Source: Azospirillum brasilense (GTDB lineage Bacteria; Pseudomonadota; Alphaproteobacteria; Azospirillales; Azospirillaceae). Taken from it: 64,000 nt of DNA. Of the stretch, positions 1 through 64,000 are shown in pieces (the first letter of the stretch is position 1; each line of letters opens with the position of its first letter). The position numbers and the translations under genes were made by a program. The DNA lies in assembly GCF_003349955.1 (NCBI RefSeq), contig NZ_QLKQ01000038.1, positions 1 through 64,000 on the forward strand, written 5' to 3'. The notes under the pieces were generated by a model, which saw nothing but the letters and a program-made list of their open reading frames with translations, had not been told where the DNA came from and ran no database searches.

Positions 1-116
1 GGCGGTGGAGGGGGCGCCGCTTCCGCCTTCGCGGGTTCGCCATCCTCCGAGATGATGCGGCGGATGGAGGCGAGGATCTCCTCCATCGACGGTTCTTGCT
101 GGCCTTTATCGCTCAT
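1..116 (-). CDS. popZ: PopZ-family polar organizing protein, N-terminal fragment (cut by window edge)
   Basis: Only the first 38 codons lie in the window, starting from the ATG at 116-114. The readable N-terminus contains the stretch MEEILASIRRIISED, the conserved amphipathic helix of PopZ (DUF2497) proteins, followed by an acidic, Ala/Pro-rich start of the disordered region. In Caulobacter this helix recruits client proteins to a polar scaffold that anchors the chromosome partitioning machinery. That role is family knowledge and is not shown here. The gene lies downstream of the tolC operon, after a strong minus-strand terminator, so it is probably a separate unit. Confidence 0.85.
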   Translation of the reverse strand, partial: MSDKGQQEPSMEEILASIRRIISEDGEPAKAEAAPPPP

Positions 117-188
117 CGTGGCAAACCCGGAGACGTCATCCTGACGCGGACACTAGGGCAGGACTGGGTAAAAAGCCACCAGACAAAA

Positions 189-210
189 ACGGCCCGCCGA
201 GGCGGGCCGT
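189..210 (-). terminator. Rho-independent terminator of the pcm-rhodanese-tolC operon
   Basis: A perfect 10-bp GC-rich stem (ACGGCCCGCC pairing with GGCGGGCCGT, two-base spacer) is followed on the minus strand by a run of five T. It lies about 48 bp past the tolC stop codon. Confidence 0.9.
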
Positions 211-257
211 TTCGATCATCCGGGGACGATCACCCTGGAAGGGGCATTCAAGTGCGG

Positions 258-1649
258 TCACTCCGGCACGCCGGTTCCGATCCACTTGTTCCGCACCTGC
301 TTGTAGTGCGTGTCGGCATCGTAATACTGGACCGGCAGGTTGAGCTGCCGCGCCGTCAACTGGCCGATGGCGCCGAGGACCGTGAAGGCCTGGACCATCT
401 CCGTCCGCTGAGCGCGGACGAGGTTGACGCGGGCGTTCAGCAGCTCCTGCTCCTGGTTCAACACGTCGAGCACGGTGCGCGACCCGACCTGGGCCTCCTG
501 GCGCACGCCTTCCAGCGCGATTTCAGCGGCCCGGATCTGGGAGTTGTAGGACTCGATGCTCGCCCGGGCGGCCTGCAGCCCCTGCCACGCGCTGATCGCC
601 GCCTCGACCGCCTGACGGCGGGTGTCGTCGATCTGCAGGCGGGCCTGATTCGCCGTGTGCTTCGCCTCGCGGGTCAGCGCTTCCGGCAGGCCGGCCTGAT
701 AGAGCGGGATGGTGATCTGCGCGGTGAACTGCGCGCCGTCCTGCCGCTTGATGTCGATGCCCGACGAACGGCCGGCGTCGATGGTGCGGTTGGCCTGCGC
801 CGACAGGTTGGCCGACGGGAGCAGACGGCCGAACTGCTGGTCCACCGCCTCGCGCTGCGCCGCCTCGGTGTAAGTGGCCGACAGCACCGAAGGGTTGTTG
901 GAACGGGCCATTTCGACGACCTCGTCGAGCGTCCCCGGCAGCTTGAACTTCGGCTTCGGCGCCTTCAGCTTGCCCGGCATCGAGCCGACGACGCGCTCGT
1001 AAGTCGCGCGCGAGGCCTGGAGCGTGCCTTCGGCGGAGATGCGGGCGGCGATGGAGGCGGCCAGACGCGATTCGGACTGGCTGACGTCGGTGCGGGTGTA
1101 CTCGCCGACGCGGAAGCGGTCGCGGGCAGCGTCGAGCTGGCGGCGCAGGACCTGCTCGTTGTTGGCCTGGAGTTCCAGCACCGCCTGGTTCTGCACGACA
1201 TCCAGATAGGCGGCCGCGGCGTTCAGCAGGATCTGCTGCTCGTTGGCGAGCACGGTGGCGCGCTGCGCCTCGACGGTGCGCTCGGCGCGGCGGACGGCCG
1301 GACCTACGGTCGCGTCGTAGAGCGGTTGGGTGGCGGTGACGCCGACGCTCTTGGCGTTGTTCTCGGACCCGGTCTCGCCGCCCTGAAACTTGCTGTCGGA
1401 GGCGTTGCGGGTGATGCCCGCGGTCGCCCGCACCGTCGGACGGTAGCCGGACAGGGCCTGCGGAACGCTCTCGTCCACGGCGCGCTGGCGGGCGCGCTGG
1501 GCGGCGAGCGCCGGGTTGTTGGAATAGGCCTGCGCTAGCGCGTCTTCGAGGGATTGGGCCGACGCGGTGTCGATGCCCCCGACGAAGGCAACCCCCAGCG
1601 TGAGGGCGGTCGCCATCAAATGGCGCGCGAAACGGCTTCGCACAGTCAT
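258..1649 (-). CDS. tolC: TolC-family outer-membrane efflux channel
   Basis: This encodes a TolC-type outer-membrane factor, the trimeric exit duct for tripartite drug efflux pumps and type I secretion. I chose the ATG at 1649 (463 aa) because it gives a clean signal peptide (RSRFARHLMATALTLGVAFVGG, cleavage near ASAQS). It also sits 2 bp after the rhodanese stop codon, whereas an upstream in-frame start would run into that gene. The mature protein begins SLEDALAQAYSNNPALAAQRA, the usual TolC opening, and the two halves repeat the outer-membrane-efflux pattern (second copy starts near LDEVVEMARSNNPSVLSA). Length is typical. It is the last gene of a three-gene operon and is followed by an intrinsic terminator. 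Confidence 0.92.
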   Translation of the reverse strand: MTVRSRFARHLMATALTLGVAFVGGIDTASAQSLEDALAQAYSNNPALAAQRARQRAVDESVPQALSGYRPTVRATAGITRNASDSKFQGGETGSENNAKSVGVTATQPLYDATVGPAVRRAERTVEAQRATVLANEQQILLNAAAAYLDVVQNQAVLELQANNEQVLRRQLDAARDRFRVGEYTRTDVSQSESRLAASIAARISAEGTLQASRATYERVVGSMPGKLKAPKPKFKLPGTLDEVVEMARSNNPSVLSATYTEAAQREAVDQQFGRLLPSANLSAQANRTIDAGRSSGIDIKRQDGAQFTAQITIPLYQAGLPEALTREAKHTANQARLQIDDTRRQAVEAAISAWQGLQAARASIESYNSQIRAAEIALEGVRQEAQVGSRTVLDVLNQEQELLNARVNLVRAQRTEMVQAFTVLGAIGQLTARQLNLPVQYYDADTHYKQVRNKWIGTGVPE

Positions 1650-1651
1650 GT

Positions 1652-1978
1652 TCAATAGACCTTCATGTTCGGGTCGATTCGGCGCGCCCAGGCATCCACC
1701 CCGCCATTCAGGTTGGTGGCGCGGGAAAATCCCTGGGAACGCAACCACATGGTCACCTGCGCGCTGCGTCCGCCGTGATGGCAGACGACCACGATGTCGC
1801 GGTCCCGCGGCAACTCCCCGACGCGGGCGGGCAACGCCCCCATCGGAATGTGGAGGCTGTCGGGAAGGGCGCAGATGGCCACCTCCCCCGGTTCCCGTAC
1901 ATCGAGGACCAGCGGATCGTCACCCGATGTCCGGATGCGGTCCAGATCCTCGACTTCCATCTCAAACGGCGCCGGCAT
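1652..1978 (-). CDS. Single-domain rhodanese (sulfurtransferase-like)
   Basis: A 108-aa single rhodanese domain. It shows the LDVREPGE motif near the N-terminus and an active-site loop CHHGGRS with the catalytic Cys at residue 66, as in GlpE-like persulfide carriers. The ATG at 1978 has a GGAG nine bases upstream. A longer upstream reading would start in the hairpin region and adds low-complexity sequence. The stop codon is 2 bp from the tolC start, suggesting translational coupling. The sulfur acceptor cannot be told from the sequence. Confidence 0.85.
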   Translation of the reverse strand: MPAPFEMEVEDLDRIRTSGDDPLVLDVREPGEVAICALPDSLHIPMGALPARVGELPRDRDIVVVCHHGGRSAQVTMWLRSQGFSRATNLNGGVDAWARRIDPNMKVY

Positions 1979-2053
1979 GCCTTGATTCTCCGCTGCGGGC
2001 CGCAAGACCGCGGCCGGTGAAAGGCAAGGTGACAGGCTGGGGGAAAGGTCGAC

Positions 2054-2074
2054 GGGGGCCGAAGCCCCCGGGAT
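2054..2074 (-). other. Stable UUCG-type hairpin between pcm and rhodanese genes
   Basis: On the minus strand a run of G, C and G pairs with its complement around a TTCG tetraloop. There is no T-run, so it is more likely an RNA-processing or stabilising element inside the operon than a full terminator. Confidence 0.4.
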
Positions 2075-2088
2075 CACTCATTCTACGA

Positions 2089-2745
2089 TCAGAATACGAA
2101 TTTCGGCTTGGCTTCGAAACCGGGCAGCGGGTGCGTGTGCGCTTCGAACAGCGTGCGGGCCGAGGTGACCCCGCCGCTGCGCTGATAAAGCTTCACCTCG
2201 CCCACCCCACGGTCGCCCATGACGGCGGTGACCAGGCGTCCGCCTTCGCCCAGCTGGGCCAGGATGCCGTCCGGCACCTCCGACACCAGGCCTTCGATCA
2301 CGATAACATCGTACGGGGCCTGCTGCGGATAGCCCTCGGCCAGGGGCGCCGAGATGATGACGGCATTGTCGGCGCCAACGGCGGTCAGCGCCTCCGTGGC
2401 CTGCCCGGCCAGTTCAGCGTCGGACTCGATGCCGACGACGGTCGCGGCAAGGCGGGCCAGCACGGCGGTCGAATAGCCGGACCCGCTGCCGATGTCGAGC
2501 ACGACGTCCGTCGCCTCGATGCCCACTTCCTGGAGCATGCGGGCGAAGACCATCGGCTCCATCAGATAGCGGCCTTTGCCGATCGCGAGGTCCTCGTCCA
2601 CATAGGCGATGCCGCGCGCCGCCTTCGGTACGAACTGTTCGCGGGGAATGTCGAGCATGGCATCGACCAGACGCTGGTCGGTCACCTTGTTCGGTCGGAT
2701 CTGCCCTTCGACCATGTTGAGGCGGGCGGCGGCGTATTCGGACAT
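2089..2745 (-). CDS. pcm: Protein-L-isoaspartate O-methyltransferase family protein
   Basis: A 218-aa class I SAM-dependent methyltransferase. The segment IPREQFVPKAARGIAYVDED and the SAM-binding loop VLDIGSGSGYSTAVLA (around residues 81-96) are hallmarks of the Pcm family, which methylates isoaspartyl residues in damaged proteins. Such divergent Pcm homologues often precede tolC in alphaproteobacteria, as here, and their real substrate is uncertain. It is the first gene of the operon pcm-rhodanese-tolC. The start at 2745 has only a weak ribosome-binding site. Confidence 0.85.
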   Translation of the reverse strand: MSEYAAARLNMVEGQIRPNKVTDQRLVDAMLDIPREQFVPKAARGIAYVDEDLAIGKGRYLMEPMVFARMLQEVGIEATDVVLDIGSGSGYSTAVLARLAATVVGIESDAELAGQATEALTAVGADNAVIISAPLAEGYPQQAPYDVIVIEGLVSEVPDGILAQLGEGGRLVTAVMGDRGVGEVKLYQRSGGVTSARTLFEAHTHPLPGFEAKPKFVF

Positions 2746-2884
2746 GGCGGTCGCTTACAATCTGGTGGACGGAGCGCGGCGCCAAGCCGTGATGCGCGGC
2801 CTCGCTGCCTCGTCGCGTATATATCTTCAAAGTCTCACGAACACAACGCCGCACCGGATCATCGAAAAAACGCCACGAAGGCGC

Positions 2885-2913
2885 TTGACCACCCCCATAA
2901 ACAGCAGTATACG
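2885..2913 (+). promoter_or_regulatory. Sigma-70-type promoter for tRNA-Cys
   Basis: TTGACC (2885-2890) and TATACG (2908-2913) are separated by exactly 17 bp. The expected start is near 2919, giving a short leader before the tRNA. Confidence 0.7.
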
Positions 2914-2963
2914 TCCGCTCCCACGCCGCGGCGCTCCCGCTAGGGGGTGTCGGACGCAAGGAT

Positions 2964-3037
2964 GGCGCGGTGGCAGAGTGGTGATGCAGCGGACTGCAAA
3001 TCCGTGTACGTGGGTTCGATTCCCGCCCGTGCCTCCA
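2964..3037 (+). tRNA. tRNA-Cys (anticodon GCA)
   Basis: A 74-nt cloverleaf. Acceptor arm GGCGCGG pairs with CCGTGCC with one G-U, the anticodon GCA is at 2996-2998, the T-loop is GGTTCGATTCC, and CCA is encoded at 3035-3037. Confidence 0.97.
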
Positions 3038-3456
3038 TCCTTGATCGTTGGAAACCTTAGGGTTTTCAGCCTTTCGCCCTGAGGCCCGAAGGCCTGGGGC
3101 ACACAGTTTACCCCCCCCCGATTGCTTCCAAGGGTCGTCCAGACTGCGGACAAGGTTCTCGCGGCCTCCGTCGTCCACGACACCGCCCTTTTTCCACAAA
3201 TTGATTGCCCGCTTGCGCAGGCCCCCCTGATGCGGCGCCCGTTCGGCGCCGTTTGAAGGCGTTGCGCCGGTTTTTATCCGGCGACTCCGTTCTGGCGAAA
3301 GCCGCATCAGCTCTTACCAGAAGGACGCCTCTGCCAGAGCGGGCTTCGCGCGTCCAACTCCCGGAGCTTTGACCGGCGGGCGGCCTCACATCTTCCATGC
3401 CCTGGGCGTCGACTGCATGCGGATAATCCTTTCCGCGTTGCCAGGGAGTTCGGCAA
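3038..3456. other. Gene-free stretch between tRNA-Cys and the AT-rich orphan gene
   Basis: I see no convincing reading frame. Two small hairpins are present: 3233-3251 (7-bp stem, loop CGTTC, followed by TTT) and 3265-3283 (CGCCGG/CCGGCG around TTTTTAT). The first could end tRNA-Cys transcription. Composition is still GC-rich up to about 3450, so the compositional break begins at the orphan gene itself. Confidence 0.5.
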
Positions 3457-4026
3457 ATGGCTGAGGTTGAATTCATTCTCGGAGCACAAATTCAATTGGA
3501 CGCAATGCTTCCCGCCAATCCAGGTAACCCAACAGCACTACCTGTGGGGATTCAAGGAAATACCGGCGACGGCGTGTATATAATAATAAATGTTTATCCA
3601 AACAACAACGCCATTCCCTTTAATCGATATATGGGCGTCACCACCAATTTCAACAATCGGTTCGCTAGCAGACAGGGCTCTTGCTTTGAACTCGGTTTGG
3701 AGCAGCATACTTTGAATGGAGTCGATGCCTACCTTGGTACAGCGCGATACCGGGACAATGGCGGACTCTGGCACAATCATAACAACTACACTCAAAACAA
3801 CAATGGGCTGGATATTACGCTCGATGGTCAAGATTATGACCTTGAACATATTTTCATAAAAGGATGTCATTATATTTTTGGCGGAACAATCACCAACACC
3901 CTCAAAGTCGCCCCCCTTGTGAACAATGGGGCACACAATATCGTTATCAGAGTGTACTGGGATGACATCAACAACGTGCAACAGGTTCTGGACGTGACCA
4001 TCCCCCCGGGCGGCCAGCTTGCATGA
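3457..4026 (+). CDS. AT-rich, Asn-rich orphan protein of unknown function
   Basis: A 189-aa protein I do not recognise. About 25 residues (13%) are Asn. It is rich in aromatic and beta-branched residues and has no signal peptide or membrane helix. The pattern suggests an all-beta fold; the segment VRVYWDDINNVQQVLDVTIP near the end looks like paired strands. The ATG follows AGGGAG at nine bases, so the start is credible. Codon use is strikingly AT-rich (for example TATATAATAATAAAT near 3580), unlike every neighbour, and the gene sits between two tRNA genes. Both facts point to horizontal acquisition. No integrase, repeat or att duplication is visible. A secreted or phage-derived structural or lectin-like protein is possible but is only speculation. 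Confidence 0.75.
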   Translation: MAEVEFILGAQIQLDAMLPANPGNPTALPVGIQGNTGDGVYIIINVYPNNNAIPFNRYMGVTTNFNNRFASRQGSCFELGLEQHTLNGVDAYLGTARYRDNGGLWHNHNNYTQNNNGLDITLDGQDYDLEHIFIKGCHYIFGGTITNTLKVAPLVNNGAHNIVIRVYWDDINNVQQVLDVTIPPGGQLA

Positions 4027-4230
4027 ATGCGCCATAAGCGGCTTCGAGGAAGGCAAGCGTTTGCCGCGCCGCACGGGCGCGCGCATCCGTGCTCGGACGG
4101 TTGCCCCACAGTTCGCGCAGGAAGTCCGGGACGGTGGGCGTGCAGACCCCCCGCCGTGCAGAGGCGCATAATCCGCGAGGGACCTCCTTTCCCCCTGCCC
4201 GGTCCGGTGGATTTTTTGCCATCAAAAGGC

Positions 4231-4259
4231 TTGGCAAGCGTCGGATGGTCCGCTATATA
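4231..4259 (+). promoter_or_regulatory. Sigma-70-type promoter for tRNA-Asn
   Basis: TTGGCA (4231-4236) and TATATA (4254-4259) are 17 bp apart, with the expected start near 4266, about 40 bases before the tRNA. The rest of 4027-4304 holds no credible gene. Confidence 0.7.
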
Positions 4260-4304
4260 GCCGCCCACGCCGGACGTTGCACCTCGCAAGGCCGGTCAGA
4301 CTGA

Positions 4305-4380
4305 TCCCGGTTAGCTCAGTCGGTAGAGCAGCGGACTGTTAATCCGCGTGTCGCTGGTTCGAGTCCAGCACCGGGAGCCA
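4305..4380 (+). tRNA. tRNA-Asn (anticodon GTT)
   Basis: A 76-nt cloverleaf. TCCCGGT pairs with ACCGGGA, the anticodon GTT is at 4338-4340, the T-arm is CTGGTTCGAGTCCAG, and CCA is encoded at 4378-4380. Confidence 0.97.
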
Positions 4381-4388
4381 CTTCGATG

Positions 4389-4420
4389 AAAAGGCCGAGT
4401 CCTTGCGGACTCGGCCTTTT
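4389..4420 (+). terminator. Rho-independent terminator after tRNA-Asn
   Basis: AAAAGGCCGAGTCC pairs with GGACTCGGCCTTTT around a four-base loop. It has a T-run on the plus strand and, because of the flanking A-run, could also work in reverse. Confidence 0.9.
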
Positions 4421-4589
4421 CTCATGGCGGATGGTCTTAGCGTCCGGTCGTTGCCACCGCTTTCGGTATGATCCGAAGGAATGGGCGGTCCGACCGAAGG
4501 TCTGGTGCGTCTGCCGCGCTTCCGGCGCTACACTGTGATCGGAAACCCTTCGAGTCGGGATTTCGCCTGTTCAGCGGTGGAGGCGACCC

Positions 4590-4829
4590 ATGACCATCTT
4601 CCCACTTCTCTCTCCTCGGCTCATCACCCCCCAAGACGACTCCCGGCGTCCCGATGGACCGCGTCAGGCGGAGGGATGGGTCGGCGCGGTGGCGGTGCTT
4701 GCTCTGTCCATGGCGCTGGCGGTTGTCCTGCTCGGCATCGACTGGCATCGGATGTTGGGGCCTGGGGAGGCGGCTCTCCCGGAGAACCAGCGCTCCCTGA
4801 TCGTGACACCGATGCCGATGCCGCGGTGA
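4590..4829 (+). CDS. Small single-span membrane protein, hypothetical
   Basis: A 79-aa protein with one hydrophobic helix (about residues 31-50, VGAVAVLALSMALAVVLLGI) after a polar, Pro/Arg-containing N-terminus. The C-terminus is short and ends TPMPMPR. GGAGG lies six bases before the ATG, which supports translation. No family is recognised. The gene faces the Cys-rich gene at 4870-5109 convergently. Confidence 0.55.
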   Translation: MTIFPLLSPRLITPQDDSRRPDGPRQAEGWVGAVAVLALSMALAVVLLGIDWHRMLGPGEAALPENQRSLIVTPMPMPR

Positions 4830-4869
4830 CACGACCCTCCGGGATCGCATGGACCGCCGGCGTGGCGGT

Positions 4870-5109
4870 CTATCGCGGTTGCGGGTCGTCGTAGATCAGG
4901 CGGTTGTCCGCCGCCTCGCCGGCGGGGTCGCCGATGTCGCGTCTCCATTCACCGCACCAGTCGGTGGACAGGGTGATCGGAAAGCGTCCTTCCGTGTCGC
5001 GCGGCGTCACCTGCGGCGGAAAGCGTCGGCACAGGCCCTTCGGTCCCCTCTGGCGGATGCCCTGCCCTTCCCAGAACAGGCAGGTGTAGCAGTTGTCGAT
5101 TCGCTTCAT
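4870..5109 (-). CDS. Small Cys-rich hypothetical protein (possible metal-binding)
   Basis: A 79-aa protein with a CYTC pair at residues 7-10, a third Cys in GLCRRFPP and a fourth in DWCGEW. The order C-x2-C, C-R-R-x-P-P and W-C-G recurs in small uncharacterised bacterial and phage proteins and would fit a four-Cys zinc or iron site. That is inference. AGGAAGGAG lies about 12 bases upstream of the ATG. It probably forms a small minus-strand pair with the gene at 5241-5417. Confidence 0.6.
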   Translation of the reverse strand: MKRIDNCYTCLFWEGQGIRQRGPKGLCRRFPPQVTPRDTEGRFPITLSTDWCGEWRRDIGDPAGEAADNRLIYDDPQPR

Positions 5110-5240
5110 CGCAGGGACGCGCTCCTTCCTTCAACGGCGGCGTCCCGGCCCGACGACCCGGTCCGGGAACGGCGGCAGTGTCGGTCAGCCGCCCCCTCCG
5201 CGTCGATGAAGAAATGCGCGCCGGTGTCGGCGGCGGCGCG

Positions 5241-5417
5241 TCACTCGTGCCGTGGCTTGCCCTTGCGCATGTCGTCGGAGTGCTGGGCGTAGAAGGCCTT
5301 GATATCCGCATCCAGTTCGAGCTTCCGGCGTTCGCCGGACGACCCGGCGGGCTCGTCGGCCAGACGCTGGAACTCCGCAACCGCCTGTTCGAGTTCGCGT
5401 TCGCTGTTGATCGGCAT
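5241..5417 (-). CDS. Small acidic/basic helical hypothetical protein
   Basis: A 58-aa protein beginning MPINSERELEQAVAEFQRLAD and ending KGKPRHE. The predicted secondary structure is mostly helical. The N-terminal ELE-x-A-x-x-E-x-x-x-L pattern faintly resembles the helix at the start of HigA-like antitoxins, but there is no DNA-binding domain and no toxin next to it, so I make no functional call. AAGGA lies eight bases upstream of the ATG. Confidence 0.5.
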   Translation of the reverse strand: MPINSERELEQAVAEFQRLADEPAGSSGERRKLELDADIKAFYAQHSDDMRKGKPRHE

Positions 5418-5607
5418 CGGTCCCGTCCTTCGTGGTGTCGCTGCCATGGGTAACGTTGCGCGGCGGACAGAGGTTTCATGGTCCGGACAGGTGTTTTCCC
5501 GTCGAATCAGGGAACCCCTTGATGGATGCGCCCTGGCGCTCATGTTTAATCCGGGGATCGAGCACTCCGGCGTCCCGCCCGACTCGACTCCGGCAAGGGA
5601 GGGAAGC

Positions 5608-6630
5608 ATGACGGGTCGCTGGCGCCGCATCCCCTGGACGATGCCCCTCTCCATGGCCTGCCTTTCCGCCATCCTTTTGTTGACCCCTCCCCTCGCCACG
5701 GCGCGGGCGGAGCAGCTCGACGCGGCGAAGCTGGCGGGAGCCCTGGTCCGCATCTCCGCCACCATCCTGCCCGACAGCCAGAGCGCCCGCTCGCTCGGCA
5801 CGGAGCGCGAGGGGACCGGCGTCGTCATCGACGGGTCCGGGCTGATCCTGACCATCGGCTACACGATCCTGGAGGCGTCGCAGCTCCAGGTGACCACCGG
5901 CGAGGGGCGCGGCTATCCCGCCGAGTTCGTGGCCTACGACCAGGCCAGCGGCTTCGGGCTGCTGCGCGCCGGCATGGGCTTCAGCGCCGCCCCCGTGCGC
6001 CTCGGCGATTCCGACGCGATCAAGGAGGGGGAGCGCGCCATGGTGCTCACCCGGCAGGGGTCCACCGGGGTGCAGCCGGTGCTGATCGTCGCGAAACGCG
6101 AGTTCGCCGGCTACTGGGAGTATCTGCTCGACGAGGCGATCTTCACGACGCCGCCGATCATGGGCTTCAACGGCGCCGCCCTGATCGACCGCAAGGGCGA
6201 ATTGGTCGGGATCGGATCGCTGATCGTGCGCGACGCGGTGCCGGCCCATGGCGGCATTCCCGGCAACATGTTCGTTCCGGTCTCCGCGCTGAAGCCGATC
6301 CTGGCCGATCTGCTGGCCTTCGGGCGGCGGCAGGAGCCGGCGCGCCCCTGGCTGGGCGTTACCCTGCGCGAGGAGCAGGGCCGCCTGATGGTGGAGCGGG
6401 TCACCCCGCAGAGCCCCGCCGCGACCGTGGGAATCCAGCCGGGCGACATGATCGTCGGGGTCGCCGGCCAAAGGCCGAAGGGGCTGGCGGACTTCTACCG
6501 CAAGGTCTGGGGTCTCGGGCCGGCCGGAGTCACCGTGCCGCTGGAGTTGCTGCGCGGCCCCAAGCTGGAGCCGGTCGCCGTCCCCTCCGCCGACCGCTAC
6601 AGCACGCTGAAGCTGAACCCGACCTTTTGA
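5608..6630 (+). CDS. Secreted HtrA/trypsin-like protein with PDZ domain, catalytic triad lost
   Basis: A 340-aa protein with a signal peptide (to about ATARA, residue 34), a trypsin-like domain (about 40-235) and a C-terminal PDZ domain (about 245-315, containing AATVGIQPGDMIVGVAGQRP). The start at 5608 follows AAGGGAGGG. Aligned by eye with DegP, the three catalytic positions are replaced. TNNHVV becomes TIGYTI (His to Tyr85), SDIALI becomes SGFGLL (Asp to Gly115), and GNSGGAL becomes GFNGAAL (Ser to Asn188). The fold-defining Gly residues are kept, so it looks like a maintained pseudoprotease, perhaps a periplasmic binding or scaffold protein. It stands alone upstream of the Nudix gene. Confidence 0.85.
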   Translation: MTGRWRRIPWTMPLSMACLSAILLLTPPLATARAEQLDAAKLAGALVRISATILPDSQSARSLGTEREGTGVVIDGSGLILTIGYTILEASQLQVTTGEGRGYPAEFVAYDQASGFGLLRAGMGFSAAPVRLGDSDAIKEGERAMVLTRQGSTGVQPVLIVAKREFAGYWEYLLDEAIFTTPPIMGFNGAALIDRKGELVGIGSLIVRDAVPAHGGIPGNMFVPVSALKPILADLLAFGRRQEPARPWLGVTLREEQGRLMVERVTPQSPAATVGIQPGDMIVGVAGQRPKGLADFYRKVWGLGPAGVTVPLELLRGPKLEPVAVPSADRYSTLKLNPTF

Positions 6631-6716
6631 GAGTCCGTTTGGCCGCCTCGCCCAGGCCGGGCGGATGCGCTACATCCTTGGACCATGCCCGCACCGCAAG
6701 CCAAGGAGTGCCGCCC

Positions 6717-7325
6717 GTGGATCATCCGGACATCGAGGTCCAAGAGAAGAAGAGGGCCTACAACGGCTATCTCAAGGTCGACGTTTACCGCCTGCGCCAC
6801 AAGAAGTTCGACGGGTCCTGGAGCGGCGTCCTGCCGCCGCGCGAGGTCTGTGTGCGCGGCGAGGCCGTGGGCGTCCTGCTCTACGATCCGGATCGCGACT
6901 GCGTCGTTCTGATCGAACAGTTCCGGGTCGGATCGGCCTCGGCGGGCGGGCGGGCGTGGCTGACGGAGATCGTCGCCGGCCTGCTGGACGAGGGTGAGAC
7001 GCCCGAACAGGTGGCGCGACGCGAGGCCATGGAAGAGGCCGGCTGCGCCGTCCAGGAGATCGAGACGATCTGCGACTACTATCCCAGCCCCGGCGCCTAC
7101 GACGAACATGTCACCGTCTTTTGCGGGCGGGTGGACAGCCGGGGTCTTGCCGCGACGGGCGGCTGCGCCGACGAACACGAGGACATCCGCATCATGGTCG
7201 TCCCGGCCGACGAGGCGATCCGGCTGCTCGACGAGAACCGGCTGAACAACTCCATCGCCATCATCGCGCTCGGCTGGTTCGCACGAAACCGCGACCGGCT
7301 GCGCGCCAAGTGGATTGGGAAATAA
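6717..7325 (+). CDS. nudF: Nudix hydrolase, ADP-ribose pyrophosphatase type
   Basis: A 202-aa protein with a complete Nudix box (GLLDEGETPEQVARRE followed by AMEEAGC), the Mg-binding site that cleaves nucleoside diphosphates linked to another group. The upstream region (VLIEQFRVGSASAG) and YYPSPGAYDEHVTVFCGRV match the ADP-ribose pyrophosphatase (NudF/TrgB-like) subgroup, which hydrolyses ADP-ribose to AMP and ribose-5-phosphate. I chose GTG 6717 because AGGAG lies eight bases before it. Longer in-frame readings overlap the previous gene. ADP-sugar specificity is inferred. Confidence 0.85.
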   Translation: MDHPDIEVQEKKRAYNGYLKVDVYRLRHKKFDGSWSGVLPPREVCVRGEAVGVLLYDPDRDCVVLIEQFRVGSASAGGRAWLTEIVAGLLDEGETPEQVARREAMEEAGCAVQEIETICDYYPSPGAYDEHVTVFCGRVDSRGLAATGGCADEHEDIRIMVVPADEAIRLLDENRLNNSIAIIALGWFARNRDRLRAKWIGK

Positions 7326-7372
7326 AAAGAACGATCGTGACTCGTTCAATGCTGCATTTCACAAGCCGACCT

Positions 7373-7401
7373 TGAATTCCCTGGTGCGCAATCCGATAGT
7401 G
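7373..7401 (+). promoter_or_regulatory. Candidate promoter for cysK
   Basis: TTGAAT (7373-7378) and GATAGT (7396-7401) are 17 bp apart, 35 bp upstream of the cysK start. Confidence 0.4.
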
Positions 7402-7436
7402 TTGCCCGGCTCATCATTCGATTCGGGAGACAGTTC

Positions 7437-8441
7437 GTGGACATCCGCACCGGCTTCATCGGCTCCATCGGCAACACGCCGCTGATTCGGCTGGAAGGGC
7501 CGTCGAAGGCCACGGGATGCGAGATCCTGGGCAAGGCGGAGTTCCTCAACCCCGGCGGCTCGGTGAAGGACCGCGCGGCCCTGGCCATCGTCCGCGACGC
7601 CGAGCGCCGGGGCCTGCTTCGCCCCGGCGGCACCATTGTGGAGGGCACGGCGGGCAACACCGGAATCGGGCTGGCGCTGGTTGGCAACGCGCTCGGCTAC
7701 CGCACCGTCATCGTGATGCCGGAGACGCAGAGCCAGGAGAAGAAGGACATGCTGCGCCTGATCGGCGCCGACCTTCGTCTGGTGCCGGCGGTGCCCTACT
7801 CCAACCCCGACAACTACGTCCGTTATTCCGGCCGTCTGGCCGAGGAGCTGGCGAAGACCGAGCCGAACGGCGCCGTCTGGGCCAACCAGTTCGACAATGT
7901 GGCGAACCGCGAGGGCCACCGCCTGACCACCGGTCCGGAAATCTGGACCCAGACCGAGGGGCGGATCGACGCCTTCACCTGCGCGGTGGGCAGCGGCGGC
8001 ACGCTGGCCGGCGTCGGTCTGGCGCTGAAGGAGCGCGATCCAGGGGTCCGCATCGTTCTGGCCGACCCGATGGGCGCCTCCCTCTACCACCACTACGCCC
8101 ACGGGACGCTGAAGGCCGAGGGCAGCTCGATCACCGAAGGCATCGGCCAGGGCCGGATCACCGCTAACCTGGAGGGCGCCCCGGTCGATCAGGCCTTGCA
8201 GATCCCCGACGAGGAAGCCCTGCCGATCATCTTCGACCTGATCAAGTCGCAGGGCCTGGTGCTGGGCGGCTCGTCGGGCATCAACATCGCGGCGGCCATC
8301 CGCATCGCCAGGGAGATGGGTCCGGGCCACACCATCGTGACGATTCTCTGCGACGGAGGGCAGCGCTACCAATCGAAGCTCTTCAATCCGGCCTTCCTGC
8401 GTGAGAAGAATCTGCCTGTTCCCGATTGGCTGGATTCGTAA
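7437..8441 (+). CDS. cysK: Cysteine synthase A (O-acetylserine sulfhydrylase)
   Basis: A 334-aa PLP enzyme that makes L-cysteine from O-acetylserine and sulfide. Visible signatures are NPGGSVKDRAA with the PLP lysine at residue 44, the substrate-binding loop EGTAGNTGIGLA, and the phosphate-binding GSGGT. The start is a GTG with GGGAGA upstream. Residues YSNPDNYVRYSGRLAEE and the C-terminal SKLFNPAFLREKNL resemble the alphaproteobacterial CysK/CysM-like branch. Cystathionine beta-synthase-like activity cannot be excluded. It heads a plus-strand run with the alanyl-tRNA editing gene 16 bp downstream. Confidence 0.9.
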   Translation: MDIRTGFIGSIGNTPLIRLEGPSKATGCEILGKAEFLNPGGSVKDRAALAIVRDAERRGLLRPGGTIVEGTAGNTGIGLALVGNALGYRTVIVMPETQSQEKKDMLRLIGADLRLVPAVPYSNPDNYVRYSGRLAEELAKTEPNGAVWANQFDNVANREGHRLTTGPEIWTQTEGRIDAFTCAVGSGGTLAGVGLALKERDPGVRIVLADPMGASLYHHYAHGTLKAEGSSITEGIGQGRITANLEGAPVDQALQIPDEEALPIIFDLIKSQGLVLGGSSGINIAAAIRIAREMGPGHTIVTILCDGGQRYQSKLFNPAFLREKNLPVPDWLDS

Positions 8442-8457
8442 ACGCACCCGAGGTTCC

Positions 8458-9165
8458 ATGGAGCTGATTTTCCGCGAGGACGCCTACGCCACCTCCTGCA
8501 CCGCCACCGTGATCGCCGCGGACGAGCGGGGCATCCGTTTGGACCGCACGGTCTTCTACCCCAACGGCGGCGGCCAGCCCGGCGACACCGGGCTGCTGCG
8601 CGTCGCCGGGGCCACGCTGCGCATCGTCGACACGGTGAAGGGCGACGGGCCGGACGACGTCATCCATGTGCCGGAGCCCGGCGCGGCCCTGCCCGCTCCC
8701 GGCACCCCGGTGGACGCCGAGATCGACTGGGACCGCCGGCACCGCCACATGCGGATGCACACGGCGCTGCACCTCGTCTGCGCCGTGCTGCCGGGCGCCT
8801 CGATCACCGGCGCCCAGGTCGGGGCGGAGCGCAGCCGCGTCGATTTCAACGTCCCGACCGAGGGGCTCGACAAGGAGGCCATCGCGGTGGCCCTGAACCG
8901 GCTGGTCGCCGCGGACACGCCGGTCGGCTCGCTGTGGATCACCGACGAAGAACTGGACGCCAACCCCGAGCTGATCCGCACCCTGACGGTCAAGCCGCCG
9001 CGTGGCCACGGCCGCGTCCGGCTGGTGGACATCGCCGGGGTCGACCGCCAGCCCTGCGGCGGTACCCATGTGAAGCGGCTGGGCGAGATCGGCGGGCTCG
9101 ACGTCGTGAAGATCGAGAACAAGGGCAAGCAGAACCGGCGCGTGGTCGTCGCGCTGCGGGATTGA
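8458..9165 (+). CDS. Stand-alone alanyl-tRNA editing protein (AlaX type)
   Basis: A 235-aa homologue of the AlaRS editing domain, which deacylates Ser- or Gly-mischarged tRNA-Ala. The zinc site is intact: HTALH near residues 101-105 and CGGTH near residues 200-204. GGGQPGDTG at the start is the conserved glycine-rich motif of the family. ATG 8458 gives a protein beginning MELIFREDAY; a longer reading would overlap the cysK end. It sits between cysK and sseA, so it may be cotranscribed with sulfur-metabolism genes. Confidence 0.88.
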   Translation: MELIFREDAYATSCTATVIAADERGIRLDRTVFYPNGGGQPGDTGLLRVAGATLRIVDTVKGDGPDDVIHVPEPGAALPAPGTPVDAEIDWDRRHRHMRMHTALHLVCAVLPGASITGAQVGAERSRVDFNVPTEGLDKEAIAVALNRLVAADTPVGSLWITDEELDANPELIRTLTVKPPRGHGRVRLVDIAGVDRQPCGGTHVKRLGEIGGLDVVKIENKGKQNRRVVVALRD

Positions 9166-9180
9166 ACGGGAGGACATGTC

Positions 9181-10068
9181 ATGACCGATTCGCACACCAC
9201 GCTCACCCTCCCCGGCCCGATCGTTCCGACGGGCTGGCTGGCCGACCGGCTGGGCCAGCCGGGCCTGCGCGTCCTCGACGCCTCCTGGTTCATGCCCGGC
9301 TCCGGCCGTGAGCCGGCTGCCGAGTTCCTGGAGCGGCACATCCCCGGGGCCGTGCGCATCGACATCGACGACGTGGCGCAGCCGGACACCCATCCCCTGC
9401 CGCACATGGTGCCGGACGAGGCGACCTTCGCGGCCAAGGTCGGGGCGCTTGGCGTCGGCGGCGGCGACACGGTGATCGTCTATGACAGCGCCGGCATGGC
9501 CACCGCCGCCGCCCGCGTCTGGTGGATGTTCCGCCTGTTCGGGCATGGCCGCGTCGCCGTGCTGGACGGCGGCCTGCCGAAATGGATCGCGGAGGGTCGC
9601 CCCCTGGAATCCGGTCCGGCCGACCCGGCCCCGGCGGCTTTCACGGCGGCGCTGCGCCCCGGCCTGCTGCGGCGGGCCGACGACCTGCTCGCCAACATCG
9701 ACTCGCGGGTGGATCAGGTGGTGGATGCCCGGGCCGCCAACCGCTACGAGGGTGCCGTCACCGAGCCCTGGCCGGGTCGCCGCAGCGGGCGCATCCCCGG
9801 CAGCCTCAACCTGCCCTTCAACGAGCTGGTCGACGCGGAGAGCAAGACCCTGCTGCCGTCCGAAGCCATCGCGGAGCGGGCGAAGGGCGCCGGTCTCGAT
9901 CTGGAGCGTCCCATCGTCGCCTCCTGCGGCAGCGGGGTGACCGCCTGCGTGCTGGCGCTCGGGCTGGCCGTGGCCGGCAAGGAGGATGTGGCCGTCTATG
10001 ACGGGTCCTGGGCGGAATGGGGGCTGCGCGATGACCTCCCGCTGGAAACGGGACCGGTGGCGCGGTGA
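9181..10068 (+). CDS. sseA: 3-mercaptopyruvate sulfurtransferase
   Basis: A 295-aa tandem-rhodanese protein. The second domain carries the active-site loop CGSGVTA (Cys248), diagnostic of mercaptopyruvate rather than thiosulfate sulfurtransferases. The first domain has the usual inactive loop with DSAG (residues 102-105). It transfers sulfur from 3-mercaptopyruvate, a cysteine catabolite, to thiols or cyanide. A GGGAGGAC sequence precedes the ATG. Its stop overlaps the GTG start of the next gene (GTGA), showing translational coupling. Confidence 0.92.
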   Translation: MTDSHTTLTLPGPIVPTGWLADRLGQPGLRVLDASWFMPGSGREPAAEFLERHIPGAVRIDIDDVAQPDTHPLPHMVPDEATFAAKVGALGVGGGDTVIVYDSAGMATAAARVWWMFRLFGHGRVAVLDGGLPKWIAEGRPLESGPADPAPAAFTAALRPGLLRRADDLLANIDSRVDQVVDARAANRYEGAVTEPWPGRRSGRIPGSLNLPFNELVDAESKTLLPSEAIAERAKGAGLDLERPIVASCGSGVTACVLALGLAVAGKEDVAVYDGSWAEWGLRDDLPLETGPVAR

Positions 10069-10499
10069 GCGGCGCCCTGAGCATCCGCCACTACGACGCG
10101 GCGGACCGCGACGACGTGGTGGCGTTGTGGACCGCCTGCAACCTCGTTGTGCCATGGAACGACCCGGTGGCCGACATCGCGCTCGCGGTGTCCAAGCCGA
10201 ACGCCACGATCCTGATCGGCCGCGCGGGCGAGCGGACCTTGGCGTCGGTCATGGTCGGTCACGACGGGCACCGCGGCTGGTTCTACTATCTGGCGGTCGA
10301 TCCCGCCTGCCGCGGGCACGGGCACGGCCGGGCGATGGTCGAGGCGGCGGAGGGCTGGCTGGTGGAAGCAGGCATGCCCAAGGCGCAGCTCATGGTGCGC
10401 GCGACGAACCACGCCGTGGTGGCGTTCTATGAGCGGCTGGGCTATGCCACCGGTCCCGTTACCGTGATGCAGAAATGGCTGAAGACCGATTCTCCCTGA
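10065..10499 (+). CDS. GNAT acetyltransferase (YpeA-like)
   Basis: A 144-aa single GNAT domain. The acetyl-CoA pyrophosphate loop is visible as VDPACRGHGHGRAMV (R/Q-x-x-G-x-G/A pattern), preceded by the strand GWFYYLA and followed by NHAVVAFYERLGY. The N-terminus resembles YpeA-type acetyltransferases (DDVVALWTACNLVVPWNDP). The substrate is unknown. It is coupled to sseA through the GTGA overlap. Confidence 0.85.
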   Translation: MSGALSIRHYDAADRDDVVALWTACNLVVPWNDPVADIALAVSKPNATILIGRAGERTLASVMVGHDGHRGWFYYLAVDPACRGHGHGRAMVEAAEGWLVEAGMPKAQLMVRATNHAVVAFYERLGYATGPVTVMQKWLKTDSP

Positions 10500-11116
10500 C
10501 GCCGCCCTCCCGGACGTCCCTGCCGCCCTCCCGGATCGCGGCGCCGGTGCCGCTTGGCTGCCTGTCCGTCATCGTCACCTATCTGGAGATGACGGCCCCG
10601 CCAGCCCACGCGCCCCTGCCCCGTCCGGCGGGTGACGTGGCGCTGGTGCGGGCCAACCCGCCCACCGCCTCCTATTACCGCTATCTCTACGACACGGTCG
10701 GCGAGCCCTGGCTGTGGCACGAGCGGCGGCGCATGCCGATGCCGGAACTGGGGCGCGTCGTCACCGACCCGCGGGTCGAGATCTGGGTCCTCTACGTGAA
10801 CGGCACGCCCGCCGGCTACGCCGAGATCGACCGGCGGGAGGAGGACACCGATCTGGCCTATTTCGGGCTGATTCCCGATTTCATCGGCCTGAAGCTCGGC
10901 CCCTGGCTGCTCGACACGGCGATCCGGCTGGCCTGGCAGGGCGGGACGAAGCGGCTTCTCGTCAACACCTGCACCTTCGACCATCCAAAGGCGCTGCCGC
11001 TCTACCAGTCGATGGGCTTCGTGCCCTACCGGCATGTGACCCGCGAAATCCGCGATCCCCGCCTGCTCGGCTGGCTGCCGCGGACCTCGGCGCCGCACAT
11101 TCCGATCAACGAGTGA
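10475..11116 (+). CDS. GNAT-family N-acetyltransferase
   Basis: Up to 213 aa. The recognisable part begins VTYLEMTAPP, the usual N-terminus of an alphaproteobacterial GNAT group, so translation may really start at GTG 10547 rather than at ATG 10475, which overlaps the preceding gene by 25 bp. The core has strand and loop elements AYFGLIPDFIGLKLGPWLL (binding loop degenerate compared with R-x-x-G-x-G) and the terminal NTCTFDHPKALPLYQSMGFVPY motif typical of the fold. The substrate is unknown. Confidence 0.8.
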   Translation: MAEDRFSLTPPSRTSLPPSRIAAPVPLGCLSVIVTYLEMTAPPAHAPLPRPAGDVALVRANPPTASYYRYLYDTVGEPWLWHERRRMPMPELGRVVTDPRVEIWVLYVNGTPAGYAEIDRREEDTDLAYFGLIPDFIGLKLGPWLLDTAIRLAWQGGTKRLLVNTCTFDHPKALPLYQSMGFVPYRHVTREIRDPRLLGWLPRTSAPHIPINE

Positions 11117-11181
11117 CAGGCTGACCGGCCCGCTCGCCCGAGTTCGCTCCACGCCGCTTCGAACGCCAGGGCACCGACGCC

Positions 11182-12135
11182 ATGATGAAGGGCATTCTGT
11201 TCGCGTTCCTGGCCTTCGCCTTCTTCGCCTGGGGCGACGCGCTGGTGAAGGCGATCGGCCATGGGCTGGACCCGTTCGAGGTCACCTTCTTCGCCTATAT
11301 CCTGCCGCTGCTGCTCTCCCCGGTCTTCATGACCAGGGGGGACCGCATCGGCGACCTGCTGCGCTGGAACCGCCCCTGGCTGATGGCGGTGCGGCTGGTC
11401 TTCGTCGCGGCCTCCACCCCGCTCAGCGTCATGTCGTTCCGCAGCCTTCCCTTCGCGGAAGCCTTCGCGATGATCTTCCTGATGCCCAGCCTGGTGACGC
11501 TGCTGGCGATCGTCGTGTTGAAGCAGCCGGTGCGCTGGCGTCGCCGGCTGGCCATCGGGGCGGCCTTCATCGGTGTGCTGATCGTCGCCCGCCCCGGCTT
11601 CCGCGAGCTGCTGCCCGGCCATTTCGCGGCGCTGGGCTGCGCCTTCAGCTCCGCCGTCGTGGTCATCACCGGGCGGATGATCGGGCATTCGGAGAAGCGC
11701 TTCACCCTGATCGGGACGGTCTTCCTGTCCACCGCCGTCGCGTCCGGCCTGCTGATGATCCCCGGCTTCGAGTGGCCGACGCAGGAGCAGTGGATTCTGA
11801 CGGTGGGCTTCGCCACCACGACCTTCGCCGCCCAGGCCCTGTTCACCCTGGCCGCCGCCTTCGCCCCGGCCGACCGGGTGGGGGCAGCCCAGTACAGCCA
11901 GATCCTGTGGGCGCTGGCCATCGGGGCGATCTTCTTCGACGAGTGGCCGGACCTGCTGTCTCTGGTCGGCATCGTCATCGTCGTCGGCTCCGGGCTGTTC
12001 ATCTTCGCCCGCGAGCACGCCCGGCATCCCGACCCTATACCCGAACCGGTTCCCGGCGTGGAGCCGGTGGTCAGCTCAGAATCTCACCCAGAGCAGCCAC
12101 CAGAGCCCGGTTTTCGTCCTCCCGCCCGACCGTGA
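11182..12135 (+). CDS. EamA/DMT-superfamily permease
   Basis: A 317-aa integral membrane protein with about ten hydrophobic helices in two EamA repeats (helices roughly 1-140 and 150-280), typical of drug/metabolite exporters of the RhaT/EamA type. The charged tail after FIFAREHARHPDP is Pro/Glu-rich and its last 65 bp overlap the convergent aminotransferase gene. The substrate cannot be predicted. Confidence 0.88.
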   Translation: MMKGILFAFLAFAFFAWGDALVKAIGHGLDPFEVTFFAYILPLLLSPVFMTRGDRIGDLLRWNRPWLMAVRLVFVAASTPLSVMSFRSLPFAEAFAMIFLMPSLVTLLAIVVLKQPVRWRRRLAIGAAFIGVLIVARPGFRELLPGHFAALGCAFSSAVVVITGRMIGHSEKRFTLIGTVFLSTAVASGLLMIPGFEWPTQEQWILTVGFATTTFAAQALFTLAAAFAPADRVGAAQYSQILWALAIGAIFFDEWPDLLSLVGIVIVVGSGLFIFAREHARHPDPIPEPVPGVEPVVSSESHPEQPPEPGFRPPARP

Positions 12136-13156
12136 TGCGCAGGCAGTCGGCCAGACCGTAATCCAGGGTGGGCTTCACCAGGATGCCGCGGCGCGCCAGA
12201 TGGTCCAGCACCGCCTGGACGCCGAGCGACGGGTCGGTCGGGATGCGCGCCAGGATGAAGTTGCAGACGCTGGGATAGACGCGCACGCCGAGCTGCTCCA
12301 GCTCGTGGCTCAACCAGGGCAGCCACGCGCTGTTGTGGGCGAAGGTCGCCTCCTCATGCTCGGTGTCGCCGACGGCGGCCTCCGCCGCGGCCTGGGCGGC
12401 GATCCCGACGTTGAAGGGGCCGCGCGTCTGGTTGACCGCCTCGATCACCCCCGCCGGGCCGTAAGCCCAGCCGACGCGCAGCCCGGCCAGCCCATGGAGC
12501 TTGGAGAAGGTGCGCACCATCAGCACATTGTCGGAGTTCTCGACGATCTCCGTCCCGTCGCTGTAGTTGTCGCGGCGGCAATAGTCGGCGTAGGCCGAGT
12601 CCAGAACCAGCAGAGTGTGCGACGGCAGGCCGGCGCGCAGCCGCAGAACCAGCTCCGCCGGGATGTAGGTGCCGGTAGGGTTGTTCGGGTTGGCGAGGAA
12701 GCAGAGCTTCGTCTTCTCGTTCGCCCGGTCGATCATCGCCTCGACATCGACCACCAGATCGCGCTCCGCGGCGATGACCGGAGTCGCCCCGGCGGCGCGG
12801 ATCGCCTTCATGAAGCCGCGGTAGCCGTGCTCGTGGCACAGCACCTCGTCCCCCGGCCCGGCGAAGGCCTGGGTGACGAGGTGGATCATCTCGTCGGAGC
12901 CGTTGGCGCAGGTGATGTGGCCGGCGTCCAGATCGTAGCGCCGGGCGATGGCGTGGCGCAGGCGGTCCTGCGACCAGTCGGGATAGCGGTGGATCTGCGC
13001 CGCCATGTGGCGGTAGGCGGTGAGCGCCTTCTTGCCGGGTCCCAGCGGATTGACCGTCAGAGACAGATCGACCCAGGCGGCGCCGTCCTCCGGTGGTCGG
13101 GCGGGACGGTAGGGCTTGATCTGGCCAATTCCGGGACGGGGACTCAGCAGCTCCAT
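12071..13156 (-). CDS. hisC: Histidinol-phosphate/aromatic aminotransferase family protein
   Basis: A 361-aa fold-type I PLP aminotransferase. NPNNPTG (about 156-162), DSAYADY (186-192) and the Schiff-base motif FSKLHGLAGLRVG (Lys219) are those of HisC. The gene is not in a his operon, though hisI lies 6 kb away, so it may be a second HisC or act on aromatic amino acids. ATG 13156 has GGAG at nine bases; upstream in-frame starts lack a good ribosome-binding site. The 3' end overlaps the convergent EamA gene by 65 bp. Confidence 0.82.
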   Translation of the reverse strand: MELLSPRPGIGQIKPYRPARPPEDGAAWVDLSLTVNPLGPGKKALTAYRHMAAQIHRYPDWSQDRLRHAIARRYDLDAGHITCANGSDEMIHLVTQAFAGPGDEVLCHEHGYRGFMKAIRAAGATPVIAAERDLVVDVEAMIDRANEKTKLCFLANPNNPTGTYIPAELVLRLRAGLPSHTLLVLDSAYADYCRRDNYSDGTEIVENSDNVLMVRTFSKLHGLAGLRVGWAYGPAGVIEAVNQTRGPFNVGIAAQAAAEAAVGDTEHEEATFAHNSAWLPWLSHELEQLGVRVYPSVCNFILARIPTDPSLGVQAVLDHLARRGILVKPTLDYGLADCLRITVGREDENRALVAALGEILS

Positions 13157-13212
13157 CAGGCAGGCTCCGTTGTGCATAGCGGCAGACAGCACGAACGGAC
13201 TGCATTCAACCC

Positions 13213-13289
13213 GAAACCGCGGCAACCCGCCAGCGTTCCTTGCGGGTTGCGCTGGTTTACCGCGCCGGAACAAGCCGTTCCGGCGCGGT
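13213..13289 (-). terminator. Strong hairpins downstream of aapP
   Basis: A 13-bp perfect stem (13259-13271 with 13277-13289, loop AAGCC) lies just past the aapP stop. A second stem (GCAACCCGC/GCGGGTTGC) lies at 13213-13241. Neither has a proper T-run, so termination may need Rho, or the element may protect the 3' end. Confidence 0.5.
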
Positions 13290-13297
13290 TGTGAGCA

Positions 13298-14080
13298 TCA
13301 GTGGTTCAGGATCTGGCTGAGGAACAGCTTCGTCCGGTCCGACTGCGGGCTGTTGAAGAACTCGTTGGGCGTGTTCTGCTCGACGATCTCGCCACGGTCC
13401 ATGAAGATGACCCGGTCGGCGACCGACTTGGCGAAGCCCATCTCGTGCGTCACGCAGAGCATGGTCATGCCGTCCTCGGCCAGACCGATCATGACGTCCA
13501 GCACTTCCTTGACCATCTCGGGGTCGAGAGCGGAGGTCGGCTCGTCGAACAGCATGACCTTCGGGCTCATGCACAGCGAGCGGGCGATCGCCACGCGCTG
13601 CTGCTGGCCGCCGGAAAGCTGGCCGGGATACTTGTGCGCCTGCTCGGCGATGCGCACCCGCTTCAGGTAGCGCATCGCCATCTCCTCCGCCTCGGCCTTC
13701 GGCTTCTTGCGGACCCAGATGGGGGCGAGCGTGCAGTTCTCCAGCACGGTCAGGTGCGGGAACAGGTTGAAATGCTGGAACACCATGCCGACTTCGCGGC
13801 GGACCAGTTCGATGTTCTTCAGGTTGCCGGTCAGCTCGATGCCGTCGACGATGATGGAGCCCTTCTGATGCTCCTCAAGCCGGTTCAGGCAGCGGATCAT
13901 GGTCGACTTGCCGGAGCCCGAGGGGCCGCAGATCACGATCCGCTCCCCCTTGGCGACCGACAGGTCGATGTTCTTCAGGACGTGGAACTCGCCGTACCAC
14001 TTGTGCACGCCCTGGCACTGGATGATCGGCTCCCCCTGGGGGAAGCTGCGCGCGGCGCCGGCGGTTTGGGTCATGGTCAT
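13298..14080 (-). CDS. aapP: General L-amino acid ABC transporter ATPase
   Basis: A 260-aa ABC ATPase of the polar amino acid (GlnQ/AapP) class. Walker A is GPSGSGKS, the signature [14 protein letters not shown], Walker [14 protein letters not shown], and the switch His is in [10 protein letters not shown]. It energises the AapQM permease pair. It starts 16 bp after the aapM stop, as the last gene of aapJ-aapQ-aapM-aapP. Confidence 0.95.
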
Positions 14081-14096
14081 CTCTTTTCCCTCTCCC

Positions 14097-15215
14097 TCAG
14101 CGACGGTGACCGCGACGCAGGTCGCGTTCGAGTTTTTGGCTGTATTTGGACATCGAGAAGCAGAACACCCAGTAGATCACGCCGATGAACAGGTAGGCCT
14201 CGCGGTAGAAGCCACGCCAGGCCGGGTCGGAGAGCGCCGCCTTGGCGGTTCCCAGCAGGTCGTAGAGGCCGATGATGATGACCAGCGACGTGTCCTTGAA
14301 GAAGCTGATGAAGGTGTTCACCAGCGGCGGGATGGAGATGGCGAGCGCCTGCGGCAGGATGATCTTGCCCATCGCCTGCCAGTAGTTCAGGCCGAGCGCG
14401 TCCGCCGCCTCGTACTGGCCCTTCGGAATGGCCTGGAGACCGCCGCGGATGGCTTCCGCCATGTAGGCGGCGGCGAACATGATGAAGGCGATCTGGGCGC
14501 GCAGCAGCTTGTCGAAGTTCACGCCGGTCGGCAGGAACAGCGGGAACATCACCGAGGCCATGAACAGCAGGCTGATCAGCGGCACGCCGCGGATCAGCTC
14601 GATGTAGGTCACCGAGATCACGCGGATGGCCGGAAGCTGCGACCGCCGGCCGAGCGCCAGAAGGACCGACGCCGGGAAGGCCACGGAGAGGCCGACCACC
14701 GACAGCATCAGGGTCAGCGGCAGGCCGCCCCACAGCGTGTTTTCGACATAGGTCAGGCCGAGCACGCCGCCCCACATCAGCACGCCCACCGCGGTCAGGC
14801 CGGCGATCCAGACGAGGGCCAGCCAGGGCTTCCAGAAGCGGCGGTCGCAGCTCGCCAGCACCAGCGCGATGATGATCACGATGGTGATCAGCGGCCGCCA
14901 CTGCTCGTCGTACGGGAAGGTGCCGAACATGACGAAGCGCAGCTTCTCGCTGACGAAGGTCCAGCAGGCGCCACCCTCCTGCCGGCACACCTGGGGCGGT
15001 GTGCCGAAGCTGTTGGCGCTGAAGATCAGCCAGTCGAGAAGCGGCGGGATCGCCTTGAACAGAAGCCAGGCGATCAGGATCGTCAGGAGCGCGTTGTACC
15101 AGGTGTTGAACAGGTTGTTGCGCAGCCACGCCACGGGGCCGACGGTGTTGGACGGCGGACGCTCGTCGGGGATGTTGCCGGAATGGACGTTGCCGGTATG
15201 AACGTTGTTTGCCAT
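14097..15215 (-). CDS. aapM: General L-amino acid ABC transporter permease AapM
   Basis: A 372-aa permease with multiple membrane helices and the EAA loop ([27 protein letters not shown]) near residue 275, which docks to AapP. The long N-terminal extension with an extra periplasmic loop ([19 protein letters not shown], two Cys) is typical of AapM. I chose ATG 15215, five bases after the aapQ stop, because a longer reading merely runs through aapQ in another frame. Confidence 0.93.
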
Positions 15216-15220
15216 GGCCG

Positions 15221-16420
15221 TCAGCGCTCCACCAGCGCGATGCGCTTGTTGTACCAGTTCATGAAGATCGAGATGCCCAGGCTGATGACCAGATAGGTGC
15301 CCATGATCATCGCCACGCCCTCGATCGCCTGACCGGTCTGGTTCAGCGTCGTGTTGGCGATCGACACCAGATCCGGGTAGCCGATGGCGAGCGCCAGGGA
15401 GCTGTTCTTGGTCAGGTTCAGATACTGGCTGGTCAGCGGCGGCACGATCACCCGCAGCGCCTGCGGCAGCACGACGAGCCGCAGCGTCTTGCCGCTGTCG
15501 ATGCCGAGCGCCCTCGCGGCTTCCGTCTGGCCCCAGTTGACCGCCAGGATGCCGCTGCGCACCACCTCGGCGATGAAGGCCGCGGTGTAGACGACCAGAC
15601 CGACCAGGATCGCGAAGAATTCCGGGGTGATGACCACGCCGCCGACGAAGTTGAAGCCCTGCAGCTTCGGCACGTCCAGCGCCGTCGGCGCGCCGCCGGC
15701 GATGTAGGCGATCAGCGGCAGGCCGATCAGCAGCCCGAGGCTCGCCGAGCCGACCGGGAAGGGCTGGCCCGTCCGCTCCTGCCGGGCCTTGGCCCAGCGC
15801 CGCAGGAAGATCACGGCGATCACCGCGATGGCGAGCGCGAAGCCCATCGTTCCCCACACCGGGTCGGCGGAGGGCACCGGCACGAACAGGCCGCGCTGCG
15901 ACAGGAACACGCCGGGAATCGGGTTCAGCGCCTGCCGCACCGGCGGCATGCTTTCCGAGACCAGCGCGTACCAGAAGAAGAGCTGGAGCAGCGGCGGGAT
16001 GTTGCGGACGATCTCCACATAGGTGGAGGCCAGCTTGGCGATCAGCCAGTTGCTCGACAGGCGGGCGACGCCGATCAGCGTGCCCAGCACGGTCGCCAGG
16101 ACGACGCCGATGATCGACACCTTCAGCGTGTTCAGCACGCCGACCAGGAAGGCCCGGCCGTAGCTGTCCCGCGGATGATAGTCGATGAGGCTCTCACCGA
16201 TGCCGAAGGAGGCCTCGCGATCCAGGAAACCGAATCCCGTCGCGATGGACCGCTTCGACAGGTTGTCGAGCGTGTTGTGGATAAGGAACCAGCCGACCGC
16301 GATGACGATGCCGACCACCAGAACCTGGTAGAACACGGCACGCACCGTCGGGTCGCTGAGGGAAAATGAAACACCGCCAGGCGCGCTTGGGCGCGCGGTG
16401 TCCCGGGTCTCGCTGGCCAC
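15221..16420 (-). CDS. aapQ: General L-amino acid ABC transporter permease AapQ
   Basis: A 399-aa permease whose length matches AapQ. It has an EAA loop (EVVRSGILAVNWGQTEAARALGI) near residue 290 and the split arrangement of membrane helices with a large middle region that distinguishes AapQ from short GlnP-type permeases. It forms a heterodimer with AapM. It lies 200 bp after aapJ, and the gap holds an intrinsic terminator, so expression is expected to be lower than that of the binding protein. Confidence 0.93.
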   Translation of the reverse strand: MASETRDTARPSAPGGVSFSLSDPTVRAVFYQVLVVGIVIAVGWFLIHNTLDNLSKRSIATGFGFLDREASFGIGESLIDYHPRDSYGRAFLVGVLNTLKVSIIGVVLATVLGTLIGVARLSSNWLIAKLASTYVEIVRNIPPLLQLFFWYALVSESMPPVRQALNPIPGVFLSQRGLFVPVPSADPVWGTMGFALAIAVIAVIFLRRWAKARQERTGQPFPVGSASLGLLIGLPLIAYIAGGAPTALDVPKLQGFNFVGGVVITPEFFAILVGLVVYTAAFIAEVVRSGILAVNWGQTEAARALGIDSGKTLRLVVLPQALRVIVPPLTSQYLNLTKNSSLALAIGYPDLVSIANTTLNQTGQAIEGVAMIMGTYLVISLGISIFMNWYNKRIALVER

Positions 16421-16566
16421 GGTTCTCTCCCCTCACCAGCATGGCATAAGGGCGTCGGCCGCCTCCCGAACGTCCGCCGCAACTTGCGCCACGTATATCG
16501 TCTCCCAAACGGGCCTGCGGCACGGGCCTTGATTCTTGTCGCCCTGCAACCGCCCCGCCCGTCGTC

Positions 16567-16607
16567 AAAAAAGGAAGGACCGCGGGCCTCCCTGTGGTCC
16601 GCGGTCC
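16567..16607 (-). terminator. Intercistronic terminator between aapJ and aapQ
   Basis: The stem GGACCGCGG/CCGCGGTCC (9 bp, 13-base loop) is followed on the minus strand by TTCCTTTTTT. It lies directly after the aapJ stop. Partial read-through would give excess binding protein over permease, a common design in ABC operons. Confidence 0.85.
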
Positions 16608-16619
16608 CCCTTTCCGTCC

Positions 16620-17642
16620 TTAGCGGATCGGCATCGCGTACTGCAGACCGCCGTTGGTCCACAGCGCGTTCAGACCGCGCTCCAGCTTCAGCGGGGTCTT
16701 CGTGCCGACGTTGCGCTCGAAGATCTCACCATAGTTGCCCATGGTCTTGATGATGTTGTAGGCCCACTTCTCGTCAAGGCCCAGCGCCTTGCCCATGCCC
16801 GGCGAGGTGCCGAGGATGCGCTGGATCTCCGGGTTCTTGCTGTTCACGAACTCGTCGACGTTCTTGGAGGTGATGCCCATCTCTTCGGCCTGGATGGTGG
16901 CGTAGACGGTCCACTTCACCACATCGAACCACTGATCGTCACCGTGACGGACGGCGGGGGCCAGCGGCTCTTTGGAGATGATCTCCGGGAGGATGAGGTG
17001 GTCGTCCGGAACCGGGGCCACGCCGGCGCGGGTGCCGGCCAGACCGGAGGCGTCGGTCGTCAGCACGTCGCAGCGGCCGGCGAAGTAGGCGGCGTTCACC
17101 TCGTCGTTCGACTCGATGACGACCGGGTTGTAGGACATGTTGTTGGTGCGGAAATAGTCCGCCAGGTTCAGTTCGGTCGTGGTGCCGGCCTGGACGCAGA
17201 CGGTGGCGCCGTTCAGCTCCTTGGCGCTCTTCACGCCGAGCTTCTTGTTCACCATGAAGCCCTGGCCGTCATAATAGGTGACCGGGGCGAAGTTCAGGCC
17301 GACCGAGGTGTCGCGGGTCAGCGTGACGGTGGTGTTGCGCGACAGCAGATCGACCTCGCCCGACTGGATGGCGGGGAAACGCTGCTGGGCCGACAGCGGG
17401 GTGAACTTGACCTTGTTCGGGTCGTTGAACAGCGCAACCGCGACCGCGCGGCAGTAATCGACATCGAGACCGGTCCAGTTGCCCGAGCTGTCGGGGTTGC
17501 CGAAGCCCGGAAGGCCGGCGTTCACGCCGCACTGGACGAAGCCGCGGCCCTTGACGGCGTCCAGCGTCGGACCGGCCTGGGCACCGGTGACGGCGCCGAA
17601 CACCACGGCCGCGGCAGCAGCGGCGAGGATTCCCGATTTCAT
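16620..17642 (-). CDS. aapJ: General L-amino acid ABC transporter periplasmic binding protein
   Basis: A 340-aa family 3 solute-binding protein with a signal peptide (to about GAQA). GFVQCGVNAGLPGFGNPDSSGNWTGLDVDYCRAVAVA near the N-terminus is characteristic of AapJ, as is the pair of Cys residues bracketing that region. ATG 17642 has GGAG at six bases. It binds a broad range of L-amino acids for the AapQMP transporter and heads the operon. The 241-bp gap to the divergent metC must hold both promoters. Confidence 0.95.
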   Translation of the reverse strand: MKSGILAAAAAAVVFGAVTGAQAGPTLDAVKGRGFVQCGVNAGLPGFGNPDSSGNWTGLDVDYCRAVAVALFNDPNKVKFTPLSAQQRFPAIQSGEVDLLSRNTTVTLTRDTSVGLNFAPVTYYDGQGFMVNKKLGVKSAKELNGATVCVQAGTTTELNLADYFRTNNMSYNPVVIESNDEVNAAYFAGRCDVLTTDASGLAGTRAGVAPVPDDHLILPEIISKEPLAPAVRHGDDQWFDVVKWTVYATIQAEEMGITSKNVDEFVNSKNPEIQRILGTSPGMGKALGLDEKWAYNIIKTMGNYGEIFERNVGTKTPLKLERGLNALWTNGGLQYAMPIR

Positions 17643-17883
17643 ATTAAGCTCCACCCTGTTCTTGCGTTTTTACGCTTAGGTTCGTGCATTGCGCGCCCCG
17701 CATGGCGGACACGCGCGTGTGACAAGAGTGCACCAACAGCAACCGGCTTGTCGAATCATCCTTAAGCCGTGCATTTGGCTTGGTTATCCCTTACAGAGGC
17801 TTGGGGAAAAGAAATCTTTGGCGGCCGGGTCCATCCTGGAAAGTCGGGATACGACCACCGTCACTGTTGTTGCGGGAAGACCC

Positions 17884-19062
17884 ATGAAAGACGCACGAAA
17901 AGATACGGTCCTCGGACACGCCGGCCGCAGCCCGCGTGAGAATCACGGAATTGTGAATCCGCCGGTCTACCATTGTTCGACCGTGCTCTTCCCGACGCTG
18001 GAGGATTTGGAGGCGGGCGACCAGGCTCCTTTCGACCGCATCAACTACGGGCGCATCGGGACTCCGACCACGCTGGCCTTCGAGCAGGCGGTGGCCGAGC
18101 TTGAGGGCGCCTATCGCGCGGTCAACACGGGATCGGGCCTGAACGCCATCGCCACGGCGCTGATCGCCTTCACCAAGGCCGGCGACCATGTGCTGATCAC
18201 CGACAGCGCCTACGGTCCGACCCGCCGATTCGCCAACGACACTCTGGTGCCTTACGGCGTCGAGGTCGAGTATTTCGACCCCACCATCGGCGCCGGAATC
18301 ACCGCGTTGCTGAAGCCGAACACCAGCGTGGTATTCCTCGAATCGCCGGGCTCCCTGACCTTCGAGGTGCAGGACGTCCCGGCCATCGCCGCGGCGGCCA
18401 AGACCGTGGGCGCCACGGTGATGATCGACAACACCTGGGCCACCCCCCTCTTTTTCCAGCCGCTGCGGCACGGGGTGGACGTGTCGATCCACTCGGCCAC
18501 CAAATACATCGTCGGTCACGCCGACGCGATGCTGGGCGTGATCTCCTGCGCCACCGAGGCGCATTGGCTGGCGGTGAAGAAGGCCGCCACGCGGACGGGC
18601 ACCTGCGCCGGACCGGACGACATCTATTTGGGGCTGCGCGGCCTGCGCACCCTGTCCGTCCGCCTGAAGCAGCATGAGGAAAGCGCGCTCGCGCTCGCCG
18701 GTTGGCTGTCGAAGCAGCCCGAAGTCACGCGCATCCTGCATCCGGCCTTCCCCGATTGCCCGGGCCACGCGCTGTGGAAGCGTGACATCGGGCGCTCCTC
18801 CGGCCTGTTCTCCATGGTCATGAACGCGGTGCCGAAGCCGGCCCTGGCGGCCATGCTGAACTCCCTGGAGCTGTTCGGGCTGGGCTACAGCTGGGGCGGG
18901 TTCGAGAGCCTGATCCTGCCGACGCGCCCCGCCGCCGTCCGTACGGCGACGCGCTGGACCGATCCCGGCACCGTTCTGCGCCTGCACGCCGGCCTGGAGG
19001 ACGTGGACGATCTCATCCGGGATCTGGATGGCGCCTTCACCCGCCTGAGGGCCGCCCGGTAA
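17884..19062 (+). CDS. metC: Cystathionine beta-lyase
   Basis: A 392-aa Cys/Met-metabolism PLP enzyme. The PLP lysine lies in SATKYIVGH (Lys207). YGRIGTPT (residues 55-62) and the C-terminal region SWGGFESLILP are typical of cystathionine beta-lyases rather than gamma-synthases. It cleaves cystathionine to homocysteine, pyruvate and ammonia. ATG 17884 has GGGAAGA upstream and matches the family start; longer in-frame readings cover the intergenic promoter region. hisI follows after 31 bp. I looked for a SAM riboswitch in the leader and saw none. Confidence 0.88.
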   Translation: MKDARKDTVLGHAGRSPRENHGIVNPPVYHCSTVLFPTLEDLEAGDQAPFDRINYGRIGTPTTLAFEQAVAELEGAYRAVNTGSGLNAIATALIAFTKAGDHVLITDSAYGPTRRFANDTLVPYGVEVEYFDPTIGAGITALLKPNTSVVFLESPGSLTFEVQDVPAIAAAAKTVGATVMIDNTWATPLFFQPLRHGVDVSIHSATKYIVGHADAMLGVISCATEAHWLAVKKAATRTGTCAGPDDIYLGLRGLRTLSVRLKQHEESALALAGWLSKQPEVTRILHPAFPDCPGHALWKRDIGRSSGLFSMVMNAVPKPALAAMLNSLELFGLGYSWGGFESLILPTRPAAVRTATRWTDPGTVLRLHAGLEDVDDLIRDLDGAFTRLRAAR

Positions 19063-19093
19063 CACTCGGGCACCAACACGAGGACTGGACACC

Positions 19094-19516
19094 ATGACGG
19101 ACGCCATTGCGCCCGAGCCGGCGTACGACGACGTGATCGCCGCCATCGCCTTCAACGCCGACGGGCTGGTCCCCGCCATCGCCCAGGCCGAAGGGACCGG
19201 CGAGATTCTGATGATGGCCTGGATGAACCGAGAGGCCGTTCTGGAAACGCTGCGCACCGGCCGCGTCTGCTACTGGTCGCGGTCCCGCAAGGGGTTGTGG
19301 CGAAAGGGCGAGACCTCCGGCCAGATGCAGCGGCTGAAGGATTTCCGCATCGACTGCGACGGCGACACCCTGCTGGTGATCGTGGAGCAGGACGGCGTGG
19401 CCTGCCACACCGGCCGGCGCAGTTGTTTCTACCGCGCGCTGCGCGACGGCAAGCTCGAGATCATTCAGGACGTTGAGACCGATCCTTCGGTTCTCTACGG
19501 ACACACGCATAAGTAA
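19094..19516 (+). CDS. hisI: Phosphoribosyl-AMP cyclohydrolase
   Basis: A 140-aa enzyme of histidine biosynthesis, opening the purine ring of phosphoribosyl-AMP (third step). Visible signatures are MMAWMNREA, CYWSRSRKGLWRKGETSGQ, the metal-binding DCDGDT, and CHTGRRSCFY with its zinc Cys residues. It lacks the HisE domain, as expected in alphaproteobacteria. It is placed behind metC and not with the other his genes. Confidence 0.95.
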   Translation: MTDAIAPEPAYDDVIAAIAFNADGLVPAIAQAEGTGEILMMAWMNREAVLETLRTGRVCYWSRSRKGLWRKGETSGQMQRLKDFRIDCDGDTLLVIVEQDGVACHTGRRSCFYRALRDGKLEIIQDVETDPSVLYGHTHK

Positions 19517-19549
19517 GACGCTAAACCTTCGCTGCAATGCGAAAAGTGT

Positions 19550-19563
19550 TTGATCTATGTCAA
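19550..19563 (+). promoter_or_regulatory. FNR/FixK-type box of the first sRNA
   Basis: TTGATCTATGTCAA differs from the consensus TTGAT-N4-ATCAA at one position. It is centred 41.5 bp upstream of G19598, the classic class II activator position. A -10-like TAGAAC lies at 19586-19591, at -12 to -7. Confidence 0.7.
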
Positions 19564-19597
19564 CGTAGCCCGGAGCGGGAAGAGGTAGAACGCTCTT

Positions 19598-19661
19598 GTC
19601 TCTAACCCTCCCTGTATTCGCCTATGCCGGGGGTTCCAATGGAACCCTCGGCTATTTTTTT
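19598..19661 (+). ncRNA. Putative FNR-controlled sRNA 1 (about 64 nt)
   Basis: The predicted transcript starts at G19598, opens with an unstructured GUCUCUAACCCUCCCUGUAU segment and ends in a 12-bp terminator (19626-19637 with 19641-19652, loop AAT, one G-U) followed by seven T. The CCCUCCC block mimics the anti-Shine-Dalgarno sequence, as in several alphaproteobacterial trans-acting sRNAs. There is no start codon or coding potential. Identity to a named sRNA family is not claimed. Confidence 0.7.
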
Positions 19662-19713
19662 GTCCAAAGTCAAAACCGGTCCGGTTGCAGCGGAACGATA
19701 AAATTATCGCCGA

Positions 19714-19727
19714 TTGATGCAGATCAA
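19714..19727 (+). promoter_or_regulatory. FNR/FixK-type box of the second sRNA (perfect consensus)
   Basis: TTGATGCAGATCAA matches TTGAT-N4-ATCAA exactly. It is centred 41.5 bp upstream of G19762, identical to the geometry of the first unit. A -10-like TAAACA lies at 19750-19755. Confidence 0.8.
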
Positions 19728-19761
19728 CGAAGCGTGTCGTCCGAACAGTTAAACAGTCCTT

Positions 19762-19818
19762 GTCTCTAACCCTCCCTGTATTCACTTAACCGGAGATCCA
19801 CTGGATCTCCGGTTTTTT
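19762..19818 (+). ncRNA. Putative FNR-controlled sRNA 2 (about 57 nt)
   Basis: The predicted transcript starts at G19762 and shares its first 22 bases exactly with sRNA 1. It then has a short linker and an 11-bp perfect terminator stem (19789-19799 with 19803-19813, loop ACT) followed by a T-run. The shared single-stranded 5' region, combined with unrelated stems that keep pairing, argues for selection on the seed and on termination. Confidence 0.75.
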
Positions 19819-19848
19819 CTTGTTCGGGCGGTGGAGACTGGGATTGCG

Positions 19849-20094
19849 TCACGGGCGGTGGCGCGTGCGGGTCCAGCGCATGACCGCCCCGATCACGGAC
19901 AGCGGGACGACGATCACCGCTCCGATCAGGATGTAGGGCAGCGCCCAATGGAACATGTCCGCGGCGAGCCGGGCGATGTCCTGAATCGTCGCCCAACTGT
20001 TGGTCAGGATGCTTGCCGGATTGATGTCGAGGAAGGACATCACCAGCCCGACCACGAAGCACAACAGAAGCGTTCTGACGACCCAACCCACCAA
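19849..20094 (-). CDS. Small two-helix membrane protein, resembles DUF6460
   Basis: An 81-aa protein with two hydrophobic segments (about residues 2-22, VGWVVRTLLLCFVVGLVMSFL, and 50-72, ALPYILIGAVIVVPLSVIGAV), joined by an amphipathic stretch containing LDINPASIL. It resembles the short DUF6460 proteins found beside many alphaproteobacterial housekeeping genes. That assignment is from memory of the pattern. The function is unknown. It is convergent with the sRNA pair. Confidence 0.65.
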   Translation of the reverse strand: MVGWVVRTLLLCFVVGLVMSFLDINPASILTNSWATIQDIARLAADMFHWALPYILIGAVIVVPLSVIGAVMRWTRTRHRP

Positions 20095-20536
20095 GACATC
20101 ACCTCGTACTGACGCCGAACGGCGTGGGATTGACCATGCGGCCCGTGAAACGGCACCGGAACGGAGTCCGTTCCTCGCGGTAGATGGTTATGGCGGCGGC
20201 GCATGGGAACGCCTTGGTCCAGCCTCCCGCCAACGCGTACGGGTTATCCCCATTTTCTGTGGATAACTTTGTGGATGAGTCCCGAAGCCCGTTGGAGTGA
20301 CGACCGCTTGCCGTCATGCCCCCAAATTGGGCATGGTCATCGCGACGCGAAACCATTGGATACACTGCAAATCGTCAGTGCTGTACCGCAACCGACGACC
20401 CACCGATTCCTTTGCCTACGACAAAAGGAATATGGGGATAACTGTGTTGACCGTTTGGGAATCGGCTTGCGCTCCGCCGGTGGACACCGGTGGAACGCGC
20501 GGCTCCATCTTGATCGGACGGACGTGAGGGGGAAGG
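20095..20536. other. 442-bp gene-free region with a cluster of DnaA-like boxes
   Basis: No credible reading frame is present. DnaA-type 9-mers occur at 20244-20252 (TTATCCCCA, plus), 20258-20266 (TTATCCACA, minus, perfect), 20270-20278 (TCATCCACA, minus) and 20433-20441 (TTATCCCCA, minus). A 7-bp inverted repeat CATGCCC/GGGCATG lies at 20315-20335. The local sequence is more AT-rich than its surroundings. It could be a replication-related or DnaA-regulated site. The strand switch and the lack of dnaA, parAB or hemE nearby keep this tentative. Confidence 0.5.
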
Positions 20537-20613
20537 TGGCGACCCCAGCAGGATTCGAACCTGCGACCTATCGCTTAGAAGGCGATTGCTCTATCCAACT
20601 GAGCTATGGGGCC
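20537..20613 (-). tRNA. tRNA-Arg (anticodon TCT)
   Basis: A 77-nt cloverleaf on the minus strand. GGCCCCA pairs with TGGGGTC with one G-U, the anticodon loop is CTTCTAA, the T-arm is GCAGGTTCGAATCCTGC, and CCA is encoded. Confidence 0.97.
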
Positions 20614-20623
20614 CCGGTCCGGC

Positions 20624-20920
20624 TCAGAAGCGCGGACGGTCCATGCGGAAGTTGTCCGCGTAGTTGCGCGGGCGGACGCGGCGCACCGGCGCATCCTGGA
20701 CCGTGTAGTCCCAGCCCTTGCGCTGGGCGAAGGCGACCGCCTCCTCCGAGGTTTCGAAACCGATGCGCACCTGGTTCAGCGTGTCGCCGGAGCTGATCCA
20801 GCCCATCAGCGGCTCCGGACGGCGCGGGGTTTCGATCTCGTACTCGAGCAACCAACGATGCGTCTTGGCACGCCCGGACTGAGTGGCCGCTTTGCTCGGC
20901 TGGTAGATCCGGACCTTCAT
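20624..20920 (-). CDS. NDUFS4-like accessory subunit of NADH dehydrogenase (ETC complex I subunit)
   Basis: A 98-aa protein with the NDUFS4/ETC_C1 domain: MKVRIYQPSKAATQSG, WLLEYE, PLMGWISSGDTLNQVRIGFETSEEAVAFAQRKGW and a C-terminal NYADNF. Alphaproteobacteria share this supernumerary complex I subunit with mitochondria, where it stabilises the N-module. ATG 20920 is the natural start; upstream sequence in frame lies in tRNA-Pro. It is flanked by tRNA-Arg and tRNA-Pro on the same strand and far from a nuo operon, which is usual. Confidence 0.92.
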   Translation of the reverse strand: MKVRIYQPSKAATQSGRAKTHRWLLEYEIETPRRPEPLMGWISSGDTLNQVRIGFETSEEAVAFAQRKGWDYTVQDAPVRRVRPRNYADNFRMDRPRF

Positions 20921-20969
20921 GACGCGGCATCTCCTCTGATACGTGCGTGGTGCATCGTTCGAATTTCGT

Positions 20970-21047
20970 TGGTCGGGGCGCCCGGATTCGAACCGGGGGC
21001 CTCCAGTACCCAAAACTGGCGCGCTGACCAGACTGCGCTACGCCCCG
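20970..21047 (-). tRNA. tRNA-Pro (anticodon TGG)
   Basis: A 78-nt cloverleaf on the minus strand. CGGGGCG pairs with CGCCCCG, the anticodon stem is CCAGT/ACTGG with loop TTTGGGT, the T-arm is CCCGGTTCGAATCCGGG, and CCA is encoded. Confidence 0.97.
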
Positions 21048-21179
21048 ACGTCGCGCAGTGGAATACACGAACCCCGCGCGGACGGCAAGACGCAGCCGCA
21101 TCTATCCCGCAGGGTGGACCTTCCGTATGATGCCGCCCCGTCCCGACCGCGCCGAACATTCCCCGTGAACAGCCCGTCC

Positions 21180-21668
21180 ATGCCCCCTCCCCGTCTTGCC
21201 CTTTTCGTGTCCGGGCTGGACGACACGCCCGCCGGCCAGGCGGCCGTAGCCCTGGCCGAAGCCTTGCGGCAGCGCGGCTTCGGACTCGATGTGGTCGCGC
21301 CGATGGGGGGCGGGACGTTGCGGGCGACGCTGCACCCTGGCATCGGCCAGATCGACCTCGCCAAGCGCCACACCGCCGGTTCGGTCCTCGCCCTCGCGCG
21401 GATCGTCGCCGAGCGGCGGCCGGTCGGGCTGATCGGGGTGGGATCGGATGCCGGGCTTGTCGCCCTTGGCGCCGTCCGGCTGGCGCGGCAAGGCACGCCT
21501 ACGGCGGTGCTGGAGGAGCCTTCCGCGGCGTCCGGCGGGGTGTTGCGGCGCGCCCTGCGTGGGTGGCTGCACCCGCGCGCCGCCGCGGTGTTGCACGGCG
21601 CCGCGGACCCCGGGGCGGCGGCCGGGCGCCTCCTGGCCGCCTTCGGGTGTCCCGGGGAGATCCGCTAG
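21180..21668 (+). CDS. Hypothetical protein resembling the N-terminal half of a GT4 glycosyltransferase
   Basis: A 162-aa protein beginning PPPRLALFVSGLDDTPAGQAAVALAEALRQRGFGLDVVAP. This is the usual first strand-helix of GT-B glycosyltransferases, followed by HTAGSVLALARIVAERRP. The C-terminal nucleotide-sugar-binding half is missing and no continuation is found downstream in another frame. It may be a truncated enzyme or an independent Rossmann-like protein. GTG 21165 is an alternative start. Confidence 0.55.
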   Translation: MPPPRLALFVSGLDDTPAGQAAVALAEALRQRGFGLDVVAPMGGGTLRATLHPGIGQIDLAKRHTAGSVLALARIVAERRPVGLIGVGSDAGLVALGAVRLARQGTPTAVLEEPSAASGGVLRRALRGWLHPRAAAVLHGAADPGAAAGRLLAAFGCPGEIR

Positions 21669-21681
21669 CGGCGCGGCGCCG

Positions 21682-22173
21682 TCACTTCGCGGTGCCGAAG
21701 GCCGAATGCGCCACGCGGTCGCCCGGACGGATTCCCAGGCGCGCGCTCATGCCGCCGTTGATCTCCAGGATGCCCTTCACCGGACCGGCCGAATTCACCG
21801 CGTCCAGCGACTGCGGCACGGCGTTGGCGTGGATGTTCACGATGCGGCCGTCCGCCCCGATAAAGATCATGTCGAGCGGAAGCAGCGTGTTCTTCATCCA
21901 GAAGCTGGCCGGCTGCGGGCGGTCGTAGATGAACAGCATGCCGGCGTCGGCGGCCATTCTCTCGCGGAACATCAGCCCCTGCGCCTGCTGCGCCGGGGTT
22001 TCCGCCAGTTCGATGTCGAAACGGTACTTGCCGCCGCCCGCCGTCTCGACGGTCAGGGTGGAGCGCGCGAAGCTCTCCAGCGCCGCCGCCGGCAAGACCG
22101 ACAGCAGAATCGCGGCCCCCATCAGAAGCCCGCCCAAAAGGCCACGCACAGCCCGTCCGATCATCGCGACCAA
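21682..22173 (-). CDS. DUF192 family exported protein
   Basis: A 163-aa protein with an N-terminal signal sequence (about residues 8-32, ending LPAAALE) and a DUF192 domain. TPAQQAQGLMFRERMAADAGMLFIYDRP and SFWMKNTLLPLDMIFIGADGRIV are the family signatures. The function is unknown; members are secreted or membrane-anchored single domains. It is convergent with the glycosyltransferase-like gene and 75 bp from the coiled-coil pair. Confidence 0.9.
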   Translation of the reverse strand: MVAMIGRAVRGLLGGLLMGAAILLSVLPAAALESFARSTLTVETAGGGKYRFDIELAETPAQQAQGLMFRERMAADAGMLFIYDRPQPASFWMKNTLLPLDMIFIGADGRIVNIHANAVPQSLDAVNSAGPVKGILEINGGMSARLGIRPGDRVAHSAFGTAK

Positions 22174-22248
22174 CCCATCCTTGACGTTCGAGAGCTTGGA
22201 CGATGCCGCCGCGCCGCGCGCCTGTCCAGCGGCGTCTCCGTGGCGGCG

Positions 22249-22803
22249 TTACGCCGCCGTCCGGTCGGTGGCGGTGGTGTAGATGTCCTTGGTCAGCGGC
22301 TTGACCTGCTTGATCTGGTAGCCGGGGCGGGCGCTGAAGCGGCGGATGGCCCGCTCGCCGGCTTCCCGGTCGCTTTCGGCCCAGACGAGATAGTCGCGTC
22401 CGCGCGCCCATTCGACGGCCAGCGGGTGCAGCGCGTCGATCTCGCCGACCTGGGTGTTGACGACGGTCACCAGCCATTCCCTGTCGTTCGGATTGCGCCG
22501 GTCTGTCAGAATCAGGAGCTGCGGCCGCTGCTTGGTCTGCGCCTCGGACAGGCGCCGCTGGATCTCCGACTGCTTGCGGCGCGCCTCGACCGTGTCGGCC
22601 ATGCACTCGTCGATCTCCTTGACGAGGTTCTCCTCCTCGCGCTGGAGCCTGCGGATCGTCGCCTCCAGCTTGCCGATGGTGTCCTTGGTGGCGCGCATCC
22701 GGCTGCGGCTCTGCGCCATCTGGGCATCGACCGCCAGCAGAACGTTGCCCAGCCACGCGCCGATGGCGATGATCCCCAGGATGATGAGGAAATTGATCAT
22801 CAT
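22249..22803 (-). CDS. Membrane-anchored coiled-coil protein, second of a pair
   Basis: A 184-aa protein with one N-terminal membrane helix (MINFLIILGIIAIGAWLGNVLLAV), a heptad-rich coiled coil (about residues 35-90, KDTIGKLEATIRRLQREEENL) and a C-terminal alpha/beta segment (LLILTDRRNPNDREWLVTVV, RPGYQIKQV). Its start overlaps the stop of the upstream gene (ATGA). No family is recognised. The architecture matches the upstream neighbour, so the two may form a hetero-oligomer at the inner membrane. Confidence 0.75.
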   Translation of the reverse strand: MMINFLIILGIIAIGAWLGNVLLAVDAQMAQSRSRMRATKDTIGKLEATIRRLQREEENLVKEIDECMADTVEARRKQSEIQRRLSEAQTKQRPQLLILTDRRNPNDREWLVTVVNTQVGEIDALHPLAVEWARGRDYLVWAESDREAGERAIRRFSARPGYQIKQVKPLTKDIYTTATDRTAA

Positions 22804-23357
22804 GATGCGGGCGCCTTGATCCGGCCGGGGTTGGGGCGGCCCTGCGTCTTCTGGAACGTCTTGGTGAAGCCCATCTTGAAGGGGAACGCCACTTCCACGA
22901 GTTGCCTGGCTTCCTCCGCGTTGGACGCCCAGACCTCCGCCACGTTGGCGCAGCGCCAGATCGGGTTGACCTGGGACTTGTCGCCGCCGGACGAGGCCTT
23001 CTCCTGGGAGACGTTCACCAGGAACTTCGACAGGCCGGCCTTGGGATCGCCCACCTCGTGCACAAACACCGGCGGCTGGAGGGCGATTTCCGCGATCGCA
23101 CGCTCCATCTTGCGGTTCTCGGTTTCCGCTCGGTGCTTCTCGGCGGACACTTGGTTGCGCCGCTGCACCTTGCCGTTCACCCGGTCCTGAAGCTCGTGGA
23201 TTTCCGAATGAAGGACGTAGATGCGGTTCTCGAGCTGGCCGATCCCCGCGGAGCGATGAAGGAATTCGGGGAGGAAACGCTTCAGCATCATGGCGACCGG
23301 GACGGCGGCCAGCATCATCGCGGCGATGGTCAACAGGAGCAAGGTGGTGTTGGACAT
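22800..23357 (-). CDS. Membrane-anchored coiled-coil protein, first of a pair
   Basis: A 185-aa protein: N-terminal membrane helix (TTLLLLTIAAMMLAAVPVAMML), coiled coil (about residues 38-90, IGQLENRIYVLHSEIHELQDRV), then a globular tail (PPVFVHEVGDPKAGLSKFLVNV and WRCANVAEVWASNAEEARQLV). I chose ATG 23357, preceded by AGGAGGGGG; the longer frame adds an unlikely Arg-rich leader. It is translationally coupled to the next gene. The function is unknown. Confidence 0.75.
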   Translation of the reverse strand: MSNTTLLLLTIAAMMLAAVPVAMMLKRFLPEFLHRSAGIGQLENRIYVLHSEIHELQDRVNGKVQRRNQVSAEKHRAETENRKMERAIAEIALQPPVFVHEVGDPKAGLSKFLVNVSQEKASSGGDKSQVNPIWRCANVAEVWASNAEEARQLVEVAFPFKMGFTKTFQKTQGRPNPGRIKAPAS

Positions 23358-23516
23358 CGGCGGCCGGCCCCCCTCCTTCTCTCCAACGTCCGGTTTCCAG
23401 CGTGACGGGGCTGCTCGGATCGGCCTGCGGACAGCGCGAGTCGCGCGAATCAGGCTGGCCGATTCGTCCCAATACGTCAACTGCGTGACATACGTGAATG
23501 AAAAACTTTCCAAAGA

Positions 23517-24668
23517 TTATCCAGAGCGGACCATCTTCGCAATTGCCGCAGCGGCAACGCGACGCACCTCCTCGCGCAGCGGCCCGGGACGCGGCGCATC
23601 GGCGAGGGTGGTGAACCAATGCTCCGGCGGGTTGCGCCCGGCGGCGCGCGACCAGGAGAGCGACCGCAGCACGCCCTCCGCCTCCGGCGTCGGCGGCACC
23701 GCCGGGTCGATGCCGTTCAGCACCGCCCAGATCCCCGCCCAGCAGCGACCGACGGACCAGGGATTGTAGCCACCGCCGCCAACCACCATCAGGCGCGGCG
23801 CAAGCTCCATCAGCGCCCTCACCGCCCGCCACAGCGCGCCGTTCGACAGCTCCAGCCGGCTCAGCGGATCTTCGGCCAGCGCGTCGGCCCCGGTCTGGAT
23901 GACCAGCGCCTGGGGGCGGAACCCCCGCCCCAGCGGCAGGATCGCCGTCTCCAGAAGATGATCCATCTCCGTGTCGTTGAACCCCGGCGGGACCGGCAGA
24001 TTGAAGGCCAGGGCGCCGGGCCGGTCCTCCGCCTTGCCGGTGAAGGGCCAGCGCCCGTCCTCGTGCACTGACAAGGTCAGCACCCGGTCGTCGTCGGCGA
24101 AGGCGTCCTCCACCCCGTCGCCATGGTGGGCGTCGAGATCCACGTACAGCACCCGATCGATTCCGGAGTCGAGCAAAGCCAGGATGCCCAGCACCGGGGC
24201 GTTGAGGTAGCAGAAGCCGCTGGCCCGCCCCGGACGGGCGTGGTGGGTGCCGCTCGCCGGGCTGTAGACGATGCCGGCGCCCCCCCCCGCCAGCAGGCGC
24301 CCGGCCAGGATGGCGGCGCCCGTGCTGATGGCGGGACGGCGATACATCTCGGGAAAGACCGGATTCTCCAACCGGCCGAGGTTGTAGCGCTCCCCGGTTT
24401 CCGCATCCACGCGCTGGTCGGCCTCGGCGCGGTGAAGGGCGGCGATGTAGTCCGGGCTGTGGAAGCGGCGCAGTTCCTCCGGCGTCGCCAGCGGGCTGTC
24501 GCGATAGATCGCGTCGGGCAGCCAGCCCATGGCGCGGCTGAGGTCGATGGCGGTGGACACCCGCGGGATGGCCAGCGGGTGCTTCGCACCGTAGCTGGAG
24601 CCCCGGTAGATCTCGCTGCCCAGGAACAGGGGGCGGGCGGGAAACTCGTTCGGAAAATCGGTCGGCAT
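23517..24668 (-). CDS. Histone deacetylase-family (AcuC/acetylpolyamine amidohydrolase-like) enzyme
   Basis: A 383-aa zinc amidohydrolase of the arginase/deacetylase fold. Visible residues are the tandem histidines in SGTHHARPGRASGFCYLN, the metal ligands in LDAHHGDG and QTGADALAEDPLS, and the glycine loop VGGGGYNP. Bacterial members deacetylate acetyl-CoA synthetase (AcuC) or acetylpolyamines. Which applies here is not clear. ATG 24668 was preferred to the longer reading. The gene is divergent from the DUF1194 gene. Confidence 0.88.
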   Translation of the reverse strand: MPTDFPNEFPARPLFLGSEIYRGSSYGAKHPLAIPRVSTAIDLSRAMGWLPDAIYRDSPLATPEELRRFHSPDYIAALHRAEADQRVDAETGERYNLGRLENPVFPEMYRRPAISTGAAILAGRLLAGGGAGIVYSPASGTHHARPGRASGFCYLNAPVLGILALLDSGIDRVLYVDLDAHHGDGVEDAFADDDRVLTLSVHEDGRWPFTGKAEDRPGALAFNLPVPPGFNDTEMDHLLETAILPLGRGFRPQALVIQTGADALAEDPLSRLELSNGALWRAVRALMELAPRLMVVGGGGYNPWSVGRCWAGIWAVLNGIDPAVPPTPEAEGVLRSLSWSRAAGRNPPEHWFTTLADAPRPGPLREEVRRVAAAAIAKMVRSG

Positions 24669-24795
24669 GGGGTGGAGAGGTGGCGCGGCGGCGCCCATCC
24701 GTCAACGCCCCGTTCACGAAGCCCCTTGTCGCGGCGGCGTGACGAACTCTTTTCTTGAGGGGTACGGGCGAAAACATCCGCGGGGGAGACACGGC

Positions 24796-25554
24796 ATGGA
24801 CGGTGCGTGGCGTCTGGCGGGGGTGGCCGTCGCGATTCTCGTGGCCGGCGGAGCGGGAGCGCCGGCTCGGGCCGACACGCCGGTCGATCTGGAACTGGTG
24901 CTGGCGGTGGACGTGTCGGGCAGCGTCGACGCGGAGGAAGGCCGTCTCCAGCGCGAGGGCTACGTCGCCGCCCTCACCGACCCGAAGATCCAGGCGGCGA
25001 TCCGCGGCGGTCCCTATGGCCGCATCGCCGTCACCTACGTCGAATGGGCCGGCGACAGCTTCCAGCGCATCACCGTGCCCTGGACCTTGCTGAACGACCA
25101 GGGCAGCGCCGAGGCCTTCGCCTCTTCCATCGCCGAATCGCCTACCCTCAGCGCGCAGTGGACGTCGATCAGCGCGGCCATCGACTTCAGCGCCCGCCTG
25201 TTCAACGACAACGGATTCGAAGGGACGCGGCGGGTCATCGACGTGTCGGGCGACGGGGTCAACAACCGCGGCCGTCCCGTGCAATGGGCGCGCGACGAGG
25301 CGGTGGCCGCCGGGATCACCATCAACGGCCTGCCGATCCTGAACGATCGGCCCAATCCCTGGGGCGGGGCGGCGCCGACGAACCTCGACGGTTATTACGA
25401 GGAGCATGTGATTGGCGGACCCGGCGCCTTCCTGGTCCCCGCCGTCAGCTTCGAGGCCTTCGCCGACGCCATCCTGAGCAAGCTGCTTCTGGAAATCTCC
25501 GGCCTCACCCCCGACCAAGGCGCGGACGGGCGCACCGGCCTCGCCAGCCGTTAG
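24796..25554 (+). CDS. Exported DUF1194 (von Willebrand A-like) protein
   Basis: A 252-aa protein with a signal peptide (ending PARADTP) and a VWA-like domain. The metal-ion-dependent adhesion motif DVSGS is at residues 39-43, and a second conserved run, RVIDVSGDGVNNRG, fits DUF1194. Such proteins are periplasmic and of unknown role, presumably binding a protein partner through the metal site. The start at 24796 is preceded by GGGGGAGA. Confidence 0.85.
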   Translation: MDGAWRLAGVAVAILVAGGAGAPARADTPVDLELVLAVDVSGSVDAEEGRLQREGYVAALTDPKIQAAIRGGPYGRIAVTYVEWAGDSFQRITVPWTLLNDQGSAEAFASSIAESPTLSAQWTSISAAIDFSARLFNDNGFEGTRRVIDVSGDGVNNRGRPVQWARDEAVAAGITINGLPILNDRPNPWGGAAPTNLDGYYEEHVIGGPGAFLVPAVSFEAFADAILSKLLLEISGLTPDQGADGRTGLASR

Positions 25555-25634
25555 CCGGATCGTTGCCAGATTGGTTCAACAAACATTACCTATGGAGTGC
25601 CGGTCATCCGGTTCGAAACCTGCGAGCGAGACCC

Positions 25635-26459
25635 ATGCCGATCAAGACGATCCTGCTGCACATGTCGAACGACGACCGCCACGCCCAGCGGCTTGAGGTC
25701 GCGGTCGGTCTTGCCAAGCGCTTCTCCGCCTTTGTCGAGGTGCTGTTCGTGGCGACGCCGGTGTCGATGCCCCCAGCGGTGACCGGACGCGCCGCCTCCT
25801 ACGCCTACATCGCCGAGGCCACGGCCATCGCCCACGAGAAGGCCGGACAGATCGAACAGGAGGTCCGGTCGGCGCTGAAGGACTGCTCCTATTCCTGGAC
25901 GGTTGACGAAGGGGACCATGTGGAGCTGCTGGCCGCCCGCGCCGCCTATGCCGACCTCGCCATCGTGAGCCAGAGCCACGGCGACGATCTCAGTGATCGG
26001 GTGATGCTCCAGGTGCCGGACCGCCTTCCGCTGACCAGTTCCTGCCCGACCCTGGTGCTTCCCCACAACTTCCCGCCCCGGACCGAGATTGGCCGTCACG
26101 TGGTGGTGGCCTGGAAGAACACGCGGGAAGCCGGGCGCGCCGTGCGCAACGCCATGCCCTTCCTCGCGGCCGCGGGGCGGGTCACGGTGGTTACCATCGA
26201 CCCGCCGGGCAATGCGTTGGATGGCGGCCGTGACCTGATGATCTGGCTGGAGCGCCATGGCGTTCGCAGCCAGCATCAGGCCAGCATCTTCCAGGGCGGC
26301 GATGTCGGGGAGATCATTCTGGACAGCCACCGCAGCCTGGGCGGCGATCTGCTGGTGATGGGTGCCTACGGCCATTCCCGTCTGCGCGAGATGGTGCTGG
26401 GCGGGGCGACGCGCACGGTGTTGTCGAACCTCACCACCCCGGTCCTGATGGCCCATTGA
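25635..26459 (+). CDS. Universal stress protein with two tandem Usp domains
   Basis: A 274-aa protein with two UspA-like domains (about 1-140 and 150-274). The second carries the ATP-binding loop GAYGHSRLREMVLGGATR. The first has a degenerate loop (SQSHGDDLSDRV), so only one half probably binds nucleotide. Tandem Usps act in stress and low-energy survival. A hairpin (26466-26499, 9-bp stem) follows the stop but lacks a T-run. It is convergent with the antiporter gene. Confidence 0.88.
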   Translation: MPIKTILLHMSNDDRHAQRLEVAVGLAKRFSAFVEVLFVATPVSMPPAVTGRAASYAYIAEATAIAHEKAGQIEQEVRSALKDCSYSWTVDEGDHVELLAARAAYADLAIVSQSHGDDLSDRVMLQVPDRLPLTSSCPTLVLPHNFPPRTEIGRHVVVAWKNTREAGRAVRNAMPFLAAAGRVTVVTIDPPGNALDGGRDLMIWLERHGVRSQHQASIFQGGDVGEIILDSHRSLGGDLLVMGAYGHSRLREMVLGGATRTVLSNLTTPVLMAH

Positions 26460-26513
26460 GGTTTGGCAGGCGGGAGGTGCTTCGGCACGGCCCGCCTGCT
26501 TATGGAGGGGGAC

Positions 26514-27995
26514 CTAGAGGAAGAACACCCAGGTCACCAGGACGAATAGCGGCACCAGGATGCCGAAGGACCACAGCATGTAGCCGAAGAAGCTCGGCAT
26601 CGCCACGCCGCGCTCCTCCGCGATGGCCTTGACCATGAAGTTTGGTGCGTTGCCGATGTAGGTGTTGGCGCCCATGAACACCGCGCCCGCCGAAATGGCC
26701 GCCAGGGTCACGGCGAGGTCGGTCATCAGCACCTGCGCGTCGCCGCCGGCGGTGTTGAAGAAGATCAGGTAGGTCGGCGCGTTGTCGAGGAAGCTGGACA
26801 GCAGGCCAGCCGCCCAGAAATAGGCCGCCGGAACCGGCTGGCCGTCCTGGTTCACCGCCGCAATGATGGCGCCCAGCGCCCCGTCCGTGCCCGCCCGCAG
26901 GATGGCGATGGCCGGGATGATGGTCAGGAAGATCGCGGCGAAAAGCTTCGCCACCTCCAGAATCGGGCCCCAGGTGAAGGCGTTCAGGCGCCGGCTGCGC
27001 GCGCTGGTCAGCTTCAGCGACAGGCCGGTGATGCCGAGAAGCAGCAGGTTGCTGACGATCGTCTCCAGCGGAACATGGATGTGGTAGATCTCCACCCCCA
27101 CCCCTGGATGCCAGACGCCGCTGAGCAGCACCGCGCCGACCACGGCGACGAGCAGGAGCAGGTTTACCGCCCCTTCGAGCCGCACCGGCTCGCGCTCATG
27201 CACGCCCTCGATCAGCGGGTGTTTTCCGGGGTCCTTGGTGTGCAGGTAGAGGTCGACCAGGAAGTAGATCGCCAACAGGCAGCCAGCCACCAGCATCATC
27301 GGCCAGAACAGGTGCACAGTCGGCCAGAAGAAGCCGACCCCCTTCAGGAAGCCCAGGAACAGCGGCGGATCGCCCAGCGGAGTCAGGGAACCGCCGACGT
27401 TCGACACCAGGAAGATGAAGAAGACGATGGTGTGCACCTTGTGCCGCCGGTGCTCGTTGGCGCGGATCAGCGGGCGGATTAGCAGCATCGAGGCGCCGGT
27501 CGTCCCCATCAGGCTCGCCAGCAGCGTGCCCAGCCCGAGCCCCAGCGTGTTCGCCAGTGGCGTGCCCACCAGCGTTCCACAGATCCGCACGCCTCCGGCC
27601 ACCGTGAACAGGGCGGTCAGCAGAACGATGAAGGGGATGTATTCGAGCAGCAGGGTGTGCAGCAGCTCGTAGGTGGCGAGGCTGGCCCCGAAGGTCAGCG
27701 CGAAGGGCAACAGGAAGGCGGCGGCCCAGCCGGCGGCGACCTTGCCGAAATGATGGTGCCAGAAGGATGGCGCCAGCAGCGGCATGAGCGCGATGGACAG
27801 CAGAATCCCGGCGAAGGGAATCACCCAGAAGACATTCAGGTCGCGCCCGTCGAGATGCGGAGCCCCAGCCGCTTCCGCCGCCAGGGCCACCCCTGGCAGT
27901 CCAGCGGCAACGAGGCCTGCCAGAGCGGCCAGGGGCACGGACAGTGATCGGGTGAGGCGGTGTCGGGTGGGTTGGGCGTCGGTCATAACACGCAT
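26514..27995 (-). CDS. Sodium:proton antiporter / citrate-transporter-like permease (ArsB/NhaD superfamily)
   Basis: A 493-aa protein with about 12 hydrophobic helices after a signal-like first segment (about residues 18-40). Visible family motifs are VGGSLTPLGDPPLFLGFLKG (re-entrant loop) and SSFLDNAPTYLIFFN in the second half, typical of the ion-transporter superfamily branch annotated as sodium:proton antiporter. Substrate assignment is by resemblance only. ATG 27986 (MTDAQP) is an equally possible start. Confidence 0.8.
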   Translation of the reverse strand: MRVMTDAQPTRHRLTRSLSVPLAALAGLVAAGLPGVALAAEAAGAPHLDGRDLNVFWVIPFAGILLSIALMPLLAPSFWHHHFGKVAAGWAAAFLLPFALTFGASLATYELLHTLLLEYIPFIVLLTALFTVAGGVRICGTLVGTPLANTLGLGLGTLLASLMGTTGASMLLIRPLIRANEHRRHKVHTIVFFIFLVSNVGGSLTPLGDPPLFLGFLKGVGFFWPTVHLFWPMMLVAGCLLAIYFLVDLYLHTKDPGKHPLIEGVHEREPVRLEGAVNLLLLVAVVGAVLLSGVWHPGVGVEIYHIHVPLETIVSNLLLLGITGLSLKLTSARSRRLNAFTWGPILEVAKLFAAIFLTIIPAIAILRAGTDGALGAIIAAVNQDGQPVPAAYFWAAGLLSSFLDNAPTYLIFFNTAGGDAQVLMTDLAVTLAAISAGAVFMGANTYIGNAPNFMVKAIAEERGVAMPSFFGYMLWSFGILVPLFVLVTWVFFL

Positions 27996-28100
27996 TCATC
28001 TGTAATATCAGTTGCCGAAGTATGCGTCTCCGAAAGGGCTAAGCCAAGCCGGATCGCCCCCACGGAATCACCCTACCCGCCGTGCGTGAAAAACGTGTCT

Positions 28101-28477
28101 TCAGCCGCAGGGCTTCAGTTCGAGGGGACTTGGGACCGGCCCGCCGATCCAGCCGTGAAGCGGGCGGCATGTTCCGCCCGCGCACAGTGTGTGGTCCGGT
28201 GTGAAGGAGGAAGCGGCCAGGACCACCCGTTCCAGCGGCGGCACCGCCGGCACCCATATCCACCAGCCATCGGCGAGGCGGGCACCCTGCGGCGGCTCCA
28301 TCCCGGCGCCGCTGCCCTTTACCCGGGCTTCGGTCAGGACAAGGCGCCCATCCTCGATGCGCCACTCCTCCCGCCATTCGGTCTTCTCGACCGAATGGGT
28401 CCAGGAGAGGGTGAAGGCCGGACCCGGCAGGGCGGCCAGAACCGCCCCACCGAGCGCCGACAGGCACAAGGCCACAC

Positions 28478-28481
<4 letters not shown>
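28101..28481 (-). CDS. DUF1850 protein, TRAP-transporter companion
   Basis: A 126-aa protein with an N-terminal hydrophobic segment and the DUF1850 pattern: LSWTHSVEKTEWREEWRI, a turn GMEPP, and DGWWIWVP. DUF1850 genes typically sit directly beside TAXI-type TRAP permease fusions, exactly as here, with an ATGA overlap to the permease stop. The protein is probably periplasmic; its job in transport is not established. Confidence 0.85.
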
Positions 28482-30574
<2,093 letters not shown>

Positions 30575-30605
30575 CGCACGGGGGGTCCGGGACGACGGGG
30601 CGCGC

Positions 30606-31544
30606 TTACATCAGGCCCTTTTCCTTGTAGAACTTCTCCGCCCCCGGATGCAGCGGCACCGGCGACTGGATGGTGGCCGCGTCCAGCTTGATCTGCTTGG
30701 CGGCGGCATGGGCGGCGGCCATGGCGTCGAGATTCTCGAACATCGCCTTGGTCATCGCATAGACCGCGTCGTCCGACACGCCGGCGTGGGTGACCAGCAG
30801 GTTGCGCACCGCCGCCGTCGGCACCGGCTCGCTCTGGCCGCTGTAGCTGTTGGCCGGGATGGTCTCGGCGATGTAGGCGGAGTCGCCCACCTTCTGCACG
30901 ACATCGGCCGGGATCGACACGATGGTGATGTCCTGCGAGGTCGCCAGATCCTTGATCGCCGCCACGCCGAGGCCCGCGGAGATCAGGGTCGCGTCGAGCT
31001 GCCGGTTCTTGATCAGGTCCACCGATTCGGCGAAGGGCAGATACTCGGTCTTGGCGAAGTCCTTGTAGCCCAGCCCGGCGGCGGCGAAGATCGCGCGGGC
31101 GTTCAGCTCCGTTCCCGACTTCGGCGCACCGACCGAGACGCGCTTGCCCTTCAGGTCGGCCAGCGTCTTCACGCCGGAATCCTTGCTGGCGACGATCTGG
31201 ATGTAGTTGGGATAGATGGCGGCGACGGTGCGCAGCTTGGTCAGCTTGCTCTTGAAGCCGGCCTCCTCGTCGCCCTTCCAGGCGCCGCTCAGCGAGTCGC
31301 CGAGCGAGAAGGCGATCTCGCCGCGCTCCGACTGGAGGAGGTTCAGGTTCTCCACCGACGCCTTGGTCGCCTGGACCGTGACCTTCGCCCCCGGGATGGC
31401 CTTGCCGTAGATGCCCGACAGCGCCACGCCCAGCGGGTAGTAGACGCCGCTGGTGCCGCCGGTCAGGACGGTGACGAACTGCTCGGCCTGGGCCGGCAGC
31501 GCGGTGAGCATGCAAACGCCGACCGCGGCCAGAAAACGCTTCAT
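30606..31544 (-). CDS. TAXI-family TRAP transporter solute-binding protein
   Basis: A 312-aa exported binding protein (signal peptide to about LPAQA). TVLTGGTSGVYYPLGVALSGIY is the TAXI family opening, and the core includes LADLKGKRVSVGAPKSGTELNARAI. ATG 31544 gives the standard signal peptide; the longer reading adds 14 charged residues. It is first in the operon SBP-permease-DUF1850 and is divergent from the molybdoenzyme operon. TAXI proteins bind glutamate-like or other anions; the ligand here cannot be read from sequence. Confidence 0.92.
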   Translation of the reverse strand: MKRFLAAVGVCMLTALPAQAEQFVTVLTGGTSGVYYPLGVALSGIYGKAIPGAKVTVQATKASVENLNLLQSERGEIAFSLGDSLSGAWKGDEEAGFKSKLTKLRTVAAIYPNYIQIVASKDSGVKTLADLKGKRVSVGAPKSGTELNARAIFAAAGLGYKDFAKTEYLPFAESVDLIKNRQLDATLISAGLGVAAIKDLATSQDITIVSIPADVVQKVGDSAYIAETIPANSYSGQSEPVPTAAVRNLLVTHAGVSDDAVYAMTKAMFENLDAMAAAHAAAKQIKLDAATIQSPVPLHPGAEKFYKEKGLM

Positions 31545-31862
31545 TCTGCTTCCCTCCCAAAAGGCTGTCCGTCTCGGATCGTTCATGAGACGCTTTGGTT
31601 TGCGTCGGATTGTTGGCTATCCTAACTTGTGGGCGGTGGGTCCGCCAGTCCGTAGGATCCGAAAGAAACGCGGCGGTTCGGCACAAGCATTCTCCCTTCG
31701 GAGGAGGCCGAACGGCGTCTTGACCGGATGGGACGGCGCCCCCCTATCCTTGTTCCGGTTGGTCCTGCACCACACTTTATCCCGCAGATTTGGAAGAGCC
31801 GTCGAAGGAAGCGTCGCGAAGGTCGGGGCAACAGAACGTCACCAACAATGGGAGGACAGCGG
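31545..31862. other. Divergent intergenic region between the TAXI-TRAP and CODH-like operons
   Basis: The 318 bp hold no gene. A candidate plus-strand promoter is TTGACC (31720-31725) and CTATCC (31744-31749) with an 18-bp spacer, upstream of coxS. I found no clear operator dyad shared by the two operons. Confidence 0.4.
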
Positions 31863-32360
<498 letters not shown>

Positions 32361-32395
32361 CAACGGGCAAAGGCTCTCATGGGAGGAACACGAAG

Positions 32396-34786
32396 ATGGC
32401 GAACCCCACCGGCATCGGCGCTTCCGTGCGCCGGCGCGAGGACGCGCGCTTCCTGACCGGGCGCGGCACCTACACCGACGACATCAACCGGCCCGGCCAG
32501 ACCCACGCGGTCTTCGTCCGGTCCCCCTACGCCCACGCCCGCATCACCGGGATCGACGCGGCCGAGGCCATGCAGGCCCCCGGCGTGATCGCCGTGCTGA
32601 CCGGCGCCGATATGGAGGCCGACAAGGTCGGCAGCCTGCCCTGTGGCTGGCAGATCCACTCCAAGGACGGCTCCCCGATGAAGGAGCCGCCGCACTTCCC
32701 GATCGCCCGCGACCGGGCGCGCTACGTCGGCGACGCCGTCGCGGTGGTGATCGCCGAAACGCGCGAGCAGGCCAAGGACGCCGCCGAACTGGTGATGGTC
32801 GATTACGAGGAGCTGCCAGCGGCGGTGACCTCGCTGAAGGCGCTGGAGGGCGGCGCCCCCCTGGTCCATGACGACGTGGGCGGCAACCTGTGCTTCGACT
32901 GGCATCTCGGCGACGCGGCGGCGGTGGACGCGGCCTTCGCGCAGGCGGCGCATGTCGCCAAGCTCGATCTGGTCAACCAGCGCCTCGTCCCCAACGCCAT
33001 GGAGCCACGGGCGGCGCTCGGCGAGTACGACCGGGCGACCGGCGAGCACACGCTGACCACCACCAGCCAGAATCCGCACGTCATCCGCCTGCTGATGGGC
33101 GCCTTCGTGCTGGGCATCCCGGAGCACAAGCTGCGCGTCGTCGCCCCCGACGTCGGCGGGGGCTTCGGCTCCAAGATCTTCCATTACGGAGAGGAGGCCG
33201 TCGTCACCTGGGCGGCGAAGAAGGTCGGGCGCCCGGTGAAATGGACCGCCGAGCGTTCCGAGAGCTTCCTGACCGACGCCCACGGCCGCGACCATGTCAG
33301 TCACGCCGAGCTGGCGATGGACAAGGACGGCAATTTCCTGGCGCTGCGCGTCGCGACCATCGCCAACATGGGCGCCTATCTGTCGACTTTCGCGCCGTCG
33401 ATCCCGACCTACCTCTACGCCACGCTGCTGGCCGGCCAGTACAAGACCCCGGCGATCTACGCCGAGGTGAAGGCGGTCTTCACCAACACGGTGCCGGTGG
33501 ACGCCTACCGGGGCGCCGGGCGTCCGGAGGCCTGCTACCTGATCGAGCGGCTGGTCGAGGTCGCCGCCGCCGAGACGGGAATCGACAAGGCGGAGCTGCG
33601 CCGCCGCAACTTCGTGCCGGCCAGCGCCATGCCCTACCAGACCCCGGTGGCGCTCCAGTACGACACCGGCGACTTCGCCAAGAATCTCGACATCGCCCTG
33701 CCGCTGGTCGATTACGACGGCTTCGCGGCGCGCAAGGCAGAATCCGCCCGGCGCGGCAAGCTGCGCGGCATTGGTTTCGCCACCTACATCGAAGCCTGCG
33801 GCATCGCGCCGAGCAACGTCGCGGGCGCGCTGGGCGCGCGGGCCGGATTGTACGAATCGGCGGAGGTGCGCTTCCACCCCACCGGTTCGGTGACGGTCTT
33901 CACCGGCTCCCACAGCCATGGGCAGGGGCACGAGACGACCTTCGCGCAGCTCGTCTCCGAGCGCTTCGGCGTGCCCATCGAGAATGTGGAGATCGTCCAC
34001 GGCGACACCAGCAAGATCCCCTTCGGCATGGGCACCTACGGCTCCCGCTCGCTGGCGGTCGGCGGGTCGGCCATCGTCAAGGCGATGGACAAGGTGGAGC
34101 GCAAGGCCAAGAAGATCGCCGCCCACATGCTGGAAGCCGCCGAGGCCGACATCGAGGTGAAGGACGGGCGCTTCGTCGTGGCCGGCACCGACAAGGCGCT
34201 GACCATCGGCGACATCGCCCTGCAGGCCTACGTCCCGCACAACTTCCCGCTCGACGAGCTGGAACCGGGGCTGGACGAGCAGGCCTTCTACGACCCGAAG
34301 AACTTCACCTACCCCAACGGCTGCCACGTCTGCGAGGTGGAGATCGACCCCGACACCGGTGTGGTCCAGGTGGTCAGCTTCGCCGCCGTGGACGATTTCG
34401 GGCGCGTCATCAACCCGCTGATCGTCGAGGGGCAGGTCCATGGCGGGCTGGTCCAGGGCATCGGGCAGGCGCTCTACGAGAACTGCGTCTACGACGAGGA
34501 GTCGGGGCAGCTCATCACCGGCTCCTACATGGATTACTGCATGCCGCGGGCGGACGACGTGCCGTCCTTCACGGTGCGCTACCATGAGGACCAGCCCTGC
34601 ACGCACAACCCGCTGGGCGTGAAGGGATGCGGCGAGGCCGGGACCATCGGCGCCTCGGCCGCCGTGATGAACGCGGTGGTGCACGCCCTGTCCGAGTACG
34701 GCGTCACGCATCTCGACATGCCGGCGACCCCGGAACGGGTCTGGCAGGCGATCCGGCGCCACACCCCCGCCCAGGCGGCCGAGTAA
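32396..34786 (+). CDS. coxL: Form II CO dehydrogenase-like molybdopterin-binding large subunit
   Basis: A 796-aa xanthine oxidase-family large subunit. The active-site loop reads AYRGAGR (residues 370-376), the form II motif; true form I CO dehydrogenases have AYxCSFR with the Cu-binding Cys. The catalytic glutamate is in GCGEAGTIG (Glu747). [10 protein letters not shown] (251-260) and [14 protein letters not shown] are molybdopterin contacts. Gene order S-L-M is also the form II arrangement. Form II enzymes mostly oxidise unknown aromatic or heterocyclic substrates or aldehydes, so CO as substrate is doubtful. Confidence 0.9.
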
Positions 34787-34801
34787 GAGGGAGGAGACAT
34801 C

Positions 34802-35596
34802 ATGTACGCCTTCACCTATCACCGCCCCAAGAGCGTCGCCGACGCCGTCGCCCTGCTCGGCCAGTTCGAAGACCCGAAGCTGCTGGGCGGCGGGCAGACG
34901 CTCCTGCCGACGCTCAAGCAGCGTCTCGCCCGGCCGAGCGACCTGATCGACCTCGGCCAGATCCCGGAGCTTCAGGGCATCCGGGAGGAGGCCGGCGGCC
35001 TGACCGTCGGCGCCTTCACCCGCCACGCCCAGGTCGCCCATTCCGAGACGGTGCAACGCGTCATCCCGGCGCTGGCCAGCCTTGCCGAGGGCATCGGCGA
35101 CCGGCAGGTGCGCAACATGGGCACGCTCGGCGGGTCGATCTGCAACGCCGACCCCTCCGCCGACTACCCGGCCGCGGTCGTCGCGCTGAAGGCCACGGTG
35201 CGCACCGACCGGCGGGAGATATCCTGCGACGACTTCTTCACCGGCATGTTCGAGACGGCGCTGGAGCCCGGCGAGATCGTCACCGCCGTGCATTTCCAGA
35301 AGCCCGACAAGGCCGCCTACGCCAAGTTCCGCAACCCGGCCAGCCGTTACGCCATCGTCGGCGTTTTCGTGGCCGTGTTCGGCAGCGAGGTCCGCGTGGC
35401 GGTGACCGGCGCCGGCCCGTCGGTCTTCCGGGCGGACGACATGGAGGCGGCGCTGGCCCAGGACTTCCGCGCGGATGCCCTGAACGGCGCGTCGGTGCCG
35501 GCGGCCGGGCTGAACGCCGACATCCACGCCAGCGCCGACTACCGCGCCCATCTGGTGCGGGTGATGGCGCGGCGCGCGGTGGAAGCGTGTGGTTAA
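34802..35596 (+). CDS. coxM: CO dehydrogenase-type FAD-binding medium subunit
   Basis: A 264-aa FAD-binding protein. Both flavin signatures are visible: [15 protein letters not shown] (about residues 29-43) and the [18 protein letters not shown] region (about 109-126). It accepts electrons from CoxS. It begins 15 bp after coxL with GGGAGGA ahead of the start. Its stop is followed by a repeat-rich 165-bp gap. Confidence 0.92.
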
Positions 35597-35616
35597 AGCC
35601 CTTAACCTCTAAAGTC

Positions 35617-35735
35617 CCCTCTCCCCTCCGGGGAGAGGGTTAGGGTGAGGGGGTTGCGCTTTTGCCGGACTTCTCATAAGCGCAACCCCCTCCGCCCGCT
35701 TCGCGGGCACCCTCTCCCCAGAGGGGAGAGGGTTA
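35617..35735. repeat. Palindromic intergenic repeat (REP/BIME-like)
   Basis: Two copies of a CCCTCTCCCC/GGGGAGAGGG palindrome flank a long inverted repeat, with GAGGGGGTTGCGCTT at 35647-35661 and its exact complement at 35678-35692. The flank TTAGGGTGAGGGGG is a common extragenic palindrome in proteobacteria. It separates coxM from moxR, and as RNA it would fold into a large hairpin that may attenuate or stabilise the operon transcript. Confidence 0.8.
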
Positions 35736-35763
35736 CATTCCTCCGTAAGGCATTCCGCCCACC

Positions 35764-36687
35764 ATGCCCAACACCCTCCCCGCTTCCGTCGATGACACGC
35801 TGGACCTGCTGCGGCGGGGAAACTACGTCGCCGACCGCTCTCTGGCGACGGCGCTGTACCTCGCGCTGAAGCTGCGGCGTCCGCTGTTCCTGGAGGGCGA
35901 GGCCGGGGTCGGCAAGACCGAGATCGCCAAGGTGCTGTCCGCCACGCTGGGCCGGCGCCTGCTGCGGCTGCAATGCTACGAGGGGCTCGACGTCGCCGCG
36001 GCGGTCTACGAGTGGAACTACGCCCGGCAGATGATGGAAATCCGGCTGGCCGAGGCGTCGGGCGACCGCGACCGGGACGCGCTCGCCGCCGATCTCTTCT
36101 CCGAACGCTTCCTCATCAAACGCCCGCTGCTGCAAGCGCTGGAGCCCGATCCGGCCGGCGCACCCGTCCTGCTGATCGACGAGCTGGACCGCACCGACGA
36201 GCCGTTCGAAGCCTATCTCCTGGAAATCCTCTCCGACTTCCAGGTCTCGATCCCGGAGTTCGGCACCGTCGCGGCGCCGGAGCCGCCCATCGTCATCCTG
36301 ACCTCCAACCGCACCCGCGAGATTCACGACGCGCTCAAGCGGCGCTGTTTCTACCACTGGGTCGACTATCCCAACGCCGAGCGCGAGCGCGCGATCCTGG
36401 CGGTGAAGGCGCCGGAGGCCGACGCGCGGCTGGCCGCCCAGGTGGTCGGCGTCGTGCAGAGCCTGCGCGGGATGGACCTCTACAAGGCGCCGGGCGTCGC
36501 CGAGACGCTGGACTGGGCGCAGGCGCTGGTCGAGCTGAACCAGTTGGAGCTTGAGCCCTCGGTCATCAACGACACGCTGGGCACGCTGCTGAAGTACCAG
36601 GACGACATCGCCCGCATCCAGGGCAGCGAGGCCGCGCGCATCCTGGCCCAGGTCAAGACGGAACTCGCCGCCTCCACGGCGCGGTGA
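35764..36687 (+). CDS. MoxR-family AAA+ ATPase (CoxD-like)
   Basis: A 307-aa AAA+ ATPase. Walker A is GEAGVGKTE (about residues 47-55), Walker B VLLIDELDRTDEPFEAYLLEIL, and sensor residues are in ILTSNRTREIHDALKRR. In the CODH system the MoxR protein CoxD works with a VWA partner to mature the molybdenum site. The next gene is that partner, and the two overlap by GTGA, so they are translated together. Confidence 0.9.
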   Translation: MPNTLPASVDDTLDLLRRGNYVADRSLATALYLALKLRRPLFLEGEAGVGKTEIAKVLSATLGRRLLRLQCYEGLDVAAAVYEWNYARQMMEIRLAEASGDRDRDALAADLFSERFLIKRPLLQALEPDPAGAPVLLIDELDRTDEPFEAYLLEILSDFQVSIPEFGTVAAPEPPIVILTSNRTREIHDALKRRCFYHWVDYPNAERERAILAVKAPEADARLAAQVVGVVQSLRGMDLYKAPGVAETLDWAQALVELNQLELEPSVINDTLGTLLKYQDDIARIQGSEAARILAQVKTELAASTAR

Positions 36688-37895
36688 ACAAGGCCATGCA
36701 GGGCGGCCTCGCCATCAACCTGATGCATTTCGCCCGCGCGCTGCGGGCGGCGGGGCTGCCGGTCGGGCCGGGCAAGCTGCTCCAGGCCGTGGAAGCCGTC
36801 GAGGCGGTGGGGATCGGCAACCGGGCGGACTTCTACTGGGCGCTGCACGCCGTCTTCGTGAATCGGCGCGACCAGCGCGAGGTCTTCGACCAGGCCTTCC
36901 ACGTCTTCTGGCGCAACCCGGACATCCTGAAGCGGATGATGGGGCTGATGCTGCCGACCATCCGCACGGAGTCGCCGGACACCCAGGACCCAATGTCCCG
37001 CCGCGTCGCCGACGCGCTGCGCGGCACCGCGCCGGAGGCCGAGGGGCCGGAAAAGTCTGAAATCGAGGTGGACGCCGCCTTCACCGTTTCGGCCCAGGAA
37101 CGGTTGCAGCAGAAGGATTTCGAGAAGATGTCGGCGGCGGAGATGGCCGAGGCCAAGCGCATGCTTGCCCGCATCGCCCTGCCGGTGGCCGAGGTGACGA
37201 CTCGCCGCCACCGCCCCGACCCGCGGGGGTCGCGCGTGGACCCGCGGGCGACGCTGCGGCGGATGCTGCGCTCCGGCGGCGATCTGGCCGATCTGGCGCG
37301 GCGCAGCCGCCGCACCCGCCCGCCACCGCTGGTCGTGCTGTGCGACATCTCCGGCTCCATGACGCGCTATTCGCGGATGCTGCTGCATTTCATGCACGCG
37401 GTCAGCAACGACCGCGACCGGGTGCACAGCTTCGTCTTCGGCACCCGCCTGACCAACATCACCCGCCATCTGCGGCACAAGGACGTGGACGTGGCGCTGG
37501 ACGCCGTGTCGGCGGCGGTGGCGGACTGGTCGGGTGGGACGCGCATCGGCACGGCGCTGCACGCCTTCAACCGGACCTGGGCGCGGCGGGTCCTCGGCCA
37601 GGGGGCGGTGGTCCTGCTCATCACCGACGGGCTGGACCGGGATGCCGGCGAGGGGCTTGCAGTGGAGGCCGAACGGCTGCACAAGAGCTGCCGCCGTCTG
37701 GTCTGGCTGAACCCGCTCTTGCGGTGGGAGGGGTTCGCACCAAAATCCAGCGGTATCCGGGCCTTGTTGCCGCATGTGGACGACTTTCGCCCGGTCCACA
37801 ATCTGAACAGTCTGGCCGGGCTCGCCGACGCGTTGAACCGCGACGGGCCGCGACGGGCCGAAAGCCTGCGCAAGTGGCTGAAGGAGGCCGCATGA
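36684..37895 (+). CDS. VWA-domain protein (CoxE-like)
   Basis: A 403-aa protein with a helical N-terminal region (about 1-180) and a C-terminal VWA domain (about 205-390) of the CoxE type. The metal site DISGSM is at about residues 216-221, and a second ligand region is ITDGLDRDAGEG. It starts at GTG 36684, overlapping moxR. Partner ATPase plus VWA protein is the conserved maturation pair of these molybdoenzymes. Confidence 0.9.
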   Translation: MNKAMQGGLAINLMHFARALRAAGLPVGPGKLLQAVEAVEAVGIGNRADFYWALHAVFVNRRDQREVFDQAFHVFWRNPDILKRMMGLMLPTIRTESPDTQDPMSRRVADALRGTAPEAEGPEKSEIEVDAAFTVSAQERLQQKDFEKMSAAEMAEAKRMLARIALPVAEVTTRRHRPDPRGSRVDPRATLRRMLRSGGDLADLARRSRRTRPPPLVVLCDISGSMTRYSRMLLHFMHAVSNDRDRVHSFVFGTRLTNITRHLRHKDVDVALDAVSAAVADWSGGTRIGTALHAFNRTWARRVLGQGAVVLLITDGLDRDAGEGLAVEAERLHKSCRRLVWLNPLLRWEGFAPKSSGIRALLPHVDDFRPVHNLNSLAGLADALNRDGPRRAESLRKWLKEAA

Positions 37896-38206
37896 GGGAC
37901 GATATTCTGGAGCAGGCCGCGGGCTGGCGCGCGGAGGGCCGCAAGGTGGCCCTGGCGACGGTGGTCGCCACCTGGGGGTCCTCCCCCCGCCCGGTGGGCA
38001 GCCAGATGGCCGTGGACGATGCCGGTTCGATGATCGGCTCGGTCTCCGGCGGCTGCATCGAGGGGGCCGTGGTGCACGAGGCGCGCAAGACCATGGAGGA
38101 TGGCGAGCCCCGGATGATCTCGTTCGGAGTCAGCAACGAAATGGCCTGGGAGGTCGGGCTGGCCTGCGGCGGCCGGGTGCAGGTCTATGTCGAGGCCGTG
38201 GAATGA
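37892..38206 (+). CDS. XdhC/CoxI-family protein, N-terminal domain only
   Basis: A 104-aa protein consisting of the XdhC_CoxI domain: LATVVATWGSSPRPVGSQMAV, then GSVSGGCIEGAVVHEA with the conserved Cys. XdhC binds molybdenum cofactor and inserts its sulfurated form into the hydroxylase. The Rossmann half is encoded separately by the next gene. Starts and stops overlap on both sides (ATGA). Confidence 0.85.
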   Translation: MRDDILEQAAGWRAEGRKVALATVVATWGSSPRPVGSQMAVDDAGSMIGSVSGGCIEGAVVHEARKTMEDGEPRMISFGVSNEMAWEVGLACGGRVQVYVEAVE

Positions 38207-38919
38207 AGCGCGACATCACCGAACGGCTGTTGGCCGCCCGCAAGGCCGGGCGCCCCGTGGCCCTGGTCACCGACCTCGGCACCGGTCTGCAAACGCTGGT
38301 CTACGAGGACGCCATCCATGGCGGCTTCGGGCTGGAGGACGACCTGCTGGAGGAGGTGCGGGAGAGGCTGCGCCAGGATCGTTCCGGCCTCGTCAGCGAT
38401 TTGGAGGAGGATGAGGACGGCGTCCAGCTGTTCGTCCAGACCCACAACCCGCCGCTGCGGCTGCTGGTGGTCGGCGCCGTGCACATCGCCCAGGCGCTGG
38501 CCCCGCTCGCCGCGCTGACCGGCTACGCCGTCACGGTGATCGACCCGCGCGGCTCCTTCGCCACGGAATCGCGCTTCCCCGGCGTCGCCCTGCACGAGTC
38601 CTGGCCGGACGAGGCGCTGTCCGCCCTGACCATCGACAACCGCACCGCCGTGGTGACCCTGACCCACGACCCCAAGCTGGACGACCCGGCGCTGCTGGTG
38701 GCGCTGCGCTCCCCGGCCTTCTACGTCGGGTCCCTCGGCAGCAAGCGCACCCACGCCAAGCGGCTGGAGCGGCTGAAGGAGCAAGGCGTGACCGACGCGG
38801 AGCTGGCGCGCATCCACGCCCCGGTCGGGCTGGACATCGGCGCCGTGACCCCGGCGGAAATCGCCCTGTCGGTCATGGCCCAGATCACCGCCGTTCGGCG
38901 CAAGGCCGGCGCGGCCTGA
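38203..38919 (+). CDS. XdhC-family protein with Rossmann domain
   Basis: A 238-aa protein. The first about 90 residues are a degenerate XdhC_CoxI domain, without the GGCIEG signature. The rest is the XdhC Rossmann fold, with LLVVGAVHIAQALAPLA as nucleotide-binding loop, TLTHDPKLDDPAL, and FYVGSLGSKRTHAKR. Together with the 104-aa neighbour it makes up a complete, split XdhC chaperone. Confidence 0.88.
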   Translation: MKRDITERLLAARKAGRPVALVTDLGTGLQTLVYEDAIHGGFGLEDDLLEEVRERLRQDRSGLVSDLEEDEDGVQLFVQTHNPPLRLLVVGAVHIAQALAPLAALTGYAVTVIDPRGSFATESRFPGVALHESWPDEALSALTIDNRTAVVTLTHDPKLDDPALLVALRSPAFYVGSLGSKRTHAKRLERLKEQGVTDAELARIHAPVGLDIGAVTPAEIALSVMAQITAVRRKAGAA

Positions 38920-38934
38920 CAGGAGTTCATCACC

Positions 38935-40545
38935 ATGTTTTTCGGCCCGCTGCCCCTGCGGGAGCTGGAGGGCGCCATCCTGGCGCATTCGGTCCGCCGC
39001 GGCTCCGTCAGCTTCAAGAAGGGCCGCGTCCTCAGCGCCGAGGACGTGACGGCGCTGCGCGATGCCGGCCTCACCACCGTGACCGTCGCCAAGCCCGGCC
39101 CTGACGACGTGGGCGAGGACGCCGCCGCCGCCCGCATCGCCGCCGCCCTGAAGGGGCAGGAGATCACCGTCGGCGCCGCCTTCACCGGCCGCGTCAACCT
39201 GTTCGCGGAGTCGCGCGGCCTGTTCGTTCCGGATGTCGAACGGATCAACGCGCTGAACCTCATCGACGAAAGCGTAACGGTCGCCACCCTGCCCGCCTTC
39301 GCGCCGGTCGAGCCCGGCCAGATGGTCGCCACGGTCAAGATCATCCCCTTCGCCGCCCCCCGCGGCGCCGTGGAGGGGGCGGAGGTCGAGGCGTCCGCCG
39401 GGATGCCGGCGCTGCGCGTCGCCCCCTTCCGCCCGTTGACCGCGGCGCTGATCCAGACCCGCCTGCCCGGTGTAAAGGACAGCGTCCTCGACAAGACCGT
39501 GTCTGTGACGCGGCAACGTTTGGAGGCGATGGGTGGGCGGCTGGTCCGCGATTCGCGCTGCTACCACGGCGAGGCGGCTCTGGCCGACGCCATCGCGGCG
39601 GCGGGGCGCGTCGACCTGCTGCTCATCGCCGGGGCCTCGGCCATCACCGACCGGCGTGACGTGCTGCCGGCGGGCATCGAGCGGGCGGGCGGGGTGATCG
39701 AGCATTTCGGCATGCCGGTCGACCCTGGCAATCTGCTGCTGCTCGCCCGCATCGGCGAGACGCCGGTGCTCGGCCTGCCCGGCTGCGCGCGGTCGCCCAA
39801 GCTGAACGGCTTCGACTGGGTGCTCCAGCGCATCGCCGCGGGGATTCCGGTGACGCGGGCCGACGTGATGCGCATGGGCGTTGGCGGCCTGCTGGCCGAG
39901 ATTCCCAGCCGGCCCCTGCCCCGCGCCGGCACCGTCGCGGTGGAGCCGCCGCGCGCGCCGCGCATCGCCGCGCTGGTTCTGGCCGCCGGGCGGTCGAGCC
40001 GGATGGGCGGCAGCAACAAGCTGCTCGCCGATGTCGGCGGGGAGCCGCTGGTCGTCCGCACGGTTGAAGCGGTGCTGGCCTCGCAGGCCAAGCCGGTGGT
40101 GGTGGTCACCGGCCACATGGCGGAGGCGGTGTCCGCGCCGCTCGCCGGGCGGCCGCTGACCATCGTCCACAACCCGTCCTTCGCCGACGGGCTCAGCGCC
40201 TCGCTGCGCGCCGGGCTGGCCGCCCTGCCGGCGGACATCGACGGTGTGGTGGTGTGCCTCGGCGACATGCCGCGCGTCACGCCGCAGGCCATCGACCGGC
40301 TGATCGCCGCCTACAACCCGCTGGAGGGCCGGACCGTCTGCGTCCCGACCGTCCATGGCAAGCGCGGCAACCCCGTCCTGTGGGACCGCGGCTTCTTCGC
40401 GGAGATGGCGAAGCTCTCCGGTGACGCCGGGGCCAAGACCCTGCTGGCCACCCACGCCGATCAGGTGGTCGAGGTGCCGGTGGAGGACGGCGGCATCCTC
40501 TACGACGTGGACACGCCGGAGCTTCTGGCGGAACTGCGCGGCTAA
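38935..40545 (+). CDS. Molybdopterin-binding domain fused to MocA-like nucleotidyltransferase
   Basis: A 536-aa fusion. Residues about 1-335 resemble the MoaB/MogA/MoeA molybdopterin-binding region (DLLLIAGASAITDRRDVLP, HFGMPVDPGNLLLLA). Residues about 345-536 are a nucleotidyltransferase with LAAGRSSRMGGSNKLL and VVCLGDMPRVTP, as in MocA, which adds CMP to molybdopterin to make the dinucleotide cofactor used by this enzyme class. It closes the cluster and makes it self-sufficient for cofactor tailoring. Confidence 0.88.
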   Translation: MFFGPLPLRELEGAILAHSVRRGSVSFKKGRVLSAEDVTALRDAGLTTVTVAKPGPDDVGEDAAAARIAAALKGQEITVGAAFTGRVNLFAESRGLFVPDVERINALNLIDESVTVATLPAFAPVEPGQMVATVKIIPFAAPRGAVEGAEVEASAGMPALRVAPFRPLTAALIQTRLPGVKDSVLDKTVSVTRQRLEAMGGRLVRDSRCYHGEAALADAIAAAGRVDLLLIAGASAITDRRDVLPAGIERAGGVIEHFGMPVDPGNLLLLARIGETPVLGLPGCARSPKLNGFDWVLQRIAAGIPVTRADVMRMGVGGLLAEIPSRPLPRAGTVAVEPPRAPRIAALVLAAGRSSRMGGSNKLLADVGGEPLVVRTVEAVLASQAKPVVVVTGHMAEAVSAPLAGRPLTIVHNPSFADGLSASLRAGLAALPADIDGVVVCLGDMPRVTPQAIDRLIAAYNPLEGRTVCVPTVHGKRGNPVLWDRGFFAEMAKLSGDAGAKTLLATHADQVVEVPVEDGGILYDVDTPELLAELRG

Positions 40546-40548
40546 CGT

Positions 40549-41262
40549 TCAGGCGGCCCGTTCGATCACCAGATCCAGCCAGCGGCGGGAGATCGTCCGG
40601 GCGACCGCCCCGGCGGCGGGCAGGTGCCGCTCCAGCGCCGCGTCCAGCCCGTCGAGGACCGACCGGTTGCGCTCCCGCGAGTCGACGCCGAATTTTTCCG
40701 CCCAGCCGCGGACGATGGCGGCGTCGGCCTCCGGGTGGAACTGGAAGGCGTAGAGGTTGCGGCCCAGCCGGAAGGCTTGGCGCATGCAGGCGTCGCTCCA
40801 AGCCAGAGGCACGGCACCCTCGGGAAATTCGAAGGTGTCGTAGTGCCACTGCACCATGTGCAGCTCCGGCGCCAGCCCGCCGAGCAGCGGATCGTCCGAA
40901 GCGGCGTTGAACAGCCGGACCGCGCCCACGCCGATCTCCGCTACCGAATGGCGGTAGACACGGGCGCCGAAAGCGCGGGCGGCCAACTGCGCGCCCAGGC
41001 AGATGCCCATCACCGGGCGCTCCTCCGCCGCGAAGGCGCGGATCAGCGTCATAACCTGTGGGAAATGCGGGCCTTGCGCGTCGTTCCAGGCGTCCTGCGG
41101 GCCGCCGAGAACCAGCAGCCCGTGATAGCCCTCCGGCGTGGTGGGCAGCGCCTCCCCCTCGTCCGCGGCGACGGTGACCAGCGTCGCCCCGAACTCGGCC
41201 AGCGCGTCCCCGACGAGTCCGGCGGGAGCGTTTCGGTTGTTCTGAACAACGAGGATGCGCAT
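40549..41262 (-). CDS. Class I glutamine amidotransferase-like protein
   Basis: A 237-aa stand-alone GATase1 domain. The nucleophile is Cys88 in GICLGAQL, with His176 and Glu178 in FQFHPE completing the triad. No synthetase partner adjoins it, so it resembles the GMP-synthase-like amidotransferases of unknown acceptor. ATG 41262 was chosen; the longer frame adds a His/Arg-rich leader. It is convergent with the molybdenum cluster, ending 3 bp from its stop. Confidence 0.85.
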   Translation of the reverse strand: MRILVVQNNRNAPAGLVGDALAEFGATLVTVAADEGEALPTTPEGYHGLLVLGGPQDAWNDAQGPHFPQVMTLIRAFAAEERPVMGICLGAQLAARAFGARVYRHSVAEIGVGAVRLFNAASDDPLLGGLAPELHMVQWHYDTFEFPEGAVPLAWSDACMRQAFRLGRNLYAFQFHPEADAAIVRGWAEKFGVDSRERNRSVLDGLDAALERHLPAAGAVARTISRRWLDLVIERAA

Positions 41263-41417
41263 GGAGGGGCCATGTCGGTGAAAGCGGATGCCCCGTTCAT
41301 GAGCGGCCTCGGTGGCGAAATCAAGCGCTGCAAGGCGGCTATGCGCCGCGCCGCGGGACGGCGTACAGTGCGGGGACGCGAAGGAAGCCAATCAACTTCC
41401 CCAGGGAGACGAGATCG

Positions 41418-42953
41418 ATGCTGACCCGGATTCGCACGCTGGCGGGGGCCGCCGTCCTTGCCGGCGCCCTGCTGTTCCCCGCGACCCTGTTGTTTCCGAC
41501 CGCCGCCACCGCGCAGAACGGCACGGTGACCTTCCTGCACTTCAATGACATCTACGAGATTTCCCCGGTGAAGGGCCGTGGCGGCTTCGCCCCCGTGATG
41601 ACGGTGCTGAAGGCGGAGCGGCAGCGCAGCGCCGGAGCGCTGACGACGGTCGGCGGCGATTTCCTGTCCCCCTCCCTGCTCTCCGGGACGACGCGGGGCG
41701 CGCAAATGCCCGACCTGTTCAACGCCATGGGCGTGGACGTCGTCGGCTTCGGGAATCACGAGTTCGACTTCGGTACGGAGGTGCTGAAAGCCCGCATCGC
41801 CGAATCGAAATTCCCCTGGGTCGGCACCAACATCGCCGGGCCGGACGGCCAGACGTTTCCCGGCTCGGTCGCCACCTGGACGAAGATGGTCGGCGACGTC
41901 AAGGTCGGCTTCCTCGGCCTCCTGACCCCCGAGACCGCGCATCTGTCCAGCGGCGGGGCGGAGGCCACCTTCACCAACGTGCAGGCCGCCGCGGCCCTGG
42001 CGGTGAAGGCGCTGCGCGACGGGGGGGCAAACGTCGTCGTCGCGCTGACTCACCAGACCATCGCGGAGGACCGTGATCTGGCCGTGAAGGTCAAGGGCAT
42101 CGACCTCGTGCTGGGCGGCCACGACCACGACCCGATCAGCTTCTACGAGGGTTCGACCCTGATCCTGAAGGCCGGGGCGGACGGCCACTATCTTGGCGTC
42201 ATCGATCTGGCGGTCAGCACCAAGGCCACGGACAAGGGACCAGCCACGAGCGTGGCGCCCGCCGGCTGGCGGTTCGTCACCACCGCCGGGGTGGCCCCGG
42301 ACGCGGGGATCGGTGCGCTGGTCAAGCGCTACACCGACCAGCTCGACGCAACGCTGGCCGGGGTGATCGGACGGACGGAAACCGATCTGGACAGCCGCAA
42401 GGACGTCGTCCGCTCGCAGGAGACGACGATGGGCAACCTGATCGCCGACGCGTTGCGCGACGGGCTGAAGGCCGACGTCGCCATCACCAACGGCGGCGGC
42501 ATCCGCGCCGACACGCTGCACCCGGCGGGCAGTTCCCTGACCCGCAAGGATATCTTCGCGGAGATGCCCTTCGGCAACGTCGCCGTGCTGACGCAACTGT
42601 CCGGCGCCGACCTGCTGGCCGCGCTGGAGCATGGCGTGTCGAAGGTGGAGGACAAGGCCGGCCGCTTCCCGCAGGTGTCGGGCCTGAGCTTCACCTATGA
42701 CCCGAAGCTGCCGTCGGGCACCCGCGTGACCGGCGTGACGGTGGGTGGCCAGCCGCTCGACCCCGCCCGGACCTACCGCGTGGCGACCAACGACTACATG
42801 CTGAAGGGCGGGGACGGCTACGCGGCGCTGTCCCGCGGCCGGACGGTGGTGGACGCCTCCGGCGCCGTGCTGATGGCGACGATGGTCATGGACTATGTGG
42901 AGGCGAAGAAGACGGTCGCCCCGAAGGTGGAAGGCCGCATCGTCGCGAAGTGA
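41418..42953 (+). CDS. Periplasmic 5'-nucleotidase / UshA-like metallophosphatase
   Basis: A 511-aa exported protein (signal peptide to about TAATAQN). The N-terminal calcineurin-like domain shows FLHFNDIYEI, GGDFLSPS, GFGNHEFDFG and LGGHDHDP, binding two metals. The C-terminal 5_nucleotidase_C domain contains NGGGIRAD and NDYMLKGGDGY. It dephosphorylates nucleotides or similar esters in the periplasm. It stands alone and ends 14 bp before the terminator that serves the convergent phasin gene. Confidence 0.9.
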   Translation: MLTRIRTLAGAAVLAGALLFPATLLFPTAATAQNGTVTFLHFNDIYEISPVKGRGGFAPVMTVLKAERQRSAGALTTVGGDFLSPSLLSGTTRGAQMPDLFNAMGVDVVGFGNHEFDFGTEVLKARIAESKFPWVGTNIAGPDGQTFPGSVATWTKMVGDVKVGFLGLLTPETAHLSSGGAEATFTNVQAAAALAVKALRDGGANVVVALTHQTIAEDRDLAVKVKGIDLVLGGHDHDPISFYEGSTLILKAGADGHYLGVIDLAVSTKATDKGPATSVAPAGWRFVTTAGVAPDAGIGALVKRYTDQLDATLAGVIGRTETDLDSRKDVVRSQETTMGNLIADALRDGLKADVAITNGGGIRADTLHPAGSSLTRKDIFAEMPFGNVAVLTQLSGADLLAALEHGVSKVEDKAGRFPQVSGLSFTYDPKLPSGTRVTGVTVGGQPLDPARTYRVATNDYMLKGGDGYAALSRGRTVVDASGAVLMATMVMDYVEAKKTVAPKVEGRIVAK

Positions 42954-42966
42954 CCGGAGCGCGCGC

Positions 42967-43003
42967 AAAAAAGAACGCCCCTGGACCGGCTGGTCCGGGG
43001 GCG
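42967..43003 (-). terminator. Rho-independent terminator of the phasin gene
   Basis: A 12-bp stem with one G-U (loop GGCT) is followed on the minus strand by GTTCTTTTTT. It also lies just past the 5'-nucleotidase stop on the other strand. Confidence 0.9.
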
Positions 43004-43032
43004 CAAGGCCAGGATGGATCGTTGGTGAAGCG

Positions 43033-43611
43033 TCAGGCGCTGCGACGGGCGTGGCGCGCAGCCCCTTCGGCCCGCGCGTTCAGCCGCCGCACCGCGTCGT
43101 TCGCGGTTTTCGCCGACAGTTCCGAAATCTTGACGCTGCGGTTCAGCAGAAGTTCCATCTCGTCTTTGACCATGCTGCTCTGCGCGGCGTAGAGGTCCTG
43201 GACCGACCGGCTGCGCATCATCGCATTCATGCCTTCGGCGTTGCGGGCCATGGCCTCCTGGGCAAAGCCCATCCATTCGCGCATGATGGACTGCATACCG
43301 TCCATCAGCACGGACCCGCACTGCGTCATGACGTCCATGTTCTCGCGGGCCTGCTGGGCAACCTCGCCCTGCGCTTCCGCGGACAGACCCATCATGCGCT
43401 TGAGCTGATCGGAGGTCTGACCGGCGACTTGGCCGGCGACTTGGCCGGCGACCTGACTCGCCTTCCCCATCACATCGCTGGCCGTGTCGGCGCCGCGCTG
43501 GGTCGTCTCCGCGGCGGTTTCCGCCATGCGGCGAGTGGTGTCCTCGGCAACATTCCGGCCCTTGGCGGCGGTGTCGCGCGCGATGGTCTGCGCGTCCTTC
43601 TCTGAAGCCAT
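43033..43611 (-). CDS. Phasin family protein (PHB granule-associated)
   Basis: A 192-aa, Ala/Met/Gln-rich helical protein. The C-terminal half (about residues 85-170, with QSIMREWMGFAQEAMARNAEGMNAMMRSRSVQDLYAAQS) is the phasin_2 pattern. A short tandem repeat, VAGQ three times, comes from repeated 12-base units near 43430-43455. Phasins coat polyhydroxyalkanoate granules. ATG 43611 has AGGAG at nine bases. Confidence 0.85.
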   Translation of the reverse strand: MASEKDAQTIARDTAAKGRNVAEDTTRRMAETAAETTQRGADTASDVMGKASQVAGQVAGQVAGQTSDQLKRMMGLSAEAQGEVAQQARENMDVMTQCGSVLMDGMQSIMREWMGFAQEAMARNAEGMNAMMRSRSVQDLYAAQSSMVKDEMELLLNRSVKISELSAKTANDAVRRLNARAEGAARHARRSA

Positions 43612-43977
43612 CTGCCTTGCTCCTGGTTTCGTTCCGTCCGATTCGGACGCTTCCCCCAATTTTTCTTGGATGCCGCGAATTTTGTGCAGTGCGACACAAT
43701 CATCCATATACCATGGTGGCGAAGAATTGTTCCACAACTCTAAGAAATAGCCCTTTCACCTTTTTTGCGGATATGGACAAGTCTCCCCCAGGATTTACTC
43801 CGGTGATTTTTTTATCAAATTCTATGCAATGATTTGCTTGATCCGAAGAAATCCACCCGATGGCGTCATAAGAGAGGTGCGGATGGCCCGCGCGCTCCCC
43901 AATTCTCAGGTAAGCAAACCTGAACCGGTGCACCGCCTCGTCCTGGTCCGGCGCCGGCCCACCCGCGGAGGATGCCC
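43612..43977. other. AT-rich divergent promoter region of phasin and alanine dehydrogenase
   Basis: The 366 bp hold no gene. A TGC-containing dyad, TTGTG-N8-CACAA, lies at 43682-43699, upstream of the phasin start, and could be an operator. T-rich tracts near 43755 and 43805 mark the AT-rich centre. Confidence 0.45.
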
Positions 43978-45096
43978 ATGCTCATCGGCGTGCCGACGGA
44001 AATCAAAAACCATGAATACCGCGTCGGCCTGACCCCGGCCTCGGTCCGTGAACTGACGCATCACGGGCATGGCGTGCTGGTGCAGAGCGGAGCCGGTGCG
44101 GCCATCGGATTGGAGGACGATCAGTACGAGGCTGCCGGGGCGGAAATCGCGCCGGACGCCGCAACCGTCTTCGCCCGAGCGGAGATGGTGGTGAAGGTGA
44201 AGGAGCCCCAGCCGCAGGAATGCGCGATGCTGCGCCGGGGGCAGGTCCTGTTCACCTATCTGCACCTCGCCCCCGATCCGGAGCAGACCAAACTTCTGCT
44301 GGATTCCGGCGCGGTCGCCATCGCCTACGAGACGGTGACGGACTCCCGCGGCGGCCTGCCGCTCCTGGCGCCGATGAGCGAGGTGGCGGGCCGCATGTCG
44401 GTGCAGGCCGGAGCCCATTGCCTGGAGAAGGCGCAGGGCGGGCGCGGCGTCCTGCTCGGCGGCGTGCCCGGCGTTCCCGCGGCCAAGGTGGTGGTGCTGG
44501 GCGGCGGCGTGGTCGGCACCAACGCCGCCCGCATGGCCATGGGGCTGGAGGCGAAGGTGGTCGTCATCGACAAGTCCCTGCCCCGCCTGAAGGAGCTGGA
44601 CCTGCAATTCGGCGCCAAGCTGCAGACGCTCTATTCGACGGTCGACACGATCGAGGAGCACGTGCTCGACGCCGACCTCGTCATCGGTGCGGTCCTTGTG
44701 CCGGGGGCCGAGGCGCCGAAGCTGGTGACCAAGGCGATGGTGGAGCGGATGCGGCGGGGCGCCGTGGTGGTGGACGTCGCCATCGACCAGGGAGGATGCT
44801 TCGAGACCTCGCACCCCACCACCCACGCCGATCCGACCTATCTGGTGGATGGGGTGGTCCATTACTGCGTCGCCAACATGCCGGGGGCGGTCGCCCGCAC
44901 CTCGACCTTCGCGTTGAACAACGCCACCCTGCCCTTCACGCTGGCGCTCGCCGATCAGGGCTATCGCGCGGCTCTGGCGCGCGACCCGCACCTGCGGGCC
45001 GGGCTGAACATCCACGCCGGCGCCGTCACCTGCAAGGCGGTGGCCGACGCCCAGGGGCTGGCCCATCAGCCGACAGAGGAGGCGCTGCGGCTTTAG
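43978..45096 (+). CDS. ald: Alanine dehydrogenase
   Basis: A 372-aa NAD-dependent enzyme interconverting L-alanine and pyruvate plus ammonia. MLIGVPTEIKNHEYRVGLTP is the standard start. VVVLGGGVVGTNAARMAMG is the NAD-binding loop, and the catalytic His and Asp lie in FTYLHLAPD and VDVAIDQGGC. I preferred ATG 43978 (GGAGG six bases upstream) over ATG 43972. Sequence and length match the family fully. Confidence 0.95.
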   Translation: MLIGVPTEIKNHEYRVGLTPASVRELTHHGHGVLVQSGAGAAIGLEDDQYEAAGAEIAPDAATVFARAEMVVKVKEPQPQECAMLRRGQVLFTYLHLAPDPEQTKLLLDSGAVAIAYETVTDSRGGLPLLAPMSEVAGRMSVQAGAHCLEKAQGGRGVLLGGVPGVPAAKVVVLGGGVVGTNAARMAMGLEAKVVVIDKSLPRLKELDLQFGAKLQTLYSTVDTIEEHVLDADLVIGAVLVPGAEAPKLVTKAMVERMRRGAVVVDVAIDQGGCFETSHPTTHADPTYLVDGVVHYCVANMPGAVARTSTFALNNATLPFTLALADQGYRAALARDPHLRAGLNIHAGAVTCKAVADAQGLAHQPTEEALRL

Positions 45097-45785
45097 GGGC
45101 CGTTTCCGCCCCCTGGCGGGAGCCGCGAAAATCGGAAATCGCAGTGGGTGGCGCCACCCGCCAGGGTTTGTGTCCTTTCCAGATGGACGCCGCGTGTCGC
45201 GTAGGCGTCGAAATCGAGACCGCAGATGTTCGGCAGGATGTCCTTGTCGCCGTGACGGGCCGCGAACTTGCAGAACCCGCAGGCTTTGTAGTTGATGCCG
45301 AACGCGAAATGGTCCCCTGGACCCGGCTCGACGAAGTCGTAGACGAAATCCTCGGGGAACTGCTCCTGACGGCTTTTCTCCGCCTGCTCACGCAAAAACG
45401 CCTGATTCTCCGGCGACAGGAATTGGCGCCCTGCGGCAAGACGTTCCACTTCGGGCACGGTGAGCAGTTGGGCCTTGTAGGCTTCCCGCTCGACATCGCC
45501 GATCACCGACAACGGCACGCCGTGCCGCCGGAGCACCCGGCTGATGGCCATGAAGCCGAGGAGCCGCATGAAGAAGTCGCTCATGCGGCTGTCTGCGCCC
45601 CCGACATAGGGCATCTGGGTGAGCACGATGCCAAACTCGTCCATCACCGCCCGCTTGATACCATCGATGTCGGATGGGTGGACATGCTCGCCCAACATCC
45701 CTTCGGCAAGGTCGAGGCGCTGGCGCATGGATGCCTCCATGGCCTCGCGGTGTGCTTCGTAGAAAGGGTGGATGGCCTCGGCCAT
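45093..45785 (-). CDS. L-2-amino-thiazoline-4-carboxylic acid hydrolase-family protein
   Basis: A 230-aa protein with the ATC hydrolase pattern: CGFCKFA (Cys169, Cys172), ILPNICGLDFDAY (Cys188), and LAGGATHCDFRF (Cys215). Such enzymes open 2-amino-thiazoline-4-carboxylate on the way to L-cysteine, and many family members are uncharacterised. ATG 45785 has GGGAG at seven bases. It is the last gene of the liv operon, 61 bp after livM, suggesting the transporter imports its substrate. Confidence 0.8.
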   Translation of the reverse strand: MAEAIHPFYEAHREAMEASMRQRLDLAEGMLGEHVHPSDIDGIKRAVMDEFGIVLTQMPYVGGADSRMSDFFMRLLGFMAISRVLRRHGVPLSVIGDVEREAYKAQLLTVPEVERLAAGRQFLSPENQAFLREQAEKSRQEQFPEDFVYDFVEPGPGDHFAFGINYKACGFCKFAARHGDKDILPNICGLDFDAYATRGVHLERTQTLAGGATHCDFRFSRLPPGGGNGP

Positions 45786-45846
45786 TGGCGTCTCCCAGGA
45801 TGAACCGAAATCGGTCGGCGCCGTCGCCCCGCTCACGTCACCCCGC

Positions 45847-46830
45847 TCACGGGCGCTTGCCGACGAACCGGGCGGCGATCTCGCCGACAATGCCGCGGCG
45901 GAACAGCAGCACGCAGGCGACGAAGATCACGCCGATCACCACCGGCACCGGCAGGTTGCTCGCCGCCAGATAATTCTCCAGCGTCACCACCAGCGCCGCC
46001 CCGACCACCGGCCCGAACAGCGTCCCGATGCCGCCGAGCAGGGTCATCAGAACCACCGCGCCGGACATCTGCCACTGCACATCGGTCAGGGTGGCGAGCT
46101 GGAAGACGATGGCCTTGGTGCCGCCGGCCAGCCCCGCCAGGGCGGCGGACAGGACGAAGGCCATCAGCTTGTAATGGTCGGTGCGGTAGCCGAGTGAGAT
46201 GGCGCGCGGCTCGTTCTCGCGGATCGCCTTCAGGACCTGCCCGAAGGGCGAATGGACGGTGCGCCAGATCACCAGGAATCCAAACAGGAAGACCGCCAGC
46301 ACCGTGTAGTACATCGCCATCGGCTGGCTGAGATCGATCATGCCGAACAGATGGCCGCGCGGCACCGCCTGGATGCCATCCTCGCCGCCGGTGAACTTGA
46401 GCTGCAGGGCCATGAAGAAGACCATCTGCGACAGCGCCAGGGTGATCATGGCGAAGTAGATGCCCTGCCGGCGGATCGCCAGCGCCCCGAAGGCCAGCCC
46501 GAGCGTCGCGGAAAAGGCGGTGCCCAGCAGGATGCCGAGTTCCGGGGGCAGCCCCCAGACCTTCACCGTGTGGGCGGTGATGTAGGCCGCCCCGCCGAAG
46601 AAGGCGGCGTGGCCGAAGCTGAGCAGACCGGCGAAACCGATCAGCAGGTTGAAGGCGCAGGCGAACAGCGCGAAGCACAGCACCTTCATCACGAAGACGG
46701 GGTACAGCACGTAGGGCGCGGCGATCAGAACCAGCAGCAGCACGGCCAGAGCCACGAGGCCCGGCATGGATGGCCTGCCCGTGGTGGGGGCCGCGGTTTC
46801 GCGGCGGACGGCGTGGATTTCGGTCGCCAT
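45847..46830 (-). CDS. livM: Branched-chain amino acid-type ABC permease LivM
   Basis: A 327-aa permease with about 10 helices. FAGLLSFGHAAFFGGAAYITAH and the loop IRENEPRAISLGYRTDHYKLMAF, which docks to the ATPases, are the LivM signatures. It starts 3 bp after the livH stop. It forms the membrane pore with LivH. Confidence 0.93.
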   Translation of the reverse strand: MATEIHAVRRETAAPTTGRPSMPGLVALAVLLLVLIAAPYVLYPVFVMKVLCFALFACAFNLLIGFAGLLSFGHAAFFGGAAYITAHTVKVWGLPPELGILLGTAFSATLGLAFGALAIRRQGIYFAMITLALSQMVFFMALQLKFTGGEDGIQAVPRGHLFGMIDLSQPMAMYYTVLAVFLFGFLVIWRTVHSPFGQVLKAIRENEPRAISLGYRTDHYKLMAFVLSAALAGLAGGTKAIVFQLATLTDVQWQMSGAVVLMTLLGGIGTLFGPVVGAALVVTLENYLAASNLPVPVVIGVIFVACVLLFRRGIVGEIAARFVGKRP

Positions 46831-46833
46831 GGG

Positions 46834-47721
46834 TCACCTCTCCCGCCCGAACAGGCCGGCGGGCTTGATCAGCAGCACCACGGCCATGATGACGAAGACG
46901 ACGATGTTGGACGCCTCCGGATAGAACACCTTCGTCAGACCTTCCAGCAGCCCTAGCCCGTAGCCGGTCAGCACCGCCCCCAGAATCGAGCCCATGCCAC
47001 CGATCACCACCACGGCGAAGACGACGATGATCAGGTTGGAGCCCATCAGAGGCGACACCTGATAGATCGGCGCGGCGAGAACGCCGGCCAGCCCGGCCAG
47101 CGCGACGCCGAAGCCGTAGGTCGCCGTGATCATCAGCGGCACATTGATGCCGAAGGCCTGGACCAGCACCGGATTCTCGGTGGCGGCGCGCAGGTAGGCG
47201 CCGAGCTTCGTCCGCTCGATGGCGTACCAGGTGGCGAGGCAGACGACCAGCGAGGCGACAACGACCCAGCCGCGGTAGTTGGGCAGGAACATGAAGCCGA
47301 GATTCTGCCCGCCGCGCAGCAGGTCGGGAATCGGGTAGGGCTGGCCCGACACGCCGTAGAAATGGCGGAACGCCCCCTCCACGATCAGCGCGAGGCCGAA
47401 GGTCAGCAACAGCCCGTAGAGATGGTCCAGCTTGTAGAGGCGGCTGAGCAGCGTCTTTTCCAGCACCACGCCGAAGGCGCCGACGACCAGCGGCGCCAGC
47501 AGCAGCGCCCACCAGTAGCCGATCCCCGCCGTGGTCAGCAGCAGCCACGCCACGAAGGCCCCCAGCATGTAAAGGGCGCCGTGGGCGAAGTTGATGACGT
47601 TCAGCATGCCGAAGATGACCGCCAGCCCGAGGCTGAGCAGCGCGTAGAAGGACCCGTTGATCAGCCCCAGCAGAAGCTGCCCGAACAGCGCCTGGGGCGG
47701 GATGCCGAAGATTGTGGACAT
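46834..47721 (-). CDS. livH: Branched-chain amino acid-type ABC permease LivH
   Basis: A 295-aa permease. NGSFYALLSLGLAVIFGMLNVINFAHG is the diagnostic LivH N-terminal motif, and the cytoplasmic loop is RTKLGAYLRAATENPVLVQAFGIN. It pairs with LivM and is separated from livJ by a 94-bp gap holding a large hairpin. Confidence 0.93.
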   Translation of the reverse strand: MSTIFGIPPQALFGQLLLGLINGSFYALLSLGLAVIFGMLNVINFAHGALYMLGAFVAWLLLTTAGIGYWWALLLAPLVVGAFGVVLEKTLLSRLYKLDHLYGLLLTFGLALIVEGAFRHFYGVSGQPYPIPDLLRGGQNLGFMFLPNYRGWVVVASLVVCLATWYAIERTKLGAYLRAATENPVLVQAFGINVPLMITATYGFGVALAGLAGVLAAPIYQVSPLMGSNLIIVVFAVVVIGGMGSILGAVLTGYGLGLLEGLTKVFYPEASNIVVFVIMAVVLLIKPAGLFGRER

Positions 47722-47758
47722 GTCGCTCGCTTCCGGCCGTTCTGCGCGGCGGGTGATC

Positions 47759-47806
47759 GCCCCGGCGTTCCATCCCCACGCGCGGCGGCGGACGGAACGC
47801 CGGGGC
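47759..47806 (-). other. Intercistronic hairpin between livJ and livH
   Basis: A 13-bp perfect stem (GCCCCGGCGTTCC/GGAACGCCGGGGC) with a 22-base loop and no T-run. Such a structure downstream of a binding-protein gene typically stabilises the upstream mRNA. Confidence 0.6.
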
Positions 47807-47815
47807 GGGCGGGGA

Positions 47816-49030
47816 TCAGCCCGGCAGCTTGCAGCCGCTTTCCGCCAGGGTGGCGAAGGCCTCGTCGCCGGGGATGGTTCGGATGATCTCGTAATAATCC
47901 CACGGCCCCTTGGACTCGCTGGGCTTCTTCACGCGGGCCAGATACATGTCGTGGACCATGCGCCCGTTCGGCAGGATCTTGCCGTTCTTGGCGAACATGT
48001 CGTTGACCGGCATCTCCTTCATCTTGGCGGCGACGGTCGGCCCGTCGTCGGTCCCCGCCGCCTCGACAGCCTTCAGGTAGTGCTTGACCGAGGAGTAGCT
48101 GCCGGCTTGCACCATGGTCGGCATCTTGCCGGTCTTCGCCTTGTACTTTTCCGACCAGGCGCGTTTCTCGTCGTCCATGTCCCAGTAGAAGCCGGTGGTG
48201 AGGACGAGGTCCTGGGCGACCTGGAGCCCCAACGCGTGCACGTCCGACAGGAAGATCAGCAGCCCGGCCAGCTTCTGCTGCCCGCTCTGCGTCAGGCCGA
48301 ACTCGGACGCCTGCTTGATCGAGGTGATGGTGTCGCCGCCGGCGTTGGCGAGGCCGATGACCTGCGCGCCCGACGACTGCGCCTGCAGCAGGAAGGAGGA
48401 GAAGTCCGCCGTGTTCAGCGGCGCGCGCACCGCACCGACGACCGAGCCGCCGGCCTTCTTGACCTGTGCGGCCGTGTCGGTTTCGAGCTGGTGGCCGAAG
48501 GCGTAGTCGGCGGTCAGGAAGAACCAGCTCTTGCCGCCCTCCTTCACGATGGCCTGCCCGGTGCCGACGGCCAGCGCGCGGGTGTCGTAGGCCCAGTGGA
48601 AGCCGGTGGGCGAGCAGGCGTCGCCGGTCAGGCGCGAGGTCGCCGGCCCCTGCATGAGGAAGATGGTCTTCTTCTCGCGAGTCACCTCCTGAACCGCCAG
48701 GGCGACGCCGGAGTTCGGGACGTCGACGATGACGTCCACCCCGTCGCGGTCGATCCATTCGCGGGACAGGTTGGAGCCGATGTCCGGCTTGTTCTGGTGG
48801 TCGGCCGAAACGACCTCGATGGGCTTGCCGAGAATCTTGCCGCCCACCTCCTCGACCGCCATGCGGACGGCGACCGCCGAGCCCTCGCCGCCGAGGTCGG
48901 CATAGAGGCCGGAACGGTCGTTGAGGACGCCGATCTTCACGACGTCGCCGGAGATTTTGCCCTGCTGGGCCTGCGCGGAACCGACGGCCAGCGCGGCAAG
49001 CGCCGCCCCGGCAAGCAGACGTGCAATCAT
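47816..49030 (-). CDS. livJ: Branched-chain amino acid-type ABC substrate-binding protein LivJ-like
   Basis: A 404-aa exported type I periplasmic binding protein (signal peptide MIARLLAGAALAALAVGSAQA). DVVKIGVLNDRSGLYADLGGEGSAVAVRMAVEEVGG is the family opening. ATG 49030 has GGGAGGA six bases upstream. LivJ-like proteins of this type also bind aromatic acids, amides or urea, so leucine is only one option. It is the third gene of livG-livF-livJ-livH-livM. Confidence 0.92.
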   Translation of the reverse strand: MIARLLAGAALAALAVGSAQAQQGKISGDVVKIGVLNDRSGLYADLGGEGSAVAVRMAVEEVGGKILGKPIEVVSADHQNKPDIGSNLSREWIDRDGVDVIVDVPNSGVALAVQEVTREKKTIFLMQGPATSRLTGDACSPTGFHWAYDTRALAVGTGQAIVKEGGKSWFFLTADYAFGHQLETDTAAQVKKAGGSVVGAVRAPLNTADFSSFLLQAQSSGAQVIGLANAGGDTITSIKQASEFGLTQSGQQKLAGLLIFLSDVHALGLQVAQDLVLTTGFYWDMDDEKRAWSEKYKAKTGKMPTMVQAGSYSSVKHYLKAVEAAGTDDGPTVAAKMKEMPVNDMFAKNGKILPNGRMVHDMYLARVKKPSESKGPWDYYEIIRTIPGDEAFATLAESGCKLPG

Positions 49031-49073
49031 TCCATTCCTCCCGGTTCGAATTCGAGCGTTTCTGCTTGTTGAT

Positions 49074-49788
<715 letters not shown>

Positions 49789-49796
<8 letters not shown>

Positions 49797-50544
49797 GACC
49801 GCTCCCCATATAGGCTTCCCGGACCTTCGGGTGGCGCGACACCTCGGCGTAGGGCCCCTCGGCCAGCACCTCGCCGCGGGCCAGCACGGTGATCCAGTCC
49901 GACAGGTTGGACACCACGGACAGGTTGTGCTCCACCATCAGGATCGTGCGGTTGGCTGAGACCCGCTTGATCAGCGCGGCGATGCGGTCGATGTCCTCGT
50001 GCCCCATGCCGGCCATCGGCTCGTCCAGCAGCAGCATCTCCGGCTCCAGGGCCAGCGTCGTGGCGATCTCCAGCGCCCGCTTGCGGCCGTAGGGTAGCTC
50101 CGCCGCCGGCCGGTGGGCGTAGCCGGCCAGCCCGACATCCTCCAGCAGCTCCATCGCCCGCCCGTTCAGCCGGTCGAGCACCGATTCCGATGTCCAGAAG
50201 TGGAAGGAGTTGCCGAGCGGCCGTTGCAGCCCGACGCGCACATTCTCCAGAACCGACAGATGCGGGAACACCGCCGAAATCTGAAAGGAGCGGATGATGC
50301 CCAGCCGTGCCACGTCCGCCGGCTTGACCGCGGTGATGTCGCGCCCGTTGAACAGGATGTTCCCGGAGCTGGGTTGAAGAAACTTGGTGAGCAGATTGAA
50401 AACGGTCGTTTTTCCGGCCCCGTTGGGACCGATCAGCGCATGGATGGACCCCCGTTTCACCCGCAGGCTGACGTCGCGGACGGCGACGAAGCCCCGGAAT
50501 TCCTTGGTCAGTCCGCGCGTCTCCAGAATGACGTCACTTGCCAT
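49789..50544 (-). CDS. livG: Branched-chain amino acid-type ABC ATPase LivG
   Basis: A 251-aa ABC ATPase. Walker A is GPNGAGKTT and Walker B LLLDEPMAGMGHED. The signature motif is ELPYGRKRALEIAT, the LivG variant of LSGGQ. GGGGAGG precedes the ATG. It is the first gene of the operon, and the promoter should lie in 50545-50700. Confidence 0.93.
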
Positions 50545-50877
50545 ATCCTCCCCATTCCCTGTTTTTCAGCGGCCTTCCGCGAGACCGCCTGTTGTTTGGT
50601 TCAGGTTAGCAGCAATCTGTCACACGTACAGCTTACGGAAAGAACTTAATCCCGTCCATCCGGAAGCACTTATGGCGCGACAATGCGTTGCCGGACGGCG
50701 AGTCCGGAGGGGGAAAGGACCTTGTGGGTGGCCAAAACGCGGGCATGAAAAAAGCGGCCACGCAGGGCCGCACACCGACTCGCGGCACGCCCCCGGACCC
50801 GAGGCCGGAGGCGTGCCTTTCTCTTTCGACGCAGGAGCCGGAAACCGCGGTGCCGATACGACTCAGGCGGCCCCGGC
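50545..50877. other. Intergenic region upstream of livG and downstream of marR
   Basis: The 333 bp contain no gene. They hold the marR terminator (listed separately) and a second hairpin at 50784-50817 (GGCACGCC/GGCGTGCC) followed by TTTCTCTTT on the plus strand. No promoter for livG stands out clearly. Confidence 0.5.
50748..50771 (-). terminator. Rho-independent terminator downstream of marR
   Basis: The stem GCGGCC/GGCCGC (6 bp, loop of six) is followed on the minus strand by six T. Confidence 0.8.
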
Positions 50878-51351
50878 TCAGGCCGCCGAGGTCAGCGGAA
50901 AGCCGCTGTAGTCGAGCGAGGCGGACCAGAAGCGTTCGAGCTTGCGCAGGGTCTCGTTCGCCTTGACCAGCTCCTCGTCGCTGAAGCCGGCCTTCTCCAG
51001 CGCCGTCAGGTGGCGCTCGAACATGCGGCTGATCTTCTCGCGGAGATCGAGGCCCTTCTCCGACAGGCGGACGCGCACCGACCGGCGGTCGTGCGGCGAA
51101 CGCTCCTGCCCGAGATAGCCGTTCTCGACCATCTTCTTGACGTTGTAGGACACGTTGGAGCCGAGATAGTAGCCGCGCGCCGTCAGCTCGCCGACGGTCA
51201 TCTCGTCCTCGCCGATGTTGTACAGGATCAGGCTCTGGACGTTGTTGATGTCCTGGATACCGAGCCGGTCAAGCTCGGTCTTCAGCACCTCGAGAAAGTG
51301 GCGGTGAAGCCGTTCGATCAAGAGGATGCTTTCGTAATAGGGTTTGCGCAC
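50878..51351 (-). CDS. ldtR: MarR-family regulator, LdtR-like
   Basis: A 157-aa winged-helix regulator. MRKPYYESILLIERLHRHFLEV, GIQDINNVQSLILYNIG and GYYLGSNVSYNVKKMVENGYL (recognition helix) match LdtR, which in Rhizobiales controls an L,D-transpeptidase gene and stress tolerance. The match is from memory of the family. No transpeptidase gene adjoins it. It stands upstream of the liv operon but is separated from it by a terminator. Confidence 0.8.
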   Translation of the reverse strand: MRKPYYESILLIERLHRHFLEVLKTELDRLGIQDINNVQSLILYNIGEDEMTVGELTARGYYLGSNVSYNVKKMVENGYLGQERSPHDRRSVRVRLSEKGLDLREKISRMFERHLTALEKAGFSDEELVKANETLRKLERFWSASLDYSGFPLTSAA

Positions 51352-51743
51352 CGCGGTCTCCTTTGGCTCGTACCGGACATGGGCCGACCTGTGGCCTTTC
51401 CGGGGTCCTTAAGGGGAGATTAACCGATCATTGTCCGGCAATCACCTCAATAATGCCCCAAAAGCACGGCCCGGGTTGTAGAACAGCCTGGCCCTGCGGA
51501 ATACCCCCGTCCTGCCGTGCCAAGCCCCGTCGCGTGCCGGAATGTGCCCGGAATCCGGGCATCCCGGCGGCATTCCCGCCCGGCGAACCGGGCGGCAAGC
51601 CGACCCGTCCCACCCGACCTTTCATAACAACCGTCAGGTTTGAGACAAGTCCCGCAAGGATTTCCCTGATACTAACGCAGAAACACGCGGAATGTGCCCG
51701 CATCCTTGCACGTCCTGAGTGCAATAAAGGAGAGCGGGCCTCT
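51352..51743. other. Gene-free stretch upstream of marR
   Basis: The 392 bp lack a credible reading frame. An 8-bp GC-rich hairpin with a CGAA loop (51576-51595) lies between the acyl-CoA hydrolase 3' end and the marR promoter, without a T-run. Nothing else recognisable was found. Confidence 0.5.
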
Positions 51744-52853
51744 TCATTCGGTAAAGCGCAAATCCCCGCCAACGGGTTCGGCGAAGTAACCGGCGACCTC
51801 TTCAGCCGTCACGTCGGCCAGAGAGGCCGGCGACCAGCGCGGGTTCCGGTCCTTGTCGACCAGCGCCGCGCGGATGCCTTCGTAGAAATCATGGCGGGCG
51901 AGGAAGGCGAGGCTGAGGCGAAGCTCCTGGATCATGCAGCCGTCGAAGTCCAGCGCTGCGCCGCGGCGCAGCGCCTCCAGCGTCACCTTCAGGCTGGTCG
52001 GCGACACCCGCTTCAGCGTGGCGAGCTGGCCGGCGGCCCACTCCGTGCCTTCGGCCTCCAAAGCGGCGACGATGGCCTCCACGCCGTCATGGGCGTAGCA
52101 GCGGTCGATGGCCGCGCGGTTGGCGGCGACCGGCGGTTCGCCGGCTTCCTCACGATGGCGGGCGACCGCCTCGTCGGCCGGCACGCCGTCGGCCAGCTCG
52201 GCGATCAGGGACTCCAGCTTGGCGCTGGGCACGAAGGCGTCGGCGGCGCCGACCTCGATCATGTCGGCCGCCTTCAGACGGTCGCCGGTCAGGCCCAGCC
52301 AGATGCCGACCTGTCCGGGCAGGCGCGGCAGGAAATAGGTGCCGCCGACGTCCGGATAGAGCCCGATGCCCGTCTCCGGCATGGCGAACATCGTCCGTTC
52401 GGTCACGATGCGATGTGACCCGTGCACCGACAGGCCGACGCCGCCGCCCATGCTGATGCCATCGATCAGCGCGACATAGGGCTTCGGGCAGGTATGGATC
52501 AGGCGGTTGAGGACATATTCCTCGCTGAAGAAGGCGCGGATGGACGCGCCGTCGTCCTGCCCCGCCTTGGCAGCCTTGCCCGTCTCGTACAGGTTCACCA
52601 CGTCGCCGCCGGCGCAGAAGGCCTTCTCCCCCGCACCCTGCACGACGATGGCCTTGACCTCGGGATCGGCGATCCAGGCGCGCAACTGCGGATCGAACAG
52701 GCGGATCATGCCCAGCGTCAGGGCGTTCAGCGCCTTTGGGCGGTTCAGCGTCACCAGCCCGATGGAGCCGCGGCGTTCGAACAGGATCTCGGCGTTCTGG
52801 GTTTCGGCGTTCTGGGTCTGGGCGGGGTCGCTCATGGTTCCGGTCGTTTCCAT
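51744..52853 (-). CDS. 3-hydroxyisobutyryl-CoA hydrolase (crotonase superfamily)
   Basis: A 369-aa crotonase-fold enzyme. LNRPKALNALTLGMIRLFDPQL, the oxyanion loop FCAGGDVVNLY, YPKPYVAL-like PKPYVALIDGISMGGGVGLSVHG, and FAMPETGIGLYPDVGGTYFLPRL are typical of 3-hydroxyisobutyryl-CoA hydrolases of valine degradation. The length, longer than a simple enoyl-CoA hydratase, also fits. The N-terminus carries a short repeat, QTQNAETQNAE, and the start may be ATG 52835. Confidence 0.88.
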   Translation of the reverse strand: METTGTMSDPAQTQNAETQNAEILFERRGSIGLVTLNRPKALNALTLGMIRLFDPQLRAWIADPEVKAIVVQGAGEKAFCAGGDVVNLYETGKAAKAGQDDGASIRAFFSEEYVLNRLIHTCPKPYVALIDGISMGGGVGLSVHGSHRIVTERTMFAMPETGIGLYPDVGGTYFLPRLPGQVGIWLGLTGDRLKAADMIEVGAADAFVPSAKLESLIAELADGVPADEAVARHREEAGEPPVAANRAAIDRCYAHDGVEAIVAALEAEGTEWAAGQLATLKRVSPTSLKVTLEALRRGAALDFDGCMIQELRLSLAFLARHDFYEGIRAALVDKDRNPRWSPASLADVTAEEVAGYFAEPVGGDLRFTE

Positions 52854-53002
52854 TTGTTCGTTTGTGGGGCGAATTGATCGGTTTCGGGCGATGATACGGG
52901 CGGCGGGCGGCGTGTCAAACCGCGGTTTCGCAGCGCAGCGTCGCGGAACACCGCCCCGGCCTCAGCCGTTGCCGCACCCACAGTCATGAGCGGGACAGTT
53001 CC

Positions 53003-53971
53003 ATGATGGCAGCCTCAGCAGCGCAAGCGTCACGTCAGGAGGGAGCTGGCCGCAAGACGGCCATCATCCTCAACCGGTCCGCGGGAACGCTGGCCGGACA
53101 GCCGATCGACGACACGGTGGCGGCGATCCGCAGCGCCTTCGAACGGCACGGGGCGGAGGTGTCGCTGACCGCGGTGGAGCCGGCCGACTGCGCGTCGGAA
53201 ATCCGCAAGGCGATCGACTCCGACGCGGAGCTGGTCATCGTCGGCGGCGGCGACGGGACCATCCACACCGCGGTCAACATGATCCTGCCCACCGGCAAGA
53301 TCCTGGGCATCCTGCCGCTCGGCACCATGAACCTGCTGGCGCGCGACCTGAAGACGCCGCTGGACCTCGACGAGGCGTACGAGGCCCTGGCCGCCGGGGA
53401 GGTGAGCAGCATCGACGTGGCGGAGGTGAACGGCGAGGTCTACCTGAACAGCTCCGTCCTCGGCTTCTACCCGCAAGTGGTCCAGGAGCGCGAGGAGAAG
53501 CGCAAGCGGCACCGCCTGCTGAAATGGCCGGCGATGGCGCTCGCCATGGTCCGCACCTTCCGCCGCCTGCCCCTGCTCGACGTGCGGATCGACTGGGGCG
53601 ACGGGCCCCGCCGCGTGCGCACACCGATTCTCGTGGTGTCCAACAACCCCTTCGACGGCGAGGCGGGCAGCATGCTCCTGCGCCGCAACACGCTCGATTC
53701 CGGCAAGCTCGGCGTCTATGTGGCGCGGCAGCGCGACCCCTGGGGGCTGCTGCGGCTGATGGGCCGCACCATGCTCGGAACTTGGCAGCATGATGAGGAG
53801 TTGGAAACGCTGACGGCCACGCAACTGACGGTGCACAGCCGCCGGCGGCGGCTGAAGATGGTCAACGACGGCGAAATCCTGCAGATGGAGCCCCCACTGA
53901 ACTACCGCATCCGTCCCAAGGCGCTGAAGGTCCTGCTGCCCAAGGCGCCGCCTGAAGGCGACGGCGCGTGA
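53003..53971 (+). CDS. Diacylglycerol/lipid kinase family protein
   Basis: A 322-aa DAGK-catalytic-domain protein. The nucleotide-binding loop GGGDGTIHTAVN (about residues 82-93) and PLGTMNLLARDL are the diagnostic motifs, shared by bacterial lipid kinases such as YegS and DgkB. The C-terminal domain includes VSNNPFDGEAGSMLLRR and VNDGEILQMEPPL. It phosphorylates a lipid, but which one is unknown. The next gene, a phosphoesterase, starts 25 bp downstream. Confidence 0.9.
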   Translation: MMAASAAQASRQEGAGRKTAIILNRSAGTLAGQPIDDTVAAIRSAFERHGAEVSLTAVEPADCASEIRKAIDSDAELVIVGGGDGTIHTAVNMILPTGKILGILPLGTMNLLARDLKTPLDLDEAYEALAAGEVSSIDVAEVNGEVYLNSSVLGFYPQVVQEREEKRKRHRLLKWPAMALAMVRTFRRLPLLDVRIDWGDGPRRVRTPILVVSNNPFDGEAGSMLLRRNTLDSGKLGVYVARQRDPWGLLRLMGRTMLGTWQHDEELETLTATQLTVHSRRRRLKMVNDGEILQMEPPLNYRIRPKALKVLLPKAPPEGDGA

Positions 53972-53996
53972 CGGGAATGATTGCCGGGGAGGTGTC

Positions 53997-54845
53997 GTGA
54001 AGAAGCTCGCCCACATCTCGGACCTGCATTTCGGGCGGATCGACCCGCTGGTGGTCGACGGCCTGCTGGCCGACCTGACGGCGGCGCGGCCCGACCTGAT
54101 CGTCATCTCCGGCGATCTGGTCCAGCGCGCCAAGGCCCGCCATTTCCTGGAGGCGCGGGCCTTTCTGGAAAAGCTGCCCTTCCCCTATCTGGTCGTGCCG
54201 GGCAACCACGACATCCCGGTCTACAACGTGGTGCGCCGTTTCCTCGACCCGTTCGGCAACTACAAGCGCTACATCACCACCGACCTCAGCCCCTTCCACA
54301 TCGATTCGGAAATCGCCGTTCTGGGGATCAACACGGCGCGCTCGGTCATCGCGGATTTTTCCGAAGGGCGCATGAACAAGGCGCAGATCAAGCGCGTGCG
54401 CGAGGTGTTCTGCGAGGTGCCGGACACCGTCTTCAAGGTGCTGTTCACCCACCACCCCTTCCTGCCGCCCCCCGACGCGCCGAAGACGAAGCTGGTCGGG
54501 CGGCACAAGCTGGCTCTGCCGGCGCTGGAAAGCTGCGGGGTCGATCTGCTGCTGGCCGGGCATCTGCACCGCGCCTATTCCGGCGACATCATGACCCACC
54601 ACACCCAGGTGGCCCGCTCCATCCTGGTCGCCCAGGCCTCCACCGCGACCTCCACGCGGCTGCGCAACGAGGCCAACGCCTACAACCTCATCGCCATCGA
54701 GCCGCCGCGCGTCACCTTCGAGGTGCGGTCCTGGGAGGGGGCAGCCTTCACCGGCGGCCTCGTCTCGCAATGGCGCAAGGACGGCCACCGCTGGGTCATG
54801 GAGATGCAGGACTCGGGATTCAGACCTGTGAGCGGTGCGGCTTGA
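53997..54845 (+). CDS. Calcineurin-like metallophosphoesterase (CpdA-like)
   Basis: A 282-aa metallophosphoesterase with all metal motifs: ISDLHFG, SGDLVQ, VPGNHDIPVYN, FTHHPFLP and AGHLHRAYSG. The organisation resembles 3',5'-cAMP phosphodiesterase CpdA, though substrate specificity is unproven. GTG 53997 has GGGGAGG immediately upstream. It is probably cotranscribed with the lipid kinase and followed by a hairpin. Confidence 0.88.
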   Translation: MKKLAHISDLHFGRIDPLVVDGLLADLTAARPDLIVISGDLVQRAKARHFLEARAFLEKLPFPYLVVPGNHDIPVYNVVRRFLDPFGNYKRYITTDLSPFHIDSEIAVLGINTARSVIADFSEGRMNKAQIKRVREVFCEVPDTVFKVLFTHHPFLPPPDAPKTKLVGRHKLALPALESCGVDLLLAGHLHRAYSGDIMTHHTQVARSILVAQASTATSTRLRNEANAYNLIAIEPPRVTFEVRSWEGAAFTGGLVSQWRKDGHRWVMEMQDSGFRPVSGAA

Positions 54846-55922
<1,077 letters not shown>

Positions 55923-55971
55923 CCCGTCCGCGCGGGGCCGCGCTCCGGCGCGGCCTCCGCTCGCTTGTCCG

Positions 55972-57000
55972 TTACTTCGGCGTGCCCTTCCACACCTGGA
56001 ACTGCGGCGTCTCCAGCAGCAGGTCGGCGTGGCCGAAGGCCGTCTTGAACAGCTTGCCCACCCCCGCCGTCCGCTGGGTCACCGCGACCAGCGAGCCGCG
56101 CAGCTTCAGATACTGTTTCGTGCCGGCGACCAGCGCCTCCAGCATCCCGAAATCCTCGTCCTTGCCGCGGTGGAGCGGCGGGTTCGAGACGATCAGCCCG
56201 AAGCGCTCCCGCACGCCGAGCCCGGCCAGCCCGTCGCTCAGCACGCACTCCGCGTCCGGCACGTTCTGGCGGGCGGCGTGCAGGGCCACCGCGTCGATGT
56301 CGAGCAGGGTCAGCCGGGCGTCCGGCGTGCGCTCCCGCACCGCCCGCGCGATCACCCCGGCGCCGCAGCCGAAGTCCAGGACGGCGGTTCCCGCCGCGAT
56401 CTCCGGCAGGACCTGGAGCAGGCATTCCGTGCCGGTGTCGAGACGGCCATGGGCGAACAGGCCGGGGTAGGACACCAGATCGAGCGCGCTGTCACGCCCC
56501 GGCAGCGGCAGGGCGACGGTTTCCCGCCAATCCTCCAGATTGCCCTTGGCGGCATCGCTGGTCCGGCGGGTTTCCAGCAGGCGGGCACGGCGCTTGATGG
56601 TCAGCGTCTCCGCGCCCTCCGCCAGCCCGTCGAAGCGTTTCGGTGCCGAGGTGATGCCCTCGTCGTTGCTGCCGGCGATCCACAGCGGCGCCCCCGCCGG
56701 CAAACGGGCGGCCAGGGCGTGCAGCGCCATTTCGAAGGCGGCCCAGCCGCGCGGCAGGCGCAGGACCGCGCCGTCGAAGGCGCCGTCCGCCGGCCAGGGC
56801 GTGGCCGGTTTGCCCTCCAGCCCCAGACGGTGCCAGGAGACGACCTCCGCCCCGCCCTCGGCCAGGGCCTCCTCCATGGCGCCGTCGGTGTCGCCGGCCA
56901 CCAGGATTCGGCCCTGCGGGCGGCGGTCGGCCAGCGCCTCCGCGGCGACGCCGGCCACGGTGGAATCGCGGTCGGTCGCGCGGTTGGACAATCGGCTCAC
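55972..57000 (-). CDS. RsmC-like class I SAM methyltransferase
   Basis: A 342-aa methyltransferase. The N-terminal half is a degenerate copy and the C-terminal half is catalytic, the organisation of RsmC (16S rRNA m2G1207). The SAM loop VLDFGCGAGVIARAV and the N2-guanine motif SNPPLH are clear. It begins at GTG 57000 with a purine-rich ribosome-binding region, 26 bp after smpB. RNA target specificity is inferred from the family. Confidence 0.82.
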   Translation of the reverse strand: MSRLSNRATDRDSTVAGVAAEALADRRPQGRILVAGDTDGAMEEALAEGGAEVVSWHRLGLEGKPATPWPADGAFDGAVLRLPRGWAAFEMALHALAARLPAGAPLWIAGSNDEGITSAPKRFDGLAEGAETLTIKRRARLLETRRTSDAAKGNLEDWRETVALPLPGRDSALDLVSYPGLFAHGRLDTGTECLLQVLPEIAAGTAVLDFGCGAGVIARAVRERTPDARLTLLDIDAVALHAARQNVPDAECVLSDGLAGLGVRERFGLIVSNPPLHRGKDEDFGMLEALVAGTKQYLKLRGSLVAVTQRTAGVGKLFKTAFGHADLLLETPQFQVWKGTPK

Positions 57001-57026
57001 AGGCTCTTTCCCTTTATCCCCTGGTC

Positions 57027-57503
57027 TCAACCCTTGTCGCGCATCAGGCGCGCCTTGTCGCGCTGCCACGACCGTTCCTTCTCGGACTCGCGCTTGTCGT
57101 GCTTCTTCTTGCCCGTGGCGAGGCCGACCTCGACCTTGGCGATGCCGCGGTCGTTGAAGTAGACGGTCATCGGGATCAGCGTGATCCCCTTCTGCTTGAT
57201 GGCGCCCATGAGCTTGCTCAGCTCGCGGCGGTGCACCAGCATCTTGCGCGGGCGCTTGGTCTCGTGCTGAAGCCAGCGTCCCGCCTGCCCGTATTCCGGG
57301 ATGTAGGCGTTGAACAGGTACAGTTCCCCGTTCTTGAGGCCGGCGTACGCCTCGTTGATGCTGGCACGGCCGCCGCGCAACGACTTCACCTCGGTGCCGG
57401 TCAGCATCAGACCGGCCTCCAGAGTGTCTTCGATGAAATAGTCGAAGCGTGCGCGGCGGTTCTGTGCCGCCATGCGCCTTGGTTCGGGCTCGCGGGCGGC
57501 CAC
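57027..57503 (-). CDS. smpB: SsrA-binding protein SmpB
   Basis: A 158-aa partner of tmRNA in ribosome rescue. [41 protein letters not shown] and [10 protein letters not shown] are conserved, followed by the basic tail [28 protein letters not shown] 57503 is preceded by GGAGGATCC and gives the full length. The gene lies 36 bp downstream of dapA on the same strand. Confidence 0.95.
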
Positions 57504-57525
57504 GGATCCTCCTTCCCTGGGGCGG

Positions 57526-57553
57526 GGTGCTGCTGTCCCTTAGGACAGCAGCC
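57526..57553 (-). other. Hairpin at the dapA 3' end
   Basis: GGGCTGCTGTCC pairs with GGACAGCAGCACCC around TAAG on the minus strand, spanning the dapA stop codon. There is no T-run, so it may limit read-through into smpB or stabilise the dapA transcript. Confidence 0.4.
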
Positions 57554-58415
57554 CGGCCTTCTTCATCGCGTCGCGGACGGTGGTCCGCGTGCTTTCCGAC
57601 GCGGCGACCAGCGGCAGACGAACCTCGTCCGAGGACTTGCCGAGCAGGCTGGCGGCGTATTTCACCGGCGCCGGGCTCGTCTCCACGAACATGGAATCGT
57701 GCAGCGGGGTCAGCAGGTCGCGGTACTTGTAGGCGGTGGCGAGATCGCCCTTCCGCCAGGCGTCCTGCATCGCGGCGCACTGGGCCGGCGCGATGTTCGC
57801 CGTCACCGAGATGCAGCCGACGCCGCCCTGCGCGTTGAAGGCCAGCGCCGTCGCGTCCTCGCCCGAGAGCTGGATGAAGTCGGGACCGACCTCCTGCAGC
57901 AGGCGGACCGGGCGGGCCAGATCCGCCGTGGCGTCCTTCACGCCGACGATGTTCGGCAGCTTGGCGAGGCGGGCCATCGTTGCCACCGACATATCCACGA
58001 CACTGCGGCCGGGAATGTTGTAGATAACGATCGGCAAATCCGCCGCGTCATGGATCGCTTTGAAATGCTGGTACAGACCTTCTTGCGTCGGCTTGTTGTA
58101 ATAGGGCGTGACGACCAGCGCCGCGGTGGCGCCGGCCTTCTTGGCGTGCTGGGTCAGCGAGATCGCCTCCTCGGTGGAGTTCGACCCGGTGCCGGCGACG
58201 ACCGGAACCTTCCCGCCCGCGGCCTCGATGCACAGCTCGACGACCCGGTTGTGCTCCTCGTGGGAGAGGGTGGGCGACTCGCCCGTTGTGCCGCACGGAA
58301 CGAGACCGTGGGTGCCCTGCGCAACCTGCCACTCGACGAAGGACTGGAAGGCGGCCTCGTCCACTTTCCCGTTTTTAAACGGGGTCAAAAGAGCGACGAT
58401 GGAACCGTACAACAT
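57540..58415 (-). CDS. dapA: 4-hydroxy-tetrahydrodipicolinate synthase
   Basis: A 291-aa class I aldolase condensing pyruvate with aspartate semialdehyde, the first committed step to lysine and diaminopimelate. [29 protein letters not shown], and the Schiff-base lysine in [11 protein letters not shown] (Lys160) are present, with Tyr132 in VIYNIPGR. I chose ATG 58415 because GGAGG lies eight bases upstream and homologues begin similarly; GTG 58424 is the alternative. It is divergent from the lytic transglycosylase gene. Confidence 0.95.
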
Positions 58416-58493
58416 GCCTGCCACCTCCGACGGACTACAAGAAAAGTGTCGCGCACCTTAGCCGCACCCGTTCCCCCGAGCAAGAGCGCCCGG

Positions 58494-60470
58494 ATGATCA
58501 TCCGACATGCCACCCGTTCCGCCACCCGTTCCGCCATCGCCGCCGCCCTGCTGGGGCTGATCGTGCTGTCTCAGCCCGCCGGGGCGGCCAGCCTGACGGC
58601 GCAGGACCTCGCCGTCTACCGGCAGGCCTTCAAGGCGGCCGACAACGACCGCCACGACGAGGCGTTGCGCATCGCCGCACAAGCCTCCAACAAGCTGCCG
58701 GCCAAGGTGATCCGCTGGATGGCCCTGGCGACTCCCGGCGGCGGCAGCTTCGACGAGATCGCCGCTTTCATCCGCGAGAACGGCGACTGGCCCAACCAGG
58801 CGCAGCTTCGCCGTCAGGCGGAAAAGGCGATGCCCATCGACCTGGACGAGGACCGGGTGCTCGCCTGGTTCAAGCAGTACCCGCCCCTGTCCAACGAAGG
58901 CTTCATGCGCCACGCCGACACGCTGCTGGCGACCGGCAACGCCGAGCGGGCGGTGCGGATGGTGCGCGACCGCTGGGTGGAGGCGAACTTCACGTCGGCG
59001 GACGAGGAGCAGTTCCTGGCCCGCTACCGCTCGCACCTGCGTCCGCAGGAGCACAAGGCGCGCATCGACCGCCTGCTGTGGGAGCGCCAGGAAGCCGCGG
59101 TGCGCCGCATGCTGCCCTTCTTCGACGAGGCCTACGACCTGCTGATCGAGGCGCGGATCGCCCTGGACAGCGACGCCAAGAACGCCGACGCGGCGCTGGC
59201 CCGCGTCCCCGCCTCGCTGCGCACCGATCCCGGCCTGCTGTTCGACCGCGCCCGCTACCGCCGCCGCAAGGGCGACGACGCCGGAGCGCTGGAGATCATC
59301 GCGCAGGCGCCCAAGGACATGGGCCGCCCGCAGGCCTGGTGGACGGAGCGCCACATCCTGGCCCGCCGCGCCATGGTGAACGGCGACCACAACCTCGCCT
59401 ACCGTCTGGTGACGGCGCACGGTCAGACCGAGGGCAACGGTGCTGCGGAGGCGGAATTCCTCGCCGGCTTCCTGGCGCTGCGCTTCCTCGACGATCCGTC
59501 GAGCGCCTTCAACCATTTCCACAAGCTCTACCGCTCGGTCGGCGCGCCGATCAGCAAGGCGCGCGGCGCCTACTGGTGCGGGCGCGCGGCGGAGGCGTTG
59601 GGCCAGACGGCGCAGGCCAAGGACTGGTACGCCAAGGCCGCCCAGTACGGGACAACCTTCTACGGCCAGCTCGCCGCCCGCCACGCCGGGAACGGGCGCA
59701 TCGCCCTGCCCGCCGAACCGCGCGTGTCCAACGCCGACGCCACCGCCTTCGAACGGCGGGAGGTGGTCCGCGTGACCAAGCTGCTGGCCGAGATCGAGGG
59801 CAACACCGACGAGCGGGTGACCGCCTTCCTGCGCCGCATCAGCCTCGACGCCAAGGAACCGGCGGATTATGTGCTGGCGGCCAAGCTGGCCCGCGAGGTC
59901 GGGCGCCGCGACCTCGCCGTCGCCGCCGCCAAGGACGCCGCGCAGAACGACGTGTTCCTGGTCGAAGCCGGCTACCCGATGATCGAGAGCCGGCCGTCCG
60001 CTCCGGAAATCGCCCTCGTGCACGCCATCATCCGGCAGGAGAGCACCTTCAACACCCGCGTGGTGTCGTCGGCCGGGGCGCGCGGACTGATGCAGCTCAT
60101 GCCCGGAACCGCGCAGCTGGTCGCCGGCAAGCTCGGCGTCAAGCACGATACCGCCAAGCTGATCAGCGACCCGGACTACAACGTGCGGCTCGGCTCGACC
60201 TATCTGGCGGACATGATCGACCGCTTCAACGGCTCCTACATCATGGCCATCGCCGCCTACAACGCCGGCCCGACCCGTGTCCGCCAATGGATCGACACCT
60301 ACGGCGACCCGCGCGGCGAGGCCATCGACGCGGTGGACTGGCTGGAACTGATCCCGATCTACGAGACCCGCAACTACGTGCAGCGGGTGATGGAGGCCAT
60401 GCTGGTCTACCGGGCGCGCATCCAGGGCGCCAAGGCGGAGCTGAACCTCGACAAGGAAATCCGTCGTTGA
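58494..60470 (+). CDS. slt: Soluble lytic murein transglycosylase (Slt70-like)
   Basis: A 658-aa exported enzyme (signal peptide to about PAGAAS). A long alpha-superhelical, TPR-like U-domain (about 40-480) precedes the catalytic SLT domain. The catalytic glutamate is Glu516 in RQESTFNTRVVSSAGARGLMQ, followed by AYNAGPTRVRQW and YETRNYVQRV. It cleaves peptidoglycan glycan strands to anhydromuropeptides. The start at 58494 is the first codon giving a signal peptide; the frame upstream covers dapA antisense sequence. Confidence 0.93.
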   Translation: MIIRHATRSATRSAIAAALLGLIVLSQPAGAASLTAQDLAVYRQAFKAADNDRHDEALRIAAQASNKLPAKVIRWMALATPGGGSFDEIAAFIRENGDWPNQAQLRRQAEKAMPIDLDEDRVLAWFKQYPPLSNEGFMRHADTLLATGNAERAVRMVRDRWVEANFTSADEEQFLARYRSHLRPQEHKARIDRLLWERQEAAVRRMLPFFDEAYDLLIEARIALDSDAKNADAALARVPASLRTDPGLLFDRARYRRRKGDDAGALEIIAQAPKDMGRPQAWWTERHILARRAMVNGDHNLAYRLVTAHGQTEGNGAAEAEFLAGFLALRFLDDPSSAFNHFHKLYRSVGAPISKARGAYWCGRAAEALGQTAQAKDWYAKAAQYGTTFYGQLAARHAGNGRIALPAEPRVSNADATAFERREVVRVTKLLAEIEGNTDERVTAFLRRISLDAKEPADYVLAAKLAREVGRRDLAVAAAKDAAQNDVFLVEAGYPMIESRPSAPEIALVHAIIRQESTFNTRVVSSAGARGLMQLMPGTAQLVAGKLGVKHDTAKLISDPDYNVRLGSTYLADMIDRFNGSYIMAIAAYNAGPTRVRQWIDTYGDPRGEAIDAVDWLELIPIYETRNYVQRVMEAMLVYRARIQGAKAELNLDKEIRR

Positions 60471-60475
60471 TTTTT

Positions 60476-60513
60476 CGGCGGTCCTTCGCCCCTCACCGGA
60501 CGAAGGACCGCCG
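60476..60513 (+). terminator. Long hairpin after slt
   Basis: A 13-bp perfect stem (60476-60488 with 60501-60513, 12-base loop) starts six bases past the slt stop. The usual 3' T-run is missing, so termination may need Rho. The following 220 bp (to 60734) are AT-rich and contain the palindrome CGAATATTCG at 60527-60536 but no gene. Confidence 0.5.
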
Positions 60514-60734
60514 CACCGCTCAAAAACGAATATTCGAAAGTCACAAGAGTCGGCCTAACTCTGTCACATACCAAAATCGAAATCGTCCAATTTTCACCCT
60601 TTTCGTCTGAAGTGGTAACTCTTCTTCCTGTCCGGAAGATGAATTGCATTTAATGCTCTATTAACCACAACCCGACAGAATTCCCACGCACGGACGGACC
60701 GTGTTTCTCTTTATTCCGTGATTGGGAGCCTACC

Positions 60735-60962
60735 ATGCCAGCACCGATGGTCGCCGATGAAGTCCGCCAGGCGTGCCGCATCCACGCGCGCCTTTTAGAC
60801 GCCTTCATCACCTTGACGGAACAGGAGCTGGCGCAGCTCGCCCCCGGCTTCGCCGAGGAAAGCCTCATGGAATCGCTGGAGAAGATGCGCGCCGCCCGCA
60901 AGAGCTACGGCGCGCTGGGCGGTGTCGTCGCCCTGGACGTGGTGGCGTCGAACGCCGCCTGA
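60735..60962 (+). CDS. Small helical hypothetical protein
   Basis: A 75-aa protein with GC-rich codon use like its neighbours. GGGAG lies seven bases before the ATG, and the start coincides with the change from an AT-rich leader. Predicted to be helical (VADEVRQACRIHARLLDAFITLTEQELAQLAPG, then LEKMRAARKSYGALGG). No family is recognised and there is no signal or membrane segment. Confidence 0.6.
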   Translation: MPAPMVADEVRQACRIHARLLDAFITLTEQELAQLAPGFAEESLMESLEKMRAARKSYGALGGVVALDVVASNAA

Positions 60963-61011
60963 CCGGAGGCGTTGCGTTCGGGCAGGCCTTCCGCTCGGGA
61001 ACAGGGGACCG

Positions 61012-62013
61012 CTAATCCTGCGGCGAGTCCCCGTTGCCCGCTCCACCGGACTGCCGACGCTGCACCTCGCGCCACTTGGCGACGTTGCGGTTGTGATCCG
61101 GCAGGGTCTTCGCGAAGACATGCCCCCCGGTGCCGTCGGCGACGAAATACAGGAAGTCGTGCTTCTCCGGATGAAGCGCCGCCTGGATGGACGCCCGCCC
61201 CGGATTGGCGATCGGCCCCGGCGGAAGCCCCGCCGCGACGTAGGTGTTGTAAGGGGACTCGAACTTCCAGTCGTTGCGGGTCAGGGTCCGCCCCAACTCG
61301 CCGCTGCCGTCGGTCAACGCGTAGATCACGGTCGGGTCCGACTGGAGCTTCATCCCGGTCTCCAGGCGGTTGACGAAGACGCCCGCCACCTTGGCGCGCT
61401 CGGCCGCGACGCCGGTCTCCTTCTCCACGATGGACGCCATGGTCAGGGCCTGCTGCGGAGTCTCGTAGGGCAGGTCCGGGCCGCGGTTCTTCCACGCCTC
61501 GTTCAAGGCCTGGGTCATGGCGTGCTGCATCCGCTCGACCAGGGACGAACGCGAATCGCCGTAGGAATAGTGATAGGTTTCAGGGAGTACGGTGCCGTTC
61601 TTCGGAACCGTCTTCAACTCGCCGGTCAGCGCCGGCTCGGCATCGAGCAACGCCACCACCTGCGCGGAGGTCAGCCCCTCCGGCACCGTGAAGCGGCGGA
61701 CCACCGTCTTGCCCTGGCGCAGCATCTCCAGAACGCCATCGACGCTGATTCCCGCAGGGAAGGCATACTCGCCCGCCTTCAACGGCCCTTGGAGTTTCGC
61801 GGCGAAGAGGAAGAGGATCGGAGAGTCGACGACCCCGGCATCCTCCAGAGTCAGCGCGATGGCTTCCAGCCCGCTGCCGCGCGGAATGACCACCGTCTCG
61901 GCGTGCTCAAGCGGTCCGGGGGCCATCACGCGGAGGGCACCCCAGAACACCAAGCCGCTGCCCGCGGTGAGGACGGTCAACGCCCCCGCCGCGATTCGGA
62001 GGCCCCAACCCAT
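61012..62013 (-). CDS. mltG: Endolytic transglycosylase MltG
   Basis: A 333-aa YceG-family protein with one N-terminal membrane helix, a LysM-like region (VVIPRGSGLEAIALTLEDAGVV) and the catalytic domain with glutamate in ASIVEKETGV. LQSDPTVIYAL, YNTYVAAGLPPGPIANPGRASI and FLYFVADG are conserved. It cuts nascent glycan strands and sets their length. It follows fabF by 26 bp, the classic fabF-mltG arrangement of alphaproteobacteria. Confidence 0.95.
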   Translation of the reverse strand: MGWGLRIAAGALTVLTAGSGLVFWGALRVMAPGPLEHAETVVIPRGSGLEAIALTLEDAGVVDSPILFLFAAKLQGPLKAGEYAFPAGISVDGVLEMLRQGKTVVRRFTVPEGLTSAQVVALLDAEPALTGELKTVPKNGTVLPETYHYSYGDSRSSLVERMQHAMTQALNEAWKNRGPDLPYETPQQALTMASIVEKETGVAAERAKVAGVFVNRLETGMKLQSDPTVIYALTDGSGELGRTLTRNDWKFESPYNTYVAAGLPPGPIANPGRASIQAALHPEKHDFLYFVADGTGGHVFAKTLPDHNRNVAKWREVQRRQSGGAGNGDSPQD

Positions 62014-62039
62014 TGGCGGTCTCCGCGATGCTTCGCCGC

Positions 62040-63302
62040 TCAGGCGAATTCCTTGAAGATCAGCGAGGCGTTGGTGCCGCCGAAGCCGAAGGAGTTCGAC
62101 AGCGCGGCCCGCACGCGGCGCTCCTGCGCAACCTTCGGAACGAGGTTGACGCCGAGGCAGCTCTCCGACGGGTTCTCAAGGTTCAGCGTCGGCGGCACCA
62201 GGCTGTGGTTGATCGCCTTGATCGAGTAGATCGCCTCGACCGCACCGGCGGCCCCCAGCAGATGGCCGATGGCCGACTTGGTGGAGGACATGGCGACGTT
62301 GTCCATCGCCGCACCGAACAGACGCTTCACCGCGCCCAGCTCGATCTCGTCGCCCAGCGGCGTCGAGGTGCCGTGCGCGTTGACGTAGTCGATGTCCGAC
62401 GGCTCGAGCCCGGCCCGCTTCAGCGCGTTGCGCATGGCGCGGAAACCGCCGTTGCCGTCCTCCGCCGGGGCGGAGATGTGGTAGGCGTCGCCGGACATGC
62501 CGTAGCCGATCACTTCGGCGTAGATGTGGGCACCGCGCTTCTTGGCGTGCTCCAGTTCCTCGAGGACGACGACACCGGCGCCCTCGCCGATCACGAAGCC
62601 GTCGCGATCCTTGTCGTAGGGGCGCGACGCCTTTTCCGGCGTGTCGTTGAAATTCGTGGACAGGGCGCGCATGGCGGCGAAACCGCCGACGCCCAGGCGG
62701 CTGACCGCCGCTTCCGTGCCGCCGGCGACCATCACATCGGCGTCACCCAGCATGATCAGGCGCGAAGCATCGCCGATGGCGTGCGCGCCGGTCGAGCAGG
62801 CCGTGACCACAGCGTGGTTGGGGCCCTTGAAGCCGTGCTGGATGGAGATGTGACCGGACGCCAGATTGATGAGGCAGGCCGGAATGAAGAAGGGGGAAAT
62901 GCGGCGCGGGCCCTTCTCGGCCAGCGTGACCGCACCATCGGCGATGCCCGGCAGGCCGCCGATGCCCGAGCCCACCATGACGCCGGTGAGTTCGCGCTCT
63001 TCCTCGGTCTGGGGGACCCAGCCGGAATCCTTGATCGCTTCGTGGGCGGCGGCGATGGCGAAGATGATGAAATCATCCATCTTCCGCTGGTCCTTCGGCG
63101 GAACGAAGGCATCGGGGTTGAACAACCCGTCGCCATCCCCGCGCGGAACCTGCCCGGCAACTTTCGAGGCCAGATCGGAGGCGTCAAAACCCGTGATGGC
63201 GCGGATGCCCGATTGGCCGGCGGTCAGACGCTCCCAGTTGAGCTTATGGCCGACACCGAGCGGCGTGACCAGACCAAGGCCGGTAACGACGACACGTCTC
63301 AT
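62040..63302 (-). CDS. fabF: Beta-ketoacyl-ACP synthase II
   Basis: A 420-aa condensing enzyme of fatty acid elongation. The catalytic Cys169 is in VVTACSTGAHAIG, with His residues in NAHGTSTPLGD and SAIGHLLGAAGA. The sequence is full length and ordinary. It follows acpP after 86 bp; that gap holds a hairpin (GGCCAGGC/GCCTGGCC, 63341-63370) which could adjust the very different amounts of ACP and FabF. Confidence 0.96.
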   Translation of the reverse strand: MRRVVVTGLGLVTPLGVGHKLNWERLTAGQSGIRAITGFDASDLASKVAGQVPRGDGDGLFNPDAFVPPKDQRKMDDFIIFAIAAAHEAIKDSGWVPQTEEERELTGVMVGSGIGGLPGIADGAVTLAEKGPRRISPFFIPACLINLASGHISIQHGFKGPNHAVVTACSTGAHAIGDASRLIMLGDADVMVAGGTEAAVSRLGVGGFAAMRALSTNFNDTPEKASRPYDKDRDGFVIGEGAGVVVLEELEHAKKRGAHIYAEVIGYGMSGDAYHISAPAEDGNGGFRAMRNALKRAGLEPSDIDYVNAHGTSTPLGDEIELGAVKRLFGAAMDNVAMSSTKSAIGHLLGAAGAVEAIYSIKAINHSLVPPTLNLENPSESCLGVNLVPKVAQERRVRAALSNSFGFGGTNASLIFKEFA

Positions 63303-63340
63303 GGGGTATTCCTTGACCTTTCCTCGGAAAACTCAGCGAC

Positions 63341-63370
63341 GGCCAGGCCACTTGGGAAAGCTGCCTGGCC
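63341..63370 (-). other. Intercistronic hairpin between acpP and fabF
   Basis: An 8-bp stem with a 14-base loop and no T-run on the minus strand. The plus strand has a short TTT. It is likely a processing or attenuation site separating the highly expressed acpP. Confidence 0.5.
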
Positions 63371-63388
63371 TTTCACGTCAGCGCCTGA

Positions 63389-63628
63389 TCAGGCGGCGGC
63401 GTTCGCCTTGATGAAGTCGATGGCGTCCTTCACCGTCAGAATCTTCTCGGCGGCGTCGTCCGGAATCTCGCAGCCGAACTCTTCCTCGAAAGCCATAACC
63501 AGCTCGACCGTGTCGAGGCTGTCGGCGCCGAGATCGTCGATGAAGGAGGCGTTCTCCGTCACCTTCGACTCCTCGACCCCGAGGTGGTCCACAACGATCT
63601 TCTTAACGCGCTCGGCGACATCGCTCAT
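63389..63628 (-). CDS. acpP: Acyl carrier protein
   Basis: A 79-aa acidic four-helix carrier. [14 protein letters not shown] holds the phosphopantetheine serine (Ser37). It carries the growing acyl chain in fatty acid synthesis. Its position between fabG and fabF is canonical. Confidence 0.97.
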
Positions 63629-63797
63629 TTTTTAAGACCTTCCAATCCTTGAGACCGCTCGGGCGAATTCGGCCGGCTCAACACGCGGCTGCGTGCCTTC
63701 CTGCCACAAAAAGCCCCGTCCGATAACACATTTTTACAGCCTTGACCAGCGCCCGCGGACGCCGGTCCGAACCTGTGGTTCAGGCAGCGAATCCGCC

Positions 63798-64000
63798 TCA
63801 GATCATGGCCATGCCGCCGTTGATGTGCAGCGTCTGGCCGGTGACATAGGCGGCCTCATCGCTCGCCAGGTACACGACTCCGGCGGCGATTTCCCCCGGC
63901 TCGCCCATGCGGCCGGAAGGAATGGCGGTGAGCAGCTTGTCCTTCTGCTCGGAATTCAGGGCGTCGGTCATCGCCGTCGTGATGAAGCCCGGCGCGACGC
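63798..64000 (-). CDS. fabG: 3-oxoacyl-ACP reductase, C-terminal fragment (cut by window edge)
   Basis: The last 67 codons of a short-chain dehydrogenase. The readable end contains VAPGFITTAMTDALN, IPSGRMGEPGEIAAGVVYLASDEAAYVTGQTLHINGGMAM, typical of FabG. The operon position upstream of acpP confirms the call. The catalytic Ser-Tyr-Lys region lies outside the window. Confidence 0.94.
   Translation of the reverse strand, partial: VAPGFITTAMTDALNSEQKDKLLTAIPSGRMGEPGEIAAGVVYLASDEAAYVTGQTLHINGGMAMI

Follow-up and report, generated by a model that had tools for sequence, protein, structure and literature searches.

We propose that two tandem units in the genome of Azospirillum brasilense encode sibling small RNAs (sRNAs), and we consider it likely that these are induced at low oxygen and block translation of the operon for the low-affinity aa3-type oxidase. 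In the predicted mechanism, each unit would be a trans-acting sRNA gene with a transcript of its own, driven by a promoter that a regulator of the FNR/FixK type activates when oxygen is low. The RNA of about 60 nt would open with an unpaired seed, GUCUCUAACCCUCCCUGUAUUC, at its 5' end and close with a terminator hairpin, and the seed is predicted to pair with translation starts of the aa3 operon, best with that of ctaD (13 of 13 base pairs, ending at the ATG) and less perfectly with those of ctaE and ctaC. Because the pairing ends at the ATG of ctaD and covers its GAGGG Shine-Dalgarno site, established sRNA mechanisms would lead one to expect blocked initiation, and hence repression when oxygen is scarce. 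The tandem siblings share one seed and probably act additively.

Nitrogen fixation in Azospirillum is confined to low oxygen, and the aa3-type oxidase is a low-affinity enzyme, a role that its lowering by an FNR-type signal would fit. The trade of a low-affinity for a high-affinity oxidase in Azospirillum is a practical question for crop inoculants; A. brasilense is described as having low-, high- and intermediate-affinity oxidases in the part of the literature consulted (PMC6431628). If the prediction is true, the FNR/FixK response would gain a post-transcriptional arm, directed at a named target through an exact pairing that can be tested, and would include a conserved sRNA family that has no match in Rfam.

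Anatomy of the two units

The window, i.e. the whole stretch of 64,000 nucleotides analysed, carries the two units at 19550-19818, with a period of 164 bp. They are intergenic, with hisI (phosphoribosyl-AMP cyclohydrolase, 19094-19516, plus strand) upstream and a gene for a DUF6460 protein (19849-20094, minus strand) convergent downstream. Each unit begins on the plus strand with an FNR/FixK-type box, TTGATCTATGTCAA at 19550-19563, one mismatch away from the ideal inverted repeat, and at 19714-19727 the perfect repeat TTGATGCAGATCAA. A -10-like element follows in both, TAGAAC at 19586-19591, which is only partly conserved in the consensus of 124 contexts, and TAAACA at 19750-19755, as read from the sequence. 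The block CTTGTCTCTAACCCTCCCTGTATTC is identical in the two units (19595-19619 and 19759-19783). The predicted RNAs span 19598-19661 (about 64 nt) and 19762-19818 (about 57 nt) on the plus strand, with the same 5' seed and different terminators. The period, boxes, -10-like elements and 25-base block of the original prediction are thus all present.

Each unit also ends in its own hairpin and T-run, as had been claimed. The intrinsic terminators occupy 19626-19661 and 19788-19818 on the plus strand, each with a 12-pair hairpin (19626-19652 and 19788-19814) in front of the T-run. The fold z-scores of the hairpins are -4.35 and -5.58, and for either unit none of 200 shuffles was equally stable, while the 5' 26-28 nt are unpaired in the folds of both predicted RNAs. 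Stem sequences do differ between copies with pairing kept; this is expected of any terminator and is not taken as a sign of a special structure. In another genome (G038), several places on contigs C49, C53, C71 and C92 match a stretch of 27 nt from the spacer that separates the units, like an intergenic repeat element.

Distribution of the family and position of its box

We searched relatives, as the original prediction had suggested, with a covariance model (R1) of the RNA part alone, built from 18 Azospirillum copies and containing no box. The box-seed-terminator arrangement recurs: full-length copies are found in 44 of 45 Azospirillum genomes, the exception being G040, and 14 of the 37 Azospirillaceae genomes from other genera give full-length matches that score 31 bits or higher; the raw R1 tally of 69 of 81 genomes includes terminator-only matches. 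Searching with the DNA sequence at E 0.001 gave matches in 53 of 82 family genomes, in a few cases limited to short pieces. The matching unit also occurs in records of A. brasilense, A. rugosum, A. doebereinerae and others, and relatives show high identity over the region. Perfect TTGATNNNNATCAA boxes are rare in the genome and the arrangement is recurrent across the family; the two-unit arrangement is therefore not a product of chance. The comparison supports, at the level of sequence, the claim of a pair of short intergenic RNAs with putative FNR/FixK-type promoters, a conserved seed and terminators.

Genomes hold between one and four copies, and the largest set consists of four tandem copies in G017 (L145, 71608-72129 of contig C1), all with box, seed and terminator. 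In other genera, 15 stretches were compared: the copy has hisI as a neighbour in 10 of them and the DUF6460 gene in 8. One Azospirillum group (L149-L164) has split copies on opposite strands about 8 kb apart, separated by an apparent amino-acid ABC transporter, a PLP-type enzyme and hisI in the one locus viewed gene by gene (L149); this locus looks rearranged relative to the arrangement of the window. Outside Azospirillaceae, two box-bearing copies with the altered seeds GTCTCCAAACCC and GTCTCTTGAACC occur in family f16 (L083 and L084). Among the genomes scored as having no sRNA, the one weak R1 match inspected (G069, 21.9 bits) is a SorX-like RNA without a box, and some genomes without a detected sRNA may hold a copy missed by the model.

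That the repeated units are a leader or attenuator, or duplicated terminators with no function in trans, would agree with their being short, terminator-ended and intergenic, and is nevertheless very improbable. The DUF6460 gene is convergent, so the RNAs are not its leader; moreover, each unit has its own promoter elements, identical seeds precede terminators that have diverged, the position beside hisI is kept in several genera, and up to four copies stand in tandem.

The box had been described as centred at exactly -41.5, the class II position, which holds for both window units and does not hold as a universal rule. Exact TTGA-N6-TCAA boxes end 34, 35 and 36 nt upstream of the conserved G in 46, 45 and 28 of 124 distinct contexts, which places the box centre at -41.5 to -43.5, provided that the true start is not displaced by 1-2 nt. 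The box ends 32-36 nt before the predicted start in 123 of these 124 contexts and 37 nt before it in the remaining one. Some of these loci were retrieved by a query that contained the box; in the clean subset of 65 distinct contexts known only through the box-free RNA model, the box is in place in all 65. Likewise, TTGAY-N4-RTCAA is in place in all 17 copies inspected, 16 of them from other genera, which are full-length covariance-model matches of at least 31 bits from a model without the box.

By its sequence the box is an FNR/FixK site, at which FNR, FixK and Dnr-type proteins are indistinguishable. The perfect form TTGATNNNNATCAA has only seven sites in the 7.1-Mb genome, unit 2 among them; of the other perfect boxes, one begins 80 nt upstream of the ccoG/fixG start and another 40 nt upstream of the longest hypD reading frame, both genes being typical FNR/FixK targets. 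The genome has 13 strong matches to Crp/FNR-type HTH domains (at least 48 bits) and encodes FNR/FixK-type regulators with an ETVSR recognition helix. One regulator, with C-x2-C-x7-C and a central Cys, scores best against FnrL (199 bits against a curated cut-off of 300), and another scores best against FixK (177 bits, cut-off 300). What the sequences show is the anatomy of the units, the conservation of box, seed and terminator throughout the family, and the complementarity described below with its distribution; the transcription start, the control by oxygen and FNR, and repression as the result are inferred.

Complementarity to the aa3 oxidase operon

The 5'-terminal 13 nt of the RNA, GUCUCUAACCCUC (19598-19610, plus strand, in unit 1), are fully complementary to GAGGGTTAGAGAC (G000:C139:40147-40159, minus strand), which immediately precedes the ATG of ctaD. 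The gene is identified as cytochrome c oxidase subunit I of the aa3 type by TIGR02891 with 724.9 bits (cut-off 670.75). In 7.1 Mb, GAGGGTTAGAGAC occurs exactly at the ctaD start and in the two RNA genes only; a single additional place differs from it by one mismatch, and the reversed control gave none. The prediction of targets at start regions, also suggested originally, covered 333 start regions from the window and a further 396 kb, 3 of the 336 called genes having no usable start window; gene calls were crude (GC3-based), and for each gene the candidate start with the best energy was taken. No other Watson-Crick helix in this set is as long as that of ctaD (13; next 10), and a helix of at least 7 with nt 1-13 occurs in 3 of the 333 regions, ctaD included. 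The ctaD duplex energy of -25.5 kcal/mol was reached by none of 2000 shuffled sRNAs and none of 2000 shuffled target regions. At 17 nt and three mismatches the complement is not enriched, with five places, two of them the sRNA genes, vs ten for the reversed control. One of the five is the ctaD start, and the match at C135:37502 is antisense to the apparent start of another gene. The site at C105:43760 near a Crp/Fnr gene (three mismatches) was dropped, as the called start is more than 150 nt downstream of it.

The complementarity extends to the same operon. By energy, ctaC, ctaD and ctaE rank 2, 3 and 8 (tied) among the 333 start regions, although G-rich Shine-Dalgarno sequences inflate ctaC and the energy ranks in general. 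The two further genes called between ctaD and ctaE have low ranks, at -19.1 (rank 43) and -10.3 kcal/mol. For ctaE, sought in 33 genomes and read in 32, the start region is GGGGTTGAGAGACG-ATG in G044, G011 and G012 and GAGGGTTGGAGACG-ATG in G014, where all 13 positions are matched with one G-U. The predicted case for ctaC is weaker; GAGGGT(T)GGGG-ATG or GGGGTTGGGG-ATG is seen in many of the loci read. No ctaC was found at 5 of the 30 loci, and for some further loci neither of the two starts displayed is the likely one. A single seed would fit the ribosome-binding sites of ctaC, ctaD and ctaE, and we may extend the proposal to a switch by which all three core subunits of the low-affinity oxidase are shut down together as FNR/FixK activates the high-affinity system. 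Such a switch would be maintained throughout Azospirillum, its dose depending on the number of copies (one to four); this extension falls just short of an even chance. Most second ctaD copies, which several genomes carry (e.g. L255, L256, L258, L260 and L267), have a start region without a seed match, and a second aa3-type subunit I gene may therefore escape control.

The original prediction had envisaged repression of mRNAs with GGGAGGG-type sites in general. Of this, the conserved anti-Shine-Dalgarno block CCCUCCC stands, whereas the strongest and most specific complementarity is that of nt 1-13 at ctaD, which coincides only partly with CCCUCCC. An FNR/FixK-induced pair with a broad anti-Shine-Dalgarno regulon, like alpha-r8 SisA, with ctaD as one of many targets, is a serious alternative that we nevertheless rate at clearly less than even. 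It would account for the conserved CCCUCCC core and for the variability of seed nt 6-9 in other genera, as well as for sRNA-bearing genomes without ctaD pairing or without ctaD. It would also suit the start region AACACAGGGAGGGAACACCC-ATG of a gene for a secreted-like protein (L274 406-1035, G000:C94), a possible second target by its 10-bp seed helix, CAGGGAGGG. It accords less well with seed nt 2-8, which lie outside the anti-Shine-Dalgarno block, are about as conserved as the core in the 18 Azospirillum copies and match ctaD, and with the full 13-mer being found at no other gene start. We regard ctaD as the best candidate target in Azospirillum and not as the only one for the whole family.

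GAGAC abuts the ctaD ATG in 38 of the 44 sRNA-bearing Azospirillum genomes, and a ctaD helix of at least 7 with nt 1-13 is found in 36 of the 44, vs none of 19 family genomes without an sRNA match of 31 bits, the genomes being related and the counts not independent. The median energies over distinct ctaD start regions are -21.1 with the sRNA (n=25) and -12.8 kcal/mol without it (n=10; Mann-Whitney p 0.0015, a value that relatedness makes optimistic). One primary ctaD per genome entered the group comparison and G047, which has no anchor, was left out of the ctaD tables; the unit 1 seed served for all Azospirillum genomes and for those without an sRNA, with ATGG appended to complete the start regions.

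Exceptions occur on both sides. Poor ctaD pairing is seen in the sRNA-bearing genomes G023 (-12.5), G014 (-15.4), G056 (-15.5), G054 (-9.7) and G055 (-6.5); G014 and also G017 (-18.6) combine poorer ctaD pairing with strong ctaE pairing (-25.5 and -24.6, respectively). G057 has the sRNA and no ctaD match at 1e-30, and G046 has it with ctaD present only as a relative of 41% identity, so that other targets must exist. On the other hand, G053, without a detected sRNA, scores -22.2 at ctaD. For ctaE, the scores of genomes in which no sRNA was detected (G053 -23.1, G001 -21.2, G040 -20.3, G067 -15.1, G063 -9.4) overlap the range of the sRNA-bearing ones, and ctaE therefore does not separate the two groups. 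The two box-bearing copies of f16 show no clear ctaD pairing, with modest energies of -20.2 and -16.8. A covariation of seed and ctaD in genus g12, attractive by eye, failed the energy test: compensatory change is not supported, since the Azospirillum seed scores -29.5 on the ctaD of G076 vs -27.4 for G076's own altered seed.

Could the 13-nt match at ctaD be a coincidence, with the RNAs acting elsewhere? The target was chosen post hoc, the genomes are related and exceptional genomes exist. We nevertheless hold this to be improbable, as the match is unique among gene starts in 7.1 Mb, abuts the start codon and is joined by those at ctaE and ctaC, and the pairing persists in most of the genus and, with the exception of G053, is missing from genomes in which no sRNA was detected.

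Relation to known RNA families

No sRNA family of Rfam matches 19400-20000 at E 10, where only chance miRNA and snoRNA models appear, and the Rfam sRNA families run on the window gave no match for the pair. On 13 family loci, Rfam returned at the units only chance-level matches in L020 (BSnc120, 26.2 bits, and BjrC68, 20.5 bits; cut-offs 114 and 39). This agrees with the earlier statement that no homologue had been described. The literature search named no such RNA among the matches listed, most subscription journals lying outside its coverage, and the main text of an RNA-seq paper on strain Sp245 (PMC7685610), supplements aside, has no mention of hisI or FNR in the portions consulted. The units represent a conserved sRNA family that is undescribed as far as our searches reach; the kind of regulator is known, while the family and the predicted regulatory link are new.

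Among the nearest families are alpha-r8/MmgR/SisA-D (RF00519), which are also short, have an anti-Shine-Dalgarno-like CCUCCCU core before a Rho-independent terminator and occur as several siblings per genome. Their defining single-stranded 10-mer UUUCCUCCCU (PMC12559287, as far as consulted) is absent from the window RNAs, which have AACCCUCCCU instead, and the weak hairpin 5' of the 10-mer is missing, the 5' part being unpaired here. The sequences upstream of sisA-D are reported in the same source to share no motif (PMC12559287), unlike the copies of the window family, which share the FNR box. SorX and SorY (RF02784, RF02651) resemble the window RNAs in the CCUCCCUGU core and the terminator. 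RNase E is reported to generate SorX from the 3' UTR of a gene for an OmpR-like protein (PMC6238624); the window RNAs have promoter-like elements of their own and a different 5' end.

Descent from the alpha-r8/MmgR or SorX family, with loss of the 5' hairpin and gain of an FNR promoter, is conceivable and, in our judgement, unlikely. Of the 20 class-wide R1 matches scanned, 16 give SorX, SorY or MmgR below the Rfam cut-offs (about 26-44 bits), sharing CCTCCCTGT and the position of the terminator; by eye, these have an inverted repeat before the terminator, and none has an FNR box within 70 nt. We take RSs2461 of R. sphaeroides to be SorX. FnrL ChIP-seq in that species is reported to show binding at the putative promoters of RSs2461 and RSs0019 (PMC4263372, in the parts consulted), the latter being Pos19 according to the abstract of another paper. 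Against such descent, no suhB/SorX match is obtained for 19400-20000 at E 10 with the alpha-r8/MmgR (RF00519) and SorX (RF02784) covariance models, the 10-mer and the 5' hairpin are lacking, and the genome has seven separate alpha-r8/MmgR copies over the curated cut-off, with several below (L109-L116), where R1 gave only two weak extra matches.

Other systems are alike in logic or layout. AbcR1/AbcR2 (alpha-r15) are tandem sibling sRNAs of Alphaproteobacteria with an anti-Shine-Dalgarno motif; the window pair shares both features and differs in having no Rfam match. A further difference is that the LysR-type regulators LsrB/VtlR are reported to be linked to AbcR1/AbcR2. The motif of cuckoo RNA/CcsR is CCUCCUCCC, which is absent from the window RNAs, where only CCCUCCC is found. 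FnrS of enterobacteria is analogous in having an FNR-type box near the class II position, and differs in the lack of sequence homology (no Rfam match), in the tandem copies seen here and in the direct match to the aa3 oxidase operon. IsrR of Staphylococcus aureus, likened here by description, is an sRNA reported to repress aerobic respiration (PMC12607789, consulted in part), but it is iron-regulated and belongs to an unrelated organism. As a side observation, the printed alpha-r8 copies of our genome share the core GTTTCCTCCCTA or a close variant of it and look like a large set of siblings.
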